Position numbers and translations under genes: made by a program. From positions 6,510,001 to 6,574,000 of the forward strand of contig NZ_CP106798.1 in NCBI RefSeq assembly GCF_025642155.1: 64,000 nt of DNA, read 5' to 3'. This document shows, one piece after another, positions 1 through 64,000 of the stretch. The stretch is from Streptomyces sp. HUAS 15-9. GTDB lineage: Bacteria > Actinomycetota > Actinomycetes > Streptomycetales > Streptomycetaceae. The stretch's first letter is position 1, and every line of letters begins with the position of its first letter. Under the pieces are notes generated by a model. It saw only the letters and a program-made list of their open reading frames with translations. It ran no database searches and was not told the origin of the DNA.

Positions 1-1857
1 GGCTTGGAGGGGTTCTTCCGGGCGGGCCGACGGCTTCTTGCGCGCTGCCAGGTCCGTGTGGGCGGACGAGAACCGCTGGCGGTGCAGGCCAGGATGGCCG
101 GAGCGGATCAGGCCCGCTTCGTGGGAACGGTGCGTACCGCCTCGGCCGCCGGACCGGACCCGGACGTCGTCGTCGAGCGGATCCGGCACGCCGACGGCGC
201 CGAACGCATCTCCTTCCACAGCGCTGCCCTGCGCCCGCTGCGGCTGCCGGTCGAGGTGTCCCTCGGGACGGACCTCACGGACCTGAGCGCCATCGCCTCC
301 GGCAACGCGGGCCCCGAACTGCCCGCCACCGTCCACGACGCCGGCCTGCGCTGGACCTGCGCCACGGGGACCTCCACCGTCACGGCCGCCCCGCCACCTG
401 CCGACGCCCTGGCCTCGGCGGGACTGCTGCGCTGGGAGTTCGAACTGCCACCAGGTGCAACGGTGACCGTGGAACTGCGCGTACGGCCGGGCGGGGCGGG
501 ACTGCTCAGGGCGGCGGGCCGTGCGGCGACGAACCCCCTGGCGCACGCCCGGGCGGCGGGTGACGACCCCAGGGTCGCGCCCCTGATGCGGACGAGCATC
601 GAGGATCTCCGGGCCCTGCTGCTGCGGGATCCGGCCCACCCCACCGACACCTATCTCGCGGCAGGGGCGCCCTGGCGCTGCGGCACGGCCCCGGCCGAGG
701 CACTCGCCGCCGCGCGCATGACGCTGCCACTCGGCACCAGGCTCGCCGTCGGCACACTGCGCACCCTCGCCCGTACCCAACTCACCGGTGCGGGACCGCA
801 GACGGGCATGATCCCCGGACCGCGACGCGATGCGGGCACGCATGTGCCGCCCGGCTGCACGGGCACGGAAGCCACACTGCTGTTCCCGGTTCTGCTCGCG
901 GAGGCCCGCCGCTGGGGGCTCCCGGAACAGGAGGCCGAGGAACTGGTGCCCACGGCCGAGTGGTGTCTGACCTGGCTGCGCACCACCGTGCGCGGCAGCA
1001 CGTACCTGTGCGACCCACAGCCCGCAGGCCCCGTCCGCTGCGAGACCCAGGCCCACGCCCATCGCGCGGCACTGCTCGGCGCCGATCTCCTGGAGGCGTA
1101 TGGCAGACCCGGCGGCACCGAACTACGCCAGTGGGCGGGGCAACTTCGGACGGCGTTCCAAAGCGACTTCTGGTTCGAGGACCGTGGCGGTGGTCGTCCG
1201 GCGGCGGCCCGTGCCCCGGACGGACGCCTGCTCCCGCACCTCGGCGCCACCAGCGCCCACCTCCTCGACACCGGTCTGCTCGGTGCTGGAGAACTGGCGC
1301 CCGGTCTGCTCGACAGAGCGCAGACCGACCAGCTCGCCCGGCTGCTCGGCGGCCCCGCGCTGGACTCGGGCTGGGGGCTGCGCGGACTGGGCACGAAGGA
1401 GGCGGGACACAACCCGTTCGGCCACCGGACCGGGGCCGTACGCGTCCACGAGACGGCGCTCGCCGTCGCCGGACTGGCCGCCGCGGGCCATGAGCAGGAG
1501 GCGTGCGGCCTGCTGCGCGGTGTCCTGGCGGCTGCCGAGCGCTTCGGCCACCGGTTGCCCGAGATGTACGCGGGCGAGCAGCGCTGCGAGGGGAGCGCAC
1601 CCGTTCCCCACCCGGCGGCCTGTCGTCCGGCGGCCGTGGCGGCGGCCTCCGGGGTCCTGCTGCTCACCGCGCTCGCGGGTATCCGCCCCGATGCCCCGGC
1701 CCGGACGATCACGCTGCGCCCCGTGCGGAGTGTGCCCCTGGGCGAGATCGGCTTCACGGGGCTGCGGATCGCCGGGGCCCCGTTCGCCGTACGGGTCAGC
1801 CGACTCGGACTCGCCATGGTCGAGGAGGCGGCGGAGGGCCTGCAGTTGGGACTGTGA
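1..1857 (+). CDS. Glycogen-debranching N-terminal domain protein (5' end outside window)
   Basis: The reading frame is open from base 1, so the gene starts upstream. The first visible residues (GLEGFFRAGRR) match an internal stretch of actinobacterial 'glycogen debranching N-terminal domain' proteins. An N-terminal beta-rich domain (about residues 1-165) is followed by an (alpha/alpha)6-toroid-like glycoside hydrolase part, with motifs such as ALAAARMTLPLG and GTLRTLARTQL. The usual catalytic GRD signature of amylo-alpha-1,6-glucosidases is not seen where expected (around AGAPWRCGTAP), so substrate and activity are uncertain. It ends 131 bp before a NUDIX gene on the same strand. The family assignment is by recognised sequence style only. 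Confidence 0.75.
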   Translation, partial: GLEGFFRAGRRLLARCQVRVGGREPLAVQARMAGADQARFVGTVRTASAAGPDPDVVVERIRHADGAERISFHSAALRPLRLPVEVSLGTDLTDLSAIASGNAGPELPATVHDAGLRWTCATGTSTVTAAPPPADALASAGLLRWEFELPPGATVTVELRVRPGGAGLLRAAGRAATNPLAHARAAGDDPRVAPLMRTSIEDLRALLLRDPAHPTDTYLAAGAPWRCGTAPAEALAAARMTLPLGTRLAVGTLRTLARTQLTGAGPQTGMIPGPRRDAGTHVPPGCTGTEATLLFPVLLAEARRWGLPEQEAEELVPTAEWCLTWLRTTVRGSTYLCDPQPAGPVRCETQAHAHRAALLGADLLEAYGRPGGTELRQWAGQLRTAFQSDFWFEDRGGGRPAAARAPDGRLLPHLGATSAHLLDTGLLGAGELAPGLLDRAQTDQLARLLGGPALDSGWGLRGLGTKEAGHNPFGHRTGAVRVHETALAVAGLAAAGHEQEACGLLRGVLAAAERFGHRLPEMYAGEQRCEGSAPVPHPAACRPAAVAAASGVLLLTALAGIRPDAPARTITLRPVRSVPLGEIGFTGLRIAGAPFAVRVSRLGLAMVEEAAEGLQLGL

Positions 1858-1960
1858 CGTCGTACGACACGACCCGTGCGAAGCGCGCGAGCAGACTCGT
1901 GGCTCCCGTGCCGGACGGAAGTGGATCAGCCGTCGATGCGGCTCAAGAAGGGAGTGTTTA

Positions 1961-1975
1961 TCGTCAGGCAGACGA
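1961..1975. promoter_or_regulatory. Inverted repeat before the NUDIX gene, candidate NrtR-type operator
   Basis: Arms TCGTC and GACGA flank AGGCA, 14 bp before the ATG at 1989. NrtR-family proteins often repress their own or NAD-pathway promoters through short palindromes next to the start. The palindrome is seen; its role is inferred. Confidence 0.4.
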
Positions 1976-1988
1976 CTATGATCGCCGC

Positions 1989-2747
1989 ATGCCCTACGAC
2001 CCGTCAGCGTTTCCGCCCTTTGCCGTCACCGTGGACCTGGTCGTGCTGACCGTGCGCCGCCATGCCCTGTGCGCGCTGGCGGTGCGCAGGGGTGAGCCGC
2101 CGTTCCAGGGGCGCTGGGCGCTGCCCGGCGGCTTCGTACGGGCGGACGAGGACCTGGCGCAGGCCGCGGCCCGCGAGCTGGCCGAGGAGACGGGGCTGCA
2201 CGCCCACGACCCTTCCGCCCCCGTCCAGGGCGGCGGCGCCCACCTCGAGCAGCTCGCCACCTACGGCGACCCCAAGCGGGACCCGCGCATGCGAGTGGTC
2301 AGCGTCGCGCACCTCGCCCTCGCCCCCGACCTGCCGGCACCCCGGGCGGGAGGCGACGCCAGCAACGCGCGCTGGGCACCGGTGGAGGAACTGCTCCAGC
2401 AGGGCGGATACGGCCGTGACGGCGAGCCGGTGGCGCCGCTCGCCTTCGACCACGCCCAGATCCTGGCCGACGGGGTCGAGCGGGCCCGTTCCAAGATCGA
2501 GTACTCGTCGCTGGCCACCGCGTTCTGCCCGCCCGAGTTCACCGTCGGAGAGCTGCGCCGTGTGTACGAGGCCGTCTGGGGCGTGGCCCTCGACCCGCGC
2601 AACTTCCACCGCAAGGTGACCGGCACTCCTGGATTCCTCGTCCCCGCCGGTGGTACGACCACACGCCAGGGCGGCCGCCCGGCCCAGCTTTTCCGCGCGG
2701 GCGGCGCCACACTGCTCAACCCCCCGATGCTGCGCCCGGAGGTCTGA
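1989..2747 (+). CDS. NUDIX hydrolase with NrtR-like C-terminal winged helix
   Basis: 252 aa. The Nudix box is complete at residues 48-70 (G-x5-E-x7-REL-x-EE-x-GL), so Mg-dependent hydrolysis of a nucleoside-diphosphate-linked substrate is plausible. The C-terminal about 90 residues (EYSSLATAFCPPEFTVGELRRVY and following) resemble the winged-helix part of NrtR, a repressor of NAD metabolism in which the Nudix part senses ADP-ribose. NrtR proteins that are pure regulators often have a degraded Nudix box, whereas this one is intact, so it may be an enzyme, a regulator or both. ATG 1989 was chosen because it begins at the conserved N-terminus; an ATG at 1978 is in another frame. Confidence 0.85.
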   Translation: MPYDPSAFPPFAVTVDLVVLTVRRHALCALAVRRGEPPFQGRWALPGGFVRADEDLAQAAARELAEETGLHAHDPSAPVQGGGAHLEQLATYGDPKRDPRMRVVSVAHLALAPDLPAPRAGGDASNARWAPVEELLQQGGYGRDGEPVAPLAFDHAQILADGVERARSKIEYSSLATAFCPPEFTVGELRRVYEAVWGVALDPRNFHRKVTGTPGFLVPAGGTTTRQGGRPAQLFRAGGATLLNPPMLRPEV

Positions 2748-2837
2748 CACCGCGGCGACGGAGACCGGACCGGCGGCTCCGGCGGGTGGATGGGGTGATA
2801 CCCGAAATATTGGACGAAGCGCGCTATCTTGCTTCAG

Positions 2838-5144
2838 GTGATCCAGGCCTTCGGACTGACCAGCAACCCCCGCAAGGCGAACCCGCCCGCCGTCGACGAC
2901 GTCTCGTTCGAGGCGTGCGCAGGCCGTGTCACCGCGCTCCTCGGGGCATCGGGCGCGGGCAAGACGACGGCACTCCGGTTGATGCTCGAACTCCAACAGG
3001 GCCGCGGGATCACCTGCTTCAGGGGCCGGCCTCTGCACCGCATCACCCACCCCTCACGCGAAGTCGGCGTCCTCCTCGGCGATGTGCCCGGGCATCCGGC
3101 CCGCTCGGTCCGGGGGCACCTGCGCATGCTGTGCGCCGCGGCGGGGGTCCCCGCCCGGCGCGCCGACGAGGTCCTCGAAGTGGTCGGCCTCGCAGGCCTG
3201 CGCGAGGAGCGCCTGGGCACACTGTCCCGGGGCATGGACCGCCGGCTCGGTCTGGCCTGCGTCCTGCTGTCCGATCCGCACACCCTCGTGCTGGACGACC
3301 CCGCGCGCGGGCTGTCGGCCCGCGAGGCCCGGTGGCTGCACGGCATGCTTCGGGCGCACGCGAGCCAGGGCGGCACGGTCCTGTTCGCCACGGCCGACCC
3401 CAAGGAAGCCGCGCGCACCGCCGACCAAGTCGTCACCCTGGAGGGCGGAAGGCTCGTCGCCGACCAGGAGGCGGCGGAGTTCGGCCGCACCCGCCTACGC
3501 CCCCGCGTGGCCGTCCGCAGCCCGCATGCCGCCCGCCTGGCCGCCGTACTCACCAAGGAGGCCCGCACTGCCCGGCGCTCCGTCGAGGTCGTGCACGAGG
3601 GCGGCAACCGCCTCTCCGTGTACGGCAGTACGACCGCCGACGTGGGCGAGGCCGCGTTCCGCCACGGCATCCTCGTCCATCAACTCGCGGACGAGACGGG
3701 TGACATGGGCCCCGGGGCCGGAGTGCCGACGGCTGACGGATCCCACCCGGCCGACGGATCGGCGGAGGCGAACAGTCCGGCAGCCGCCGACGAGCCGGCG
3801 ACCGCCGAACAGGCGAGGACTCCCGGCGGCGCGCCGGCCGTGGAGCAGACGGAGCAGGTTGGCGGCCCGGGGGCGGCGGATGGGCCCAAGGCGTTCGGCC
3901 GTGCGGTGACGACGGATCAGACGACGACGTCGGACGGTCCGGCTGCGGCACATGGGCCGAAGACGCCTGATGATCCCGCCGCCGCAGACCGACCGGAAAA
4001 GCCCGGCGACGCAGCCGCCACCGACCGGTCGCAGATCCTCGACGACCTCCCTGAACTGAGCCAACCGCAGACCCTCGACGAGCCCAACGTGCCGCATCAG
4101 TCGCGGTCCGACCCCGGTCCGCCCGCTCCGCCGGCCGCAGTACCCGCAGGGCCTCCCGCCGCCCCGGTCTCCGCCGCCGAGAGCGAGCAGCCCCAGGTTA
4201 GCGGCGTGCGCACCGCCGATGTGGAGGTAACCGACGACAGCGCCCCGTCCACCACTGCCGCGCATCGCCACCACGCGTCCGGAACCCGGCTCCGGACCGG
4301 TCACTCACGCCCCGCCGACTCCCTCGCTCCCGGTGATCCGTCCCCCCTCCCGCCCCCCATCTCCGTCCGCCCCGCCCCCAGCCCCCTCCGCCCCCTCCGC
4401 TACGAACTCCGCCGGGCCGCCGGCATCGGCACGGGCTTCGTTACCTGCGGTGCCGTGCTCGTGGTGTCCGCGCTCACCGCCGTACTGCTGGCCCGACTCG
4501 GCCACACCACGCAGGCTCGGCTGTTCGCGGCGTGGCCCGAGGAGCTGCCCCTGCCGCCCGCGGCGCTCGGTGCGGGGCTGCTCGGCGCGCTGGCCTTCGG
4601 TGACGAGTTCCGTCATCCCGCCCTGGCGGCCGACCGCGGCACCGTGCCCCGTCGGCTGGGCCTGCTCACCGCGAAACTCGTCGTCTCCGGTGCCACGGCG
4701 CTGATGCTGGCCTTCCTCACCGTGGGCTGCGACGCCGAGTCGCTCTATCTCGTATACGGCCGGGAGCTCACGCAGGTTCCCGCCGACTGGCTTTCGGCGA
4801 CCGCGAGTTGGTTCGGACTCGTGATCGGGTGTGCCTGGGCCGGAGTGCTGGCCGCGGGTGTCTTCCGGTCCACCGCGGCCGGGCTCGCCGCGGTGCTCGC
4901 CGTGCCCGTCGTGGTCGTGCCCCTGGTGCAGAAGGTGCTGCAGGGGCCCGCGGTGCGGATGGCGGCGGGGTTTCCCGGACGGATGCGGGAGGTGTTCCTG
5001 CTGCAGTGGCCGTTCGGGGGGGAGCGATATCTGACCGTGGCGGCCCGGGTGCTCGTCCAACCCGTGGGCGGCGCCCTCACGTTGTCGCTGACCGCCCTGC
5101 TCTGCGCGTATGTGCTGACGACCCTGCGGAGCAGGGTCCGATGA
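2838..5144 (+). CDS. ABC transporter ATP-binding domain fused to membrane domain
   Basis: 768 aa. Residues 1-215 form an ABC ATPase with Walker A (GASGAGKTTA), a divergent signature (LSRGMDRR instead of LSGGQ) and Walker B ending VLDDP, where the catalytic Glu is replaced by Asp. About residues 290-505 are a low-complexity Ala/Pro/Asp/Thr-rich linker. The C-terminal about 250 residues hold about six hydrophobic segments (for example FVTCGAVLVVSALTAVLLA). It is therefore a half-transporter with both functions on one chain; the substrate is unknown. GTG 2838 is preferred over TTG 2829: homologs begin MIQAFGLTS, and TATCTT (2825-2830) lies 7 nt upstream, suggesting a leaderless mRNA. Confidence 0.8.
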   Translation: MIQAFGLTSNPRKANPPAVDDVSFEACAGRVTALLGASGAGKTTALRLMLELQQGRGITCFRGRPLHRITHPSREVGVLLGDVPGHPARSVRGHLRMLCAAAGVPARRADEVLEVVGLAGLREERLGTLSRGMDRRLGLACVLLSDPHTLVLDDPARGLSAREARWLHGMLRAHASQGGTVLFATADPKEAARTADQVVTLEGGRLVADQEAAEFGRTRLRPRVAVRSPHAARLAAVLTKEARTARRSVEVVHEGGNRLSVYGSTTADVGEAAFRHGILVHQLADETGDMGPGAGVPTADGSHPADGSAEANSPAAADEPATAEQARTPGGAPAVEQTEQVGGPGAADGPKAFGRAVTTDQTTTSDGPAAAHGPKTPDDPAAADRPEKPGDAAATDRSQILDDLPELSQPQTLDEPNVPHQSRSDPGPPAPPAAVPAGPPAAPVSAAESEQPQVSGVRTADVEVTDDSAPSTTAAHRHHASGTRLRTGHSRPADSLAPGDPSPLPPPISVRPAPSPLRPLRYELRRAAGIGTGFVTCGAVLVVSALTAVLLARLGHTTQARLFAAWPEELPLPPAALGAGLLGALAFGDEFRHPALAADRGTVPRRLGLLTAKLVVSGATALMLAFLTVGCDAESLYLVYGRELTQVPADWLSATASWFGLVIGCAWAGVLAAGVFRSTAAGLAAVLAVPVVVVPLVQKVLQGPAVRMAAGFPGRMREVFLLQWPFGGERYLTVAARVLVQPVGGALTLSLTALLCAYVLTTLRSRVR

Positions 5145-5229
5145 CGACCTCCGTACGCTTCGGGTCCGCCCGTGCACACAACCTCCCGGAGAACGCCCAT
5201 TTCTTTCCGATAAGGCGTCAATTGCGACG

Positions 5230-5245
5230 GGGTGAGCGATCACCC
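5230..5245. promoter_or_regulatory. Perfect 6-bp inverted repeat upstream of the FadR-type gene
   Basis: GGGTGA-GCGA-TCACCC, followed by TTTC, lies 60 bp upstream of the GTG of the GntR/FadR gene. It could be an autoregulatory operator or a weak terminator of the ABC gene ending at 5144. The dyad is seen; the role is inferred. Confidence 0.4.
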
Positions 5246-5305
5246 TTTCGTGTGCTTTTCACCAAAGACCTCAAGGGAGTTGGAGACGGCGCCGACAAAG
5301 GATCC

Positions 5306-6193
5306 GTGAGTACCCTTGCGCACACCATGATGACCGCCGCCCGCCCCGCAGACTCCGGTCTGGTCGGCCCGGGCGAACTCGACCGCTACCCCTACGCGGA
5401 GGCCCCCGCCACCGACCGCGTCGGAGCGCCTGTCTGGGACGGTGCGGAACCCGAGCTGGGCCGGGTGGGCCGGCGTGCCGCGGGCAGCCGCGGACGCGGA
5501 CTGCACGGCCAACTCGTTCAGCAACTGGGCCAGATGATCGTCTCGGGCGACCTGGGCGCGGACCGCCCGCTCGTCCCGGAGGAGATCGGCCAGCGCTTCG
5601 AGGTCTCCCGCACCGTAGTCCGCGAGTCCCTCCGGGTCCTGGAGGCCAAGGGCCTGGTCAGCGCCCGCCCGAACGTCGGCACGCGCGTGCGTCCCGTCAG
5701 CGACTGGAACCTTCTCGACCCGGACATCATCGAGTGGCGGGCCTTCGGGCCGCAGCGCGACGACCAGCGGCGCGAGCTGAGCGAGCTGCGCTGGACGATC
5801 GAGCCGCTCGCCGCGCGCCTCGCCGCCGGGCACGGGCGCGAGGACGTCCAGCAGCGCCTCTCCGACATGGTCGAGATCATGAGCCACGCCATGGGACAGG
5901 GTGACGCACTCACCTTCTCCCGCGCCGACTCCGAGTTCCACACGCTGCTCATCCAGATCGCGGGCAACCGCATGCTGGAGCACCTCTCCGGCATCGTGTC
6001 GGCCGCCCTGCAGGTCTCCGGCGGCCCAGTCACCGGTTGCGATCGGCCGAACGAGGGGTCCCTGGCCCAGCACGCGCGGATCGTCGACGCCCTGGGCACC
6101 GGCGACGGCGCGGCGGCCGAGGCGGCCATGCGGCAACTGCTGACCGTTCATCCCGAGGTGGAGCGCGTGGTGCCCGCGCCACGCGAACACTGA
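5306..6193 (+). CDS. FadR/GntR-family transcriptional regulator
   Basis: 295 aa. A poorly conserved N-terminal extension (about 60 aa) precedes the GntR winged helix (about residues 66-130, containing VPEEIGQRFEVSRTVVRESLRVLEAKGLV split over two lines of homology). A C-terminal all-helical FCD effector domain (EPLAARLAAGHGRED to the end) completes the FadR subfamily layout. FCD proteins usually bind a carboxylate or sugar acid with a metal; the ligand here is not evident. The GTG start is preceded by AAAGGA at 5297-5302. It stands alone between the ABC gene and hrdB and is closed by a very strong terminator. Confidence 0.88.
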   Translation: MSTLAHTMMTAARPADSGLVGPGELDRYPYAEAPATDRVGAPVWDGAEPELGRVGRRAAGSRGRGLHGQLVQQLGQMIVSGDLGADRPLVPEEIGQRFEVSRTVVRESLRVLEAKGLVSARPNVGTRVRPVSDWNLLDPDIIEWRAFGPQRDDQRRELSELRWTIEPLAARLAAGHGREDVQQRLSDMVEIMSHAMGQGDALTFSRADSEFHTLLIQIAGNRMLEHLSGIVSAALQVSGGPVTGCDRPNEGSLAQHARIVDALGTGDGAAAEAAMRQLLTVHPEVERVVPAPREH

Positions 6194-6265
6194 GCCCGCC
6201 CCGCGGGCGGTGCGGTCGGTGAGTGCCGCGTTCTTGTGGCTGCGCCGGGCCCCGGAACCCGTCTG

Positions 6266-6311
6266 CCGCCGGACCCCGCCGGACCCTCAGAAGTCCGGCG
6301 GGGTCCGGCGG
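6266..6311 (+). terminator. Intrinsic-type terminator, 19-bp perfect stem
   Basis: The arms at 6266-6284 and 6293-6311 are perfect reverse complements (19 bp, all but a few pairs G-C) around an 8-nt loop. It follows the GntR gene and insulates hrdB from read-through. No U-tract follows, as is common in Streptomyces. Confidence 0.9.
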
Positions 6312-6620
6312 TGCGACGAGGTGGCATATGCGTCGGAGCGGCCCCGGTCAAGGGCATCGGTGACATCCTCTGCCCGTGTCTGACCGTTTTTGAGTGGTTA
6401 CGCGGTGTGACTCGGGCCACGCAGATTGGACGTAACGCTCACGGGATCAGCGCGATGACTTAAGAGGTGACAGCCGCGGAGGGAATATGGACGCCGTTCA
6501 TGGCGCTGTGAGTCTTCCCGGCCCCCGCCCGCGCCGTCGGCCCATCCCCAAGCCGGCGGTCGGCTCCAGTCCGTTTGGACGGGGCCGGAAGCCGTTTTCC
6601 AACGTTCCGAGAGGTTGTTC
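6312..6620 (+). promoter_or_regulatory. hrdB promoter region with a SigR-like promoter
   Basis: This non-coding stretch precedes hrdB. GGGAAT at 6481-6486, 18 nt, then GCT at 6505-6507 resembles the SigR (thiol-oxidative stress) consensus GGGAAT-N18-GTT with one change; hrdB of S. coelicolor is a known SigR target. TTGGAC at 6426-6431 may be the -35 of a housekeeping promoter, but no convincing -10 is seen at normal spacing. The leader ends with the ribosome-binding site GAGAGG at 6609-6614. Confidence 0.5.
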
Positions 6621-8162
6621 GTGTCGGCCAGCACATCCCGTACGCTCCCGCCGGAGATTGCCGAATCCGTCTCTGTCATGGCGCTCATCGAGCGGGGAAA
6701 GGCTGAGGGGCAGATCGCCGGCGATGACGTGCGTCGGGCCTTCGAAGCTGACCAGATTCCGGCCACTCAGTGGAAGAACGTACTGCGCAGCCTCAACCAG
6801 ATCCTCGAGGAAGAGGGTGTGACGCTGATGGTCAGTGCCGCGGAGCCCAAGCGCACCCGAAAGAGCGTCGCAGCGAAGAGTCCGGCCAAGCGCACCGCCA
6901 CCAAGACAGTCGCGGCGAAGACGGTGACCACCAGGAAGGCCACCGCCAGCACGGCTGCCCCGGTCGCGCCCGCCGAACCTGCCGCCGTCGACCCCGCCGA
7001 GGAAGCCGCACCCGCCAAGAAGGCCGCTGCCAAGAAGACGACCGCCAAGAAGGCTGTCGCGAAGAAGACCGTCGCCAAGAAGACGGCGGCCAAGAAGACC
7101 ACCGCCAAGAAGGACGACGGCGAGCTCATCGAGGAAGAGGTGCTCGAGGACGCCAAGGGCACCGAGGAGCCCGAGGGCACCGAGAGCGCGGGCTTCGTGC
7201 TGTCCGACGAGGACGAGGACGACGCGCCCGCGCAGCAGGTCGCCGCGGCCGGCGCCACCGCCGACCCGGTCAAGGACTACCTCAAGCAGATCGGCAAGGT
7301 CCCCCTGCTCAACGCCGAGCAGGAGGTCGAGCTCGCCAAGCGCATCGAGGCCGGTCTGTTCGCCGAGGACAAGCTGGCGAACGCCGACAAGCTCGCGCCG
7401 AAGCTCAAGCGCGAGCTGGAGATCATCGCGGAGGACGGCCGCCGCGCCAAGAACCACCTCCTGGAGGCCAACCTCCGTCTGGTGGTCTCTCTGGCCAAGC
7501 GCTACACCGGCCGCGGCATGCTATTCCTGGACCTCATCCAGGAGGGCAACCTCGGTCTGATCCGCGCGGTCGAGAAGTTCGACTACACCAAGGGCTACAA
7601 GTTCTCCACGTACGCCACCTGGTGGATCCGTCAGGCCATCACCCGCGCGATGGCCGACCAGGCCCGCACCATCCGTATCCCGGTGCACATGGTCGAGGTC
7701 ATCAACAAGCTCGCGCGCGTGCAGCGCCAGATGCTCCAGGACCTGGGTCGCGAGCCCACCCCGGAGGAGCTGGCCAAGGAGCTCGACATGACCCCGGAGA
7801 AGGTCATCGAGGTCCAGAAGTACGGCCGCGAGCCCATCTCGCTGCACACCCCGCTGGGCGAGGACGGCGACAGCGAGTTCGGTGACCTCATCGAGGACTC
7901 CGAGGCCGTCGTCCCGGCCGACGCGGTCAGCTTCACGCTCCTCCAGGAGCAGCTGCACTCCGTCCTCGACACCCTGTCCGAGCGCGAGGCGGGCGTCGTG
8001 TCCATGCGTTTCGGTCTCACCGACGGTCAGCCGAAGACCCTCGACGAGATCGGCAAGGTGTATGGCGTGACGCGTGAGCGGATCCGCCAGATCGAGTCCA
8101 AGACCATGTCGAAGCTGCGCCACCCGTCGCGTTCCCAGGTGCTGCGCGACTACCTCGACTAG
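6621..8162 (+). CDS. hrdB: Principal RNA polymerase sigma factor HrdB (sigma-70 group 1)
   Basis: 513 aa, near-identical in pattern to S. coelicolor HrdB. Region 1.1 is followed by a Lys/Ala/Thr-rich tract (about residues 75-170) made of AKK repeats and an acidic stretch, both typical of the actinobacterial protein. Region 1.2 ([16 protein letters not shown]), region 2 ([19 protein letters not shown] and the WWIRQAI -10 contact), region 3 and the region 4 helix-turn-helix ([14 protein letters not shown]) follow. It directs most housekeeping transcription. The start is GTG 6621 with GAGAGG six bases upstream; TTG 6615 is in frame but overlaps that site's spacing. A hairpin lies just downstream. 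Confidence 0.97.
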
Positions 8163-8180
8163 GTCACCCTCGTACGACCT

Positions 8181-8217
8181 CGACGGCCTGGTCTCCCCGT
8201 GGGGGGCCGGGCCGTCG
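8181..8217 (+). terminator. hrdB terminator hairpin
   Basis: CGACGGCC (8181-8188) pairs with GGCCGTCG (8210-8217), and an inner CCCC pairs with GGGG around a short loop. It begins 19 bp after the hrdB stop codon and lies before the protease gene. Confidence 0.65.
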
Positions 8218-8283
8218 CGCTGCGCGGTGCGGCGCTCTGGACGACTCTGGGTGTTCCGAGAGCACCCTGAGTGAGGAGCGAGC

Positions 8284-9147
8284 ATGCGTCGTACGTTTGC
8301 GCGGGCACTGGTCCAGCCGCTGGTCATGGCGGCTGCCGCGGCCGCAATACCGCTGGTGTCCGCGGCCCCGGTCGCCGCGGACAGCATTGTTGTAGGTGGC
8401 TTCCCTGTCGATGTGTCCCAGGTTCCCTGGACGGTCGCGCTGTCCAGCCGTGACCGGTTCGGGGGTATGCGTGCGGGACAGTTCTGCGGCGGCGTGGCGA
8501 TCGACCGCAGCACTGTGCTGAGCGCCGCCCACTGCCTGGGCGAGGACGTCCTGGGCGGCCCGCCGGACGAGGCGCGCGATCTCAGGGTCATCGCCGGCCG
8601 TACGGACCTCTTGTCGGGCCGGGGCGAGGAGATCGCCGTGCGCTCGGTCCGGATCAATCCGCACTACGACCCGGTCGGCAATTCCGGAGACTTCGCCGTG
8701 CTCACCCTTGCCAAGCCCCTGCCGCAGAGCTCGGTCATCGCCATGGCGGCCGCGGGTGACGCCGCCTACACGCCCGGAACGAGCGCCATGGTCACCGGAT
8801 GGGGCGATACGACGGGCACGGGCGACTACACGAGGCAACTACATGCCGCACGCGTGCGCGTGCTGCCCGACGAGCTGTGCAAGGAGGCCTATCCCGGCAG
8901 CGAGGAAGGCACGTACCAGGCCGGCTCCATGCTGTGCGCGGGGCAGACACAGGGCGGCCCCGACGCCTGCCAGGGTGACAGCGGGGGCCCGCTGGTCGCC
9001 AATGGGCGGCTGATCGGGCTCGTCTCCTGGGGGGACGGCTGTGGCCGCGCGGGGAGCCCGGGGGTCTACACCCGCGTGTCCGAGGTCGTGCGGACGCTGG
9101 GCCAGGTCGGCGGGAGCGGGTCGCCGAAGGCGCACCGGGGGGCCTGA
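8284..9147 (+). CDS. Secreted trypsin-like serine protease (S1 family)
   Basis: 287 aa. An Arg-rich N-terminus, a hydrophobic segment and an Ala-x-Ala-type site near residues 28-32 form a signal peptide, so the product is exported. The chymotrypsin-fold catalytic triad is visible: His83 (SAAHC), Asp136 (NSGDFAVL) and Ser233 (CQGDSGGPL). Asp227, six residues before the serine, corresponds to the S1-pocket Asp of trypsin and predicts cleavage after Arg/Lys. VVGG (around residue 37) resembles the activation site after a short propeptide. It is a single gene with its own 14-bp-stem terminator, and its position next to hrdB is conserved in Streptomyces. Confidence 0.92.
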   Translation: MRRTFARALVQPLVMAAAAAAIPLVSAAPVAADSIVVGGFPVDVSQVPWTVALSSRDRFGGMRAGQFCGGVAIDRSTVLSAAHCLGEDVLGGPPDEARDLRVIAGRTDLLSGRGEEIAVRSVRINPHYDPVGNSGDFAVLTLAKPLPQSSVIAMAAAGDAAYTPGTSAMVTGWGDTTGTGDYTRQLHAARVRVLPDELCKEAYPGSEEGTYQAGSMLCAGQTQGGPDACQGDSGGPLVANGRLIGLVSWGDGCGRAGSPGVYTRVSEVVRTLGQVGGSGSPKAHRGA

Positions 9148-9166
9148 GACGCCGTGGGGACGAGGA

Positions 9167-9199
9167 CGGGCGGTCGCTCCTTGGGGGAGCGACCGCCCG
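9167..9199. terminator. Bidirectional terminator between convergent genes
   Basis: A 14-bp perfect stem (9167-9180 with 9186-9199) around TTGGG lies between the protease gene (plus) and the DUF7455 gene (minus), so it can serve both. Confidence 0.85.
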
Positions 9200-9243
9200 A
9201 ACACCGGCCAGTGCCGGGGCTGGCTCGTCGTGGATGCGAGAGG

Positions 9244-9474
9244 TCAGCGCTCTTCTTCGGAGACGGATGCCGGAACGGACGTCAGCCGCTCCGTCTCGTC
9301 CTGTATCTCAGCGGCGATCTTCTTGAGTTCCGGCTCGAACTTGCGGCCGTGGTGGGCGCAAAAGAGCAGTTCACCGCCGCTGAGCAGGACTACGCGCAGG
9401 TAGGCCTGGGCGCCACAGCGGTCGCAGCGATCGGCGGCCGTCAGGGGGCTCGCGGGGGTCAGAACAGTAGTCAC
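9244..9474 (-). CDS. DUF7455 small zinc-binding-type protein
   Basis: 76 aa. A CxxC pair (DRCDRCGAQAY) and a CAHH motif about 20 residues later look like a single zinc site; the C-terminal half is a charged helix. This matches the actinobacterial DUF7455 family, whose role is not established. GTG start with AGAGG upstream. A 13-bp palindrome (9489-9501) and TTGACC further upstream on this strand may belong to its promoter. It is convergent with the protease gene and divergent from parE. Confidence 0.8.
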   Translation of the reverse strand: MTTVLTPASPLTAADRCDRCGAQAYLRVVLLSGGELLFCAHHGRKFEPELKKIAAEIQDETERLTSVPASVSEEER

Positions 9475-9914
9475 GTCGCCTCTTCTCTAGCTCGACGAGC
9501 TGTCGTACCAGGGTCAACATCCAACCAGCCCGAAAACGTTCCCGCTCGTGGCTTTTCCTCGAAAAAATCTTTCCGGGGCGGCTGTCTGCTGCCGGTTGGC
9601 GGCGAATGTGCCGTATTGCGTGTCTTGTGTGCTTACGGGTTCGCGCTGTCTATCGGTTTGGGTCCCCCGGCTGGGTTGCCGGTTGTTCATGAGGACGTGC
9701 CCGGAGCCTAAATGGTTCATGCCTCGAAGGGAACGTGATATGTACTTCACTCCATCGAGGGATCGAACATGCATGCGACTCTGGACTAGTCTGAGTTCAG
9801 AGTGAGGGTGGCGTTACAACGGCTCTACCAGGCCTCGGTACCCTCTGAGCGGCGACCGAAGCCGGGCCCTTACCCAGAAGGGGCCCAACTGAAATTCAGC
9901 GAGGAGCGAACCGC
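9475..9914. other. Divergent intergenic region between DUF7455 gene and parE
   Basis: 440 bp without a supported gene, with lower GC than its surroundings around 9540-9790. It contains the perfect dyad AGCTCGACGAGCT at 9489-9501 close to the minus-strand start. Promoters for both flanking genes must lie here, but no hexamer pair is convincing. The short reading frames in this stretch have no recognisable similarity. Confidence 0.5.
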
Positions 9915-12038
9915 GTGACCGCCGATAAGTCCGTGCCGTCCACAGCGTTGCTGGCAGGAGCAGACCGGGACGGTTCCAACTACACCGCGCGGCACCTGCT
10001 CGTCCTTGAGGGCCTCGAGGCCGTGCGCAAGCGCCCCGGTATGTACATCGGATCAACCGACAGCCGCGGCCTCATGCACTGCCTGTGGGAGATCATCGAC
10101 AACTCCGTGGACGAGGCCCTCGGTGGCTACTGCGACCACATCGAGGTGATCCTCCACGACGACGGCTCCGTGGAAGTGCGGGACAACGGCCGCGGCATTC
10201 CCGTGGACGTCGAGCCCAAGACCGGCATGTCCGGAGTCGAGGTCGTCATGACCAAGCTGCACGCCGGCGGCAAGTTCGGCGGTGGCTCGTACGCGGCCTC
10301 CGGCGGTCTGCACGGCGTCGGTGCCTCCGTGGTCAACGCGCTGTCCGCCCGTCTCGACGTCGAGGTGGACCGCGGCGGCCACACCCACGCCATCAGCTTC
10401 CGCCGGGGTGTCCCGGGCGTCTTCGCGAAGGACGGCCCGGATGCCAAGTTCGAGGCCAAGAGCGGCCTGGCCAAGGCCAAGAGGATCCCCAAGACCCGCA
10501 CCGGCACGCGCGTGCGCTACTGGGCCGACCGCCAGATCTTCCTCAAGGACGCGAAGCTCGCCCTGGAGACGCTGCACCAGCGCGCCCGCCAGACCGCGTT
10601 CCTCGTGCCCGGCCTCACCATCGTCGTCCGTGACGAGTACGGCCTGGGCGAGGGCGGCAGCAAGGGCGAGGAATCCTTCCGTTTCGACGGCGGCATCAGC
10701 GAGTTCTGCGAGTACCTGGCGACCGACAAGCCGGTCTGCGACGTCCTCCGCTTCACCGGACAGGGCACCTTCAAGGAGACCGTCCCGGTCCTGGACGACC
10801 ACGGCCAGATGACGCCCACCGAAGTCACGCGCGAGCTCGGCGTCGACGTCGCGCTGCGCTGGGGGACCGGCTACGACGCGACCCTCAGGTCGTTCGTCAA
10901 CATCATCGCCACTCCCAAGGGCGGCACCCACGTCGCCGGGTTCGAGCAGGCCGTCAAGGAAACGATGAACGAGGTGCTGCGCGCCAAGAAGCTGCTGCGC
11001 GTCGCCGAGGACGACATCGTCAAGGACGACGCCCTGGAGGGGCTCACCGCGGTCGTCACCGTCCGTCTCGCGGAGCCGCAGTTCGAGGGCCAGACCAAGG
11101 AGGTCCTCGGTACGTCGGCCGCCCGCCGGATCGTGAACAACGTGATCACCAAGGAGCTCAAGGCCTTCCTGACCTCCACCAAGCGCGACGCGGCCGCCCA
11201 GGCCCGGGTCGTCATGGAGAAGGTGGTCGCCGCCGCCCGTACGCGCATCGCGGCCCGCCAGCACAAGGACGCGCAGCGCCGCAAGACGGCCCTGGAGTCC
11301 TCGTCCCTGCCCGCCAAGCTCGCCGACTGCCGCAGCGACGACGTCGAGCGCAGCGAGCTGTTCATCGTCGAGGGAGACTCCGCGCTCGGCACGGCGAAGC
11401 TGGCCCGGAACTCCGAGTTCCAGGCGCTCCTGCCGATCCGCGGCAAGATCCTCAACGTCCAGAAGTCGTCCGTGACGGACATGCTGAAGAACGCCGAGTG
11501 CGGCGCGATCATCCAGGTCATAGGGGCGGGCTCGGGCCGGACCTTCGACCTCGACGCGGCCCGGTACGGCAAGATCATCATGATGACGGACGCCGATGTC
11601 GACGGCTCCCACATCCGCTGCCTGCTGCTGACGCTGTTCCAGCGCTACATGCGGCCCATGGTCGAGGCCGGCCGTGTCTTCGCCGCGGTGCCGCCGCTGC
11701 ATCGCATCGAGCTCGTCCAGCCGAAGAAGGGCCAGGACAAGTACGTCTACACCTACTCGGACCGTGAGCTGCGCGACAAGCTCATGGAGTTCCAGAGCAA
11801 GGGCGTCCGGTACAAGGACTCCATCCAGCGCTACAAGGGTCTGGGCGAGATGGACGCGGACCAGCTGGCCGAGACCACGATGGACCCGCGCCACCGCACC
11901 CTGCGCCGGATCAACCTCTCCGACCTGGAGGCCGCCGAACAGGTCTTCGATCTGCTGATGGGCAACGACGTCGCGCCCCGCAAGGAGTTCATCTCCAGCT
12001 CGGCGGCGACGCTGGACCGGTCGCGGATCGACGCGTAG
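9915..12038 (+). CDS. parE: DNA topoisomerase IV subunit B (type IIA, ATPase)
   Basis: 707 aa. The GHKL ATPase domain (about residues 20-235) shows NSVDEAL, the glycine box DNGRGIP and GGLHGVGASVVNALS. It is followed by the transducer domain and the TOPRIM domain (FIVEGDSALGTAK, MTDADVDGSHI) ending with the conserved tail. With ParC (24866-27325) it decatenates replicated chromosomes. It is distinct from the gyrB normally sited near oriC; its position beside hrdB is the usual one for the second type II topoisomerase of Streptomyces. The GTG start is supported by GAGGAG about 10 bp upstream and the conserved N-terminus. A strong hairpin follows. Confidence 0.95.
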   Translation: MTADKSVPSTALLAGADRDGSNYTARHLLVLEGLEAVRKRPGMYIGSTDSRGLMHCLWEIIDNSVDEALGGYCDHIEVILHDDGSVEVRDNGRGIPVDVEPKTGMSGVEVVMTKLHAGGKFGGGSYAASGGLHGVGASVVNALSARLDVEVDRGGHTHAISFRRGVPGVFAKDGPDAKFEAKSGLAKAKRIPKTRTGTRVRYWADRQIFLKDAKLALETLHQRARQTAFLVPGLTIVVRDEYGLGEGGSKGEESFRFDGGISEFCEYLATDKPVCDVLRFTGQGTFKETVPVLDDHGQMTPTEVTRELGVDVALRWGTGYDATLRSFVNIIATPKGGTHVAGFEQAVKETMNEVLRAKKLLRVAEDDIVKDDALEGLTAVVTVRLAEPQFEGQTKEVLGTSAARRIVNNVITKELKAFLTSTKRDAAAQARVVMEKVVAAARTRIAARQHKDAQRRKTALESSSLPAKLADCRSDDVERSELFIVEGDSALGTAKLARNSEFQALLPIRGKILNVQKSSVTDMLKNAECGAIIQVIGAGSGRTFDLDAARYGKIIMMTDADVDGSHIRCLLLTLFQRYMRPMVEAGRVFAAVPPLHRIELVQPKKGQDKYVYTYSDRELRDKLMEFQSKGVRYKDSIQRYKGLGEMDADQLAETTMDPRHRTLRRINLSDLEAAEQVFDLLMGNDVAPRKEFISSSAATLDRSRIDA

Positions 12039-12051
12039 CGGCTGCGCCGGG

Positions 12052-12079
12052 CCTGGGCCGGTCGCCTGACCGGCCCAGG
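12052..12079 (+). terminator. parE terminator
   Basis: CCTGGGCCGGTC (12052-12063), GCCT loop, GACCGGCCCAGG (12068-12079): a 12-bp perfect stem beginning 13 bp after the stop codon. Confidence 0.88.
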
Positions 12080-12167
12080 TGGGTGACTCGGCGGTACTCG
12101 CCGGGCTCTGCCGGCACTCGCCTGGTTCCGCGAGGCTGGCCTGGTCCAACGGGGCTCGCCTCACTGC

Positions 12168-12243
12168 GCGGTACTCGTGCGGCCTCGCGGTACTCGTGCG
12201 GCCTCGCGGTACTCGTGCGGCCTCGCGGTACTCGTGCGGCTTC
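12168..12243 (+). repeat. Tandem repeat, 19-bp unit, four copies
   Basis: The unit GCGGTACTCGTGCGGCCTC occurs at 12168, 12187, 12206 and 12225; the first three are identical and the fourth has one C-to-T change. Looser GGTACTCG/GGCACTCG elements precede it (about 12091-12122). It lies between the parE terminator and the promoter region of the next operon and is not inside a supported gene. Confidence 0.95.
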
Positions 12244-12251
12244 GGCGCATC

Positions 12252-12304
12252 TCCACCCGTAGGTGGATGAGGCCCGCCCGCGGGGATCCACCCACGATCC
12301 ACCC
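12252..12304. promoter_or_regulatory. Cluster of TCCACC half-sites upstream of the DUF1453/kinase/regulator operon
   Basis: TCCACC-CGTA-GGTGGA forms a perfect dyad at 12252-12267. ATCCACCC then occurs at 12286-12293 and 12297-12304, 11 bp apart (one helical turn). NarL-type regulators commonly bind such repeated heptamers, and this operon encodes one, so autoregulation is a reasonable inference. The sites are about 95-145 bp before the first start codon. Confidence 0.45.
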
Positions 12305-12397
12305 CCGCTCCGATCTGCTGACCTGCGAATTTCCGTAGCGTCGAAGGCGTCGGCAGGACTCGCTGCCGGCATCCCCTTCCCGCTCACGGAGGCTCTG

Positions 12398-12922
12398 ATG
12401 TCCGGGCTCGTCAACGCGTTGGTGATCGCGGCCGTTGTCGCGCTGGTGGTCGTACGGCAGTTCCGTGCCCGTCCGATCGACACCGACCGGCGATGGTGGG
12501 TCGTGCCCGTGATCCTCGCGGTCCTCGCGCTGCGCGGGCCCGGCATACTCGGCGCCCAGCACCGCACCGGATCCGCTCTGCTGCTCGCCGCCGAGGTGCT
12601 CATAGGCCTGGCCACCGGCGTCGGCTGGGCCTGGACCACCCGTGTGTGGGAGGAGCCGGACGGCGTCGTCTGGACCAAGAGCACCAAGGCGAGCGTGCTC
12701 GTCTGGGCCGTGGGCATCGGTGCGCGCGTCGGACTCTTCGCGCTCGGCGCCGTGATCGGCGTGCGCCAGGACACCTCCGCGCTCATGGTCGCACTCGCGG
12801 GCACCCTGCTGGTCCGCTCCGGGATCCTGGCCTGGCGTGCGCAGTCGCTGAGGACACCCGTCGCACAGGCCGCGGCGTACGGTGACGGCGTGGCCGGGCC
12901 GGCGTGGAAGGAGAGTGTATGA
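12398..12922 (+). CDS. DUF1453 family membrane protein
   Basis: 174 aa with about four to five hydrophobic segments (ALVIAAVVALVVV, WWVVPVILAVLAL, LLLAAEVLIGLATGVGWAW, ASVLVWAVGIGARVGLFALGAVIG, ALMVALAGTLLV), matching DUF1453/CcdC-like membrane proteins of unknown function. ATG 12398 follows ACGGAGG; an upstream in-frame start lacks this. Its stop overlaps the kinase ATG (ATGA), so it is translationally coupled to the two-component pair and may be an accessory membrane partner of the sensor. Confidence 0.8.
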   Translation: MSGLVNALVIAAVVALVVVRQFRARPIDTDRRWWVVPVILAVLALRGPGILGAQHRTGSALLLAAEVLIGLATGVGWAWTTRVWEEPDGVVWTKSTKASVLVWAVGIGARVGLFALGAVIGVRQDTSALMVALAGTLLVRSGILAWRAQSLRTPVAQAAAYGDGVAGPAWKESV

Positions 12923-14070
12923 CGGAGAACGCCTGGACGCGCTGGCCGTCCCGCGAGGCGCTCGGTCGCACGGGTATCTCCCGGCCCCGGAGGATGCTCG
13001 CCTGGGCCGTGCGGCTCCTGGTGCTCGCCATACTCCTCTGGGAAGCCTTCGACGCTCGTCACGTCCATGTCCTGGGCGCGGTCGCCGCCACCGTGGCCGT
13101 CATAGTGGCCGCAGTCGTCTCCTGGGCCTTCTTCCGCACGACGTACGCGCACCGGCTCCTGCCCTCCCTGGCCCTCATCGGAGTGCTGCTGGGCATCGCG
13201 GTAGCGGCGCAGGCCACGGGCTTCAAGGCGCCCGCCCTGGTGATCTGGTGCGGGTGCGGCATCTCCGCCCTGGAGCGACTGCCACTCGCCGCCGCTCTGC
13301 CGGTGACCTCCGTCGCCCTCGCCTCGTACTCGGCCTTCAACAACGACGTCTGGCTGACCACCGCCGCCACCGTCGCGGGCATGGCCCTCGCCGGCTATGT
13401 CCTGCGCCTCGACGCCGAAGCGCGTGGCAACGCCCAGCGTCTGCTCGCGCAGGAGCGTGCCGCCCGGGTGGCCGAGGCGGAGTCGGCGGCGCTGGCGGAG
13501 CGGGCCAGGATCGCGCGGGAGATCCATGACGTGCTCGCGCACAGCCTTTCGGCGCAGCTCGTGCACCTGGAGGCGGCCCGCCTGCTGATCGAGCGGGGCG
13601 CCGACCGGGAGCAGATCCTGGAACGGGTGGTGGCGGCGCGGGGGATGGCCCGGGACGGTCTCGCCGAGACCCGGCAGGCACTCTCCGCGCTGCGCGGTGA
13701 CCTGACCCCGCTGGAGGACTTCCTCGGCGAGCTCGTCAGCGCGGCCGACGGCGCCGAGGTCACCGTCACGGGTGAGCGCAGACCGTTGCCCGCGGAGGCG
13801 TCCCAGGCCGTGCGCAGGGTCGCCCAGGAGGCGCTGACGAACGTGCGCAAGCATGCCCACGGCGCCAAGGTCCGGGTGTGGCTGGACTACAGCGACCGTG
13901 AAGTGACCCTGGACGTGCGGGACTCGGGCGGTGCGGCGGGCGAACTCACCGGGTCGGGCGCCGGGTACGGTCTGCTGGGCATGCGGGAGCGTGCCGAGCT
14001 GCTGGGCGGGTCGCTGGAGGCCGGGCCGGACGAGGAGGGGTTCGCGGTGACATTGAAGGTGCCCGTATGA
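12919..14070 (+). CDS. NarL-type sensor histidine kinase (HisKA_3)
   Basis: 383 aa. The N-terminal half carries about four to five transmembrane helices (LVLAILLWEA to VAGMALAGYVL), suggesting membrane-borne sensing without a large extracellular domain. The HisKA_3 dimerisation/phosphoacceptor motif REIHDVLAHS contains His203. The HATPase part has QEALTNVRKHA (N box) and GYGLLGMRERA (G box). It pairs with the response regulator that overlaps its 3' end by ATGA. Start ATG 12919 overlaps the DUF1453 stop and is preceded by GGAAGGAGAG. The signal is unknown. Confidence 0.9.
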   Translation: MTENAWTRWPSREALGRTGISRPRRMLAWAVRLLVLAILLWEAFDARHVHVLGAVAATVAVIVAAVVSWAFFRTTYAHRLLPSLALIGVLLGIAVAAQATGFKAPALVIWCGCGISALERLPLAAALPVTSVALASYSAFNNDVWLTTAATVAGMALAGYVLRLDAEARGNAQRLLAQERAARVAEAESAALAERARIAREIHDVLAHSLSAQLVHLEAARLLIERGADREQILERVVAARGMARDGLAETRQALSALRGDLTPLEDFLGELVSAADGAEVTVTGERRPLPAEASQAVRRVAQEALTNVRKHAHGAKVRVWLDYSDREVTLDVRDSGGAAGELTGSGAGYGLLGMRERAELLGGSLEAGPDEEGFAVTLKVPV

Positions 14071-14747
14071 CGGAGGAGGCAGGCAGGAGGCCCGCGCGGG
14101 TGGTCGTGGCGGACGACCAGACCGTGGTCCGGGAGGGCATCGTGATGCTGCTCGGGCTGCTGCCGGGCGTCGAGGTCGTCGGGGCCGCGTGCGACGGTGA
14201 GGAGGCGGTGAAGCTGGTGGCCGAACTCGCCCCGGACGTCGTCCTGATGGACCTGCGGATGCCCCGCTGCGACGGTGTCGAGGCAACCCGGCGGATCCGG
14301 GCGGAGCACCCCGGGACCCAGGTCGTGGTGCTCACCACGTACGCAGACGACGAGTCGCTGTTCCCCGCGCTCAGAGCGGGGGCTCGCGGTTACCTGACCA
14401 AGGACGCGGGCGGCGACGAGATCGTGCGGGCCGTGGAGAGCGTGCTCTCGGGTGACGCCGGGCTGTCGCCGAGTGTCCAACGGCGCCTGCTGGAGCGGCT
14501 GTCGGAGCCCGAGCCGAGACCGGAGCGCGCCGAGGCGCCCGACGGACTGACGGCGCGGGAGACCGAGGTGCTGGTGCTGATCGCCGAGGGTCTCACCAAC
14601 CAGGAGATCGCCCGCAGGCTGCACGTCTCCACGGCGACCGTGAAGACCCACATCAACAACCTCTTCGCCAAGACCGGGCTCAAGGACCGTGCCCAGGCGG
14701 TGCGTTACGCGTACGGAAAGGGACTGGTGCGTCCACCGGCCGGTTGA
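14067..14747 (+). CDS. NarL/FixJ-family response regulator
   Basis: 226 aa. The receiver domain (about residues 8-130) has acidic pocket residues ADD and phosphoacceptor Asp62 (VVLMDLRMP), Thr in LTTY and Lys in LTKDAGG. The LuxR-type helix-turn-helix lies at residues 155-220 (LTARETEVLVLIAEG, NQEIARRLHVS). It is the partner of the preceding kinase and probably acts on the half-site cluster upstream of its own operon. The next genes (DUF485 and symporter) start only 68 bp later and may be among its targets. Confidence 0.92.
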   Translation: MTEEAGRRPARVVVADDQTVVREGIVMLLGLLPGVEVVGAACDGEEAVKLVAELAPDVVLMDLRMPRCDGVEATRRIRAEHPGTQVVVLTTYADDESLFPALRAGARGYLTKDAGGDEIVRAVESVLSGDAGLSPSVQRRLLERLSEPEPRPERAEAPDGLTARETEVLVLIAEGLTNQEIARRLHVSTATVKTHINNLFAKTGLKDRAQAVRYAYGKGLVRPPAG

Positions 14748-14815
14748 GTCACCTGATGGGGTGAGAGCCGGGGGAAGAAGAGTCAGGGATCTTCCCGATC
14801 TGTCCATCCTTGGGC

Positions 14816-15364
14816 ATGCAGTCAAGCAACGGCCGTCCCCGTGAAGGCGGAGGCGGCCCCGAGAGTTCGGCCGGGAATCACGAAGACCATGGCCCGGCTT
14901 CCCGCAACGTGGGATATGAAGACCCCTGGTACGACGCACTGGCCTCCGGCTGGGGCGAGCTGGACGGTACGGGCGTGCCCACTCCGGTGGTGCCGGCCGC
15001 GCGCGAAGGGCAGGAGCGGGTGGCCTTTCGGGCGCGCGACGTGTACCTGGAGGTGCAGCGCAGCGCGGCCTTCCAGGAAGTGCGCAGTCGGTACCGCAGG
15101 TTCGTGGTGCCCGGGGTCGCGGTCTTCTTCTCCTGGTACGTGGGGTACGTGGTCACGGCGACGACGGCGCCCGGGTTCATGGCCAGGCCCGTGGTGGGCG
15201 CGGTGAACGTGGCGATACTCGCGGGACTCGGGCAGTTCGTCACCACCTTCCTCCTCACCTGGGCCTACACCCGGCATGCGCGGTTGCACAGGGACCGGGC
15301 GGCGCTTGATCTGCGCTGGGACACACAGGAGTTGACGCGTGGTGTGCGCGGTGGTGCTTCATGA
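14816..15364 (+). CDS. DUF485 family membrane protein (symporter partner)
   Basis: 182 aa. An unconserved hydrophilic N-terminus of about 85 residues is followed by the DUF485 core (SAAFQEVRSRYRRFVVPGVA) with two membrane helices (GVAVFFSWYVGYVVTATTA, AILAGLGQFVTTFLLTWAYT). DUF485 proteins (YjcH type) are encoded next to acetate/pyruvate-type sodium:solute symporters, as here, where the stop overlaps the symporter ATG. The exact start is uncertain; ATG 14816 has no clear Shine-Dalgarno. Confidence 0.82.
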   Translation: MQSSNGRPREGGGGPESSAGNHEDHGPASRNVGYEDPWYDALASGWGELDGTGVPTPVVPAAREGQERVAFRARDVYLEVQRSAAFQEVRSRYRRFVVPGVAVFFSWYVGYVVTATTAPGFMARPVVGAVNVAILAGLGQFVTTFLLTWAYTRHARLHRDRAALDLRWDTQELTRGVRGGAS

Positions 15365-16953
15365 CGAGCCATCACCAGACGCTGGCACTGCTGCTGTTCA
15401 GCGGATTTGTGGCGATCACGCTGGCGATCACCACGTGGGTGAGCCGTAACCGGCGGGGTTCCGCCGAAGAGTTCTATGCCGGCGGGCGGCTCTTCTCCCC
15501 TATGGAGAATGGTTTTGCCATTGCAGGCGATTACATGTCGGCCGCCTCGTTCCTCGGAGTCACCGGTCTCATCGCCCTGTTCGGCTACGACGGACTGCTG
15601 TACGTGGTGGGCTTCCTGGTGGCCTGGTTGGTGGTGTTGTTCCTGGTCGCCGAACTGGTGCGCAACTGCGGACGGTTCACGCTGGCCGACGTGGTGGCCG
15701 CGCGGATGAACGAGCGTCCGGTGCGGATCGCGGTGGGAACGTCCTCGGTCACCGTGTCCGTTCTCTATTTGGTGGCGCAAATGGTGGGGGCGGGCAGCCT
15801 GGTCGCGCTGCTGCTCGGGCGCAGCGGCGAGGCGGCGCAGGCGTGGACCGTCATCGGGGTCGGTGCGCTCATGGTGATCTATGTGTCGTTGGGAGGGATG
15901 CGGGCCACGACGTGGATTCAGATCGTGAAGGCTGTTCTGCTGCTCGGCGGGACGATCGCGCTGACCGTGCTGGTCCTGCTGCGGTTCCACGGTGACGTCG
16001 ACCGACTGCTGCTCACGGCCGCCGAGCGCAGCGGTCACGGGGACGCGTTCCTGGCGCCCGGCCTCAAGTACGGCGGGGACTGGACGGCACGATTCGACTT
16101 CGTCAGCCTGGGCCTCGCACTGGTGCTGGGCACGGCCGGACTGCCGCACATCCTGTCCCGGTTCTACACCGTGCCGACCGCGCGGGCCGCGCGCCGTTCG
16201 GTGGTGTGGGCGATCGGGCTGATCGGCGGGTTCTACCTGATGACCATCGTGCTCGGCTTCGGGGCGGCCGCGATCGTCGGGCCGAAGGCTGTGAGCGGCT
16301 CGAACGCGGCCGGGAACACGGCGGTTCCGCTGCTGGCGCTCAACCTGGGCGGCGGCGCCGACTCCACGGGCGGAACGGTGCTTTTCGCGGTCGTGGCGGC
16401 CGTCGCCTTCGCCACGATCCTCGCCGTGGTCGCCGGGATCACCCTCGCCTCCTCCGCGTCGGTGGCCCACGACCTGTATGCCTCCCTGCGGCGCGGGGGT
16501 GGCCGGCCGCGCAGCGAGGTGGCGGTGGCCCGGGTCGCGGCGGTCGGTATCGGTGTGGTCGCGATCGGGCTGGGCCTGCTGGCCCGAGACCTCAACGTGG
16601 CCTTCCTGGTGGGCCTGGCCTTCGCCGTGGCCGCGTCGGCGAATCTGCCGGTGCTGCTCTACTCGCTGTTCTGGCGTGCCTTCACCACACGCGGCGCGGC
16701 ATGGGCCGTCTACGGAGGGCTTGTTCCGGCCCTGGGGCTCGTCCTGCTGTCCCCGGTGGTGTCCGGCAGCCCGGATTCGCTGTTCCCGGCCGTCGACTTC
16801 CAGTACTTCCCGTTGCAGAACCCCGGCATCGTCTCCATCCCGCTGGGCTTCCTCGCGGGCTGGCTGGGGACGGTCACCTCGGCCGAGGTCCCGGACGAGG
16901 CCAAGCACGCGGAGACCGAGGTGCGGTCGCTGACCGGAGCGGGGGCCGTGTAG
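15361..16953 (+). CDS. actP: Cation:acetate-type symporter (SSS family)
   Basis: 530 aa, about 13 transmembrane helices, sodium:solute symporter family. The N-terminal TWVSRNRRGSAEEFYAGGR followed by the GDYMSAASFLG segment is characteristic of the ActP/MctC branch that imports acetate or other short monocarboxylates; the specificity here is inferred. It overlaps the DUF485 gene by ATGA. The convergent neighbour is the broken two-component system, whose intact homologs resemble citrate/dicarboxylate sensors and could once have controlled uptake. Confidence 0.85.
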   Translation: MTSHHQTLALLLFSGFVAITLAITTWVSRNRRGSAEEFYAGGRLFSPMENGFAIAGDYMSAASFLGVTGLIALFGYDGLLYVVGFLVAWLVVLFLVAELVRNCGRFTLADVVAARMNERPVRIAVGTSSVTVSVLYLVAQMVGAGSLVALLLGRSGEAAQAWTVIGVGALMVIYVSLGGMRATTWIQIVKAVLLLGGTIALTVLVLLRFHGDVDRLLLTAAERSGHGDAFLAPGLKYGGDWTARFDFVSLGLALVLGTAGLPHILSRFYTVPTARAARRSVVWAIGLIGGFYLMTIVLGFGAAAIVGPKAVSGSNAAGNTAVPLLALNLGGGADSTGGTVLFAVVAAVAFATILAVVAGITLASSASVAHDLYASLRRGGGRPRSEVAVARVAAVGIGVVAIGLGLLARDLNVAFLVGLAFAVAASANLPVLLYSLFWRAFTTRGAAWAVYGGLVPALGLVLLSPVVSGSPDSLFPAVDFQYFPLQNPGIVSIPLGFLAGWLGTVTSAEVPDEAKHAETEVRSLTGAGAV

Positions 16954-17017
16954 TGCGGCCCGCGTGCCAGGGCGGTGATCCGCCGCGGAGACATCCGTGC
17001 GCCCGGGCGACGACACG

Positions 17018-17636
17018 TCACGGTGCCACCCATGCGTACCGGTGCTCGGGGCGTCCCGCGTCGCCGTACTTCAGGGACAGGCGGAGCCGGCCCGCCTGTT
17101 CCAGGTGGCGGAGGTAGCGCTGGGCGGTGGAGCGGCTCAGGCCGGTCTCGGCGGCGACCTCGTGGGCGGACAGCGGGTGGCCGGCGCGGTGCAGGACGCC
17201 GCAGATGAGGTCCGTGGTGGGCTCGGACTGACCGCTGGGCAGGCCGGGCGCGCTCGGCGCGGGCGTGGTCCGCAGCGCGCCGAAGATGCGGTCGACCTGC
17301 TCCTGCCCGGTCAGGCCCCGGCCGCCGACCAGGTCGACGGTGCGGCGCAGGGCGGCGTAGGAGTCCAGGCGGGTGCGCAGGGCGGCGAAGGTGAACGGCT
17401 TGACCAGATAGCGCAGGGCTCCCAGCCGCATCGCCTTCTGCACTGTCGTCACATCGCTGGCCGCCGTGATCATGATGACGTCGGGGCCATGGCCCTGTTC
17501 CCGCATCAGGTGGACGAGTTCGAGGCCGGTCCGGTCCGGCAGACAGTGGTCGAGCAGCACCAGGTCGATGCCACCGCGTTCCACGCTGGCCAGGGCCTGA
17601 GTGGCGCTGTGCGCGGGCGGCCACCCGGAAGCCGGG
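17018..17636 (-). pseudogene. Response regulator (CitB/DcuR type), N-terminus lost and frameshifted
   Basis: A readable part from 17584 down gives 188 aa: most of a receiver domain (IDLVLLDHCLPD with phosphoacceptor Asp, VKPFTF with Lys) and a C-terminal winged helix (LSAHEVAAETGLSRSTAQRYL). Just upstream the family sequence continues (VPGFRVAARA, then HSATQALASVERGG), but these two pieces lie in different frames. The shift is at the CG repeat 17610-17616, where two bases appear to be missing. The first about 25 residues of the receiver, with the acidic pocket, are absent because the sequence runs straight into the sensor-kinase PAS domain at about 17636-17642. Confidence 0.85.
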
Positions 17637-18526
17637 AACCCGCTGGCCTCGGACCGTGAGCAGGTCGGTGCCGGTCACCCGGCCGGTCAGGACGTCCGTC
17701 GTACGGCCCTCGCCCAGCGCGTCGTCCGGCGTCCGGTCGACGGCCTCGTCACCTATGCCCAGCGGCCGCCGCGCCTCGTCGTTGAGCAGACGTATGCGGC
17801 CGGTGCGGTCTATGGCGACGACACCTTCTCGGATACCGCGCAGCATCGCCTCGCGCTCCGCGAGCAGCGCCGAGATGTCCGAGAAGGCCAGGTCCCGGGT
17901 CTGCCGTTGGACCCGGCGGGAGATCAGCCAGGCGGCCAGCGCGCCGACCGCGAGCGCGCCGCCCGCATAGGCGAGCAGCCCGGGGTCGAGCTGATCAGCC
18001 GGGCCCGCACGCTGTCGTACGCGATGCCCACCGAGACCGCCCCGACGATCCGGTGGTCGGCGTCGTACAGGGGCACATTGCCGCGGGCGGAGCGGCCCAG
18101 GGTGCCGGTGTCGATCTCCATGACCTGCTTGCCGGCCAGGGCATCCTCCGGGTCGGTCGAGACCTTCAGACCGATCTGCCGCGGGTTCGTGTGCGACCAG
18201 CGGTTGCCCCGCAGGTCCATGACCGCGATGTACTCGGCGTGGGTGATGTGCCGGATGCGTTCCGCCTCCCGCTGCACCGGGCCGTCGGCGGTCGGCGGAG
18301 AGTTCTGGAGGTCCGTCGCGACCTGCGGATTCTGCGCGGTGGTCTGCGCGATCGCCAGCGCACGACGCATGGCCTCGTTGTCGAGCTGCTTGCTCAGCGG
18401 CGCCAGGAACAGCCCGGTCGCGAGCACGGCGACTCCCGCGGCGATCGCCACCTGCATCAGCAGCACCTGGGAGAACACCCGCCGCGGCAGACCGGCGCAG
18501 ACGGCTGCGGGGGGAGTGGGGCTCAT
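17637..18526 (-). pseudogene. Citrate/dicarboxylate-type sensor kinase remnant, lacking the kinase domain
   Basis: Starting at ATG 18526, the first part encodes a membrane helix (VFSQVLLMQVAIAAGVAVLA) and a CitA/DcuS-like periplasmic domain (including HTNPRQIG). A one-base loss in the C/G run at about 17979-17985 moves the frame. The second membrane segment (LLAYAGGALAVGALAAWLIS) and the PAS domain (MLRGIREGVVAIDRTGRI to LTVRGQRV) are read in the next frame. The sequence then jumps into the response regulator, so the histidine and ATPase domains (about 240 residues in relatives) are gone. About 300 of the usual 540 or so residues remain. Confidence 0.85.
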
Positions 18527-18627
18527 ACCCACGACGGTGCGTGGACGGGCGCGCCCTGCCGTAGGGGGTGTGGCGTGGATCTCTTGACCGGATCGTGGGA
18601 GATCCGGGTGGGCCTCGCCCCGGGCCG

Positions 18628-19569
18628 TCAGCTCGCCAGGGCCGTCGTGGTCAGCTCGTGCACCGCCACCACGTCCATCCGGGCCGGGGTACCGAGCACC
18701 GACGCCCCGCAGCTCTCCGGCCGGGGCGGCAGCGAGGCGCCCTGGGCCACGGTGACGCGCCACCGGCGCCCGTCGGCATGGGCCACGGTCACCTCCCAGC
18801 GCTGCGCCCCGCCTTCTGTCCGTACGACGCTCAGCGTGCCCGCCGTGTACTCGTCGGCGGCCGTGCGCACGGCCAGTTCGGCCGCCTGGCCGGGACGTTC
18901 CCAGGCCGAGCACCCGCGGCAGCCCTCGACGACGACACGGCCCTCCCGCGCGCCGTGCATGACCTCTTTGACGGCGTGCGCCTCGGCCCTGCCGTAGGCG
19001 TAGCCGTACGGCAGCACGAGCACGGTCGGCGAGAAACGATGACCACCCAGATGGGTGACCTCCCAGGTGCCGCGCACACCGGACGCGGCGAGCTCGGCCG
19101 CGAGCGGGCGGCCCAGAAGGGCGCAGCAGCGGTCGCGCTTGCCGTTGGTGCAGACGAGCGCCAGCGGGCCGTCCGGGTACGCCTGGGCGCGCAGTGCCAC
19201 GTCGAACGAACGGTGGTCACCCGCGCCGAGGGCGGTGAAGTCGAGGGCGCGCAGCTGTTCCGGGTCGCAGGTCGTGGCGCTGCGCAGCCAGGTGTTCCCG
19301 GGAACGGTGTGGGCGGCGTAGACCTGCCGCATGGCGGTCCTGCCGAGGTCGGCGTGGCGTCCGGGACGCCGGATCAGCGCGATCCGTACGCCGGTTCCCT
19401 CGGTGGCTGCCTCCAGCGCGCGTCCCAGTGCGGGGTCCAGGTGGCTCGAAGCGAGCGCTTTGGCACCCCAGGGACCGGGCTGTTCCAGCAGCAGCCATGT
19501 CGTCGCAGTGGCCGCGGTGCCGGAAACGGGCTCTTCGAGGCTCCTGGAGACGGTCGCACACCTACTCAC
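18628..19569 (-). CDS. Sucraseferredoxin-like (thioredoxin-fold 2Fe-2S) protein
   Basis: 313 aa. The N-terminal part (TWLLLEQPGPWG) and a central thioredoxin-like ferredoxin domain with CTNGKRDRCC, HLGGHRFSPT and a later CRGC match the sucrase/ferredoxin-like (Apd1-related) family. These proteins carry an unusual Cys/His-ligated 2Fe-2S cluster and are linked to iron-related redox chemistry. GTG 19569 directly follows a near-consensus iron box (19570-19588). A TAGGCT -10 inside the box lies 7 nt before the GTG, so transcription is probably leaderless and shut off by iron-loaded DmdR1/IdeR. Its citrate synthase neighbour is separated by 54 bp. Confidence 0.88.
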   Translation of the reverse strand: MSRCATVSRSLEEPVSGTAATATTWLLLEQPGPWGAKALASSHLDPALGRALEAATEGTGVRIALIRRPGRHADLGRTAMRQVYAAHTVPGNTWLRSATTCDPEQLRALDFTALGAGDHRSFDVALRAQAYPDGPLALVCTNGKRDRCCALLGRPLAAELAASGVRGTWEVTHLGGHRFSPTVLVLPYGYAYGRAEAHAVKEVMHGAREGRVVVEGCRGCSAWERPGQAAELAVRTAADEYTAGTLSVVRTEGGAQRWEVTVAHADGRRWRVTVAQGASLPPRPESCGASVLGTPARMDVVAVHELTTTALAS

Positions 19570-19588
19570 AGAGGTGAGCCTAACCTGA
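19570..19588 (-). promoter_or_regulatory. Iron box (DmdR1/IdeR operator)
   Basis: On the minus strand TCAGGTTAGGCTCACCTCT matches 16 of 19 positions of the Streptomyces iron box TTAGGTTAGGCTCACCTAA. It abuts the GTG of the sucraseferredoxin gene and contains its probable -10 (TAGGCT). Confidence 0.85.
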
Positions 19589-19623
19589 CTTTCCTCGGAG
19601 CGACTTCCAGCCGGGCTGGTGTC

Positions 19624-20883
19624 CTACTCAGGCAGCGGTTGAGGTGGTCTCGGTCCCACGTAGTGTCCGCTGGGCCGCATGCGCAAGGGGCGTTCCCCGT
19701 ACTCCTCCAGGGCGTGGGCGATCCAGCCCGCTGTCCGGGCCACGGCGAAGATCGTCTCGCCTGCCGTGGCGGGCATGCCCGAGGACACGGTGAGTACGGC
19801 GAGGGCCAGGTCGACATTCGCGTGCAGCGTGGTGTGGCGGGCGGTGGTGGCGACGACGTCGCGGGCCGCGAGCAGGGCGGGTTCCGCGCGCGGGACCCGC
19901 TCCAGGAGGGCGAACAGGGCACGCGCGCGTGGGTCCTCGCCCGCGTAGAGCCGGTGGCCGAGTCCGGGGATGCGGCGGCCGGCGCGCAGTTCGTCCGCGA
20001 TCACCGGGACCGCGGTGCCCCGTTCGAGCACGTCCTGCAGCATCCGGTGGGCGAGTCCGCTGGCCGCGCCGTGCAACGGGCCCTCGATCACGCCGAGTCC
20101 GGCCGAGACGGCGGCGTACGCGTGGGCGCGGGCCGAGGCGGCGACCCGCACCGCGAGCGTCGAGGCGGCCAGGTCGTGGTCGACGAGCAGGGCGAGTGCC
20201 GTGTCCAGGGCGCGCAGTGACGCCTCGTCGGCCTCGAGCCCGGTCAGCCTGCCCCACAGCCGGTGGGCCAGCGGACCGTCGTCGTGGTGGTGGGCGTACG
20301 GCTGGGGCGGCAGGGCGGCGACCAGCGTGGGGATCAGGACGCGCGCGGTGCCGAGCACGGACTCCTCGGACAGGTCGAAGCGCAGCGGGTCCTCCGCCGC
20401 CGCGGCGATCGCCGCGACCCGCAGCCGGTCGGTGGGTGCCGTGTGCTCGGGCAGGGCGTCCACGGCGCGGCGGACGACGGCGACGACGGCCTTTGGCGCG
20501 GTGAAGGTCACGCCGGCGCGCATCCGCCCGGTCCACAGCCACTCGGCGACCTCCTCGTAGGAGTGGTCGGCGGCGAGCCGGGTGGCGTCCACGCCCCGGA
20601 AGAAGTACCGGTCCTTGTCGATCAGTGTGATGCGGGTGCGTACGGACAGTTCACCGCCGGAACCCGAACGCACGCTGCTCTCCCGCCTGTTGCGCCGGAC
20701 GAGGGCCTCCACCTCCTTGGCGTCGAAGGTGCTGCCGCGGCCGCCGGGCTCGCGCCTGCTACTGAGCTGACCGCGGCTCACATACGCGTACACGGTCTCC
20801 GGCTTCACACCGAGCGCTTCGGCGGTCTCCTTGGTACTCAGCCTCCGCCCGGGGCGGCCGGAAGCCGGTTCTTGATCGCGCAT
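19624..20883 (-). CDS. Citrate synthase with N-terminal helix-turn-helix domain
   Basis: 419 aa. Residues 14-40 (LSTKETAEALGVKPETVYAYV) form a MerR/excisionase-like helix-turn-helix, followed by a linker and a citrate synthase domain. Active-site elements are present: His in GPLHGAASG, His in GLGHRLYAGEDPRA and Asp in ANVDLALA. Family knowledge: Streptomyces and relatives encode such DNA-binding citrate synthases beside a normal one. Start ATG 20883 begins the conserved N-terminus; a more distal in-frame start would run into the operator-rich spacer. The divergent neighbour is a second citrate synthase, so this protein may regulate the shared promoter region. Confidence 0.88.
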   Translation of the reverse strand: MRDQEPASGRPGRRLSTKETAEALGVKPETVYAYVSRGQLSSRREPGGRGSTFDAKEVEALVRRNRRESSVRSGSGGELSVRTRITLIDKDRYFFRGVDATRLAADHSYEEVAEWLWTGRMRAGVTFTAPKAVVAVVRRAVDALPEHTAPTDRLRVAAIAAAAEDPLRFDLSEESVLGTARVLIPTLVAALPPQPYAHHHDDGPLAHRLWGRLTGLEADEASLRALDTALALLVDHDLAASTLAVRVAASARAHAYAAVSAGLGVIEGPLHGAASGLAHRMLQDVLERGTAVPVIADELRAGRRIPGLGHRLYAGEDPRARALFALLERVPRAEPALLAARDVVATTARHTTLHANVDLALAVLTVSSGMPATAGETIFAVARTAGWIAHALEEYGERPLRMRPSGHYVGPRPPQPLPE

Positions 20884-20907
20884 GGGGATCACCGTAGCCG
20901 CCTCCCG

Positions 20908-20970
20908 ATATATTGACTGGATCAATATTGACAGAGCAATAGTCAAGCATTGACAGTTGAATCAAGTCCA
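20908..20970. promoter_or_regulatory. Operator cluster between the divergent citrate synthase genes
   Basis: An AT-rich island in GC-rich DNA with repeated TTGA/TCAA half-sites. The perfect dyad TATTGA-CTGGA-TCAATA is at 20911-20927 and an overlapping TATTGA at 20926-20931. GTCAA occurs at 20942-20946, TTGAC at 20950-20954, and TTGA plus TCAA at 20957-20965. It lies between the two divergent starts (20883 and 20983), so one regulator could control both genes. Confidence 0.7.
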
Positions 20971-20982
20971 GGGAGGAGAACC

Positions 20983-22146
20983 ATGTCCATCAACAGGGCC
21001 GCGGCCACCCTCGTCGACGTCCCGCGCGGACTCGCGGGCGTCGTCGTCACCGACACCGAGATCGGCGACGTCCGGGGGATCGAGGGCTTCTACCACTACC
21101 GCCAGTACTCGGCCGTCGAACTCGCGCGGACCCGCGGCTTCGAGGACGTCTGGCATCTCCTGGTCCACGGCGAACTGCCGGACGCCGAGCGGCGCACCGC
21201 CTTCACCGCCCGGACCGCGTGGCTGCGGCGCCTGCCCGACGAGGTCCGGGCTGCCCTGCCCGCCGTCGCCGCCGCGAGCCGCACGTCCGGCCCGCTGGCC
21301 GGGCTGCGCACGGCACTGTCGCTGCTGGGCGCGGCGAAGGGATTCCGGCCGGTGTACGACATCGACGCGGACCGGCGCCGCGCGGACACCCTCGCCGCCT
21401 GCGCGGCCGTACCGACCCTGCTCACCGCGCTGTACCGGCTCGGGCAGGGGCTCGACCCGGTGGAGCCGCGCGAAGACCTGTCGTACGCGGCCAACTACCT
21501 CTACATGCTCACGGGTGTGGAGCCGGATGCCCGGCGGGCCCGGGCGATCGAGCAGTACCTGATCTCAACCATTGATCACGGCTTCAACGCGTCAACCTTC
21601 ACGGCCCGGGTCATCGCGTCGACGGGCGCGGATGTGGCGGCGTGTCTCGTGGGAGCGGTGGGTGCGCTGTCCGGGCCGCGGCACGGAGGTGCGCCCAGCC
21701 GCGCGCTGGACACCCTGGACGCGATAGGGGCCCCGGACCGGATCGACTCCTGGATCAGGGGACGCGTTCTCGCCGGTGACCGCATCATGGGCTTCGGGCA
21801 TGCCGTCTACCGCACGGAGGACCCCCGTTCGCGGATGCTCCGGGACATCGCCCGGGGGTTCGGCGGCCCGCGCGTCGACTTCGCCGTCGAGGTCGAGCGC
21901 CAGGTGGAGGCGATCCTCGCCGAGCTGAAGCCCGGACGCGAACTGCACACGAACGTCGAGTTCTACGCGGGCGTGGTCATGGAACTGTGCGGCCTGCCGC
22001 GCGAGATGTTCACCCCCACGTTTGCCGCGGCCCGCGTGGTGGGCTGGAGCGCCAACATCCTGGAGCAGGCCCAGGATTCGAAGATCATCCGTCCGGTTGC
22101 CCGGTATGTGGGCCCGGAGCCGGCGGCGGTGCCCACGGTGGGATGA
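20983..22146 (+). CDS. Citrate synthase (type II-like, 2-methylcitrate synthase branch possible)
   Basis: 387 aa. Citrate synthase fold with EGFYHYRQYSA (oxaloacetate-side region), His in SGPRHGGAPSR, His in MGFGHAVYRTEDPRSR and the Arg-containing C-terminal part. Where most family members have NVDFY with the catalytic Asp, this one reads NVEFYAG (Glu). It condenses acetyl-CoA (or propionyl-CoA) with oxaloacetate. Start ATG 20983 follows the excellent site GGGAGGAGAA. It is transcribed divergently from the helix-turn-helix citrate synthase across a shared 99-bp spacer. Confidence 0.88.
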   Translation: MSINRAAATLVDVPRGLAGVVVTDTEIGDVRGIEGFYHYRQYSAVELARTRGFEDVWHLLVHGELPDAERRTAFTARTAWLRRLPDEVRAALPAVAAASRTSGPLAGLRTALSLLGAAKGFRPVYDIDADRRRADTLAACAAVPTLLTALYRLGQGLDPVEPREDLSYAANYLYMLTGVEPDARRARAIEQYLISTIDHGFNASTFTARVIASTGADVAACLVGAVGALSGPRHGGAPSRALDTLDAIGAPDRIDSWIRGRVLAGDRIMGFGHAVYRTEDPRSRMLRDIARGFGGPRVDFAVEVERQVEAILAELKPGRELHTNVEFYAGVVMELCGLPREMFTPTFAAARVVGWSANILEQAQDSKIIRPVARYVGPEPAAVPTVG

Positions 22147-22436
22147 CACGAGCGGCAGTCAGGCAGGTGGTGAATCTCCGGTCCGTGTTTCACTGACGGC
22201 CCGGTCGAAGAGCCGGAACAAGCGTCCTTCGACGCTGTCCGACGGGAGAGGAGCCAGTAGCGACGGAACGAGGGGCTTTGCACCAGCCTTCGTGACGGCA
22301 ACGGAGGCCAGGCACACCAAGGCGATCGGGATGACCGCCGTGACCAGTCAAGTGCCGTACCTGGCAACCGAGGGCGGTGGCGAAAGAACTCGTTGTGCCG
22401 TGCTCGGCAGAACTCGTTGTACTGTGCCAGGCGTTG
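22147..22436. other. Spacer with no supported gene; 24-bp-period direct repeat
   Basis: Nothing recognisable is encoded. AGAACTCGTTGT occurs at 22385-22396 and 22409-22420 (period 24), just downstream of the small minus-strand gene. Short frames here have atypical codon use and no family resemblance. Confidence 0.5.
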
Positions 22437-22673
22437 TCAGGCGTCGGGAATCTCGTTCTTGGCCCGTACCAAGGTCTCGCGTGTGATGACGACGATGCGC
22501 TCATAGTCGGCACGTGCGGCGTCCGGAGGGAGCTCGGGGTCGAGTTCCGCGGTGGCTTCTCGCCCAATGACGGCGAAGTCGCCGTTACTGAGTTCGAAGA
22601 TGTCGGGGCATGACTGACCGGTGGTGCTGCCACGCTCGCGAGGCGAGGCCCCGACACGTCGCACGATCTTCAC
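22437..22673 (-). CDS. Small conserved Streptomyces protein (accessory, XRE/DUF397-associated type)
   Basis: 78 aa starting at GTG 22673 (VKIVRRVGASPRE). The body (CPDIFELSNGDFAVIG, then YERIVVITRETLVRAK) matches small proteins often found near helix-turn-helix/DUF397 or DUF6879 genes in Streptomyces; the function is unknown. Such partners are missing here. Upstream on this strand are repeated GTCGC motifs and a TATCTT -10-like hexamer. Confidence 0.7.
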   Translation of the reverse strand: MKIVRRVGASPRERGSTTGQSCPDIFELSNGDFAVIGREATAELDPELPPDAARADYERIVVITRETLVRAKNEIPDA

Positions 22674-22784
22674 AGGGAGATACCCGCCTTGTGGCTCAGA
22701 GTAAGTAGGTCTCCTCCGAGCTTGGCGGTCTCCGGGCAGGTGTGTGCGTCGGAGCGATCTGTCTCCGAGCGCAGGGGTGTTCGT

Positions 22785-22864
22785 CGGAGTGCCCGGATCG
22801 GAGTGCCCGGAGAGGGCAAGCGACAAGATAGCGACTTTGGTGCTCGCGGGGGCCGAGTTGCGAC
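22785..22864 (-). promoter_or_regulatory. Repeat-rich upstream region of the small accessory gene
   Basis: CGGAGTGCCCGGA occurs at 22785-22797 and 22799-22811. GTCGC (seen as GCGAC on plus) occurs at 22820-22824, 22831-22835 and 22860-22864; the first two are 11 bp apart and flank TATCTT, a possible -10 read on the minus strand. This looks like a regulated promoter. Confidence 0.4.
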
Positions 22865-22939
22865 AAGGCAGTCGAGTGAAGTTCGGTCGCTGCCTCTTGA
22901 CGGATCCCCCGGGAAGGGGTGAAGCAGGGACCGGTGCGA

Positions 22940-23446
22940 TCAGGACGGGTCACTGGGGGGTTCGCCCACAACCCACCACTCGTCCGTGTCGGAATCGGCG
23001 AGTTCCTGGATGAGGTCGTCCATCATCCGGCCCAGAAGGAACTCCTCCGACGTTTCGGGCAGGCTCTTCCTGTGGTGGCGGGTCGCCTCCCAGTACTCAC
23101 GGAAGACTCTGTTCTGACACATGATCCGCAGGTGTCCGTAGAGCTCCGCCTTGGACAGGGCCTCGATCCGATGGAAGTACAGGGCGTTGATGTAGAGCGC
23201 GTTCGCGAAGAGGAACTGGCGCTGCTTGTCCAGCGGAATGTCGGTTTCGTAGGTGTCGAGCACCGCGGCCAGGGCGGGATCGTCCATGGCCTTGCACATC
23301 AAGTCGAAGTGGAGCCGGTGTTGTTGAGTGAGAGCGGCCCTTCTGCGGTGACGTAACCTCCGCGTGCCGATGGAGTCGGTGACGGCTGCAAGCTTTGCTT
23401 TGGCAGCCGAAACGATCCTCCCTATCCCTGAACTCTGTGTGGCCAT
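22940..23446 (-). CDS. DUF6082 family protein, contains a TTA codon
   Basis: 168 aa. A basic N-terminus is followed by helical segments (QHRLHFDLMCKAMDDPALAA, FANALYINALYFHRI, ELYGHLRIMCQNRVFREYW) and an acidic tail, matching DUF6082, a streptomycete family of unknown function. Codon 31 is TTA (23354-23356 on plus), the rare leucine codon read by the bldA tRNA, so translation should be development-dependent. ATG 23446 is preceded by CGGGGG. It belongs to the small lower-conservation patch between the citrate synthases and CobW. Confidence 0.75.
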   Translation of the reverse strand: MATQSSGIGRIVSAAKAKLAAVTDSIGTRRLRHRRRAALTQQHRLHFDLMCKAMDDPALAAVLDTYETDIPLDKQRQFLFANALYINALYFHRIEALSKAELYGHLRIMCQNRVFREYWEATRHHRKSLPETSEEFLLGRMMDDLIQELADSDTDEWWVVGEPPSDPS

Positions 23447-23767
23447 GTCAACCCCCGAATCAGGCGGCCGTCCGCCGGTCGTCGGGGTGCGGGTCGACTG
23501 GAGGGGACCGGCGAGCGGTGGGCGGCGCTTGCCGTCTCCCAGAGTGTGCCGAGCGGCTCTGATCGGCGGGGAGGCGGAGAGGAGGCGCACGGAGGGAAGC
23601 AAGGGTCGCACACTCCGGCGCCTGCCCATCGTCTGCCCCGCGAGAGGTGCTAACAATCGTTCACTTCGCGGTGTTTCTTCCCGCTCGTATCCTGGGTCGG
23701 CATTCCATCGTCGTTCGTGCGCCGGGCCGAGGGCCGGTGCACGCGTCCGCGTGAGAGAGGTCGCAGA
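23447..23767. other. Divergent intergenic region, DUF6082 gene / CobW gene
   Basis: 321 bp with no supported gene. It must hold both promoters. The only clear element is the GAGAGAGG ribosome-binding site at 23753-23760 in front of the CobW start. No Zur-type palindrome was found by eye. Confidence 0.45.
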
Positions 23768-24823
23768 GTGGGGCACAGCCGAGGTCCGCAGCAGATCCCG
23801 GTCGTCGTACTGGCCGGATTCCTGGGCTCGGGGAAGACCACGCTGCTCAATCATCTCCTGCACCGCAGCGGAGGCAGCCGCATCGGGGCGATCGTCAACG
23901 ACTTCGGGGCCATCGAGATCGACGCGATGGCCGTGGCCGGCGCACTCGGCGACTCGACGGTCTCCCTGGGCAACGGATGCCTGTGCTGCGCCGTCGACGC
24001 GAGCGAACTGGATCTGTATCTGGAGCGGCTCGCGAACCCGTCGGCCGGCATCGACGTCATCGTCATCGAGGCCAGCGGACTCGCCGAACCCCAGGAGCTC
24101 GTGCGGATGGTGCTCGCCAGCGAGCATCCCGGGATCGTGTACGGCGGACTCGTCGAGGTCGTCGACGCGGCCGAGTTCGACGCCACCCGGGAGCGGCACC
24201 CCGAGATCGACCGGCACCTCGCCCTCGCCGACCTGGTCGTGGTCAACAAGCTCGACCGGGCGGCCGATGCCGAGCGTGTCCTCGGCCTCGTCGGCTCGCT
24301 GACCGACCGTGCCGCCGTCGTCCCCGCCACCTATGGACGCATCGACCCGGAGTTCCTCTTCGACTGCAGGCCGAGCGAGGAGCGCGTCGGGCAGCTGTCC
24401 TTCGACGACCTCCACGACCACGACAGCGACGCCGAGCACGCCGGGCATCCGCACACGGCGTACGACAGCCTGCCGTTCGTCTCCGAGGTCCCCCTCGACC
24501 CCCGTCGGCTGATGGAGTTCCTCGACGGCCGGCCCGAAGGGCTCTACCGCATCAAGGGGTACGTCGACTTCGGGCCCCACGACGCCCTGAACCGCTACGC
24601 CGTCCACGCCGTCGGGCGGTTCCTGCGCTTCTACCCGCAGCCATGGACGTCCGCCGACGCACGCCTCACCCAGCTCGTCCTGATCGGCTCCGGCATCGAC
24701 ACCGCCACCCTCGCCAAGGAACTGCAGGCGTGCGGGAACGACGCTCCACACGCCGACGTGCACGGCATGTGGAGCGTCCTGCGCTACGTACGGGACCCCG
24801 AAGAAGAGGCCCCACCGGTCTAG
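23768..24823 (+). CDS. CobW/YciC-family metallochaperone GTPase
   Basis: 351 aa. The G3E P-loop GTPase has Walker A GFLGSGKTTLL (residues 18-28), the metal-binding CxCC motif (GCLCC), Walker B-like EASGLAEP and the guanine-specificity motif NKLD. A His/Asp-rich stretch (HDHDSDAEHAGHPHT) between GTPase and C-terminal CobW_C domain can bind metal. It likely delivers zinc or cobalt to a client protein using GTP; the client is not apparent from the neighbours. The GTG start is set by GAGAGAGG 7 bp upstream; an earlier in-frame GTG (23717) lacks a site. It converges with parC. Confidence 0.87.
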   Translation: MGHSRGPQQIPVVVLAGFLGSGKTTLLNHLLHRSGGSRIGAIVNDFGAIEIDAMAVAGALGDSTVSLGNGCLCCAVDASELDLYLERLANPSAGIDVIVIEASGLAEPQELVRMVLASEHPGIVYGGLVEVVDAAEFDATRERHPEIDRHLALADLVVVNKLDRAADAERVLGLVGSLTDRAAVVPATYGRIDPEFLFDCRPSEERVGQLSFDDLHDHDSDAEHAGHPHTAYDSLPFVSEVPLDPRRLMEFLDGRPEGLYRIKGYVDFGPHDALNRYAVHAVGRFLRFYPQPWTSADARLTQLVLIGSGIDTATLAKELQACGNDAPHADVHGMWSVLRYVRDPEEEAPPV

Positions 24824-24865
24824 TCGGCAGACCCGACCGGCGGGTTGACAGACCGGACCGGCCGG

Positions 24866-27325
24866 TCAGAAGACCGGACCCGCCACCACCGACACGGTCT
24901 TCGCCAGCGACGTGCCCGAGCCGTCCCGGCGCGGGTCGATCTCCGGGAGCTCGACCGGGGTGCCGGTCTTCTGTGCCGCCCGCGCCGGGGACGCGCCCGC
25001 CCAGGCCACCGACAGGCAGTCCTCGCCCTTCAGGAACCGCTGGCAGCGCACACCGCCGGTGGCACGGCCCTTGCGCGGGTACTGGTCGAACGGGGTCAGC
25101 TTGGCGGTCGTCTGGACCGAGTCGTCCAGCGTGCCGCGCGAGCCCGCGACGGTGAAGACCACCGCGTCCACCGCCGGGTCGACCGCCGTGAAGGAGATCA
25201 CCTTCACGCCCTCGGCGAGCTTGATGCCCGCCATACCGCCCGCCGGCCGGCCCTGGGGACGGACCTGGGACGCCTGGTAGCGCAGCAGTTGCGCGTCGTC
25301 CGTGATGAACACCAGGTCCTCCTCGCCGGTGCGCAGCTCCACCGCGCCGACGATCCGGTCGCCCTCCTTGAGCGTGATGACCTCCAACTCGTCCTTGTTG
25401 GACGGGTAGTCGGGCACCACACGCTTGACGACACCCTGTGCCGTGCCGAGCGCGAGGCCCGGGGACGACTCGTCGAGCGTGGTCAGGCAGACCACCGTCT
25501 CGTCGTCCTCCAGGGAGACGAACTCCGCGATGGGTGCCCCTCCGGAGAGGTTCGGCGCCGCCACCGTCTCAGGCAGTTGCGGGAGGTCGACCACGTTCAG
25601 CCGCAGCAGACGGCCCGCCGACGTCACCACGCCCACTTCGCCGCGCGCCGTGGCCGGCACCGCCGAGACGATCACGTCGTGCTTGGTGCGTCTGGCCTCG
25701 GCGTCCCGCGCGAAGGGCTCGCCGTTCGCGGTACGGGCCAGCAGACCCGTCGACGACAGGAGCACCCGGCACGGGTCGTCCGCCACCTGCAGCGGCACGG
25801 CCGCCGCCGGGGCGCCCGACGACTCCAGCAGGACCGTACGCCTCTCGGTGCCGAACTTCTTGGCCACCTGGGCCAGTTCGGCGGAGACCAGCTTGCGCAG
25901 CTCGGCGTCCGACTCCAGGATCCGGGTCAGCTCGGCGATCTCCGCGTTGAGCCGGTCCTTCTCCGCCTCCAGCTCGATGCGGTCGTACTTGGTGAGGCGG
26001 CGCAGCGGCGTGTCGAGGATGTACTGGGTCTGGATCTGCGACAGCGAGAAGCGCTCCATCAGGCGCTCCTTCGCCTGCGCGCTGTTCTCGCTGGAGCGGA
26101 TCAGACGGATGACCTCGTCGATGTCGACGAGGGCGGTGAGCAGGCCCTCCACCAGGTGCAGCCGGTCGCGGCGCTTGCCGCGGCGGTACTCCGAGCGGCG
26201 GCGCACCACGTCGAAGCGGTGGTCGAGATAGACCTCGAGGAGCTCCTTGAGGCCCAGCGTGAGCGGCTGGCCGTCCACCAGGGCCACGTTGTTGATGCCG
26301 AAGGACTCTTCCATCGCCGTCAGCTTGTAGAGCTGCTCCAGGACCGCCTCCGGCACGAAGCCGTTCTTGATCTCGATGACCAGACGCAGGCCGTGCGCGC
26401 GGTCCGTGAGGTCCTTGACGTCCGCGATGCCCTGCAGCTTCTTCGCGTTGACCAGGTCCTTGATCTTGGTGATGACCTTCTCCGGGCCGACCGTGAAGGG
26501 CAGCTCGGTGACGACGAGGCCCATACGGCGCGCCGTCACGCTCTCCACCGCCACCGTGGCGCGGATCTTGAACGTGCCGCGGCCCGTCTCGTACGCGTCC
26601 CGGACCCCGGAGAGGCCGACGATCCGGCCGCCCGTGGGCAGGTCGGGTCCCGGGACGTACTTCATCAGCGTGTCCAGGTCCGCGTTCGGGTGGCGGATCA
26701 GATGCCGGGCGGCCGCGACGACCTCGGCGAGGTTGTGCGGCGGCATGTTCGTGGCCATGCCGACCGCGATGCCCGAAGCGCCGTTCACCAGCAGGTTCGG
26801 GAAGGCGGCGGGCAGGGCGACCGGTTCCTGCTCCTGGCCGTCGTAGTTGGGGGCGAAGTCGACCGTGTCCTCGTCGATCGACTCGGTCATCAGGCTCGTG
26901 GCCTCGGCCATCCGGCACTCGGTGTACCGCATGGCGGCCGGCGGGTCGTCGTTGCCCAGCGAGCCGAAGTTGCCGTGTCCGTCGACCAGCGGGACGCGCA
27001 TGGAGAACGGCTGGGCCATGCGCACCAGGGCGTCGTAGATCGACGCGTCGCCGTGCGGGTGGAGCTTGCCCATCACGTCGCCGACGACACGCGCGCACTT
27101 CACATAGCCGCGGTCGGGGCGCAGGCCCATCTCGTTCATCTGGTAGACGATCCGGCGGTGCACCGGCTTGAGGCCGTCACGGGCGTCCGGCAGGGCACGC
27201 GAGTAGATGACCGAATACGCGTATTCGAGGTAGGAGCCCTGCATCTCGTCCACGACGTCGATGTCGAGGATCTTCTCCTCGTACGAGTCGTCGGGCGGCG
27301 GGGTCTTCGTGCTGCGGCGGGCCAT
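24866..27325 (-). CDS. parC: DNA topoisomerase IV subunit A
   Basis: 819 aa. The winged-helix/breakage-reunion domain has the catalytic Tyr134 ([10 protein letters not shown]) and the quinolone-resistance-determining stretch [12 protein letters not shown] (residues 89-100). A coiled-coil and tower domain follows, then a C-terminal beta-pinwheel with degenerate GyrA-box-like repeats ([18 protein letters not shown]); a canonical GyrA box is not obvious, consistent with ParC rather than GyrA. It is the partner of ParE at 9915-12038. ATG 27325 opens the conserved [19 protein letters not shown]-terminus. Confidence 0.94.
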
Positions 27326-27666
27326 CGCTGCCGGCTCCTCTTTTCTGGTCGCTCGCCTACGGGTCGCTCACGTCGGTGTCGACGCACCCCTTCGGCTCAC
27401 TCTTTCTGAAGCGTGAACGGGTCTGATCGGACCATTGTGGACCGCGGTACTGACAAGCCGGGCCAGGACCCGGTGCCGGTGGCCCTTCCCGGTGGCGCGC
27501 GGCGCCGGAGGAGCCGCCCCGCGGCACGACTCCCGCAGGCTACGCGATCCGCTGTGGGCGTACGTCCGGCGGGAACTTCACCGAGGCTCCGGTCGCTTGC
27601 ATACAGTGGCAGGACCGGCAGGAACGCCGCGGTTTCACGACCGCGTCCGCGATCGAAGGGACGTAC
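27326..27666. other. Divergent intergenic region, parC / M16 peptidase operon
   Basis: 341 bp, no supported gene. On plus, TTCACC (27577-27582) and TACAGT (27602-27607) with 19-bp spacing may be the peptidase promoter. The overlapping short frames are compositional. Confidence 0.4.
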
Positions 27667-29082
27667 ATGCCCATGGGTCACACGACCAAGGCCGAGGCAG
27701 GCTCCGGGGGCCTGACAGCGACCGAGCACCGCCTGGCCAACGGTCTGCGCGTGGTGCTCTCCGAGGACCACCTGACCCCGGTCGCGGCGGTGTGCCTCTG
27801 GTACGACGTCGGCTCCCGCCACGAAGTCAAGGGCCGTACGGGCCTGGCTCACCTTTTCGAGCATCTGATGTTCCAGGGCTCCGCGCAGGTCAAGGGCAAC
27901 GGCCACTTCGAACTCGTGCAGGGCGCCGGCGGCTCGCTCAACGGCACCACCAGCTTCGAGCGCACCAACTACTTCGAGACCATGCCCGCCCACCAGCTGG
28001 AGCTCGCCCTCTGGCTGGAGGCCGACCGCATGGGCTCGCTGCTGGCCGCCCTCGACGACGAGTCCATGGAAAACCAGCGGGACGTCGTCAAGAACGAGCG
28101 CCGGCAGCGCTACGACAACGTGCCGTACGGCACCGCCTTCGAGAAGCTGACCGCCCTCGCCTACCCGGAGGGCCACCCGTACCACCACACGCCGATCGGT
28201 TCGATGGCCGACCTGGACGCGGCCACGCTGGAGGACGCGCGCCGGTTCTTCCGGACGTACTACGCGCCGAACAACGCGGTGCTCTCCGTGGTCGGCGACA
28301 TCGACCCGCAGCAGACCCTGGCCTGGATCGAGAAGTACTTCGGCTCGATCCCCTCGCACGACGGCAAGCCCGAGCCCCGCGACGGCTCGCTGCCGGAGGT
28401 CATCGGCGAGCAGCTGCGCGAGGTCGTCGTGGAGGAGGTCCCGGCCCGCGCGCTGATGGCCGCCTACCGGCTCCCGCAGGACGGCACGCGCGCGTCGGAC
28501 GCCGCCGACCTGGCGCTCACCGTCCTGGGCGGCGGCGAGTCCTCCCGCCTGTACAACCGGCTCGTGCGCCGCGACCGTACGGCCGTGGCGGCCGGGTTCG
28601 GTCTGCTGCGGCTGGCCGGGGCGCCCTCGCTGGGCTGGCTGGACGTGAAGACCTCCGGTGACGTCGAGGTGCCGGTCATCGAGACCGCCATCGACGAGGA
28701 GCTCGCCCGCTTCGCTCAGGAGGGTCCCACCCCCGAGGAAATGGAGCGCGCCCAGGCCCAGTTGGAGCGCGAGTGGCTGGACCGGCTCGGCACGGTCGCG
28801 GGCCGCGCCGACGAGTTGTGCAGGTTCGCGGTCCTGTTCGGCGACCCGCAGCTCGCCCTGACCGCCGTCCAGCGCGTCCTGGAGGTGACGCCGCAGGAGG
28901 TCCAGGAGGTGGCCAAGGCCCGCCTGCGCCCGGACAACCGCGCGGTGCTCGTCTACGAGCCGCTCTCCGCCGAGTCCGCGGAGCACACCCAGGACGAGGA
29001 CTTCCCCGAGGACCCGGAGTCGGAAGCCACCGTGGAAGCGTCCACCGCCGACCAGAACGAGGACGAGGAGGCGGCCAAGTGA
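27667..29082 (+). CDS. M16-family zinc metallopeptidase (catalytic subunit)
   Basis: 471 aa, pitrilysin/insulinase family. The inverted zinc motif HxxEH is at residues 62-66 (HLFEH), and the downstream acidic ligand is in ENQRDVVKNERRQR. Two M16 half-domains are present (TALAYPEGHPYHHTPIG in the first, FGLLRLAGAPSLGW in the second). The tail is very acidic. It overlaps the second M16 gene by GTGA, so the two are coexpressed and likely form a heterodimeric clamshell like mitochondrial processing peptidase or bacterial paired M16 enzymes. ATG 27667; ATG 27673 is an alternative. Confidence 0.9.
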   Translation: MPMGHTTKAEAGSGGLTATEHRLANGLRVVLSEDHLTPVAAVCLWYDVGSRHEVKGRTGLAHLFEHLMFQGSAQVKGNGHFELVQGAGGSLNGTTSFERTNYFETMPAHQLELALWLEADRMGSLLAALDDESMENQRDVVKNERRQRYDNVPYGTAFEKLTALAYPEGHPYHHTPIGSMADLDAATLEDARRFFRTYYAPNNAVLSVVGDIDPQQTLAWIEKYFGSIPSHDGKPEPRDGSLPEVIGEQLREVVVEEVPARALMAAYRLPQDGTRASDAADLALTVLGGGESSRLYNRLVRRDRTAVAAGFGLLRLAGAPSLGWLDVKTSGDVEVPVIETAIDEELARFAQEGPTPEEMERAQAQLEREWLDRLGTVAGRADELCRFAVLFGDPQLALTAVQRVLEVTPQEVQEVAKARLRPDNRAVLVYEPLSAESAEHTQDEDFPEDPESEATVEASTADQNEDEEAAK

Positions 29083-30467
29083 CCGAGCTCGCCGCGATGG
29101 AGTTCCACCCCCAGCCCCGTGCGGGCGAGGCGAAGCCGTGGGCCTTCCCGGCCCCCGAGCGTGGCGCGCTGGAGAACGGCCTGACCGTTCTGCGCTGCCA
29201 GCGCCCCGGCCAGCAGGTCGTCGCCGTCGAGGTGCTGCTGGACGCGCCGCTGGACGCCGAGCCGGCCGGTTTCGACGGCGTCGCCACGATCATGGCGCGC
29301 GCCTTCTCCGAAGGCACCGACAAGCACTCCGCCGAGGAGTTCGCCGCCGAGCTGGAGCGCTGCGGCGCGACCCTGGACGCGCACGCCGACCACCCGGGCG
29401 TCCGGCTGAGCCTGGAGGTCCCCGTCTCCCGCCTCGGCAAGGCGCTGGGCCTGCTCGCCGACGCCCTCAGGGCACCCGCGTTCGACGAGAGCGAGGTGGA
29501 GCGGCTGGTGCGCAACCGCCTCGACGAGATCCCGCACGAGCTGGCGAACCCCTCCCGCCGTGCCGCCAAGGAGCTCTCGAAGGAGCTGTTCCCGGCGACC
29601 GCGCGCATGTCGCGCCCGCGCCAGGGCACCGAGGAGACGGTCGAGAAGATCGACGCGGCGGCCGTCCGCGGCTTCTACGACCGGCACGTGCGGCCCGCCA
29701 CGGCCACCGCCGTGGTCGTCGGCGACCTCACCGGCATCGACCTGGACGCGCTGCTCGGCGAGACCCTGGGCGCCTGGAGCGGCTCCTCGGCGCAGCCGCG
29801 GCCCGTGCCGCCGGTGACCGCCGACGACACCGGCCGGGTCGTCATCGTGGATCGACCCGGAGCCGTCCAGACGCAGCTGCTCATCGGCCGGGTCGGCGCG
29901 GACCGGCACGACCGCGTGTGGGCCGCCCAGGTGCTCGGCACGTACTGCCTCGGCGGCACCCTCACCTCCCGTCTGGACCGCGTCCTGCGCGAGGAGAAGG
30001 GCTACACCTACGGTGTGCGCTCGTTCGGGCAGGTCCTCAGGTCCGCCCCGGACGGCACGGGTGCCTCGATGCTCGCCATCAGTGGCTCGGTGGACACCCC
30101 GAACACCGGTCCCGCGCTGCAGGACCTGTGGGCGGTGCTGCGCAAGCTCGCCGAGGAGGGCCTCACCGACGCCGAGCGCGACGTCGCCGTGCAGAACCTC
30201 GTGGGGGTCGCGCCGCTGAAGTACGAGACCGCGGCAGCCGTGGCGAGCACGCTGGCCGACCAGGTCGAGCAGTATCTGCCGGACGACTACCAGGCGACGC
30301 TGTACCGGCAGCTCGCCGCCACCGGCACCGTGGAGGCCACCGCCGCGGCGGTCAACGCCTTCCCGGTGGACCGTCTGGTGACGGTCCTGGTGGGCGACGC
30401 CGCCCAGATCAAGGAGCCGGTCGAGGCTCTCGGCATCGGCGAAGTCACCGTCGTCTCCGCCGAGTAG
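29079..30467 (+). CDS. M16-family peptidase-like protein (non-catalytic partner)
   Basis: 462 aa. Same fold as the preceding gene, with the C-terminal glycine-rich and Arg/Tyr motif (REEKGYTYGVRSFG) that positions substrate, but the HxxEH motif is replaced (around FDGVATIMARAFSEGT), so no zinc site. This is the classical beta/alpha subunit split: one subunit hydrolyses, the other completes the chamber. GTG 29079 overlaps the upstream stop. It ends in a 17-bp-stem terminator. Confidence 0.9.
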   Translation: MTELAAMEFHPQPRAGEAKPWAFPAPERGALENGLTVLRCQRPGQQVVAVEVLLDAPLDAEPAGFDGVATIMARAFSEGTDKHSAEEFAAELERCGATLDAHADHPGVRLSLEVPVSRLGKALGLLADALRAPAFDESEVERLVRNRLDEIPHELANPSRRAAKELSKELFPATARMSRPRQGTEETVEKIDAAAVRGFYDRHVRPATATAVVVGDLTGIDLDALLGETLGAWSGSSAQPRPVPPVTADDTGRVVIVDRPGAVQTQLLIGRVGADRHDRVWAAQVLGTYCLGGTLTSRLDRVLREEKGYTYGVRSFGQVLRSAPDGTGASMLAISGSVDTPNTGPALQDLWAVLRKLAEEGLTDAERDVAVQNLVGVAPLKYETAAAVASTLADQVEQYLPDDYQATLYRQLAATGTVEATAAAVNAFPVDRLVTVLVGDAAQIKEPVEALGIGEVTVVSAE

Positions 30468-30492
30468 GGGCACGCGCGCGTGGGTCCTGCGC

Positions 30493-30530
30493 GTGGGGTC
30501 CTGACGGCCGACGGGCCGTCAGGACCCCAC
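30493..30530 (+). terminator. Terminator of the M16 operon
   Basis: The perfect 17-bp arms 30493-30509 and 30514-30530 surround GACG, 26 bp after the stop codon. Confidence 0.9.
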
Positions 30531-30689
30531 GGACCTTTCCCCAAGATGTCCGAATTGGGGTGGAGGTTGCCTGTCTGCCCTGTGGGATGCGCTACAAAAA
30601 CAGTGATCGGTTTGGGGATCGAAAGACCGCCCGCATAGCGTCGTCCAGGCTGTTCGTCGGGCAGTGCGCCGCACCCGCGGCACCGGACA

Positions 30690-30847
30690 GTCATCGCCGA
30701 GTCCCCGTACGGCGCGAGCCAGGGGAGCCGGGGACCCACGCAGTCCCTGGGGTGAATCGGACACCCGCGCGTGCCGCGAGGGGGTCCGTAGGAGACCTTC
30801 CTGCTCCGAACCCGTCAGCTAACCCGGTAGGCGAGAGGGAAGGAAAG
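30690..30847 (+). ncRNA. ydaO-type c-di-AMP riboswitch
   Basis: The leader of the M23 gene contains the conserved elements of this class in order: GAGCCGGGGACCCA (30725-30738), GGGGTGAATCGG (30749-30760), GGTCCGTAGGAGACCTTCC (30783-30801), then CCGAACCCGTCAGCTAACC and GGTAGGCGAGAGGGAAGGA (30806-30844). By family knowledge these form the pseudosymmetric two-site c-di-AMP aptamer. In actinobacteria it usually switches off cell-wall hydrolase genes when c-di-AMP is high, matching the peptidase directly downstream. The region before it (30541-30689) is the promoter/leader start; TACAAA at 30593-30598 is a possible -10. Confidence 0.9.
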
Positions 30848-30860
30848 GACCAGCCACTAC

Positions 30861-31616
30861 ATGGCGTTCACGCGCGCCACCGGGAAGCACCGCCGTCCCG
30901 GCCGGATGCATCGCACCACCGCCCGCGCGGCGGGCGTCGCGGCCCTCACCACCACCGGTGCCATCGGCACCCTCGCGGCCTCCCCGGCCCTCGCCGCCGA
31001 GCCCGCCCCCGCGGACACCGGTCTCACGCCGGTCATCACCATGGGCGACTCGGTCGCCGAGCAGATCGACGCCCAGGCCGCGGCCCAGGAGCAGGCCGCC
31101 GAGCAGAAGGCGGCCGAGGAGGCCGCGCGCAAGAAGGCCGTCGCGCTGGCGGAGAAGGAGCGCGAGGCCAAGGCGCGCGCCGCCCGCGAGGCCGAGCGCA
31201 AGCGGCTCAACGCCTTCGTGACACCGATCGCGAACTCGTATGTCTCCACCGGCTACAAGACCGGCGGATCCCTGTGGTCCTCCGGCTCCCACACCGGCAT
31301 CGACTTCCACGCTTCCAGCGGCACCAGCGTGCACGCGGTGGGCTCCGGCACGGTCGTGTCGACCGGCTGGGGCGGATCGTACGGCAACCAGATCGTGATC
31401 CGGATGGCGGACGGCATGTACACCCAGTACGGCCATCTGTCGTCCATCGGCGTCTCCGTGGGCCAGAAGGTCCTGCCCGGCCAGCAGATAGGCCTCTCCG
31501 GCGCGACCGGCAACGTCACCGGGCCGCACCTCCACTTCGAGGCCCGGACGACCCCGGAGTACGGCTCGGACGTCGACCCCCTCGCCTACCTCCGCAAGCA
31601 CGGCGTGAACGTCTGA
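30861..31616 (+). CDS. Secreted M23-family peptidoglycan endopeptidase
   Basis: 251 aa. The signal peptide runs to about residue 46 (basic start, GVAALTTTGAIGTLAASPALA). Residues 65-118 are an Ala/Glu/Lys-rich coiled coil, and a C-terminal LytM/M23 domain carries the zinc ligands: HTGIDFH (H..D), YGHLS and HLHFEA. It cleaves peptide cross-links of the wall outside the membrane. Expression is governed by the c-di-AMP riboswitch in its leader, which ties wall hydrolysis to osmotic/second-messenger state. ATG 30861 is 14 nt after the aptamer, preceded by GGAAAGG. A terminator follows. Confidence 0.93.
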   Translation: MAFTRATGKHRRPGRMHRTTARAAGVAALTTTGAIGTLAASPALAAEPAPADTGLTPVITMGDSVAEQIDAQAAAQEQAAEQKAAEEAARKKAVALAEKEREAKARAAREAERKRLNAFVTPIANSYVSTGYKTGGSLWSSGSHTGIDFHASSGTSVHAVGSGTVVSTGWGGSYGNQIVIRMADGMYTQYGHLSSIGVSVGQKVLPGQQIGLSGATGNVTGPHLHFEARTTPEYGSDVDPLAYLRKHGVNV

Positions 31617-31638
31617 CGGCACGGCGCACCGCTTCCCG

Positions 31639-31665
31639 AAGCCCCGGCTCCCCGAGCCGGGGCTT
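31639..31665 (+). terminator. Terminator of the M23 gene
   Basis: AAGCCCCGGCTC, CCC loop, GAGCCGGGGCTT with a following T: a 12-bp stem. Confidence 0.88.
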
Positions 31666-31804
31666 TCGCCGTTTCGGCCGCCTGGCTGTCCAAAAAATAT
31701 CCATGGATTCCGGCACGCCATCGGAAATTCCCGTTGATTGCAATAGAGTCACGGAACACACGTCAAGCGGCGACGTTTCACGGGGATTAAAGCGGAGGTC
31801 GGTC

Positions 31805-32500
31805 ATGCGTATTCCGGCGAGCTCGGTATGCACGGCGATCAGGGACGACATCGTCGCCGGTGTCTACGAGCGCGGCGGCCGGCTCACCGAGGAACTCCTC
31901 GCGCGCCGCTACGGCGTCTCGCGCGTCCCCGTCCGCGAGGCACTGCGCACCCTGGAGGCCGAGGGCTTCGTGGTGACCCGGCGGCACGCGGGCGCGTGCG
32001 TCGCCGAACCGACCGAGCAGGAGGCCGCCGATCTGCTGGAGATGCGCATGCTGCTGGAGCCGCTCGGCGCCTCCCGGGCCGCGCAGCGGCGCACCGAGGC
32101 CCATCTCAAGGTGTTGCGCGGCCTGGTGAGGCTGGGCCAGGAGCGAGCCAGGCGGGGCAACAGCGAGGATCTGCGCTCCCTGGGCGGCTGGTTCCACGAG
32201 ACGCTCGCGCAGGCCTGCGGCAGTCACGCGCTGACCTCGATGCTGACCCAGCTGCGGCACAAGATCGCCTGGATGTACACGGTGGAGGCGCCCGCCGACC
32301 CGGTGGAGTCCTGGACGGAGCACGGCGCCATCGTGGACGCGGTGGCGCGCGGCGACGGCGAGCGCGCGCGGGCGATCACGGCACTGCACACCGAGCGCGC
32401 GACATCCGCGCACCGATTGCGCTTTCCCGGCGGCGGGGACCGTTCGGACCGTGTGAGGACTTCGCAACATGCCGTAAACATGTCGGGCCTGCGGCATTAA
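31805..32500 (+). CDS. GntR-family regulator with FCD domain
   Basis: 231 aa. The GntR winged helix is at residues 5-70 (LTEELLARRYGVSRVPVREALRTLE) and the FCD ligand domain follows (LLEMRMLLEPLGASRAAQRR, GWFHETLAQACGS, HGAIVDAVARGDGERA). It is located next to ptsH and convergent with it, as in S. coelicolor; whether it senses a sugar acid is unknown. ATG 31805 follows GCGGAGG. The upstream 31690-31760 stretch is unusually AT-rich and includes a perfect ATCCATGGAT dyad, a possible promoter/operator. Confidence 0.87.
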   Translation: MRIPASSVCTAIRDDIVAGVYERGGRLTEELLARRYGVSRVPVREALRTLEAEGFVVTRRHAGACVAEPTEQEAADLLEMRMLLEPLGASRAAQRRTEAHLKVLRGLVRLGQERARRGNSEDLRSLGGWFHETLAQACGSHALTSMLTQLRHKIAWMYTVEAPADPVESWTEHGAIVDAVARGDGERARAITALHTERATSAHRLRFPGGGDRSDRVRTSQHAVNMSGLRH

Positions 32501-32615
32501 CACGAGCGCCGTATACAAAGAAGGGTATTCGGCGGAGGTGTATTTCCGCTGCCCTGATTTCTGTGCGTGCTGCCCTGATTTCCGTGCGTCCGGAATTTCC
32601 GTGCGAATACGGCGA

Positions 32616-32646
32616 AGCCGCGCCGCCCGAAAGGGCAGACGCGGCT
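32616..32646. terminator. Bidirectional terminator between GntR gene and ptsH
   Basis: AGCCGCG (32616-32622) pairs with CGCGGCT (32640-32646) and an inner GCCC with GGGC around a GAAA tetraloop. It lies between convergent genes. Confidence 0.8.
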
Positions 32647-32666
32647 CCGGCGTTCGGCGCGGTGGC

Positions 32667-32948
32667 TCAGACGGTCTCGGGCAGTTCCTCGAGGCCCTCG
32701 GCGACGAGCTTCGCGAGACGGTCGAGGGCGGCGTCCGCGCCCTCGGCGTCGGAAGCGAGAACGATCTCCTCGCCGCCCTGGGCGCCCAGCCCGAGGACGG
32801 CCAGCATGGAGGCCGCGTTGACGGGGTTGCCGTCGGCCTTGGCGATCGTCACGGGGATGCCGGAGGCCGTGGCGGCCCGGACGAAGATGGAGGCGGGGCG
32901 GGCATGGAGGCCCTCGGCCCAGCCGACGTTGACGCGGCGCTCAGCCAT
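32667..32948 (-). CDS. ptsH: HPr, phosphocarrier protein of the PTS
   Basis: 93 aa. The active-site His15 is in GLHARPAS, phosphorylated by enzyme I at the expense of PEP. The regulatory-site region NAASMLAVLGLGAQGGEEI contains Ser47. It transfers phosphate to sugar-specific EIIA proteins, including the GlcNAc route of Streptomyces. A DasR-type operator lies 26 bp upstream, linking it to GlcNAc control. Start ATG 32948. It is the only PTS gene in the window. Confidence 0.95.
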   Translation of the reverse strand: MAERRVNVGWAEGLHARPASIFVRAATASGIPVTIAKADGNPVNAASMLAVLGLGAQGGEEIVLASDAEGADAALDRLAKLVAEGLEELPETV

Positions 32949-32973
32949 GTGATGCTGCCCTTCACTGTTTCAG

Positions 32974-32989
32974 GGTTGTCTAGACCAGT
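32974..32989 (-). promoter_or_regulatory. DasR-responsive element (dre) upstream of ptsH
   Basis: Read on the minus strand, ACTGGTCTAGACAACC matches 13 of 16 positions of the palindromic dre consensus ACTGGTCTAGACCAGT. S. coelicolor ptsH is a described DasR target, so control by GlcNAc-derived signals is expected. Confidence 0.8.
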
Positions 32990-33127
32990 TTCCCATATCG
33001 TGAAGCATGCCCGGAGCGGGCCTGTGCTCCGCTCCGGAGATGACGTCGGACCTCGGCCTCGATCCGACTTCCGTCCTCCACAGACTGCCTCGCGCCGTTG
33101 TCCGACGCGAGCCGTACTCTGGGGCCC

Positions 33128-35956
33128 ATGCAGACCTCGGCGGGCCGGCAGGACCGGCACGAGTACCCCACTCACTGGGAGGCGGACGTAGTGCTGCGCG
33201 ACGGGGGTACCGCGCGCATCAGGCCCATCACCGTTGATGACGCCGACCGCCTGGTCAGTTTCTACGAGCAGGTCTCGGACGAGTCGAAGTACTACCGCTT
33301 CTTCGCGCCGTACCCACGACTGTCCGCCAAGGACGTCCACCGCTTCACGCACCACGACTTTGTGGACAGGGTGGGACTCGCGGCCACCATCGGCGGCGAG
33401 TTCATCGCAACCGTACGCTATGACCGCATTGGTGCCGGCGGCATGCCCGCCTCCGCCCCCGCCGACGAGGCCGAGGTCGCCTTCCTCGTGCAGGACGCGC
33501 ACCAGGGGCGCGGAGTCGCCTCCGCCCTCCTCGAACACATCGCGGCCGTCGCGCGCGAGCGCGGCATCCGCCGGTTCGCCGCCGAGGTGCTGCCCGCCAA
33601 CTCCAAGATGATCAAGGTGTTCACGGACGCCGGCTACACCCAGAAACGCAGCTTCGAGGACGGCGTCGTACGCCTGGAATTCGACCTCGAACCCACGAAC
33701 CGCTCGCTCGCCGTGCAGCGCGCGCGGGAGCAGCGCGCGGAGGCGCGGTCCGTACGGCGGCTCCTCGCGCCCGGCTCCGTCGCGGTCGTCGGCGTCGGAC
33801 GCACGCCGGGCGGGGTGGGCCGCGGCGTCCTCGGCAACATCCGGGACGCCGGGTTCACCGGCCGCCTGCACGCCGTGAACAAGGCCTTCCCGGACGAGTT
33901 GAAGGAGATCGACGGCGTGCCCGCCCACCGCTCGGTGCGGGACATCGACGGCCCCGTCGACCTCGCGGTCGTCGCCGTACCGGCCGAGCGCGTGCCCGAG
34001 GTGGTCGCCGAGTGCGGGGAACACGGCGTGCAGGGGCTCGTCGTACTCTCCGCCGGATACGCGGAGAGCGGACCCGAGGGCCGTGAGCGGCAGCGTGAAC
34101 TCGTCCGGCACGCGCGCGCGTACGGCATGCGCATCATCGGGCCCAACGCCTTCGGGATCATCAACACCTCCGAGGAGGTGCGGCTCAACGCGTCCCTGGC
34201 ACCGGAGCTGCCCCGCCCCGGCCGGATCGGGCTCTTCGCCCAGTCCGGGGCGATCGGCATCGCGCTGCTGTCCCGGCTGCACCGGCGCGGCGGCGGGGTC
34301 ACCGGGGTCACGGGCGTGTCCACCTTCGTCGCGTCCGGCAACCGCGCCGACGTCTCCGGCAACGACGTCATCCAGTACTGGTACGACGACCCCGACACCG
34401 ACGTCGTCCTCATGTACCTGGAATCCATCGGCAACCCGCGCAAGTTCACCCGCCTCGCCCGGCGGACGGCCGCCGCCAAGCCGCTGGTCGTGGTGCAGGG
34501 GGCCGGGTCCGCTCCACAGGGCCATGCGGTCCGGGCCACGCAGTTGTCGCACGAGACCGTCTCCGCGCTGCTGCGGCAGGCCGGGGTGATCCGGGTCGGC
34601 ACGATCACCGAACTGGTCGACGCGGGGCTGCTGCTCGCCCGGCAGCCCCTGCCCGGCGGGCCGCGGGTGGCGATCCTGGGGAACTCCGAGTCCCTGGGAC
34701 AGCTGACGTACGACGCGTGCCTCTCCGAGGGGCTGCGGCCGCAGCGACCCCTGGACCTGACGACGGGCGCCACCGCGGAGGACTTCCGGCGGGCCCTGTC
34801 CCAGGCGCTGGCCGATGACTCGTGCGACGCGGTGGTCGTCACGGCCATCCCGGCCATCGGGGAGGGGTCACCCGGGGACGCGGAGCTGGCCGAGGCACTG
34901 CGGTCCGCCGCCGCTGCCGCGCCTTCCAAACCGGCGCTCGTCGTGCACGTGGAGCTCGGCGGGCTCGCGGAGGCGCTGTCGGCCGCGGCCAGTACGGCAC
35001 CGAACCGCCCCACGGAACGCACGCCCGGCGCGGGAGCGGCACAGCCGTCCCCCGGCGCCGCACCGGTTCCGGCGGACGCCGCCCCGGACGGCTCCCGCCT
35101 GATCCCCGCCTACCCCGCCGCGGAGCGGGCCGCCCGGGCCCTCGCCGAAGCCGTGAAGTACGCGCAGTGGCGCCGCGAGACCGCCGATCCGGGCCGGGTC
35201 CCCGAGTACGACGACATCGACGAGAAGGGCGCCGCGGAGCTGATCGGCGGGCTGCTCGAGCGCGGACAGGGACTCACGCTCGGCTCGGAGGACACCTGCG
35301 AGCTGCTCGGGAAGTACGGCATCCACGTCCGCCGCGCACTGCCCGCCCCCACCCCCGACACCGCCGCCGAGGCCGCCCGGACCCTCGGCTACCCGGTCGC
35401 CCTCAAGGCCACCGCCCCCCATCTGCGCCACCGCGCCGACCTGGGCGGCGTCCGGCTCGATCTGGCGGACGAGGAGCAACTGCGACGGGCGTACGCCGAG
35501 TTGACAGAGCTGTTCGGGAAGCCGGAGGGGCTGCGGCCGGTCGTACAGGCGATGGCACCCCGGGGCGTCGACACCGTCGTACGGGCCGTGATCGACCCGG
35601 CGGCCGGGGCCGTGCTGTCCTTCGGGCTCGCCGGAGCCGCCTCCCAGCTGCTCGGCGACATGGCCCACCGGCTGGTCCCGGTCACCGACCGGGAGGCGAC
35701 CTCGCTGGTGCGGTCGATCAGGACCGCGCCGCTGCTGTTCGGCTGGCGCGGGTCGACCCCGGTCGACACACCCGCCCTGGAGGAGCTGCTGCTGCGCGTC
35801 TCCCGACTGGTCGACGACCACCCGGAGGTCGTCGCCGTGACCCTGGAGCCGGTCGTCGTCGCCCCGCACGGGGTGAGCGTCCTCGGCGCCACCCTGCGGC
35901 TCGCGCCGCCGCCCGCCCGTGACGACCTCGGCCCGCGCACGCTGCCGGCCTACTGA
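33128..35956 (+). CDS. Protein lysine acetyltransferase, GNAT fused to NDP-forming acyl-CoA synthetase (PatA type)
   Basis: 942 aa. The N-terminal GNAT domain (about residues 15-200) has the acetyl-CoA loop motif QDAHQGRGVASALL. A CoA-binding domain (VAVVGVGRTPGGVGRG), succinyl-CoA-ligase-like domains with GPNAFGIIN and FAQSGAIG, an Ala/Pro-rich linker (about 625-665) and an ATP-grasp domain (YGIHVRRALPAPT onward) follow. Order is GNAT first, as known for S. lividans PatA and opposite to Salmonella Pat. It probably acetylates acyl-CoA synthetases and other metabolic enzymes. ATG 33128 fits a leaderless start: TACTCT at 33115-33120 lies 7 nt upstream. Confidence 0.88.
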   Translation: MQTSAGRQDRHEYPTHWEADVVLRDGGTARIRPITVDDADRLVSFYEQVSDESKYYRFFAPYPRLSAKDVHRFTHHDFVDRVGLAATIGGEFIATVRYDRIGAGGMPASAPADEAEVAFLVQDAHQGRGVASALLEHIAAVARERGIRRFAAEVLPANSKMIKVFTDAGYTQKRSFEDGVVRLEFDLEPTNRSLAVQRAREQRAEARSVRRLLAPGSVAVVGVGRTPGGVGRGVLGNIRDAGFTGRLHAVNKAFPDELKEIDGVPAHRSVRDIDGPVDLAVVAVPAERVPEVVAECGEHGVQGLVVLSAGYAESGPEGRERQRELVRHARAYGMRIIGPNAFGIINTSEEVRLNASLAPELPRPGRIGLFAQSGAIGIALLSRLHRRGGGVTGVTGVSTFVASGNRADVSGNDVIQYWYDDPDTDVVLMYLESIGNPRKFTRLARRTAAAKPLVVVQGAGSAPQGHAVRATQLSHETVSALLRQAGVIRVGTITELVDAGLLLARQPLPGGPRVAILGNSESLGQLTYDACLSEGLRPQRPLDLTTGATAEDFRRALSQALADDSCDAVVVTAIPAIGEGSPGDAELAEALRSAAAAAPSKPALVVHVELGGLAEALSAAASTAPNRPTERTPGAGAAQPSPGAAPVPADAAPDGSRLIPAYPAAERAARALAEAVKYAQWRRETADPGRVPEYDDIDEKGAAELIGGLLERGQGLTLGSEDTCELLGKYGIHVRRALPAPTPDTAAEAARTLGYPVALKATAPHLRHRADLGGVRLDLADEEQLRRAYAELTELFGKPEGLRPVVQAMAPRGVDTVVRAVIDPAAGAVLSFGLAGAASQLLGDMAHRLVPVTDREATSLVRSIRTAPLLFGWRGSTPVDTPALEELLLRVSRLVDDHPEVVAVTLEPVVVAPHGVSVLGATLRLAPPPARDDLGPRTLPAY

Positions 35957-35974
35957 GCGGGGAGGGGGTACCGC

Positions 35975-36388
35975 ATGGAGATCGCCGGACGGGAGCTGCC
36001 CGACGGCAGCTGGTGGGACTGGGAAGTGATCGTCTGGGACGCCGGGCAGCTGCGCCTGGCCGCCGGTCACGACCTCACCTACCACCACGGCCTGGAGCTG
36101 GTCTTCGTCGCCCCGGCCCTCGTGTCCTGTCCGCTCGGCTTCCAGGACCCCGTCTTCCGCCCGCCCACCACCGAGGAGACGGCACGTCTCGTGCGGACGC
36201 TCGGCGAAACACCGCCCCTGGTGGTCGCGTTCGAAGCGGACGCCGACGGCAGTGAGCCCGTCACCTGCCTGATCGCCGCGGAACGGCTCGACATCCGGCC
36301 CGGGCTCGTCCTCCGGCACCCGCGCGCGGGTGCCCATGCCGCCCCGGCCGCCCACGACTGGCCCGGACCCCCCTTGCCCACGGATTAG
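35975..36388 (+). CDS. Conserved hypothetical protein (137 aa)
   Basis: No named domain is recognised. The N-terminal two thirds look beta-rich and hydrophobic (SWWDWEVIVWDAGQLRLAAG, LELVFVAPALVSCPLGF), with a Pro/Ala-rich tail (GAHAAPAAHDWPGPPLP). Start ATG has GGGAGGGGG 8 bp upstream, and the gene sits 18 bp after patA and 10 bp before the DUF5998 gene, so it belongs to one operon. Soluble; function unknown. Confidence 0.7.
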   Translation: MEIAGRELPDGSWWDWEVIVWDAGQLRLAAGHDLTYHHGLELVFVAPALVSCPLGFQDPVFRPPTTEETARLVRTLGETPPLVVAFEADADGSEPVTCLIAAERLDIRPGLVLRHPRAGAHAAPAAHDWPGPPLPTD

Positions 36389-36398
36389 GATGGACGTC

Positions 36399-36986
36399 AT
36401 GGCCAAGACCAGTACGACGACCCAGGGGCTGCGCGCGGCGATCGAGCGCAGCGGCTACTACCCGGCCCTCGTGGCCGAGGCGGTGGAGGCCGCTGTGGGC
36501 GGCGAGCCCATCCGGTCGTACCTGGTCCACCAGGAGACGACGTTCGACCAGAACGAGGTGCGGCGGCATGTGACCGTCCTCGTCCTCACCGGCAACCGCT
36601 TCATCGTCAGCCACACCGACGAGCAGGCCGCCGACAGCACCTCCCCGACGCCGTACGCCACGACGTCCACGGAGTCCGTGAAGCTCGGCCGGATCTCGTC
36701 CGTCGTGGTCAGCCGGGTGGTCGCCAACCCGGAGCAGTACGCGCCGGGCACGCTGCCCCGCGAGGTCGTGCTGACCATCGGCTGGGGTGCCGTCTCCCGC
36801 ATCGACCTGGAGCCCGCCGCCTGCGGCGACCCCAACTGCGAGGCCGACCACGGCTACACGGGCAACTCGACGGCGGACGACCTGAGCCTGCGCGTCAGCG
36901 AGGCCGGGGACGGCCCGGAGACGGTGCGCCAGGCACTCACCTTCGCGCAGGCCGTCTCCGAAGCGACAGCGGACATCACAAGCTGA
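36399..36986 (+). CDS. DUF5998 family protein
   Basis: 195 aa, matching DUF5998, widespread in actinobacteria with unknown function. An N-terminal helix (GLRAAIERSGYYPALVAEAVEAA) and a beta-rich middle (VTVLVLTGNRFIVSHTDE) lead to a CGDPNCEADHGYTG motif that could bind a metal through two Cys and His. ATG 36399 is used because AGGA (36386-36389) is correctly spaced; ATG 36390 is too close. Its stop overlaps the next ATG (TGATG). Confidence 0.8.
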   Translation: MAKTSTTTQGLRAAIERSGYYPALVAEAVEAAVGGEPIRSYLVHQETTFDQNEVRRHVTVLVLTGNRFIVSHTDEQAADSTSPTPYATTSTESVKLGRISSVVVSRVVANPEQYAPGTLPREVVLTIGWGAVSRIDLEPAACGDPNCEADHGYTGNSTADDLSLRVSEAGDGPETVRQALTFAQAVSEATADITS

Positions 36987-38230
36987 TGGCCCACCCGTCT
37001 CCCCCCGCCGCCCATGATCGAGGGCGCTCCGCGCCCACACCTCCTGATTCCACCGCCTGGGACCACCCGGAACCCCTGGCCCTCGGCACCGCGCCGCTCC
37101 CCGAGTACGGCAGCGGCTCGCTCGCCGACCTCCTGCCCACCCTGGCCGCCGGTATGGCCGTACCGGGTATGACCGCCGGGATCCGGGAACTGACCGCGGC
37201 CGACCGCAACTGTGTCTTCCTGATCGACGGGCTCGGCTGGGAGCAGTTGCGGGCCCACCCGGACGAGGCCCCCTTCATGACCTCGCTGCTCGCGAGTTCA
37301 CGCGGGGGTACGGGACGCCCGATCACCGCCGGCTACCCGGCGACCACCGCGACCTCGCTGGCCTCCGTCGGCACGGGCCTGCCGCCCGGCGCGCACGGCC
37401 TGCCCGGCTACTCGGCCCGGAACCCGCAGACCGGTGAGCTGATGAACCAGCTCCGCTGGCAGCCGTACACCGACCCGCGTGCCTGGCAGCCGTACCCCAC
37501 CGTCTTCCAGCTGGCCCACGAGGCGGGCGTGCACGCCGCCCAGGTGTCGTCCCCCGCCTTCCAGAACACCCCGCTGACCAGGATCGCGCTCAGCGGCGGA
37601 GCGTTCCACGGACGGCTGACCGGCGAGGACCGCATGGACATCGCGGCCGAGCAACTGGCCGCCGCCGACCGCTCCCTGGTCTACACGTACTACGCCGAGC
37701 TGGACGGCGCCGGGCACCGCTACGGCGTCGCCTCCGACACCTGGCGTGGCCAGCTCATGTACGTCGACCGCCTCGTCCAGCGGCTGGCCGAGCAGCTCCC
37801 GCCGCGCACCGCGCTGTACGTCACCGCCGACCACGGCATGGTCGACGTGCCCTCGGACGAGCAGCACCGCATCGACTTCGACGAGGACTGGGAACTGCGC
37901 GCCGGGGTCGCCCTGCTGGGCGGCGAGGGCCGCGCCCGCCACGTCTACGCGCTGCCGGGCGCCGAGGACGACGTCCTCACCTGCTGGCGCGAGGTGCTCG
38001 GCGAGCAGTTCTGGGTGGCCTCGCGGGACGAGGCGATCGCGGCGGGCTGGTTCGGCCCCCGGATCGACGACCGGGTGTACGCACGGATCGGCGATGTGGT
38101 CGCGGCCGCGCACGACGACGTCCTGATCATCGCCTCCGAGCGGGAGCCGAAGGAGTCGGCGCTGATCGGCAACCACGGTTCGATGACCCCTGCCGAGCAG
38201 TTGGTGCCCCTGCTCGAAGTACGCTCCTGA
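36986..38230 (+). CDS. Alkaline-phosphatase-superfamily nucleotide pyrophosphatase/phosphodiesterase
   Basis: 414 aa. Motifs of the NPP branch: the first metal Asp in FLIDGLGW, the nucleophile Thr in YPATTATSLASVGTG, YYAELDGAGHRYG (Asp, His) and TADHGMVD (Asp, His), ending with GNHGSM (His). Two zinc ions would be held by these residues. There is no clear signal peptide, so it is probably cytoplasmic. The substrate cannot be told from sequence. It is coupled to the DUF5998 gene by a one-base overlap and precedes tdk by 90 bp. Confidence 0.87.
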   Translation: MAHPSPPAAHDRGRSAPTPPDSTAWDHPEPLALGTAPLPEYGSGSLADLLPTLAAGMAVPGMTAGIRELTAADRNCVFLIDGLGWEQLRAHPDEAPFMTSLLASSRGGTGRPITAGYPATTATSLASVGTGLPPGAHGLPGYSARNPQTGELMNQLRWQPYTDPRAWQPYPTVFQLAHEAGVHAAQVSSPAFQNTPLTRIALSGGAFHGRLTGEDRMDIAAEQLAAADRSLVYTYYAELDGAGHRYGVASDTWRGQLMYVDRLVQRLAEQLPPRTALYVTADHGMVDVPSDEQHRIDFDEDWELRAGVALLGGEGRARHVYALPGAEDDVLTCWREVLGEQFWVASRDEAIAAGWFGPRIDDRVYARIGDVVAAAHDDVLIIASEREPKESALIGNHGSMTPAEQLVPLLEVRS

Positions 38231-38320
38231 AGCTCGAAGTTCGCTTTCGAAGCACCGCCCGCCGTCCCGCCCGTCGTCGCCCCGCCCGTCCTCGCCTCGC
38301 TGAAAGGTGCTCAACTCCCC

Positions 38321-38971
38321 ATGCCCGAGCTGGTGTTCTTCTCCGGAACGATGGACTGCGGGAAGTCGACGCTGGCTCTCCAGATCGAGCACAACCGCTC
38401 CGCGCGCGGTCTCGTCGGCATGATCTTCACGCGCGACGACCGGGCCGGTGAGGGCAAGCTGTCCTCCCGTCTGGGCCTGGTCACCGACGCGGTGGAGGTC
38501 GGGGACGGCCAGGACCTGTACGCGTACCTCGTCGACCATCTCTCCCAGGGCCGCCGCGCGGACTACGTGATCGCCGACGAGGCGCAGTTCCTCGCCCCGG
38601 AGCAGATAGACCAACTGGCGCGCGTCGTCGACGACCTGGCCGTCGACGTCTATGCCTTCGGCATCACGACCGACTTCCGCTCCAAGCTGTTCCCCGGCTC
38701 CCAGCGGCTGGTGGAACTCGCCGACCGGGTCGAGGTCCTCCAGGTCGAGGCCCTGTGCTGGTGCGGAGCCCGTGCCACCCACAACGCGCGCACGGTCGGC
38801 GGCGAAATGGTCGTCGAGGGTGCCCAGGTGGTCGTCGGCGACGTCAACCAGTCCATGGACGAGGTCGGCTACGAGGTGCTGTGCCGCCGGCACCACCGGC
38901 GCCGTATGACGGCCGCGACGGCGCGTGCGGCGGCACTGTCCCCGGACGTCCTGCCGGTCCCGACGGACTGA
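38321..38971 (+). CDS. tdk: Thymidine kinase
   Basis: 216 aa, type II thymidine kinase. P-loop GTMDCGKST (residues 9-17), Walker B DEAQFL, the lasso/thymidine-binding region (GITTDFRSKLFPGS) and the structural zinc site (CWCGARATHNAR and YEVLCRRHH). It phosphorylates thymidine to dTMP for salvage. ATG 38321; AAAGGTG lies about 13 bp upstream, a slightly long spacing. Its convergent neighbour is a VOC protein 17 bp away. Confidence 0.94.
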   Translation: MPELVFFSGTMDCGKSTLALQIEHNRSARGLVGMIFTRDDRAGEGKLSSRLGLVTDAVEVGDGQDLYAYLVDHLSQGRRADYVIADEAQFLAPEQIDQLARVVDDLAVDVYAFGITTDFRSKLFPGSQRLVELADRVEVLQVEALCWCGARATHNARTVGGEMVVEGAQVVVGDVNQSMDEVGYEVLCRRHHRRRMTAATARAAALSPDVLPVPTD

Positions 38972-38987
38972 GGCGCCCCGCCGGGGC

Positions 38988-39788
38988 TCAGCGCGGGCTC
39001 TGGACCACGGAGAAGACCGCGCCCTCCGGGTCCGCCACCGTCGCCACCCTGCCGTGCTCGGTGTCATGGGCCGGCTTCAGGACCTGGCCACCCAGTTCGG
39101 CGACCCGGTGCAGCGTCTCGTCGGTGTCGGCGACCTCGAAGTACGTCAGCCAGTGCGGGCCCCGGTCACGGGGCAGCGCGTTGCCGACGCCGTGGATGCC
39201 GGCCACCGGGCGGCCACCGACGTGCAGCGTCACATAGTCGAAGCCGGCGGACACCACCGCCTCCTCCTGGAAGCCGAACACCGTCTTGTAGAACTTGGCG
39301 ACGCTCGCCGTCTCGAAGGTGAGCAACTCGTTCCAGGAGGGCGTGCCCGGCACACCGGAGACGGCCATGCCGTGGTGCTCCGCCGCCTGCCAGATGCCGA
39401 ACACCGCCCCCGAGGGGTCGGAGGCGATCAGCAGCCGACCCGCCTCGGCCATGTCCAGGGGGCCCACGCCCACGGTGCCGCCGCACAGCCGTACCGTTTC
39501 GGCCATCTGGTCCACGTCGTCCGAGGAGAGGTACGGCGTCCAGGCGATCGGCAGATGGCGGTCCGGCGGCAGCTGACCGATGCCCGCCACCTCCTGCCCG
39601 TCGAGCAGAGCCCGCACATAGGGGCCGAGCTGCTGGGGACCGGGCTCGAACTCCCAGCCGAACAGAGCTCCGTAGAACTCCTCGGTCGCGGCCAGCCCGT
39701 GTGCCATCAGGGTCACCCAGCAGGGCGTGCCGGGCTCGCGCCGAGTTCGCGTGCCGTTCGGGCCCGCCGACCCCCGTGCCTCGGTCAT
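38988..39788 (-). CDS. VOC-family protein with two glyoxalase-like domains
   Basis: 266 aa. Two repeats of the vicinal-oxygen-chelate fold: WVTLMAHGLAATEEFYGALFGWEF at residues 24-47 starts the first, and WNELLTFETASVAKFYKTVFGF near 150 starts the second; each ends with an ASDPSGAVFGIWQ or ADPEGAVFSVVQ strand. Streptomyces has many such paired-VOC proteins with unknown substrates; some are bleomycin-resistance-like. ATG 39788 is chosen at the point where family similarity begins. Confidence 0.82.
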   Translation of the reverse strand: MTEARGSAGPNGTRTRREPGTPCWVTLMAHGLAATEEFYGALFGWEFEPGPQQLGPYVRALLDGQEVAGIGQLPPDRHLPIAWTPYLSSDDVDQMAETVRLCGGTVGVGPLDMAEAGRLLIASDPSGAVFGIWQAAEHHGMAVSGVPGTPSWNELLTFETASVAKFYKTVFGFQEEAVVSAGFDYVTLHVGGRPVAGIHGVGNALPRDRGPHWLTYFEVADTDETLHRVAELGGQVLKPAHDTEHGRVATVADPEGAVFSVVQSPR

Positions 39789-40108
39789 CGTCACTCTCTC
39801 CCCGGCCCCTCGCGGTGGCCGTGTCGCTTCCGCTCTCCGGATCGGTGTGCCGCAGTCACGCGCACGCCCCGTGCCGATGCTCGCACCCTCCGTGACACCA
39901 CGCGTCGCGGCCGCGCCGTCGCCGTGCGGCGCCGCCGCGAGGATGCCTGCTCTGCCTTTTCTCTCCCGTTTCCGGGTGATTGCCGCCGGGTGTCCATCAG
40001 CTGCACAGCATGTGCCCGATCCCGTACGCCTGGTGATCGAGCCTGTCCGGCCGAGCACAGTAGTCGGACCTGGACGATGCGGCCACCCCTGACGTAAGGA
40101 TGGAGGCC
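39789..40108. other. Divergent intergenic region, VOC gene / sulfurtransferase gene
   Basis: 320 bp with no supported gene; promoters for both neighbours are expected. TAAGGATGGAGG at 40095-40106 is the sulfurtransferase ribosome-binding region. No strong dyad is seen. Confidence 0.4.
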
Positions 40109-40960
40109 ATGAAAGCCATCATCACCGCAACGCGGCTCGCGCACGACTTGACCGGGGACAACCCGCCGGTGCTGCTCGACGTCCGCTGGCAGCTCAGCCT
40201 GGCCAAGGCGGCGGGAGCGCCGGCCTTCGACGGCCGGGCCGAGTACGAGGCCGGGCACATCCCCGGCGCGGTCTTCGTCGACCTGGACCGGGAACTCGCC
40301 TCGCCCCCGGGCAGAAATGGCCGGCATCCGCTGCCGGACACGGCCGGTTTCGGCGCCGTCATGCGCCGGGCGGGTGTGACCACCGGCAGGCCGGTGGTTG
40401 TGTACGACGGCGGTCAGGGCTGGGCCGCGGCCCGTGCCTGGTGGCTGCTGCGCTGGACGGGGCATCCGGATGTGCGGGTCCTGGACGGCGGACTGCCCGC
40501 CTGGGAGGGGCCGCTGTCGACGGACGTGTCCACGCCCGCCGAGGGCGACTTCGTGCCCGCGCCGGGCGCCGTCGGGCTGCTGGACGCGGACGGCGCCGCC
40601 GCGCTGGCCCGCTCCGGTGTGCTGCTCGACGCACGGGCGGGGGAGCGGTACCGGGGCGACGTGGAGCCGATCGACCGGGTCGGCGGGCACATCCCGGGGG
40701 CCGTGTCCGCGCCGACGACCGAGAACGTGACGGCGGACGGGCGGTTCCTGCCCGCGGAGGAGTTGCGGACCCGCTTCAAGTCCCTCGGGGCGTCCGAGGA
40801 CGCCGAGGTCGGCGTGTACTGCGGCTCGGGTGTCTCGGGGGCGCACGAGGTCCTGGCGCTCGCCGTCGCGGGCATTGACGCGGCGCTGTACGCGGGTTCC
40901 TGGTCGGAGTGGTCCTCGGATCCGTCCCGGCCGGTGGCCGTGGGGCCCGACCCCCAGTAG
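40109..40960 (+). CDS. sseA: Thiosulfate/3-mercaptopyruvate sulfurtransferase (rhodanese)
   Basis: 283 aa, two rhodanese domains. The inactive N-terminal domain (LLDVRWQL, YEAGHIPGAVFVDLD) and the catalytic C-terminal domain (LLDARAGERYRG, GGHIPGAVSAPTTEN) carry the active-site loop YCGSGVSGA with Cys238. A CGSGVTA-like loop fits the mercaptopyruvate branch. It moves sulfane sulfur to thiol acceptors. ATG 40109 is set by AAGGA at 40096-40100; ATG 40100 lies within that site. It ends before a remarkable uninterrupted palindrome. Confidence 0.9.
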   Translation: MKAIITATRLAHDLTGDNPPVLLDVRWQLSLAKAAGAPAFDGRAEYEAGHIPGAVFVDLDRELASPPGRNGRHPLPDTAGFGAVMRRAGVTTGRPVVVYDGGQGWAAARAWWLLRWTGHPDVRVLDGGLPAWEGPLSTDVSTPAEGDFVPAPGAVGLLDADGAAALARSGVLLDARAGERYRGDVEPIDRVGGHIPGAVSAPTTENVTADGRFLPAEELRTRFKSLGASEDAEVGVYCGSGVSGAHEVLALAVAGIDAALYAGSWSEWSSDPSRPVAVGPDPQ

Positions 40961-40993
40961 CGGCAGAAGAACCTGACCTCCGGTAGCGGCAGG

Positions 40994-41027
40994 AGAAGGG
41001 GCCCCGCTCGCGAGCGGGGCCCCTTCT
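40994..41027. terminator. Perfect 34-bp palindrome, bidirectional terminator
   Basis: The left arm 40994-41010 is the exact reverse complement of 41011-41027 (17 bp, no spacer), so the RNA hairpin loop comes from the central CGCG. It lies between convergent sseA and sepH. Confidence 0.92.
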
Positions 41028-41071
41028 GTGCGCGGTCGTACGAGACCGGCCAACTCCTGCTGCTCGACCGG

Positions 41072-42103
41072 CTACTCCTGCTTCTTGCGGCGCGTCCCGA
41101 AGACGATCTCGTCCCAGCTGGGGACGGCCGCCCGGCGGCCGGGGCGGACGCCGTCGGCCTCGGCCTGGCGGTCGGTGGCGCCGATGAGACGGTCGCGGTG
41201 GCTGCCGACGGAGCGCGGCATGAGGACGTCCGCGTAGGCGGATCCGGCCGAGGCCGCGGGGGCGGGAGGCTCCTCCGCCTCGGGCTCGGTGACGGGCTCC
41301 TCCGGCACCTCCGCCGGGCGCTCCGGGACCACCATGTCGCCCCGGAAGCTCGGCACCGCCTCCAACAGGCTGGTCAGCGAGTCCCGTTCGCCCGCGCTCT
41401 CCTCGGCGGGCTCGGACGCCTGCGCCGGCAGACTCGGCCGCTCGCGGTCCACGGAACGGTCCAGCGGGCGATCGCGGGGCAGCCGGGCGATGCGCGGTAC
41501 GAACGGAAAGCTCGGCTCCGGTACGGCGAGGTCGTCGGACTCGCCGATCAGCGAGCGTGCCTCGTCGTCGACGGCCTGCACGAGCCGCCGGGGCGGGTCG
41601 TACGTCCAGCTCGCCGAGTGGGGTTCGCCCGCGACCCGGTAGACCAGCAGGACCTCCCAGGTGCCGTCGTCGCGGCGCCACGAGTCCCACTGCACGGTGT
41701 CCTTCTCGGCGCCGCGCAGCAGCAGTCGTTCCTGGACGGCCTCGCCCAGCATGGGACCGGAGTTCTCGCCGGGTCTGCGCACCGGGGTCTTGCGGGCCCG
41801 CTCCGCCATGAAGGCGCGCTCGGCGAGCACCGGGCCCTCGAACCGCCGTACGCGGTCCACGGGGATGCCGGCGAGCTGCGCGACCTCTTCCGCGGTCGCG
41901 CCCGCACGTATACGCGCCTGGATGTCGCGGGGGCGCAGATGGCTCTCGACCTCGATCTCGATCTGGCCGAGGCGGGGCCGGTCGCCGCGCACGGCGGCGC
42001 GCAGCCGCTCGTCGATCGGAAGCGTGTACTCCGTGGAGTCGGCAGCCTTGAGCACCAGCCGTGTGCCGTCATTCGAGACGGCCACGACACGCAGTTCGGG
42101 CAT
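41072..42103 (-). CDS. sepH: Septation protein SepH
   Basis: 343 aa, DUF3071 protein. The N-terminal domain (MPELRVVAVSNDGTRLVLK) leads to a helix-turn-helix at about residues 69-90 (ATAEEVAQLAGIPVDRVRRFE) and a DUF3071 core (TWEVLLVYRVAGEPHSASW). A long Pro/Glu-rich disordered region and a conserved C-terminal motif (WDEIVFGTRRKK) follow. In Streptomyces and mycobacteria SepH stimulates FtsZ polymerisation and is needed for sporulation septation; the HTH is the part reported to act on FtsZ. ATG 42103 gives the conserved MPELRVV N-terminus. Confidence 0.93.
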   Translation of the reverse strand: MPELRVVAVSNDGTRLVLKAADSTEYTLPIDERLRAAVRGDRPRLGQIEIEVESHLRPRDIQARIRAGATAEEVAQLAGIPVDRVRRFEGPVLAERAFMAERARKTPVRRPGENSGPMLGEAVQERLLLRGAEKDTVQWDSWRRDDGTWEVLLVYRVAGEPHSASWTYDPPRRLVQAVDDEARSLIGESDDLAVPEPSFPFVPRIARLPRDRPLDRSVDRERPSLPAQASEPAEESAGERDSLTSLLEAVPSFRGDMVVPERPAEVPEEPVTEPEAEEPPAPAASAGSAYADVLMPRSVGSHRDRLIGATDRQAEADGVRPGRRAAVPSWDEIVFGTRRKKQE

Positions 42104-42533
42104 GGGGACCTCCCGGGTGGTGCCTGCCGACGTCACGTGCGTCGCTGCTTCCGCTAGTCGAGTGTGGCCTGCCCGGGTGCAGCCTGCCACAACCTTGCCG
42201 AGTTGCCTGGCGTGTCGGGCACGGGCCCTGGACCGCCGTTATGGCACGGTTACCTATTCGCAACGCTAAGTGACCAACTCCGTCACCCTGTGCAACTAGC
42301 CCCCTCCCGGCGGTCCTGCAGGGCCGCGGACACCCTGACGGGAGGCCCGGCCCAAGGCTCGCAACAGTACTCCATTCGGGCCACGTGCGTGGATTGGCGC
42401 GCCGCCCAACTTCTGGCAAGGGACGGGACTTGGTCGTGCGCAAGCGGATTTTCCCGATCATGAACGGGACATGTTCCACACAATTACCGCAAGCGGAATC
42501 AATGGTTCCGGGCGTATGCCCTCGTAAGCCTCC
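42104..42533. other. Spacer upstream of sepH and downstream of the lactone oxidase
   Basis: 430 bp. It contains the sepH promoter region (minus) and the 3' flank of the oxidase gene. No supported gene, strong terminator or named operator is seen. Short reading frames here have non-coding third-position composition. Confidence 0.45.
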
Positions 42534-43862
42534 CTACGCTCCCAAAACCCGCCGCAAGTAGTCGTTCTGGAACAGTCGTTCCGGGTCGAGCCGCTCCCTG
42601 AGGGCGGTGAACTCGCCGAAGCGCGGGTAGACCTCGGCGAAGTACTCGGCGTCCCGGGTGTGCACCTTGCCCCAGTGCGGCCGGCCCTCGTGCGCGGTGA
42701 AGATGCGCTCGGCGGCGGTGAAGTACGCCTGATAGGGCGTGCCCTTGAACATGTGGACGGCGATGTAGGCGCTGTCCCGGCCGGAGGCGGTGGACAGGGT
42801 GATGTCGTCGGCGGGCGCGGTGCGGACCTCCACCGGGAAGCTGATCCTGAGGGGTGAACGGTCGACCATCGCCCTGAGTTCCCGCAGCGCGTCCACCACC
42901 GCCTCGCGCGGGACGGCGAACTCCATCTCCACGAACCGCACCCGGCGCGGCGATGTGTAGACTTTGTACGGGATGTCCGTGTAGGTGCGTGCGGACAGGG
43001 CCTTGCTGGAGACCTGGGCGATCGTCGGGATCGCGGCGGGCGCCGCCCGGCCGACCCACTGGGCCACCTGGAACACGCCATTGGAGAGGAACTCGTCCTC
43101 GAACCACCCGGCCAGCTGCCCCACCGGCTTCTCCGGGCCCGCGCTGCGGTTGTTGCGCTTCGTGTTGGTGTTGTCGGTGTGCGGAAACCAGTAGAACTCG
43201 AAGTGCTCGTTCTCGGCCCAGAGTTCGTCGAACTCGGCGAGCACCCGGTCGAAGGACATCGGTTCCTCGCGGGCCGTCAGCAGGAAGAGCGGCTCCACGG
43301 CGAAGGTGATCGCGGTGACGATGCCCAGGGCGCCCAGGCCTATTCGGGCGGCCGCGAAAACGGCGCGTTCTTCTTCGGTCCCCTTCTCCGAGCAACTGAG
43401 CACCGAGCCGTCGGCCGTGACCAGCTCCAGGCCCTTGATCTGGGCGGCGATGGAGGCGGAGTCGCGGCCGGTTCCGTGGGTGCCGGTACTGGTGGCCCCG
43501 GAGACGGTCTGCTCCATGATGTCGCCCATGTTGGTGAGCGACAGACCCTCGCGCGCCAGAGCCATGTTGAGTCTCTTGAGCGGGGTGCCGGCCCCGACCG
43601 TGACGGTCATGGCCTCACGGTCGATGGTGCGGATGCCGGTCAACAGTTGAGGGCGGATCAACACGCCGTCGGTGGCCGCGATGGAGGTGAAGGAGTGCCC
43701 GGTGCCGACGGCCTTCACCTTCAGGCCGTCCTCGGCGGCCCGGCGCACGGCCGCGGCCAGCTCCTCCACGGAGGCGGGCGTCACCTCTCTGGCCGGACGG
43801 GCGGCGACATTGCCGCCCCAGTTACGCCACGTGCCGTTCTTCCCGCTCGCTGCGGTGCTCAA
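42534..43862 (-). CDS. D-arabinono-1,4-lactone oxidase-like FAD enzyme (VAO family)
   Basis: 442 aa. The FAD-binding PCMH domain has VGTGHSFTSIAATDG, where the His is the usual covalent FAD ligand of aldonolactone oxidases, and MGDIMEQTVSGATSTGTHGTG. The C-terminal ALO domain ends with the diagnostic HWGKVHTRDAEYF and FNDYLRRVLG-type tail. It oxidises an aldonolactone or alditol with O2 as acceptor; the exact sugar is unknown. Its 5' end overlaps the 3' end of the MFS gene by 41 bp, so both come from one message. Confidence 0.87.
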   Translation of the reverse strand: MSTAASGKNGTWRNWGGNVAARPAREVTPASVEELAAAVRRAAEDGLKVKAVGTGHSFTSIAATDGVLIRPQLLTGIRTIDREAMTVTVGAGTPLKRLNMALAREGLSLTNMGDIMEQTVSGATSTGTHGTGRDSASIAAQIKGLELVTADGSVLSCSEKGTEEERAVFAAARIGLGALGIVTAITFAVEPLFLLTAREEPMSFDRVLAEFDELWAENEHFEFYWFPHTDNTNTKRNNRSAGPEKPVGQLAGWFEDEFLSNGVFQVAQWVGRAAPAAIPTIAQVSSKALSARTYTDIPYKVYTSPRRVRFVEMEFAVPREAVVDALRELRAMVDRSPLRISFPVEVRTAPADDITLSTASGRDSAYIAVHMFKGTPYQAYFTAAERIFTAHEGRPHWGKVHTRDAEYFAEVYPRFGEFTALRERLDPERLFQNDYLRRVLGA

Positions 43863-45060
43863 CGGTGCCTCCCCGACCCGCGGCCGGCCTGCTGAGCCGG
43901 CGGTACCCGAGGAAACCGACCGCGACCGCGACGGCTCCGGACACGGCCGGAACCCCGTACCCGGCGCGTGCGCCGAACGCGTCGATCACCCAGCCGGCCA
44001 CGGAGGAACCGACGGCGACCCCGACCGCGAGGCCGGTGCTCACCCAGGTCATCCCCTCGGTGAGCTTCGCGCGAGGTACGTGCTCTTCGATGAGGGACAT
44101 CGCCGTGATCATCGTCGGCGCGATGGACAGGCCCGCAACGAACAGCGCCACGGCCAGAAGCGGCAAGTTTCCGACCAGTAGGAGGGGGATCATACTCACG
44201 GCCATCGCGCATATGCCCAGCAGCCACCGGCGTTCGGGCGCCCCCGCGAAGCGCAGCAGCCCGAACACGGCCCCGGCCAGGCAGGAACCCGCCGCGTACA
44301 GCGCCAGGACGACGCTCGCGGCGGCCTTGTGGCCGTGCTCGTCGGCGAAGGCCACGGTGACCACGTCGACCGCCCCGAAGATCGCCCCCGTGGCCACGAA
44401 AGTGGCCACCAGCACCTGGAGCCCCGCGGAGCTCAGCGCCGAACCCCCGCCGTGGTGCTCGCGCGGGTGCGGCTCCGGTTCGGTGGCGCGCTGGGCCGTC
44501 AGCCAGAAGACACCGGCGGCCAGGAAACAGCCGGCCAGCAGCGGCCCCGCCTCCGGGAACCAGGCCGTGGACAGTCCGATGGAGACGATCGGTCCGAAGA
44601 CGAAGCAGACCTCGTCCACCACGGACTCGAACGAGTAGGCGGTGTGCAGCTTCGGGGTGCCCCGGTACAGGGCCGCCCAGCGGGACCGGATCATCGCGCC
44701 CAGGCTCGGCACGGAGCCGATCCCCGCGGCACAGACGAACAACACCCGGTCCGGCCACCCGTAGTGCGCGGCGACCAGCAGCCCGGCCGCCGCCGCGAGC
44801 GCGACCAGCGTCGCCGGGCGCAGCACCCGGCGCTGCCCGTACCGGTCCACCAGCCGCGAGACCTGCGGCCCGACCGCCGCCGCGGCCAGCGCGATGGTGG
44901 CCGACAGCGCCCCCGCGAGCCCGTACCGCCCGGTGAGCTGGGAGATCATCGTGACCACGCCGATGCCCATCATCGACAGCGGCATCCTGCCGACGAAGCC
45001 CGCGGCGGAGAAGGCCTTGGTGCCTGGAGCGTCGAACAGAGCGCGATAAGGGCTGGGCAC
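43822..45060 (-). CDS. Major facilitator superfamily transporter
   Basis: 412 aa with about 12 hydrophobic segments; the loop motif between helices 2 and 3 is DRYGQRRVLRPATL, and a charged loop separates the halves (RATEPEPHPREHHGGGSA). It resembles the broad 'MFS transporter' set of Streptomyces without known substrate. It is upstream of and overlaps the lactone oxidase gene, suggesting transport of a related sugar or product, but this is only context. It is divergent from hemH. Confidence 0.82.
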   Translation of the reverse strand: MPSPYRALFDAPGTKAFSAAGFVGRMPLSMMGIGVVTMISQLTGRYGLAGALSATIALAAAAVGPQVSRLVDRYGQRRVLRPATLVALAAAAGLLVAAHYGWPDRVLFVCAAGIGSVPSLGAMIRSRWAALYRGTPKLHTAYSFESVVDEVCFVFGPIVSIGLSTAWFPEAGPLLAGCFLAAGVFWLTAQRATEPEPHPREHHGGGSALSSAGLQVLVATFVATGAIFGAVDVVTVAFADEHGHKAAASVVLALYAAGSCLAGAVFGLLRFAGAPERRWLLGICAMAVSMIPLLLVGNLPLLAVALFVAGLSIAPTMITAMSLIEEHVPRAKLTEGMTWVSTGLAVGVAVGSSVAGWVIDAFGARAGYGVPAVSGAVAVAVGFLGYRRLSRPAAGRGGTVEHRSEREERHVA

Positions 45061-45190
45061 GCGGGGCTCCGTAAGGTGTGAAGAGAGTCGTTACAGCTTA
45101 CGGGTCAGGCGAGCCTGACGCACCGCCCCGAACCGCACTCGTCACCCCGCTGTTTCCCGCCTGTCAGTGCCGGGTGGCAGGATCGGATCC

Positions 45191-46318
45191 ATGCCAGACG
45201 CGCTCGATGCCACCCCCTACGACGCCCTGCTCCTGCTCTCCTTCGGCGGCCCGGAAGGCCCGGACGACGTGGTCCCGTTCCTGGAGAACGTGACGCGCGG
45301 GCGCGGCATCCCCAAGGAACGCCTCAAGGAAGTCGGGCAGCACTACTTCCTGTTCGGCGGGGCCAGCCCCATCAACGACCAGAACCGCGCCCTGCTGGAC
45401 GCCCTCCGCAAGGACTTCGCGGAGCACGGCCTGGACCTGCCCGTCTACTGGGGCAACCGCAACTGGGCCCCCTATCTGACGGACACCCTGCGCGAGACGG
45501 CCGCCGACGGCCGCCGCCGCATCCTGGTCCTGGCCACCAGCGCCTACGCCTCCTACTCGGGCTGCCGCCAGTACCGCGAGAACCTCGCCGACTCGCTGGC
45601 CGTGCTGGAGTCCGAGGGCCTGGAGCTGCCCGAGGTCGACAAGCTGCGGCACTACTTCAACCACCCGGGCTTCGTGCAGCCCATGATCGACGGGGTGCTC
45701 GAGTCCCTCGCCGACCTTCCCGACGACGTCCGGGACGGTGCCCACATCGCGTTCACGACCCACTCGATCCCCACCTCCGCCGCGGACACCTCCGGCCGGG
45801 TCGAGGACCACGGCGAGGGCGGCGCGTACGTCGAACAGCACCTGGACGTGGCAGAGCTGATCGCCGAGGCCGTCCGCGAGCACACCGGCGTCGACCACCC
45901 CTGGCGGCTCGTCTACCAGTCCCGCTCCGGCGCCCCGCACATCCCGTGGCTCGAGCCCGACATCTGTGACCACCTGGAGGAGCTGCACGGAGCCGGGGTG
46001 CCGGCCGTCGTCATGGCCCCCATCGGCTTCGTCTCCGACCACATGGAGGTCGTGTACGACCTCGACACCGAGGCGAAGGCCAAGGCCGACGAACTGGGCC
46101 TGCCGGTGCGCCGCTCGGCCACCGTCGGCGCCGACCCGCGGTTCGCCGCGGCCGTCCGCGAGCTGATCCTGGAGCGCGCCGCCGCGGAGAAGGGGCAGGA
46201 GGTCACGCCGTGCGCCCTGGGTACGCTCGGCGCGAGCCACAACCTCTGCCCGGTCGGCTGCTGCCCGGCCCGCACCCCCCGCCCCGCCGCCGCGGGCGCC
46301 GACAGCCCCTACGCATGA
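45191..46318 (+). CDS. hemH: Ferrochelatase (coproporphyrin ferrochelatase type)
   Basis: 375 aa. Family motifs: [22 protein letters not shown], the metal-site His in FTTHSIP and the Glu region [20 protein letters not shown]. The C-terminal [10 protein letters not shown] cysteines fit the [2Fe-2S] ligands known in actinobacterial ferrochelatases. In actinobacteria the enzyme inserts iron into coproporphyrin III (cpfC in the newer naming). ATG 45191 begins the conserved core. Four bases separate its ATGA stop region from the Shine-Dalgarno of the following gene. Confidence 0.93.
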
Positions 46319-46326
46319 GGAGCCCC

Positions 46327-47143
46327 GTGACCGACGCCCCGCATTCCGACCTGCTGCGGCTGGCGCAGGAGGCCGCCGCCGCCGCGCGGCGCGCTGCTGC
46401 GGGACGGCCGCCCGGCCGACCTCGCGGTCGCCGCCACCAAGTCCAGCCCGATCGACATCGTCACCGAGATGGACATCGCGGCGGAGAAGCTGATCACCGA
46501 CCTGATCGCCGACCACCGCCCCGACGACGGCTTCCTCGGCGAGGAGGGCGCCTCCATCGAGGGCACGAGCGGCATCCGCTGGGTGATCGACCCGCTCGAC
46601 GGCACGGTCAACTACCTCTACGGTCTGCCCACCTGGGCGGTCTCGATCGCGGCGGAGCAGGACGGGGAGACCGTCGTCGGGGTCGTCGCCGCCCCGATGC
46701 GCGGCGAGACGTACCACGCGGTGCGCGGCGCCGGCGCCTGGGCCACCGGCACCTGGGACGGCGAGCGCGGCCTGTCCTGCCGCCCCGCGCCGCCCCTGGA
46801 GCAGGCCCTGGTGTCCACCGGCTTCAACTACGTCTCCGAGGTCCGCGCCCACCAGGCCGAGGTCGCCGCGAGGCTGATCCCGCTGCTGCGCGACATCCGG
46901 CGCAGCGGCTCGGCCGCGGTCGACCTGTGCGACGTGGCCGCGGGCCGCCTCGACGGCTACTACGAGCGCGGGCTGAACGCCTGGGACTTCGCCGCGGGCG
47001 ACCTGATCGCCCGGGAGGCGGGCGCGCTGACGGGCGGACGCCCCGGAGAGCGCCCCGCACGCGATCTGACGGTCGCGGGCACACCCGGCGTCTTCGAACC
47101 CCTCCAGCGCCTCCTGGAGGACTTCGGCGCCTGGCACGACTGA
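46327..47143 (+). pseudogene. Inositol monophosphatase family gene (suhB type) with a frameshift near its 5' end
   Basis: GTG 46327 (GAGGAG just upstream) starts a normal N-terminus (TDAPHSDLLRLAQEAAAAA). At the GC run 46383-46396 the frame is lost; the family sequence (ALLRDGRPADLAVAATK) resumes in another frame and runs to 47143. The rest is intact: metal-site EEG, DPLDGT (residues of IDPLDGTVNYLYG) and WDFAAGDLIAREAG. In the downstream frame the first possible start is ATG 46469, which would omit about 45 residues. Either a real null or truncated allele, or a sequence error (+1 or -2 in the CG run). The family dephosphorylates inositol-1-phosphate or related sugar phosphates. Confidence 0.8.
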
Positions 47144-47352
47144 GCCGCCCGCTCACCCGACTGGGTCGGACGGCCCGTTCGCCGACGGGGCACGCAGGGC
47201 GAGGGCCCACTGTGGCGGCTCCCGGTGGGGCCCCGGCGACGGAGGGCCCATGGCTGCCCACGGCAGCCCACGGCACGGGCCCACCAACGCCCACTGCCCC
47301 AACGCGTCGGCCGCGAGAGAGCCGTAGGGGGCGCGCCGGTGTCGAGAGGGCA

Positions 47353-47391
47353 TGGGGTCCCCTGCTCGAACGAAGTTGAGAGCTTGGGGGA
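47353..47391. repeat. Streptomyces interspersed GGGGTCCCC...GAGCTTGGGGG element
   Basis: GGGGTCCCCTGCTCGAACGA, then AGTTGAGAGCTTGGGGG: CCCC-TGCTC and GAG-AGCTTGGGG form an imperfect stem. Very similar short sequences are scattered between genes in many Streptomyces genomes. Only one copy is seen in this window. Confidence 0.55.
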
Positions 47392-47474
47392 GCGCGGAGA
47401 CCCGAAGGGCTGAGCACGATCGCCCTCTCGTCACCGGCTTTGGCGCCCCCGCAGGCGGACGAGCCAAAAAAGGA

Positions 47475-47503
47475 GACCCCCGGCGCTGGATTCGCCGGGG
47501 GTC
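47475..47503 (-). terminator. Terminator of the DUF6104 gene
   Basis: The 11-bp stem GACCCCCGGCG/CGCCGGGGGTC is followed on the minus strand by CTCC then TTTTTT, a genuine U-tract. Confidence 0.9.
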
Positions 47504-47532
47504 CCGTTGTCGTGCATACGCGCGATCAGACG

Positions 47533-47697
47533 CTAGGCGCTGACCTCCACACCGTGTTCGGCGGCGAGGCGGTGCAGGTCGTCGAGCTCTGCCTGCTCCA
47601 CCTCGACGAGGAAGTCGTCGCCCTCGTCACGAGCCCGCGTGAGGTCGGACTCGGTCGCCTTTATGCGCTGCAGAAGTCCTGCGGTGAATGCGTCCAT
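47533..47697 (-). CDS. DUF6104 family small protein
   Basis: 54 aa, MDAFTAGLLQRIKATESDL onward: a single amphipathic, charged two-helix protein ending EHGVEVSA. It matches the small actinobacterial DUF6104 family with unknown role. ATG 47697. A U-tract terminator follows, supporting a real gene. It is divergent from cutR across 415 bp. Confidence 0.78.
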   Translation of the reverse strand: MDAFTAGLLQRIKATESDLTRARDEGDDFLVEVEQAELDDLHRLAAEHGVEVSA

Positions 47698-48112
47698 GCT
47701 GCGCCCCCTCGTCCTGGGTCGTGGGTCGGTGGCACGGGGGTGTGCCGTTCGGAAGGGACGATCACGTCTCCTGCGGGTGCCCAGCGCTGCCCTGCTGGGC
47801 GGCGACGGTGCCGGACACCCACGCCCGCTCCACGGAAAAGCGGATCGCGATGTACCGCATGGTGTTGCGGCACATGCAGAGCGTGATCGTGGGGTGTAAA
47901 GCCGTCCTCCCCCCACTCCCTTCCGCGGAAACCTCAACCGGAGGAGAAAATCTCGCATTCCCGTCCGCCCGGCCCGATCCCTCCGGCCGGCGCCCCCGTC
48001 TTACAGCCGACTTATGGCCGAAAAGGGCAGGATGGAGTCACACCCCACGAAGCCCCCTGCCCGCGTGCGCTCACGGAGCGCTACGCGGGTGGACACAGGA
48101 AGGACAAGCGAC
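47698..48112. other. Divergent intergenic region, DUF6104 gene / cutR
   Basis: 415 bp without a supported gene. A 7-bp stem GCCCAGC/GCTGGGC at 47779-47800 and an A-rich segment at 47935-47960 are the only evident elements. AGGAAGGA at 48096-48103 is the cutR ribosome-binding site. Confidence 0.45.
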
Positions 48113-48766
48113 GTGCGCGTACTCGTCGTCGAGGACGAGCAACTGCTCGCCGATGCGGTGGCCACCGGACTGCGCCGGGAGGCCATGGCCGTCGACGTCG
48201 TGTACGACGGTGCGGCCGCCCTGGAGCGCATCGGCGTCAACGACTACGACGTGGTCGTCCTCGACCGCGACCTCCCCCTCGTGCACGGTGACGACGTCTG
48301 CCGCAAGATCGTGGAGCTCGGCATGCCCACGCGCGTGCTCATGCTGACCGCGTCCGGCGACGTCAGCGACCGCGTCGAGGGCCTGGAGATCGGCGCCGAC
48401 GACTATCTGCCCAAGCCCTTCGCGTTCAGCGAGCTCATCGCGCGCGTGCGTGCGCTCGGCCGGCGCACCAGCGTCCCGCTGCCGCCCGTCCTGGAGCGTG
48501 CCGGCATCAAGCTCGACCCCAACCGCCGCGAGGTCTTCCGCGAGGGCAAGGAGGTCCAGCTGGCGCCCAAGGAGTTCGCGGTCCTGGAGGTGCTGATGCG
48601 CAGCGAGGGCGCGGTCGTCTCCGCGGAGCAGCTCCTGGAGAAGGCCTGGGACGAGAACACCGACCCGTTCACCAACGTGGTGCGTGTGACGGTCATGACT
48701 CTGCGCCGCAAGCTGGGTGAGCCGCCCGTCATCGTGACCGTCCCCGGCTCCGGCTACCGGATCTGA
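48113..48766 (+). CDS. cutR: OmpR-family response regulator CutR
   Basis: 217 aa, matching CutR in length and sequence style. The receiver has phosphoacceptor Asp51 (VVVLDRDLP), acidic residues ED at the N-terminus and Lys in LPKPFAF; the OmpR winged helix occupies residues 125-217 (KEVQLAPKEFAVLEVL to VPGSGYRI). With CutS it forms the CutRS pair, reported to link antibiotic control and envelope/secretion stress. GTG 48113 follows AGGAAGGA. Its stop is 6 bp before cutS. Confidence 0.93.
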   Translation: MRVLVVEDEQLLADAVATGLRREAMAVDVVYDGAAALERIGVNDYDVVVLDRDLPLVHGDDVCRKIVELGMPTRVLMLTASGDVSDRVEGLEIGADDYLPKPFAFSELIARVRALGRRTSVPLPPVLERAGIKLDPNRREVFREGKEVQLAPKEFAVLEVLMRSEGAVVSAEQLLEKAWDENTDPFTNVVRVTVMTLRRKLGEPPVIVTVPGSGYRI

Positions 48767-48772
48767 TCCGCC

Positions 48773-50017
48773 ATGGCAGCCGCACCCGCGCCCCCGCAGG
48801 CGCCACCGAAACCCACCTGGGACCCCCGGCGGCCGCAGCCCCCGTTCCCCTGGCTGCGCCCGACCATCCGCATACGGCTCACGCTGCTGTACGGCGGCAT
48901 GTTCCTGATCGCCGGCATCCTGCTGCTGTCGATCATCTATCTGCTGGCCGCGCAGGCCATCACCACCGGGAACGCGCCTCTGTTCAAGATCGTCAGCTTC
49001 CAGAAGCTGCAGGTCTCCAGCGACAACTGTCCCGCGATCACCAACACCCTGCAGCTGGCGGACTTCAACGGCGCGATCAGCCGATGCGCCGAAGACCAGC
49101 GCCAGGCGGCCCTGGACAACCTGCTCAGCCGCTCCCTGCTGGCCCTGCTGGGCCTCGCCATCATCGCCTTCGCGTTCGGCTATGCGATGGCCGGCCGGGT
49201 GCTCTCCCCGCTCGGCCGGATCACCCGCACCGCCCGCGCGGTGGCCGGCTCGGACCTGTCCCGCAGGATCGAGCTGGACGGCCCGGACGACGAGCTGAAG
49301 GAGCTCGCGGACACCTTCGACGACATGCTGGAGCGGCTGCAGCGCGCCTTCACCGCCCAGCAGCGCTTCGTCGGGAACGCCTCGCACGAGCTGCGGACCC
49401 CGCTCGCGATCAACCGCACGCTCCTGGAAGTGCACCTGTCCGACCCGAACGCGCCCGTGGAGCTGCAGCAGCTCGGGAAGACGCTGCTGGCGACCAACGA
49501 GCGCAGCGAGCAGCTCGTGGAGGGTCTGCTGCTGCTCGCCCGCAGCGACAACCAGATCATCGAGCGCAAGCCCGTCGACCTCGCCGAGGTCGCCTCGCAG
49601 GCCGTCGACCAAGTGCATGCCGAGGCGGAGGCCAAGGGCGTGCGGATCGAGGGCGAGCGCAAGCCCGCGGTCGTCCAGGGCAACGGAGTCCTGCTGGAGC
49701 GGATCGCCCTGAACCTGGTGCAGAACGCGGTGCGCTACAACGTCCCCGAGGACGGCTGGGTGGAGGTCACCACCGAGATCCAGCACGAGCAGGCGGTGCT
49801 GACGGTGTCGAACACCGGGCCGGTCGTGCCGGCGTACGAGATCGACAACCTCTTCGAGCCCTTCAGACGGCTCCGTACGGAGCGTACGGGCAGCGACAAG
49901 GGTGTCGGCCTCGGCCTGTCGATCGCGCGGTCCGTGGCGCGCGCCCACGGCGGCCACATCGCGGCGCAGCCGCGCGAGGGGGGCGGGCTCGTGATGCGGG
50001 TCACTTTGCCGGTGTGA
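48773..50017 (+). CDS. cutS: Sensor histidine kinase CutS
   Basis: 414 aa. A Pro-rich N-terminus, transmembrane helix 1 (LTLLYGGMFLIAGILLLSIIYLLA), a short extracellular domain with two cysteines (SSDNCPAITN and ISRCAED), helix 2 (LLALLGLAIIAFAFGYAMA), HAMP (GRVLSPLGRITRTARAVAG), HisKA with His205 (NASHELRTP) and HATPase (NLVQNAVRYN, GVGLGLSIA). The cysteine pair is a known feature of CutS and suggests sensing of extracellular disulfide formation. It is the cognate kinase of CutR. Confidence 0.93.
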   Translation: MAAAPAPPQAPPKPTWDPRRPQPPFPWLRPTIRIRLTLLYGGMFLIAGILLLSIIYLLAAQAITTGNAPLFKIVSFQKLQVSSDNCPAITNTLQLADFNGAISRCAEDQRQAALDNLLSRSLLALLGLAIIAFAFGYAMAGRVLSPLGRITRTARAVAGSDLSRRIELDGPDDELKELADTFDDMLERLQRAFTAQQRFVGNASHELRTPLAINRTLLEVHLSDPNAPVELQQLGKTLLATNERSEQLVEGLLLLARSDNQIIERKPVDLAEVASQAVDQVHAEAEAKGVRIEGERKPAVVQGNGVLLERIALNLVQNAVRYNVPEDGWVEVTTEIQHEQAVLTVSNTGPVVPAYEIDNLFEPFRRLRTERTGSDKGVGLGLSIARSVARAHGGHIAAQPREGGGLVMRVTLPV

Positions 50018-50420
50018 TCCACAACTTGTCGCATCTCGACACACGCGGGGGTGTTCGCTTTGCGCGGAATTCTCGCGAGACGGGACGGGCTTCCCCGTGT
50101 GTGATCGATCACATGAGCGGTTTTCAGGCCATCTACTCTCCGTGATCATGACTGTGGGCAGAAAGCCGGGAAAATCCGGGTTTTCAGGGGTCTTGATCAC
50201 GGGAAGTACACGGTGAGACGCCTTTGAGGTGCGGCATCAGGACCGTGTACGGTCCCCATCGCCATCCAAGCCGATCACTCTTGAGGAGTCCGGTTGGGTG
50301 TCGATTGAGTAACAGACCTTGATGTGAGGCAAAATCTCCGCCTCGGGTCGGGCACAAGTCCGGCCTCTCACGCGTTACGTGCGCTGGAGACACCGCAGAC
50401 ACCCAGAGGGGGAGAGCGAC
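50018..50420 (+). promoter_or_regulatory. Dyad-rich leader of the DUF4193 gene
   Basis: 403 bp. TGTGATCGATCACA at 50100-50113 is a perfect palindrome, and TGATCA/TGATCG elements recur near 50142 and 50194. GGACCG-TGTA-CGGTCC (50240-50255) is a perfect dyad. In addition GTACACGGT (50206-50214) pairs exactly with ACCGTGTAC (50242-50250), so two alternative stems share the same right arm. GGGGGAGAGCGAC precedes the ATG at 50421. This could be a set of operators or a switching RNA leader; no named riboswitch class is recognised. Confidence 0.5.
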
Positions 50421-50717
50421 ATGGCAACCGATTACGACACTCCACGCAAGACCGACGACGACGTCGACTCGGACAGTCTCGAAGAGCTGAAGGCCAGGAG
50501 GAACGACAAGTCGACCTCCGCGGTGGACGTCGACGAGTTCGAGGCCGCCGAAGGTCTTGAGCTGCCCGGCGCCGACCTCTCGAACGAGGAGCTGGCCGTC
50601 CGGGTGCTGCCGAAGCAGCAGGACGAGTTCACCTGCATGAGCTGTTTCCTGGTGCATCACCGCAGCCAGCTGGCCAGGGAGAAGAACGGTCAGCCGATCT
50701 GCCGCGACTGCGACTGA
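50421..50717 (+). CDS. DUF4193 family zinc-ribbon-like protein
   Basis: 98 aa. An acidic, low-complexity N-terminus (DSDSLEELKARRNDK) is followed by a C-terminal treble of cysteines: CMSCFLVHHRSQLA and CRDCD at the very end, giving a CxxC...CxxC zinc site. DUF4193 is nearly universal in actinobacteria (Rv2699c type) and its function is not established. It has an unusually long structured leader. The next gene starts 13 bp later. Confidence 0.88.
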   Translation: MATDYDTPRKTDDDVDSDSLEELKARRNDKSTSAVDVDEFEAAEGLELPGADLSNEELAVRVLPKQQDEFTCMSCFLVHHRSQLAREKNGQPICRDCD

Positions 50718-50730
50718 GGACGGGTCGGCC

Positions 50731-51651
50731 GTGACTGGCTCGACCCCTCCCAGGAAGCGCCGCTTCCGTCCGACGGGAGCGGACCAGGGGCCGTCCGACG
50801 GCCCGATCGGTGCGCGTGACGACGAGCGGGGCTCATCCGGCAAGGGAGCCTCGCTCGAACCGGTGGCCGACCGGGGTGACCTCCCGGCGTCGGCCGAGGT
50901 GCCCGCGCCCGTCGCGAGGCGGCGGGTCGCGGTCATCCGGGACAAGGCCTGGGAGATGGCCCGGGAAGGCGCCCGTAAGGGCGGCAGCCGCGCCAAGGCG
51001 GGCCTTGGGTACCTCGCGGACCGGATCATCGAGATCGCCCCGCGGATTCCCGTACGTGACCTCGCCACGCTGCGCAGACAGTTCCCGGGCCTCGGACCCG
51101 AGGAACTGGCGGACAGGCTCGTGGCGGGCGCGGCCTACGGGACCTCGACCGTCGGGGCCGGGATCGGGGCCGCGGCGATGCTTCCGGTGCCGCCCGCCAT
51201 GCCGACCGAGCTGGCCGCGGAGATCACCGGGGTCGCGGCGATCGAGCTGAAGCTCATCGCCGAGCTGCACGAGGTCTACGGCGTACGGCCGCCGGGCAGC
51301 CTCAAGGACCGCAGTACCGCGTATCTGTCCTCCTGGTCGGGGGAGCGCGGGATCCAGATGCTGAGGCCGTCGACGTACGACCGCGCCCTCGGCGGCCAGA
51401 TGAAGCGTGAGCTGCGTCAGCAGATCATGAAGCGGATGGTGCGCGACCTGCCCAATCTGATGCCGTTCATGGTCGGCGCGGCGGTCGGTGCGGTCATGAA
51501 CCGTAGGGACACCAGGAGACTCGCGGCACGGATCCGTGCGGACCTGCGCAAGGTCCAGGTCCCGTGGGAGGCCCTGGCCGAACTGCCCCCGCTGGAGGCG
51601 CCTGAGCATCCGCTGACGATGGGGGACATCACCAAGGAACTGGGGCGCTGA
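50731..51651 (+). CDS. Conserved actinobacterial hypothetical protein (306 aa)
   Basis: A disordered basic N-terminus (about 65 aa), then helices around a Gly/Ala-rich hydrophobic stretch (LVAGAAYGTSTVGAGIGAAAMLPVPPAM) and a second one (LMPFMVGAAVGAVMNRRDTRRL). This could be membrane-associated or EcsC-like in style; the family is not firmly named. GTG start, 13 bp after the DUF4193 stop, so probably co-transcribed. Convergent with the DUF3093 gene. Confidence 0.7.
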   Translation: MTGSTPPRKRRFRPTGADQGPSDGPIGARDDERGSSGKGASLEPVADRGDLPASAEVPAPVARRRVAVIRDKAWEMAREGARKGGSRAKAGLGYLADRIIEIAPRIPVRDLATLRRQFPGLGPEELADRLVAGAAYGTSTVGAGIGAAAMLPVPPAMPTELAAEITGVAAIELKLIAELHEVYGVRPPGSLKDRSTAYLSSWSGERGIQMLRPSTYDRALGGQMKRELRQQIMKRMVRDLPNLMPFMVGAAVGAVMNRRDTRRLAARIRADLRKVQVPWEALAELPPLEAPEHPLTMGDITKELGR

Positions 51652-51737
51652 GCGCCCTGTCCCGCCGTGCCGGGCGCCCAGTCCCACCGTTGTGCGCCCC
51701 GCCCCGCCACCTCCTGCCACACGCCTCCGTGGGAGGC

Positions 51738-52205
51738 CTACGCCGTCGTTTCCCCGCGTGCCGCCTCGATGGCCGCCGCCAGGCGCTCCGGCTCCCGTGT
51801 GGACAGGTACAGGTACGGCGTCGGGTCGTCCGGGTCGGTGACCTCGACCCGCAGGGCCCCGGGGATGTAGGCGCGCAGGAGGAGGAAGGCGCGGGTGTCG
51901 GCCTTGTACGTGCGCCAGGCACGGGCCTCCTCCGGGTCCAGGATCTCCGACTTGCCCAGGGCCGACACCGGGATCTTGGCCTCGCCGGCGATCAGGGAGT
52001 CGCCCACGACACGGATACGGAGCGAGCCGTACGAGCTGGCGACCACCGCGGCCGCCGCCGTGCCGCCCGCCAGGCCGCCCAGTGCCGGCAACGGGCCGAA
52101 CGGGAGCAGGATCAGGGCGAACGAGACCCCGACCAGGAAGCTGATCAGCCACCAGGAGCGGGGGGCGGTGAGGCGTTCTTCGTAGGGGCTGGCGGAGAGC
52201 TGCAT
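51738..52205 (-). CDS. DUF3093 family membrane protein
   Basis: 155 aa. Two adjacent hydrophobic helices (WWLISFLVGVSFALILLPFGPLPALGG and AAAAVVASSYGS) are followed by a soluble beta-rich domain (LRIRVVGDSLIAGEAKIPVSAL, YLYLSTREPERLAAAI). It matches DUF3093 (Rv2698 type), whose gene regularly sits next to dut. Function unknown. ATG 52205; the start lies 58 bp from the divergent thioesterase start. Confidence 0.85.
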   Translation of the reverse strand: MQLSASPYEERLTAPRSWWLISFLVGVSFALILLPFGPLPALGGLAGGTAAAAVVASSYGSLRIRVVGDSLIAGEAKIPVSALGKSEILDPEEARAWRTYKADTRAFLLLRAYIPGALRVEVTDPDDPTPYLYLSTREPERLAAAIEAARGETTA

Positions 52206-52263
52206 GGAGCCAAGCTTGGCACGGTGTCCGGGTACCGCCGACGCGCGGGTAAGGTCTGCGCCT

Positions 52264-52848
52264 GTGAGTGGTAGTTCCGCAGGTCTCAAGCCTCCCGCCG
52301 ATGCCGTGAAGCCGGTGCGGCACCCCGATGCCCCCGCGCCCGGTGAGCCGCTCGGCGCGCATTACGAACAGTGTTTCGGCTGTGGCCACGGGCAGTCGCA
52401 CGGACTGCATCTGGAGGCGCGGGCCGGCGAGGGCGTGTCCCTCACGGCCGAGTTCACGGTGCAGCCCGCCCACCAGGGCGCGCCCGGCCTCGCGCACGGC
52501 GGGGTGCTGGCCACCGCCCTCGACGAGACCCTCGGTTCGCTCAACTGGCTGCTGCGGACCATCGCCGTCACCGGTCGGCTGGAGACGGACTTCGTGCGGC
52601 CCGTGCCGGTGGGGACGACGCTGCATCTGGAGGCCGAGGTGACCGCCGTCGCCGGGCGGAAGATCTACTCCACGGGCACCGGCCGGATCGGCGGCCCGGA
52701 CGGGCCCGTCGCCGTCCGCGCCGACGCCCTCTTCATCGAGGTCGACGTCGATCACTTCGTCAAGAACGGCCGCGAGGAGGAGATCCAGGCGGCCATGAGC
52801 GACCCGGACCAGATCCGGCGCGCTCGTGCCTTCGAGGTGAACCCGTGA
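52264..52848 (+). CDS. PaaI-type hotdog-fold thioesterase
   Basis: 194 aa. The hotdog domain has the catalytic stretch GLAHGGVLATALDETLG (Asn/His/Asp region of PaaI thioesterases) preceded by a CFGCGHGQSHGLHL segment with two cysteines. It probably hydrolyses a small acyl-CoA; the substrate is unknown. GTG 52264 appears leaderless, with TAAGGT at 52250-52255 eight bases upstream. The stop TGA overlaps the first of four in-frame GTGs that can start dut. Confidence 0.85.
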   Translation: MSGSSAGLKPPADAVKPVRHPDAPAPGEPLGAHYEQCFGCGHGQSHGLHLEARAGEGVSLTAEFTVQPAHQGAPGLAHGGVLATALDETLGSLNWLLRTIAVTGRLETDFVRPVPVGTTLHLEAEVTAVAGRKIYSTGTGRIGGPDGPVAVRADALFIEVDVDHFVKNGREEEIQAAMSDPDQIRRARAFEVNP

Positions 52849-52889
52849 GCCGTGAATCCGTGAGCCGTGAATCCGTGAGCCGTGAATCC
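52845..52889 (+). repeat. 15-bp tandem repeat at the dut start
   Basis: GTGAGCCGTGAATCC occurs exactly three times (52845, 52860, 52875) with a fourth partial copy at 52890. Each copy supplies an in-frame GTG and would encode VSRES. Confidence 0.95.
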
Positions 52890-53441
52890 GTGAGCCGTGA
52901 ACCCCTGAGCGTGCTGATCCGCCGCGTCGCCCCCGACGTACCGCTTCCGGTGTACGAGCACCCCGGTGACGCGGGAGCCGACCTGCGGACGACTCAGGGC
53001 TGCGACTTGAAGCCGGGGGAGCGGGCCGTCCTGCCCACGGGAGTGTCTGTCGCCCTCCCGGAGGGGTACGCGGCGTTCGTGCACCCCCGATCCGGTCTCG
53101 CGGCCCGCTGCGGTGTCGCCCTCGTGAATGCCCCGGGGACGGTGGATGCCGGGTACCGTGGGGAGATCAAGGTGATCGTGGTGAATCTCGACCCGCGCGA
53201 GTCCGTGCGGTTCGAGCGCTTCGACCGGATTGCCCAACTGGTCGTCCAGCAGGTCGAGAGGGTCCGCTTCCAGGAGGTCGCGGAGCTTCCCGGTTCTGCA
53301 CGGGCCGAGGGGGGCTTCGGGTCCACCGGCGGTCATGCCGCGGTGGGCGACGTGAGCGGCACAAACGGTCAGACCGTCGAAGGCGGTCAGACGGGTGGGA
53401 ATCGATACGCTTCGGCCGTATCCGACCGGGAAGGACAGTGA
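52890..53441 (+). CDS. dut: dUTP diphosphatase (dUTPase)
   Basis: 183 aa from GTG 52890. All five trimeric dUTPase motifs are present: DAGADL, HPRSGLA, GTVDAGYRGEI (catalytic Asp), RIAQLVVQ and the C-terminal RAEGGFGSTGG that closes over the site. It converts dUTP to dUMP, preventing uracil in DNA. Three further in-frame GTGs at 52845, 52860 and 52875 come from a 15-bp tandem repeat and would add up to 15 residues (VSRES repeats). 52890 is chosen because it gives the usual family length. The first GTG overlaps the thioesterase stop. Confidence 0.92.
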   Translation: MSREPLSVLIRRVAPDVPLPVYEHPGDAGADLRTTQGCDLKPGERAVLPTGVSVALPEGYAAFVHPRSGLAARCGVALVNAPGTVDAGYRGEIKVIVVNLDPRESVRFERFDRIAQLVVQQVERVRFQEVAELPGSARAEGGFGSTGGHAAVGDVSGTNGQTVEGGQTGGNRYASAVSDREGQ

Positions 53442-53442
53442 C

Positions 53443-54204
53443 GTGTTCGGACGTCGCAACAAGAAGGGTGCCGCCGAGGACGCGGCCGGCGAGGCCGAGC
53501 AGGTCGTCGACAACGTCGACACCGAGGCGGACGAGGAAGAGGGCGAGCGCGAGCGCGTACGCCTGGAGCCGAAGCCCCGGCCCGACGGGCCGTGGGACGA
53601 CTCCGAGGTGCGTGACCCGGGCGAGGGGCGGGTGGACCTCGGCGGTCTGCTCGTGCCCGGCGTCGAGGGCATGGAGCTGCGGGTCGAGGTCGCGGGCGAC
53701 GCGATCGTCGCGGCGACGGTCGTGCTGCGCGACAGCGCGGTCCAGCTGCAGGCCTTCGCCGCGCCCAAGCGCGAGGGCATCTGGGGCGAGGTGCGCGAGG
53801 AGATCGCGACCGGCATCACCCAGCAGGGCGGCATCGTGGACGAGGTCGAGGGTCCGCTGGGCTGGGAGCTGCGCGCCCAGGTGCCGGTGCAGCTGCCCGA
53901 CGGCACGGGTGGCTTCCAGGTCGTGCGGTTCGTGGGTGTGGACGGCCCGCGCTGGTTCCTGCGCGGTGTGATCTCCGGCCAGGGCGCGGTGCAGCCGCAG
54001 GCGGCCGGTCTGCTCGAGCAGATCTTCCGGGACACGGTCGTGGTCCGCGGCGAGGGGCCGATGGCGCCCCGCGACCCGATCGTCCTCAAGCTGCCGAACG
54101 ACGCCCAGATGGTCCCCGAGGGTGTCCAGCAGGAGGAGTCCTCACGCTTCTCCGGCGGCATGGGCCAGCTCCAGCGCGGCCCGGAGATCACCGAGGTCCG
54201 CTAG
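53443..54204 (+). CDS. DUF3710 family protein
   Basis: 253 aa. A basic start MFGRRNKKG, an acidic disordered region (residues 12-60), then a conserved core (WDDSEVRDPGEGRVDLGGLLVPG, ELRAQVPVQLPDG, FLRGVISGQGA) matching DUF3710 (Rv2696c type), unknown function. GTG 53443 with GGGAAGGACA upstream, one base after the dut stop codon. The last 15 codons and the following terminator are duplicated about 212 bp downstream. Confidence 0.88.
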   Translation: MFGRRNKKGAAEDAAGEAEQVVDNVDTEADEEEGERERVRLEPKPRPDGPWDDSEVRDPGEGRVDLGGLLVPGVEGMELRVEVAGDAIVAATVVLRDSAVQLQAFAAPKREGIWGEVREEIATGITQQGGIVDEVEGPLGWELRAQVPVQLPDGTGGFQVVRFVGVDGPRWFLRGVISGQGAVQPQAAGLLEQIFRDTVVVRGEGPMAPRDPIVLKLPNDAQMVPEGVQQEESSRFSGGMGQLQRGPEITEVR

Positions 54205-54501
54205 GCGCTGCGCTCGGCTTGGCGGTTCAGGGGCCGTACCCCGGTGCCGGGTGCGGCCCTTTGGCGTGCCGTCGTCAAACTCCCGTCGACCCGGCGGTCG
54301 ACGACGTGAGTCAGACGCCAGGACGTGGGCGCTGCGCGCGGCTGAGCGGTTCAGGGCCGTGCCCGCGTGACATGGGTCGGCTGCAGCGCGGCCCGGAGAT
54401 CACCGAGGTCTGCTAGGCGCTGCGCTCGGCTTGGCGGTTCAGGGGCCGTACCCCGAGTCGGGTGCGGCCCTTTCGCCTGCCGTCGCCAGGCTCCCGTCTG
54501 C
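54160..54501 (+). repeat. Duplicated 3' end of the DUF3710 gene plus terminator
   Basis: 54160-54294 and 54372-54501 are near-identical for about 115 bp, offset by 212 bp. Both encode LQRGPEITEV, then R or C, a TAG stop, and a hairpin-forming GGGGCCGTACCC...GGGTGCGGCCC. A fragment (GCTGAGCGGTTCAGGGCCGT, 54341-54360) and a degraded third copy of the hairpin part (about 54608-54660) also occur. Confidence 0.9.
54231..54261 (+). terminator. Terminator of the DUF3710 operon (first copy)
   Basis: GGGCCG-T-ACCC and GGGT-G-CGGCCC pair around CGGTGCC and are followed by TTT. The same hairpin recurs at about 54442-54471. Confidence 0.7.
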
Positions 54502-54763
54502 CCCGCGACGCCCTGCGCGCTCCCCCGAGCTCTTCGCGTCGGCTGTGCTCGGGCGGGGGCCCTGACGCTGCTGGGCCCGTCCCGCGGGCGACTGGACCTG
54601 GGTGCCGGGCTCGGCTGAGGCATTCAGGGCCGTATTCCGATGTCGGGTGCGGTCCTTTCGTATGCGTGACCCCTTGACGGGTGAATGGTCTGTACCTACG
54701 GTCTCCGGCCAGCGCCTGTGTTCATGAAGGCGCCCCATGTTCATGTATGAGAACGGAGTCCCC
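54502..54763. other. Spacer upstream of the alginate-lyase-like gene
   Basis: About 260 bp of low-information GC-rich sequence holding the degraded third echo of the DUF3710 terminator (around 54608-54660) and the gene's promoter. ATGs at 54737 and 54743 are in frame with the next gene but lack a ribosome-binding site. Confidence 0.45.
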
Positions 54764-55942
54764 GTGCGTCGAACCGCACTGCCCGCAGTTGTGGCCTCCC
54801 TGCTGCTGGGCGGCTTAATGGCACCCGCCGCCCGCTCCGCCCCTACCGCCCCCAGCACCTTCGTCCATCCCGGAGTCACCGTCTCCAAGGGTCAGTTGGA
54901 CTTCGCCCGCGACAAGGTCCTGGCCGGTGCCCAGCCCTGGAAGGGCGCTTACGACCGGATGCTGGCCAGCAAGTACGCCGACCTGAACCGCACCCCGAAA
55001 CCCCGCGCCACCGTGGAGTGCGGCTCCTACTCCAACCCCGACCACGGCTGTACCGACGAGCGCGAGGACGCGGTCGCCGCGTACACCGACGCCCTCGCCT
55101 GGTACATCACCCGGGACGCCCGCTACGCCCAGAAGGCCATCCAGATCATGGACGCCTGGTCGGGCACGATCACCCGTCACACCAACAGCAACGCGCCCCT
55201 GCAGACCGGCTGGGCGGGCTCCTCCTGGCCCAAGGCCGCCGAGATCATCAAGTACACCTACACGGGCGGCTGGGCCAACCAGGGCCGCTTCGCGACCATG
55301 CTCCGCAACGTCTACCTCCCGGTCCTCATCAAGGGCTCCAACTCCAACGGCAACTGGGAGCTGTCGATGATGGAGGCCGCCGTCGGCATCTCCGTCTTCC
55401 TGGACGACAAGACGTCGTACGACATGGCCATGGCCAAGTTCCGCACCCGCGCGGCCGCCTACGTCTATCTGTCCTCCGACGGCTCCGTGCCGAAGACCGT
55501 GCCCAGCCAGCACCTCGACACCACCGCCAAGATCGTCGCCTACTGGCAGGGCCAGTCCACCTTCGTCACCGGGCTCACCCAGGAGACCTGCCGGGACTTC
55601 GTGCACACCGGCTACGGCATCTCCGCGATCTCGCACATCGCCGAGACCAGCCGGATCCAGGGCCAGGACCTGTACGGCACCGACGTCGGCGAGCGGCTGC
55701 GGCAGGCGCTCGGGTTCCAGTCCAAGTACCAGCTGGGCACGGCCGCCCCCAGCTGGCTGTGCGGCGGGTCGCTCAAGCTCGGGCTCGGGCCGGTCACCGA
55801 GGTCGGCTACAACGCCCTGCACAACCGTCTAGGCATCGCCATGACCGACACCCAGGCGCTGACCCTCAACAACCGCCCGGCGGGCAGCAACAACCTCTTC
55901 GTTGCCTGGGAGACCCTCACCCACGGAGACAACCCCGGCTGA
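54764..55942 (+). CDS. Secreted alginate-lyase-family protein, contains a TTA codon
   Basis: 392 aa. The signal peptide (RRTALPAVVASLLLGG to APAARSAP) is followed by an (alpha/alpha)-toroid alginate lyase-type domain (GVTVSKGQLDFARDKVLAGAQ, NSNAPLQTGWAGSSWPKAAE, SNGNWELSMMEAAVGI). By family it would cleave uronate-containing polysaccharide outside the cell; the substrate is not proven. Codon 18 is TTA (54815-54817), inside the signal peptide, so expression should depend on bldA. GTG 54764 is supported by GGAG five bases upstream. It looks like an insertion between DUF3710 and kdpD relative to the conserved core order. Confidence 0.82.
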   Translation: MRRTALPAVVASLLLGGLMAPAARSAPTAPSTFVHPGVTVSKGQLDFARDKVLAGAQPWKGAYDRMLASKYADLNRTPKPRATVECGSYSNPDHGCTDEREDAVAAYTDALAWYITRDARYAQKAIQIMDAWSGTITRHTNSNAPLQTGWAGSSWPKAAEIIKYTYTGGWANQGRFATMLRNVYLPVLIKGSNSNGNWELSMMEAAVGISVFLDDKTSYDMAMAKFRTRAAAYVYLSSDGSVPKTVPSQHLDTTAKIVAYWQGQSTFVTGLTQETCRDFVHTGYGISAISHIAETSRIQGQDLYGTDVGERLRQALGFQSKYQLGTAAPSWLCGGSLKLGLGPVTEVGYNALHNRLGIAMTDTQALTLNNRPAGSNNLFVAWETLTHGDNPG

Positions 55943-56017
55943 CAGCCCCTCCGGCGAACCCGTTGAACGGCCGGGCGTCCGGCGGTGATACCGGCGCCCG
56001 TCCACGGGGGAGGCGAC

Positions 56018-56152
56018 ATGAGTCAGGTGGTCACCAAGACCATCGTGCGCGTCGAGAACGTCCTGCCCAGCGGCCCGGCGAGCTGTCCGGCGGCCGGCAG
56101 CAGCGCCGACCGGGCGCTGGAACCGGGCGATGGGGAGATCGTCGAGCACTGA
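56018..56152 (+). CDS. Small ORF, 44 aa, unknown
   Basis: MSQVVTKTIVRVENVLPSGP and so on to IVEH. An excellent ribosome-binding site (GGGGGAGGCGAC) sits 5 bp before the ATG, and the frame has normal high third-position GC. No transmembrane segment is seen, so it is not KdpF. No family recognised. It lies 75 bp after the alginate-lyase-like gene and 131 bp before kdpD. Confidence 0.5.
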   Translation: MSQVVTKTIVRVENVLPSGPASCPAAGSSADRALEPGDGEIVEH

Positions 56153-56283
56153 GCGCGCATCAGGGCAGCCCGTCAGGGTTGCGTCAAAGATGCCCGCTGC
56201 CGGGCCCCGTGCCCCATTGGCCGGGATTGTTGGCCGTAAGGTCGACGCTGCGTATGCGGCAGTAACCGGAAGACAATGGGGCC

Positions 56284-58827
56284 ATGGCACGCGGCAAGCT
56301 TCGGATCTACCTCGGCGCGGCACCGGGCGTGGGCAAGACCTACGCGATGCTGTCCGAGGCGCACCGGCGTGTCGAGCGGGGCACCGACTGTGTGGTGGCC
56401 TTCGTGGAGCACTACGGTCGGCCGCGCACCGAGGTGATGCTGCACGGCCTGGAGCAGATCCCGCGCAGGGAGCTGGAGTACCGCGGCGCCGTCTTCACCG
56501 AGATGGACGTCGACGCCGTCCTGCGCCGCGCGCCCGCCGTCGCCCTGGTGGACGAACTCGCCCACACCAACGTCCCGGGCTCGCGCAACGCCAAGCGCTG
56601 GCAGGACGTCGAGGAACTGCTCGCCGCCGGCATCGACGTGATCTCGACCGTCAACATCCAGCACCTGGAGTCGCTCGGTGATGTCGTCGAGTCGATCACG
56701 GGTGTACCGCAGCGGGAGACCGTGCCGGACGAGGTCGTACGGCGGACGGACCAGATCGAACTTGTCGACATGTCGCCGCAGGCGCTGCGCCGGCGGATGG
56801 CGCACGGCAACATCTACCAGCCCGACAAGGTCGACGCGGCCCTGTCCAACTACTTCCGGCCGGGCAACCTGACCGCGCTGCGCGAGCTGGCGCTGCTGTG
56901 GGTGGCCGACCGGGTCGACGAGTACCTCAAGCAGTACCGCAGCGAGCACCAGGTCTCGGCGATCTGGGGCTCCCGGGAGCGGATCGTCGTCGGCCTGACC
57001 GGAGGCCCCGAGGGGCGCACGCTGATCCGCCGGGCCGCCCGCCTCGCCGAGAAGGGCGCCGGCGGCGAGGTGCTCGCCGTCTACATAGCCCGCAGCGACG
57101 GCCTGACCTCGGCCTCCCCGAAGGAACTTGCCGTCCAGCGCACCCTCGTCGAGGACCTCGGTGGCACTTTCCACCACGTCGTCGGCGACGACATACCCAC
57201 CGCCCTGCTCGACTTCGCGCGCGGGGTCAACGCCACCCAGATAGTTCTCGGCTCCTCGCGCCGCAAGGCCTGGCAGTACGTCTTCGGGCCCGGCGTCGGC
57301 GCCACGGTCGCCCGCGAGTCCGGACCCGACCTCGACGTCCACATCGTCACCCACGGAGAGGTGGCCAAGGGCCGCGGACTGCCCGTGGCCCGGGGCGCAC
57401 GGCTCGGGCGCGCCCGGATCATCTGGGGCTGGGCCGTGGGACTGGCGGGCCCCGCCGTCATGGCGGTGCTGCTGACCACCGTCAACCTCGGCCTCGCCAA
57501 CGACATGCTCCTGTTCTTGACCCTCACGGTCGCGGCGGCCCTGCTCGGCGGGCTCCTGCCGGCCCTGGCCTCGGCGGCCTTCGGATCACTGCTGCTGAAC
57601 TACTTCTACACACCGCCGCTGCACCGGCTGACGATCGCCGACCCGAAGAACATCGTCGCCATAGTGATCTTCTTCGGGGTCGCGGTGTCCGTCGCGTCGG
57701 TGGTCGACCTCGCGGCCCGGCGTACCCATCAGGCGGCCCGGCTGCGCGCCGAGTCGGAGATCCTCTCCTTCCTGGCCGGCAATGTGCTGCGCGGCGAGAC
57801 CAGCTTGGAGGAACTGCTGGAGCGGGTCCGGGAGACCTTCGGGATGGAGTCGGCGGCCCTGCTGGAGCGGGCCGGCGAGACCGAGCCCTGGACCTGCGCC
57901 GGCCGCGCCGGATTCGGGCCCACGTTGGAGCGGCCGGAGGACGCCGACGTCGACATGCCGGTCGGGGACCACCTGGCACTCGCGCTGACCGGCCGGGTGC
58001 TGCCCGCCGAGGACCGCAGGGTGCTGGCCGCCTTCGCCGCGCAGGCCGCCGTCGCGCTGGACCGCAGGCGCCTCCAGGAGGAGGCCGACCGGGCCCGCAC
58101 GCTGGCCGAGGGCAACCGCATCCGCACGGCACTGCTGGCCGCCGTCAGCCACGACCTCCGTACGCCCCTGGCCGGTATCAAGGCGGCCGTCTCCTCGCTG
58201 CGCTCCGACGACGTGGCCTGGTCCGAGGAGGACCAGGCGGAGCTCCTGGAGGGCATCGAGGAGGGCGCCGACCGGCTCGACCACCTGGTGGGCAACCTGC
58301 TCGACATGTCCCGGCTGCAGACCGGGACGGTCACCCCGATCATCCGCGAGATAGACCTCGACGAGGTCGTGCCGATGGCGCTGGGCGGCGTACCGGAGGG
58401 CAGCGTGGACCTGGACATCCCCGAGAGCCTGGCGATGGTCGCCGTCGACGCCGGGCTCCTCGAGCGCGCGGTGGCCAACCTGGTGGAGAACGCCGTCAAG
58501 TACAGCCCGCCGGACCGGCCCGTGCTCGTCTCCGGCAGCGCCATCGCCGACCGGGTCGAGGTGCGCGTCGTGGACCGGGGGCCCGGCGTCCCGGACTCGG
58601 CCAAGGAGCGCATCTTCGAACCCTTCCAGCGCTACGGCGACGCCCCGCGCGGGGCCGGGGTCGGCCTCGGCCTGGCGGTCGCGCGCGGCTTCGCCGAGGC
58701 CATGGGCGGCACCCTCGACGCCGAGGACACGCCCGGCGGCGGTCTCACCATGGTCCTGAGCCTGCGTGCGGCCGGATCCCGTACCGGACAGCTCACTCCC
58801 GTACCACCGGAAAGGCAGGTCACATGA
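56284..58827 (+). CDS. kdpD: Osmosensitive K+ sensor histidine kinase KdpD
   Basis: 847 aa. The N-terminal KdpD domain has Walker A GAAPGVGKT (residues 11-19) and DELAHTNVPGSRN. A universal-stress-protein-like domain (about 245-365) follows, which in other bacteria binds c-di-AMP or second messengers. Then come four membrane helices (about 385-480), a GAF-like domain, HisKA with His623 (AVSHDLRTPL) and HATPase (NLVENAVKYS, GVGLGLAVA). It senses low K+ and phosphorylates KdpE, whose ATG overlaps its stop. The kdpFABC pump genes are not adjacent in this window. Confidence 0.93.
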   Translation: MARGKLRIYLGAAPGVGKTYAMLSEAHRRVERGTDCVVAFVEHYGRPRTEVMLHGLEQIPRRELEYRGAVFTEMDVDAVLRRAPAVALVDELAHTNVPGSRNAKRWQDVEELLAAGIDVISTVNIQHLESLGDVVESITGVPQRETVPDEVVRRTDQIELVDMSPQALRRRMAHGNIYQPDKVDAALSNYFRPGNLTALRELALLWVADRVDEYLKQYRSEHQVSAIWGSRERIVVGLTGGPEGRTLIRRAARLAEKGAGGEVLAVYIARSDGLTSASPKELAVQRTLVEDLGGTFHHVVGDDIPTALLDFARGVNATQIVLGSSRRKAWQYVFGPGVGATVARESGPDLDVHIVTHGEVAKGRGLPVARGARLGRARIIWGWAVGLAGPAVMAVLLTTVNLGLANDMLLFLTLTVAAALLGGLLPALASAAFGSLLLNYFYTPPLHRLTIADPKNIVAIVIFFGVAVSVASVVDLAARRTHQAARLRAESEILSFLAGNVLRGETSLEELLERVRETFGMESAALLERAGETEPWTCAGRAGFGPTLERPEDADVDMPVGDHLALALTGRVLPAEDRRVLAAFAAQAAVALDRRRLQEEADRARTLAEGNRIRTALLAAVSHDLRTPLAGIKAAVSSLRSDDVAWSEEDQAELLEGIEEGADRLDHLVGNLLDMSRLQTGTVTPIIREIDLDEVVPMALGGVPEGSVDLDIPESLAMVAVDAGLLERAVANLVENAVKYSPPDRPVLVSGSAIADRVEVRVVDRGPGVPDSAKERIFEPFQRYGDAPRGAGVGLGLAVARGFAEAMGGTLDAEDTPGGGLTMVLSLRAAGSRTGQLTPVPPERQVT

Positions 58828-59510
58828 CCCGGGTGCTCGTGGTCGACGACGAGCCGCAGATCGTGCGCGCCCTCGTGATCAACCTCAAGGCACGCCAGTA
58901 CGAGGTGGACGCGGCCGCCGACGGCCGCACCGCCCTCGAACTCGCCGCCTCCCGCCACCCCGACGCGGTGGTCCTGGACCTGGGCCTGCCCGACATGGAC
59001 GGCGTCGAGGTGATCAGGGGCCTGCGCGGCTGGACCCGGGTGCCGATCCTGGTCCTGTCGGCCCGGCACACCTCGGACGAGAAGGTCGAGGCGCTCGACG
59101 CCGGTGCCGACGACTACGTGACCAAGCCCTTCGGTATGGACGAACTGCTGGCCCGGCTGCGGGCCGCCGTGCGCCGGGCCGAACCGGTCGCCGGGGGCGG
59201 TGAGGACGACGTGCTGGTGGAGACCGAGGGGTTCACGGTCGACCTGGTCGCGAAGAAGGTCAACCGGGCCGGGAAGGACGTACGGCTGACTCCGACCGAG
59301 TGGCATCTCCTGGAGGTGCTGGTGCACAACACCGGCCGCCTGGTCAGCCAGAAGCAGCTGCTGCAGGAGGTGTGGGGGCCGTCGTACGGGACCGAGTCCA
59401 ACTATCTGCGCGTGTACATGGCCCAGCTGCGCCGCAAGCTGGAGGCGGACCCCTCGCACCCCAAGCACTTCATCACGGAGCCGGGGATGGGGTATCGGTT
59501 TGAAAGGTGA
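58824..59510 (+). CDS. kdpE: Response regulator KdpE
   Basis: 228 aa. Receiver with DDE, phosphoacceptor Asp52 (VVLDLGLPDMDG) and Lys in VTKPFGM; OmpR-type winged helix from about residue 130 (VRLTPTEWHLLEVL, YGTESNYLRVYMAQLRRKLE, GMGYRFER). The partner of KdpD, it activates the high-affinity K+ ATPase genes in other bacteria. ATG overlaps the kdpD stop (ATGA). The last about 10 codons and stop are repeated 89 bp downstream. Confidence 0.93.
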   Translation: MTRVLVVDDEPQIVRALVINLKARQYEVDAAADGRTALELAASRHPDAVVLDLGLPDMDGVEVIRGLRGWTRVPILVLSARHTSDEKVEALDAGADDYVTKPFGMDELLARLRAAVRRAEPVAGGGEDDVLVETEGFTVDLVAKKVNRAGKDVRLTPTEWHLLEVLVHNTGRLVSQKQLLQEVWGPSYGTESNYLRVYMAQLRRKLEADPSHPKHFITEPGMGYRFER

Positions 59511-59617
59511 GCTGCGGGGCGGCCGGGGGTCCCGGGGGTTGTGCCCCGGGGGAATGCAGCGTCACGGTGCCGGGGATGGGGTATCGGTTCGAGAGGTGAG
59601 CCGCGGGGCGGCCGGGG
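59480..59617 (+). repeat. Duplicated 3' end of kdpE
   Basis: 59480-59528 and 59569-59617 (49 bp, three differences, offset 89) both contain GGGATGGGGTATCGGTT, the codons for GMGYRFER and the TGA stop, then CGGGGCGGCCGGGG. A third fragment (GTATCGGTTGAG) starts near 59619. A CCCGGGG/CCCCGGG hairpin (59531-59550) separates the first two copies. Confidence 0.92.
59531..59550 (+). terminator. Hairpin after kdpE
   Basis: CCCGGGG, GTTGTG loop, CCCCGGG: a 7-bp all-GC stem 20 bp after the stop codon; likely terminator. Confidence 0.6.
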
Positions 59618-59702
59618 AGTATCGGTTGAGCCGGGGCGGCGCGGGTCCGGGGCGCGGGGCCGCGGGTGCGTGGCCGTCAGTGCTCACCGGTACGCTTCAG
59701 AT

Positions 59703-60101
59703 ATGAGTGCTGTTCCTCGTTCCGAAAAGCCGGTGGGCCGGTTCCGGCGCATGCTCGACCGGCTTTCCTCGTCCCAGGAGGACCTGGAGTCCGAGGAGCT
59801 GCGGGAGGACGCCGACATCGCGGGCTGTATCCGGATCGGCGATTGCCACGACCGGCAGATCGTCACGGTTACTGGTACCTTGCGCACGGTCACCCTGCGG
59901 CCGCGCGCCGGAGTGCCGGCCCTGGAGGCCGAGCTGTTCGACGGCTCCGCCGCCCTGGACGTGGTGTGGCTCGGCAGGCGCTCCATCGTGGGGATAGAAC
60001 CGGGGCGCAAGCTGATCGCGTCGGGCCGGATCTCGATGAGCCGGGGCCGCCGCGTGTTGTTCAACCCCAAGTACGAACTGAGACCCCTCGGACGGGAGTA
60101 G
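59703..60101 (+). CDS. OB-fold nucleic-acid-binding protein
   Basis: 132 aa. After a short helix (FRRMLDRLSSSQEDL) comes an OB-fold (RQIVTVTGTLRTVTLRP, LEAELFDGSAALDVVWLG, KLIASGRISMSRGRRVLF). This is the Rv2694c-type family found beside DUF3159 and TrkA genes. It probably binds single-stranded nucleic acid; the role is unknown. ATG 59703 looks leaderless (TACGCT at 59691-59696, six bases upstream). Confidence 0.85.
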   Translation: MSAVPRSEKPVGRFRRMLDRLSSSQEDLESEELREDADIAGCIRIGDCHDRQIVTVTGTLRTVTLRPRAGVPALEAELFDGSAALDVVWLGRRSIVGIEPGRKLIASGRISMSRGRRVLFNPKYELRPLGRE

Positions 60102-60104
60102 CCC

Positions 60105-60866
60105 GTGACGTCACTCGACAAGCCGACCGAAGACACCACTCAGCAGGACGAGGCCCGGGCGGTCACCGAGGCCGCGCTGTTCGAGGCGTTCGGCGGTGTC
60201 CGGGGCATGGTCGAGACGGTCCTGCCCGGCCTTCTCTTCGTCACGATCTTCACGATCAACAAGGATCTGCACTGGTCCGCGATCGCCGCGCTGGCCGTGT
60301 CGCTCGTCCTGGTCGTGGTCCGGCTGGCGATGAAGGACACCGTCAAGCACGCCTTCAGCGGTGTCTTCGGCGTCGCCTTCGGTGTGGTCTTCGCGATGTT
60401 CACCGGCAACGCCAAGGACTTCTACCTCCCCGGCATGCTCTACACGCTGGGCCTGGCGCTGGCGTACATCATCACGACCCTCGCGGGCGTTCCCCTGATC
60501 GGGCTGATCCTCGGCCCGGTCTTCAAGGAGAACCTCTCCTGGCGCACCCGCAACCCCGGCCGCAAGAAGGCCTACGCCAAGGCGAGTTGGGCCTGGGGCC
60601 TGATCCTGCTCGCCAAGTGCGCGATCCTCTTCCCGCTCTACTGGTGGGCGAACACCGCTCAGCTCGGCTGGGTCCTGGTCGCCCTCAAGATCCCGCCCTT
60701 CCTGCTCGCCGTCTGGCTGACCTGGGTCTTCCTGGCGAAGGCGCCCGCGCCGATCGATGTCTTCGCGGAGATGGAGGCGGAGGAGAAGGCCGAGGAGGAG
60801 CGCAGGGCGGCACTGACGGCGGAGCGGGGCGAGACGACGGGCGGACGACACCGCCGGGACGGGTAG
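60105..60866 (+). CDS. DUF3159 family membrane protein
   Basis: 253 aa. About six hydrophobic helices (VLPGLLFVTIFTINKDLHW, IAALAVSLVLVVVRLAM, HAFSGVFGVAFGVVFAMF, MLYTLGLALAYIITTLAG, AWGLILLAKCAILFPLYWW, FLLAVWLTWVFLA) with charged ends matches DUF3159 (Rv2693c type), unknown function, always near OB-fold and TrkA genes. GTG 60105, 3 bp after the OB-fold stop. Convergent with the TrkA pair. Confidence 0.87.
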   Translation: MTSLDKPTEDTTQQDEARAVTEAALFEAFGGVRGMVETVLPGLLFVTIFTINKDLHWSAIAALAVSLVLVVVRLAMKDTVKHAFSGVFGVAFGVVFAMFTGNAKDFYLPGMLYTLGLALAYIITTLAGVPLIGLILGPVFKENLSWRTRNPGRKKAYAKASWAWGLILLAKCAILFPLYWWANTAQLGWVLVALKIPPFLLAVWLTWVFLAKAPAPIDVFAEMEAEEKAEEERRAALTAERGETTGGRHRRDG

Positions 60867-60982
60867 TTCCGCACAGTTCGCCCACCCCACGGAGTTCACG
60901 TACTTCGCATACGACGACGGGGGCGCCCGGAGATCGATCTCCGGGCGCCCCCGTCGTGGTACCCCTCGAACCCCAGCCGTTG

Positions 60983-61654
60983 TCAGCCGTTCTCCCGCCG
61001 GACCGACAGCAGGTCCTCCAACTGCTCCTCCCGGGCCTGTGCGGCCACGAAGAGGAGTTCGTCGCCCGCTTCCAGGGAGTCGTCCCTGGAAGGGGTGAGG
61101 ACGCGGGTGCCGCGGATGATCGTGACCAGCGAGGTGTCCTCGGGCCACTCGACGTCGCCGACCTGGGTGCCGGCCAGGGCCGACTCCTCCGGCAGGGTCA
61201 GCTCCACGAGGTTGGCGTCGCCGTGGCTGAAGCGCAGCAGGCGGACCAGATCGCCGACGCTCACCGCCTCCTCGACCAGGGCGGACATCAGACGCGGCGT
61301 GGAGACGGCGACATCGACACCCCAGGACTCGTTGAACAGCCACTCGTTCTTGGGGTTGTTCACCCGGGCCACGACACGCGGGACGCCGTACTCCGTCTTC
61401 GCGAGCAGGGAGACGACCAGGTTGACCTTGTCGTCGCCGGTCGCGGCGATCACCACGTTGCAGCGCTGGAGCGCCGCCTCGTCCAGGGACGTGATCTCAC
61501 AGGCGTCGGCCAGCAGCCACTCCGCCTGCGGGACGCGCTCGACCGAGATGGCGGTCGGCGCCTTGTCGATGAGCAGGACCTCGTGGCCGTTCTCCAGCAG
61601 TTCGCCGGCGATCGAACGGCCGACCGCGCCGGCACCGGCAATGGCGACCCTCAT
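60983..61654 (-). CDS. TrkA/RCK potassium channel regulatory protein (second of pair)
   Basis: 223 aa. RCK_N Rossmann domain with MRVAIAGAGAVGRSIAGEL (GxGxxG for NAD(H)), LLIDKAPT acid at the end of strand 2, then RCK_C (TQVGDVEWPEDTSLVTIIRG). It gates a K+ transport protein in response to nucleotides. It overlaps its sister gene by one base (TGATG). Equivalent to the CeoB/CeoC pair of mycobacteria. Confidence 0.9.
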   Translation of the reverse strand: MRVAIAGAGAVGRSIAGELLENGHEVLLIDKAPTAISVERVPQAEWLLADACEITSLDEAALQRCNVVIAATGDDKVNLVVSLLAKTEYGVPRVVARVNNPKNEWLFNESWGVDVAVSTPRLMSALVEEAVSVGDLVRLLRFSHGDANLVELTLPEESALAGTQVGDVEWPEDTSLVTIIRGTRVLTPSRDDSLEAGDELLFVAAQAREEQLEDLLSVRRENG

Positions 61655-62325
61655 CAGTGACCGCCCTCCTCTTCGGGGCCCCCGGCGAACGCCGCCTCGA
61701 CCTTCTCGACGTCGTCCGTCCGCATCATCACGTGCACGAGGTCGCCCTCCTGCAGCACCGTCTGCGAGGTGGGCAGGATGGCCTCGCCGAGGCGGGTCAG
61801 GAACGCCACGCGGACGCCCGTCTCCTCCTGCAGCTTGCTGATCTTGTGGCCGACCCACTTCGCGGAGGCGTGCACCTCGGCGAGCTGGACGCCGCCGGTG
61901 GGGTCGCGCCACAGCGGCTCCGCCCCGGAGGGCAGCAGCCTGCGCAGCATCTGGTCGGCGGTCCAGCGGACCGTCGCCACGGTGGGGATGCCCAGGCGCT
62001 GGTAGACCTCCGCGCGGCGGGGGTCGTAGATACGGGCCGCGACGTTCTCCACACCGAACATCTCGCGGGCCACGCGCGCGGAGATGATGTTCGAGTTGTC
62101 GCCGCTGGAGACGGCGGCGAAGGCGCCCGCCTCCTCGATGCCGGCCTCGCGCAGGGTGTCCTGGTCGAAGCCGACGCCGGTGACCCGGCGCCCGCCGAAT
62201 CCCGGGCCCAGCCGACGGAAGGCCGTGGGGTCCTGGTCGATCACGGCGACCGTGTGGCCCTGTTGTTCCAGGGTCTGGGCAAGAGCGGAGCCCACTCTTC
62301 CGCAGCCCATGATGACGATGTGCAC
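61654..62325 (-). CDS. TrkA/RCK potassium channel regulatory protein (first of pair)
   Basis: 223 aa, same length and layout as its neighbour: HIVIMGCGRVGSALAQTLEQ (GxGxxG), AVIDQDPTAF, RIYDPRRAEVY, and RCK_C (VLQEGDLVHVMMRTDD). GTG 62325 gives the conserved MHIVIMGCGRVGS N-terminus; longer in-frame starts upstream are unlikely. The two RCK proteins probably form a hetero-oligomer ring on a shared K+ transporter; the KimA-like permease just beyond, divergent, is the obvious candidate. Confidence 0.9.
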   Translation of the reverse strand: MHIVIMGCGRVGSALAQTLEQQGHTVAVIDQDPTAFRRLGPGFGGRRVTGVGFDQDTLREAGIEEAGAFAAVSSGDNSNIISARVAREMFGVENVAARIYDPRRAEVYQRLGIPTVATVRWTADQMLRRLLPSGAEPLWRDPTGGVQLAEVHASAKWVGHKISKLQEETGVRVAFLTRLGEAILPTSQTVLQEGDLVHVMMRTDDVEKVEAAFAGGPEEEGGH

Positions 62326-62634
62326 GGTCTTTACCCCGCACTCCTCGGTAGGCCGCTGACTTGCGTGAACGCAGTGCTCATATCCTTCTCTCGGCTCGCC
62401 GGGGCAACGGGTCGGGGGACCTGTTTCGCGGTCCACCGGGCAACATCATGCCGGGGAATCGCCTCAGTGATCCCCCGCGGGTACGGATCGCTGCCCGTGT
62501 GTGCCCAAGTCCACCGTAACGGCACGGACCGACAGCCCGGCCGGTGCCTCCAGGGAGCCTGGACCGCGCGGGTGAGGGCCCGGCCGACCGCCCGGCGCGC
62601 GGAGCCGGGTCCGGGTCCGGGTCCGGACCCGGGT
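62326..62634. other. Spacer between TrkA promoter and 46-aa gene
   Basis: 309 bp. Promoter region of the TrkA pair (minus). At 62605-62632 GGGTCC is repeated three times and ends in the perfect 16-bp palindrome CCGGGTCCGGACCCGG (62617-62632), immediately downstream of the small minus-strand gene and a likely terminator for it. Confidence 0.55.
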
Positions 62635-62775
62635 TCAGAAGCGGGACTCGGCCGGACACCCGGACGGCCGCCGGACCGCCCGGCGCCGAGTGATGCTGCG
62701 CACGCTGCACAGGGTGAGGATTCCGAGGCCGACGACGGCGGACGCGGCACCGATGAGCTCTGCGATCGTGGGCAT
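62635..62775 (-). CDS. Small single-pass membrane protein, 46 aa
   Basis: MPTIAELIGAASAVVGLGIL then TLCSVRSITRRRAVRRPSG and CPAESRF. One hydrophobic helix (residues 5-23) is followed by a strongly basic tail, topology N-out/C-in. GGAGG lies 4 bp before the ATG. A 16-bp palindrome follows the stop. Position between TrkA and the KimA-like permease genes suggests a small accessory subunit, but this is only context. Confidence 0.6.
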   Translation of the reverse strand: MPTIAELIGAASAVVGLGILTLCSVRSITRRRAVRRPSGCPAESRF

Positions 62776-62874
62776 GGGACCTCCGGGGTCGGCGACAGGC
62801 GGCGTCTGTCATCTAGACACGGTGATCGCCCCGGCCATGGAATCCGCAGTTCCAGTCGTGGCTGTTTTCACTCT

Positions 62875-62917
62875 TGAGGCAGATCGGTGGACGCGCTGAG
62901 GCAGATCGGTGGACGCG
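62875..62917. repeat. 21-bp perfect direct repeat upstream of the permease gene
   Basis: TGAGGCAGATCGGTGGACGCG occurs at 62875-62895 and 62897-62917 (22-bp period, two helical turns), about 30-70 bp upstream of the probable -10 TAGCAT (62944-62949). It may be a regulator site pair. Confidence 0.85.
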
Positions 62918-62957
62918 GGTGGGCGACAGCCAGTTCGAAGGCTTAGCATTCTCTGTC

Positions 62958-64000
62958 GTGTCCAAACTGACCGACGTGCCCAAACGGATCCTGATCGGGC
63001 GCGCTCTGCGCAGCGACCGGCTGGGCGAAACGCTCCTGCCCAAGCGCATCGCACTCCCCGTCTTCGCCTCCGACCCGCTGTCCTCCGTGGCCTACGCCCC
63101 GGGAGAGGTGCTGCTGGTCCTGTCCATCGCGGGCGTGTCGGCGTACCACTTCAGCCCCTGGATCGCGGTCGCGGTCGTCGTGCTGATGTTCACCGTGGTC
63201 GCCTCGTACCGGCAGAACGTCCACGCCTACCCGAGCGGCGGCGGCGACTACGAGGTGGCCACGACCAACCTCGGGCCCAAGGCGGGCCTCACCGTCGCCA
63301 GCGCGCTGCTCGTCGACTACGTCCTCACCGTCGCCGTCTCCATCGCCTCCGGCATCGAGAACCTGGGCTCCGCGGTGCCCTTCGTCGTCCAGCACAAGGT
63401 ACTCTGCGCGTGCGCGGTGATCGTGCTGCTGACGCTGATGAACCTGCGCGGTGTGAAGGAGTCGGGCAAGCTCTTCGCGATCCCGACGTATGTGTTCGTC
63501 GGCGGCGTCTTCATCATGATCGCGTGGGGCGCGTTCCGCGGCCTGGTGCTCGGCGACACCATGCGCGCGCCGACCGCCGACTACCACATCAAGGCGGAGC
63601 ACCAGGGCCTGGCGGGCTTCGCCCTCGTCTTCCTGCTGCTGCGCGCCTTCTCCTCCGGCTGTGCCGCGCTCACCGGCGTCGAGGCGATCTCCAACGGCGT
63701 TCCCGCCTTCCGCAAGCCCAAGTCCAAGAACGCGGCGACCACGCTCGCGATGATGGGCCTGCTGGCCGTGACCATGTTCTGCGGCATCATCGCCCTCGCC
63801 ATGTCGACCAAGGTCCGCATGGCCGAGAACCCGGCCGGCGACCTGATCCACAACGGCGTCCCGATCGGTTCCGGCTATGTCCAGAACCCGGTGATCTCCC
63901 AGGTCGCCGAGGCCGTGTTCGGCAAGGGCAGCTTCCTGTTCATCCTGCTCGCGGCCGCCACCGCCCTGGTGCTGTTCCTGGCGGCGAACACCGCGTACAA
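62958..64000 (+). CDS. APC-superfamily permease, KimA/YdaO-like potassium importer (3' end outside window)
   Basis: 347 codons are visible. From GTG 62958: KRILIGRALRSDRLGETLLP, then FASDPLSSVAYAPGEVLLVL, SYRQNVHAYPSGGGDYEVAT, LGPKAGLTVASALLVDYVLT and so on. The order KR-LIG, S-D-LSSVAY, SYRQ-AYP-GGG-Y, LLVDY-LTVAVSI is the same as in Bacillus KimA (YdaO), a proton-coupled K+ importer inhibited by c-di-AMP. At least eight membrane helices are visible. TAGCAT eight bases before the GTG suggests a leaderless message. The frame is open at base 64000. Confidence 0.82.
   Translation, partial: MSKLTDVPKRILIGRALRSDRLGETLLPKRIALPVFASDPLSSVAYAPGEVLLVLSIAGVSAYHFSPWIAVAVVVLMFTVVASYRQNVHAYPSGGGDYEVATTNLGPKAGLTVASALLVDYVLTVAVSIASGIENLGSAVPFVVQHKVLCACAVIVLLTLMNLRGVKESGKLFAIPTYVFVGGVFIMIAWGAFRGLVLGDTMRAPTADYHIKAEHQGLAGFALVFLLLRAFSSGCAALTGVEAISNGVPAFRKPKSKNAATTLAMMGLLAVTMFCGIIALAMSTKVRMAENPAGDLIHNGVPIGSGYVQNPVISQVAEAVFGKGSFLFILLAAATALVLFLAANTAY

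What the first reader, a model, noticed from the sequence alone, without database searches (positions are those of the whole stretch)
17018..18526. A citrate-type two-component system is being lost next to the acetate symporter
Read on the minus strand, the sensor kinase loses frame at about 17980, its PAS domain runs directly into the receiver domain at about 17640 (LTVRGQRV then PGFRVAARA), and the receiver is frameshifted at about 17612. Relatives of the two genes should need roughly 0.8 kb more. The histidine/ATPase domains and the acidic pocket of the regulator are missing, so the system cannot signal. Three independent lesions point to decay, with the neighbouring symporter left intact.
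Basis: partly seen in the sequence, partly recalled or inferred. Interest (0 to 1): 0.7.

Follow-up and report, generated by a model that had tools for sequence, protein, structure and literature searches.

The report
Deletion-broken citrate-type sensor-regulator locus
In this Streptomyces-type genome a deletion of roughly 4.5 kb, with two nearby frameshifts, destroyed a citrate-family sensor and its regulators and removed a neighbouring transporter, while the acetate-type symporter next door stayed intact; this is ordinary gene loss, larger than first thought.

Summary
In detail: on the minus strand the kinase loses frame at ~17972-17987, its PAS region runs into a CitB-type regulator at 17638-17640, and that regulator loses frame at ~17612. 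"Decay" holds; the reconstruction does not. In relatives the order is kinase, regulator A, three-gene ABC transporter, regulator B, symporter. The window joins the kinase (residue ~298) to regulator B (~24). In seven full-cassette relatives the missing stretch is 4491-4589 bases, not 0.8 kb, so regulator A and the ABC transporter went too; none of the lost genes has an ortholog elsewhere in this genome, only paralogs. G000 is sister to nine genomes with the full cassette. An assembly error is unlikely: the other window genes compared are in frame, and the kinase remnant has excess private substitutions at otherwise invariant sites (9 versus 3 in two flanking genes; 14 versus 94 in 42 relatives; p = 1.2e-5). 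Other relaxation tests are weaker, and no reads were available. Among the rows printed for 392 genomes only G000 spans the junction. Ordinary lineage-specific pseudogenisation.

The parts
17972..18526 (-). Kinase remnant 1: first transmembrane stretch (by eye) and sCache_3_2 sensor domain, ATG at 18526, frame lost at about 17972-17987
   Evidence: translation; Pfam sCache_3_2 E 6.1e-25; 80% to the relative G033 kinase residues 1-185/186
17637..17987 (-). Kinase remnant 2: second transmembrane stretch and PAS region (residues ~183-298), in another frame
   Evidence: translation; 88-89% to the G033 kinase; PAS in the intact G033 kinase at residues 225-269
17638..17640 (-). Deletion junction: kinase residue ~298 joined to regulator B residue ~24; match ends of the two halves overlap by 2-4 bases (3 in eight of ten relatives)
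   Evidence: the two ends in relative G033 are not alike (at most 24 of 60 bases; longest shared word 6, out of register)
17612..17637 (-). Short piece of regulator B that reads on in the kinase frame, then a frame change
   Evidence: translation; (81 bases against 83 in printed relatives)
17018..17614 (-). Regulator B remnant, residues 33-230: receiver without its first strand and acidic pocket but with the phospho-acceptor Asp and conserved Lys, plus C-terminal winged-helix domain; open reading frame from GTG 17584 to 17018 is 188 aa
   Evidence: Pfam Response_reg profile positions 40-110 and HTH_IclR; alignment; 92% to G033 regulator B against 59-62% to regulator A
15361..16953 (+). Neighbouring sodium/solute symporter, MctC type, intact, convergent with the regulator remnant
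   Evidence: SSF and MctC above cut-off; 90-91% to G033 and G116 in one frame; no private substitution in 311 otherwise invariant columns
14810..15364 (+). Small membrane protein upstream of and overlapping the symporter (DUF485-like: name recalled, not tested)
   Evidence: counterparts beside the symporter in G033 and G116
18628..19569 (-). Intact flanking gene (313 aa, called UP) used as control and as the synteny anchor on the kinase side

Best explanation
This is a pseudogene locus left by a real chromosomal deletion. The ancestor carried a DcuS/CitA-family sensor kinase, two CitB-type regulators (A beside the kinase, B beside the symporter) and, between them on the other strand, a three-gene ABC transporter with an SsuA/NMT1-like binding protein. 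A deletion of about 4.5 kb, with at most a few bases of microhomology, joined the kinase PAS region to the start of regulator B. It removed the His region and ATPase domain, all of regulator A, the ABC transporter and regulator B's acidic pocket. Two small frameshifts, before, with or after the deletion, finished both remnants. The locus should be unable to pass phosphate; the MctC-type symporter is kept and, if expressed, is expressed without it. Shown: the anatomy, the loss of the genes from the genome, the phylogenetic placement, and relaxed constraint on the kinase remnant by one of several tests. Inferred: that the system regulated the symporter and the ABC genes, that kinase and both regulators were partners, and that the event was illegitimate end joining.
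For: Frames and junction. Gap in seven full-cassette relatives 4491-4589 bases. Gene order in relatives; domains. Phylogeny: G000 is sister to nine genomes (support 100 for the nine and for the nine plus G000), all with the full cassette; the next two, G077 and G147 (support 92 for the twelve), also have it. Lost parts are not elsewhere in the genome: kinase 299-559 finds only paralogs (best full-length 40%), binding protein 26%, regulator A 45% outside this locus, permease at most 31%, ATPase at most 46%. Decay: 9 private changes at otherwise invariant kinase columns against 3 in two flanking genes; 14 against 94 in 42 relatives, Fisher p = 1.2e-5. Local sequence quality: the other genes compared with G033 and G116 show no internal frame change once gene-edge artefacts are set aside.
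Against: No reads could be mapped. Other relaxation tests are weaker: the kinase amino-acid to third-position ratio of the G000 branch ranks only 8 of 43, and the intact flanking gene UP ranks 8 of 43 as well; the kinase branch relative to UP and symporter ranks 4 of 43; regulator B ranks 6 of 26 and 10 of 26. Regulator B has 3 private changes, but another genome has 5. In the wider set (up to 51 genomes) G000 has 4 and 4 private changes in the two kinase parts, and one other genome has 6 in the first part. The ancestral 4.5 kb rests on parsimony; three relatives lack the ABC genes (gap 1659-1949 bases), so a two-step loss is not excluded. The transcriptional link to the symporter is untested.
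Confidence: 0.88

Rival explanations
1. Assembly or sequencing error: the locus is intact in the strain and the deletion and frameshifts are artefacts.
For: Three lesions cluster within about 380 bases; no reads available. Two of three are small frame changes of the kind base-calling errors give.
Against: 9.6 Mb in 3 contigs, 100% complete; the other window genes compared are in frame; the two ends are not alike in relative G033, so no repeat to collapse (one search shows the 20 largest of 39 repeat families, none at the ends); excess private amino-acid changes in the kinase remnant, none in the symporter; the missing genes are absent elsewhere in the assembly.
Confidence: 0.06
2. Stepwise loss: the ABC transporter was lost first, as in G091, G079 and G087, and a later 1.7-1.9 kb deletion fused the kinase to regulator B.
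For: Three relatives keep kinase, regulator A and regulator B without the ABC genes.
Against: None of the nine genomes of the sister clade, nor G077 and G147 next to them, lacks the ABC genes.
Confidence: 0.12
3. The remnant is still used: the 188-aa regulator fragment (GTG 17584) acts as a phosphorylation-independent DNA-binding protein.
For: The winged-helix domain and most of the receiver read open and 92% identical to G033 regulator B; regulator B shows no clear excess of private substitutions.
Against: The receiver lacks its first strand and acidic pocket; a private Y56C change lies two residues after the phospho-acceptor; its original start is gone, and with it presumably its promoter (inference); long open frames arise easily in such G+C-rich DNA.
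Confidence: 0.07

Closest known systems
CitA-CitB of Corynebacterium glutamicum and Klebsiella (review PMC3353115, passages seen)
   Same: extracytoplasmic sensor between two transmembrane stretches, CitB-family regulator, encoded beside a transporter
   Different: there one regulator and citrate transporters (citH, tctCBA); here the intact relatives have two regulators, an SsuA/NMT1-like ABC transporter and an MctC-type symporter, and the window's copy is broken
DcuS-DcuR / MalK (NCBIfam NF008298, NF007750)
   Same: best-scoring kinase and regulator models for the intact relative; its sensor domain matches DcuS and CitA structures
   Different: below the curated cut-offs (363 of 520 bits; 137-149 of 262 bits), so not members by that test
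Intact second CitA-type pair in the same genome, G000:C1:6037.1-6039.5 kb
   Same: same two-gene design, kinase 40% identical over residues 13-532
   Different: intact, beside a DctA-like carrier (name recalled from the sequence); regulator only 45% identical to G033 regulator A

Membership tests
CitA/DcuS-type sensor kinase | sCache_3_2 sensor domain between two transmembrane stretches | tested here: met
   domain: window fragment E 6.1e-25; transmembrane stretches by eye only, the second is out of frame with the first
CitA/DcuS-type sensor kinase | SPOB_a His region and HATPase_c domain | tested here: not met
   present in relative G033, absent from the window locus, no ortholog elsewhere in the genome
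CitB/DcuR-type regulator | complete receiver with acidic pocket and phospho-acceptor Asp | tested here: not met
   Asp and Lys kept, first strand with the DDD pocket missing
CitB/DcuR-type regulator | C-terminal winged-helix DNA-binding domain | tested here: met
   HTH_IclR 33.2 bits against cut-off 22; whole-protein DcuR model 95 bits, below its cut-off of 262
MctC monocarboxylate symporter (neighbour) | score above the NCBIfam NF058657 cut-off | tested here: met
   739.8 against 670 bits
Pseudogene locus | relaxed constraint on the kinase remnant | tested here: met
   p = 1.2e-5 (genomes not independent); branch ratios weaker and not unusual
Pseudogene locus | relaxed constraint on the regulator B remnant | tested here: inconclusive
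   3 private changes, others up to 5; branch ratio rank 6 of 26
Citrate sensing | binding of citrate by the sensor domain | not testable with these tools
   sequence matches both DcuS and CitA sensor structures; ligand not decided

The most novel reading that the evidence does not exclude
In intact relatives one DcuS/CitA-type kinase serves two regulators, A and B, that bracket an ABC transporter, and regulator B with the transporter is a dispensable branch lost repeatedly in the genus; the window is the extreme case, in which the whole signalling branch is lost but the symporter is retained, so that symporter expression has been rewired.
Probability: 0.35. Interest if true: 0.4.

Novelty: new member of a known kind. 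Interest (0 to 1): 0.2.

Why it matters
It is a clean natural knock-out of a conserved transporter-linked signalling locus: useful as a comparison strain for asking what the kinase, its two regulators and the ABC transporter do, and a warning that a pair-wise reading of a broken locus underestimates what was lost. By itself it is ordinary gene loss.

Tried and rejected
Simple kinase-regulator pair missing 0.8 kb: rejected; none of the ten relatives measured, all with regulator B, has such a spacing (seven at 4491-4589 bases, three at 1659-1949), and in the 20 relatives with only regulator A at the locus the remnant's own gene, regulator B, was not found there. Collapse at a repeat: rejected for G033, whose two ends share at most 24 of 60 bases; one search printed 20 of 39 repeat families, none at the ends (nearest a 23-base, 78% pair about 120-135 bases to one side of both). 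This is the relative's sequence, not the window strain's own lost DNA. Low-quality sequence: rejected for the genes compared. In one search the flags other than the kinase were three genes against G033 and two against G116; one search looked at three of these places and the stops lie upstream of the true start or past the end; the remaining one (G033 gene 15) is a weak 48% piece upstream of a 93% match whose open frame starts at 27667. The regulator B remnant itself was not flagged, because its match simply starts at residue 33, so the flag count misses such truncations; one G116 gene (851 aa) matches with an internal unmatched stretch in one frame. Relocation of the missing genes: rejected. 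Literature: five searches showed no title or abstract about this locus; limited to the open library, these terms and the rows listed. PMC7411085 (passages) concerns an AfsQ1/Q2-type system. PMC3353115: passages only. All others: listings only.

Limits of counts: the 50 relatives (47, three) were picked for strong matches, with three picked for a short gap (G091, G079, G087) and three as more distant forms (G004, G006, G012), so they are not a random sample. Of 51 loci, 43 entered the tree and because UP, symporter and both kinase parts were needed (four lacked UP, four a sufficient single symporter match). The regulator-B test used 26 genomes; G009's relic was left out. Match lists were cut by the tool.

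Full report
What is in the window. The window is G000:C1:6510001-6574000 of a 9.6-Mb genome in 3 contigs. On the minus strand the first kinase frame starts at 18526 and holds an sCache_3_2 domain. It breaks at about 17972-17987; the second transmembrane stretch and PAS region continue in another frame to 17637. At 17638-17640 the sequence passes into a CitB-type regulator, which changes frame at about 17612 and then reads to its stop at 17018.

What relatives look like. A DNA search with window 16900-18700 in 150 genomes of the genus (G000 included) showed the strong matches breaking at query 739-741, with the two halves far apart. In G033 the order is flanking gene, kinase, regulator A (226 aa), then on the other strand binding protein, permease and ATPase of an ABC transporter, then regulator B (230 aa), then the symporter on the other strand. 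Domains: sCache_3_2, PAS (just below its cut-off), SPOB_a and HATPase_c; Response_reg with a winged helix in both regulators; NMT1, BPD_transp_1 and ABC_tran. The remnant in the window is regulator B: 92% to G033 regulator B, against 59-62% to regulator A. From the coordinates, the bases between the two matched ends number 4531, 4509, 4516, 4589, 4566, 4491 and 4508 in seven relatives with the ABC genes, and 1810, 1659 and 1949 in three without.

Architecture in 50 relatives (picked, not random). The full order was seen in 21; one more (G101) has everything except the symporter, which was not found in the 2.4 kb left of the stretch. Kinase, regulators A and B and symporter without ABC: 3 (G091, G079, G087). 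Kinase, regulator A and symporter: 20, and one more with a partial symporter match (G132). Single oddities: G009 keeps only a C-terminal piece of regulator B; G003 shows no regulator A at the locus and its symporter match is split between two frames; G127 lacks the permease and most of the ATPase; G368 shows kinase and regulator A only. So the region varies and has eroded in several lineages; whether the 20 short forms are losses or the original state I did not resolve.

Placement and ancestral state. A tree of flanking gene plus symporter DNA for 43 genomes makes G000 sister to nine genomes (G403, G033, G179, G016, G020, G110, G145, G116, G084), with support 100 for the nine and 100 for the nine plus G000; G077 and G147 join next (support 92). 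All eleven have the full order. Parsimony gives a full-cassette ancestor and a loss of about 4.5 kb. A search of the junction (17560-17720) in 392 genomes returned 330 with a match; among the rows printed only G000 spans the junction (two rows start at base 73, some six bases past it; weaker rows were not printed). A degenerate pattern for the junction found nothing in the named genome collection, from which the window's own genome may be left out.

Where the lost genes are. Searches of the own genome with the G033 proteins found only paralogs: kinase 40% (full length), binding protein 26%, regulator A 45% (apart from the remnant itself, 61%), permease at most 31%, ATPase at most 46%. Orthologs between these species are mostly above 75%.

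Is it real? Against G033, 30 genes had good matches in the window (between about 1.9 and 51.6 kb) and 26 were in one frame without stops; against G116, 32 and 29. The flagged ones are the kinase itself and gene-edge artefacts (see Tried and rejected); the regulator B remnant counts among the unflagged. The kinase remnant has 9 substitutions private to G000 at columns otherwise invariant, against 3 in two flanking genes together; the other 42 genomes have 14 against 94 (Fisher p = 1.2e-5). The symporter has none in 311 such columns. An assembly error would not produce this. Weaker or neutral results: average pairwise dN/dS with ten near relatives for the first kinase part 0.388 against 0.273 among those relatives, second part 0.138 against 0.119, regulator B 0.135 against 0.083, symporter 0.112 against 0.128, UP 0.202 against 0.198. 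Terminal-branch ratios: kinase rank 8 of 43, but UP also 8 of 43, symporter 27 of 43, regulator B 6 of 26; kinase relative to UP and symporter rank 4 of 43, regulator B 10 of 26. In one search's wider set G000 has 4 and 4 private changes in the kinase parts, and one other genome has 6 in the first part. Genomes are not independent, so the p-value is a guide.

Mechanism. The matched ends overlap by 2-4 bases, and the two ends in G033 are not alike, so an end-joining type of deletion is the likely route (inference; Streptomyces end joining is recalled). By chance the kinase frame runs on through the junction for about eight residues before the regulator frameshift. Without His region, ATPase and acidic pocket no phosphotransfer is expected. 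What the intact system senses is not decided: the sensor matches DcuS and CitA structures, and the kinase model DcuS/MalK is below its cut-off. The two regulators of G033 have similar first helices, which fits one kinase serving both, as do relatives with regulator A alone and G003 with regulator B alone at the locus; this remains inference. The same genome has an intact second pair of the family beside another carrier, which could hide part of the phenotype.

Verdict. Observation confirmed, decay supported, extent and anatomy corrected. Ordinary pseudogenisation with a useful lesson: the loss covers two regulators, a kinase core and a complete ABC transporter.

Noticed in passing
L037:3965-8337 and loci: Intact relatives carry one DcuS/CitA-type kinase with two paralogous CitB-type regulators bracketing an SsuA/NMT1-like ABC transporter; the second regulator and transporter were not found at the locus in 20 of the 50 relatives looked at (21 with G132, 22 with G368).
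   Followed up: partly
L087 (G003), 4173-9534: Regulator A is missing between kinase and ABC genes, and the symporter match is split between two frames: an independent decay or a draft-assembly error.
   Followed up: partly
L073 (G009), 5553-5768: Only a C-terminal piece of regulator B (69% identity, residues 150-230) remains beside the symporter.
   Followed up: partly
L099 (G127), 6146-7079: ABC permease not found and ATPase reduced to weak pieces, while binding protein, kinase and both regulators match in full.
   Followed up: partly
L108 (G000:C1:6034000-6043500), 3100-6992: A second, intact CitA-type kinase and regulator, divergent from a DctA-like carrier (carrier name recalled).
   Followed up: partly
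window 12904-14747: A separate kinase and NarL-type regulator pair (type recalled) lies just upstream of the small membrane protein and the symporter, in the same direction, and is in frame against G033 and G116; it could be the symporter's remaining regulator.
   Followed up: no
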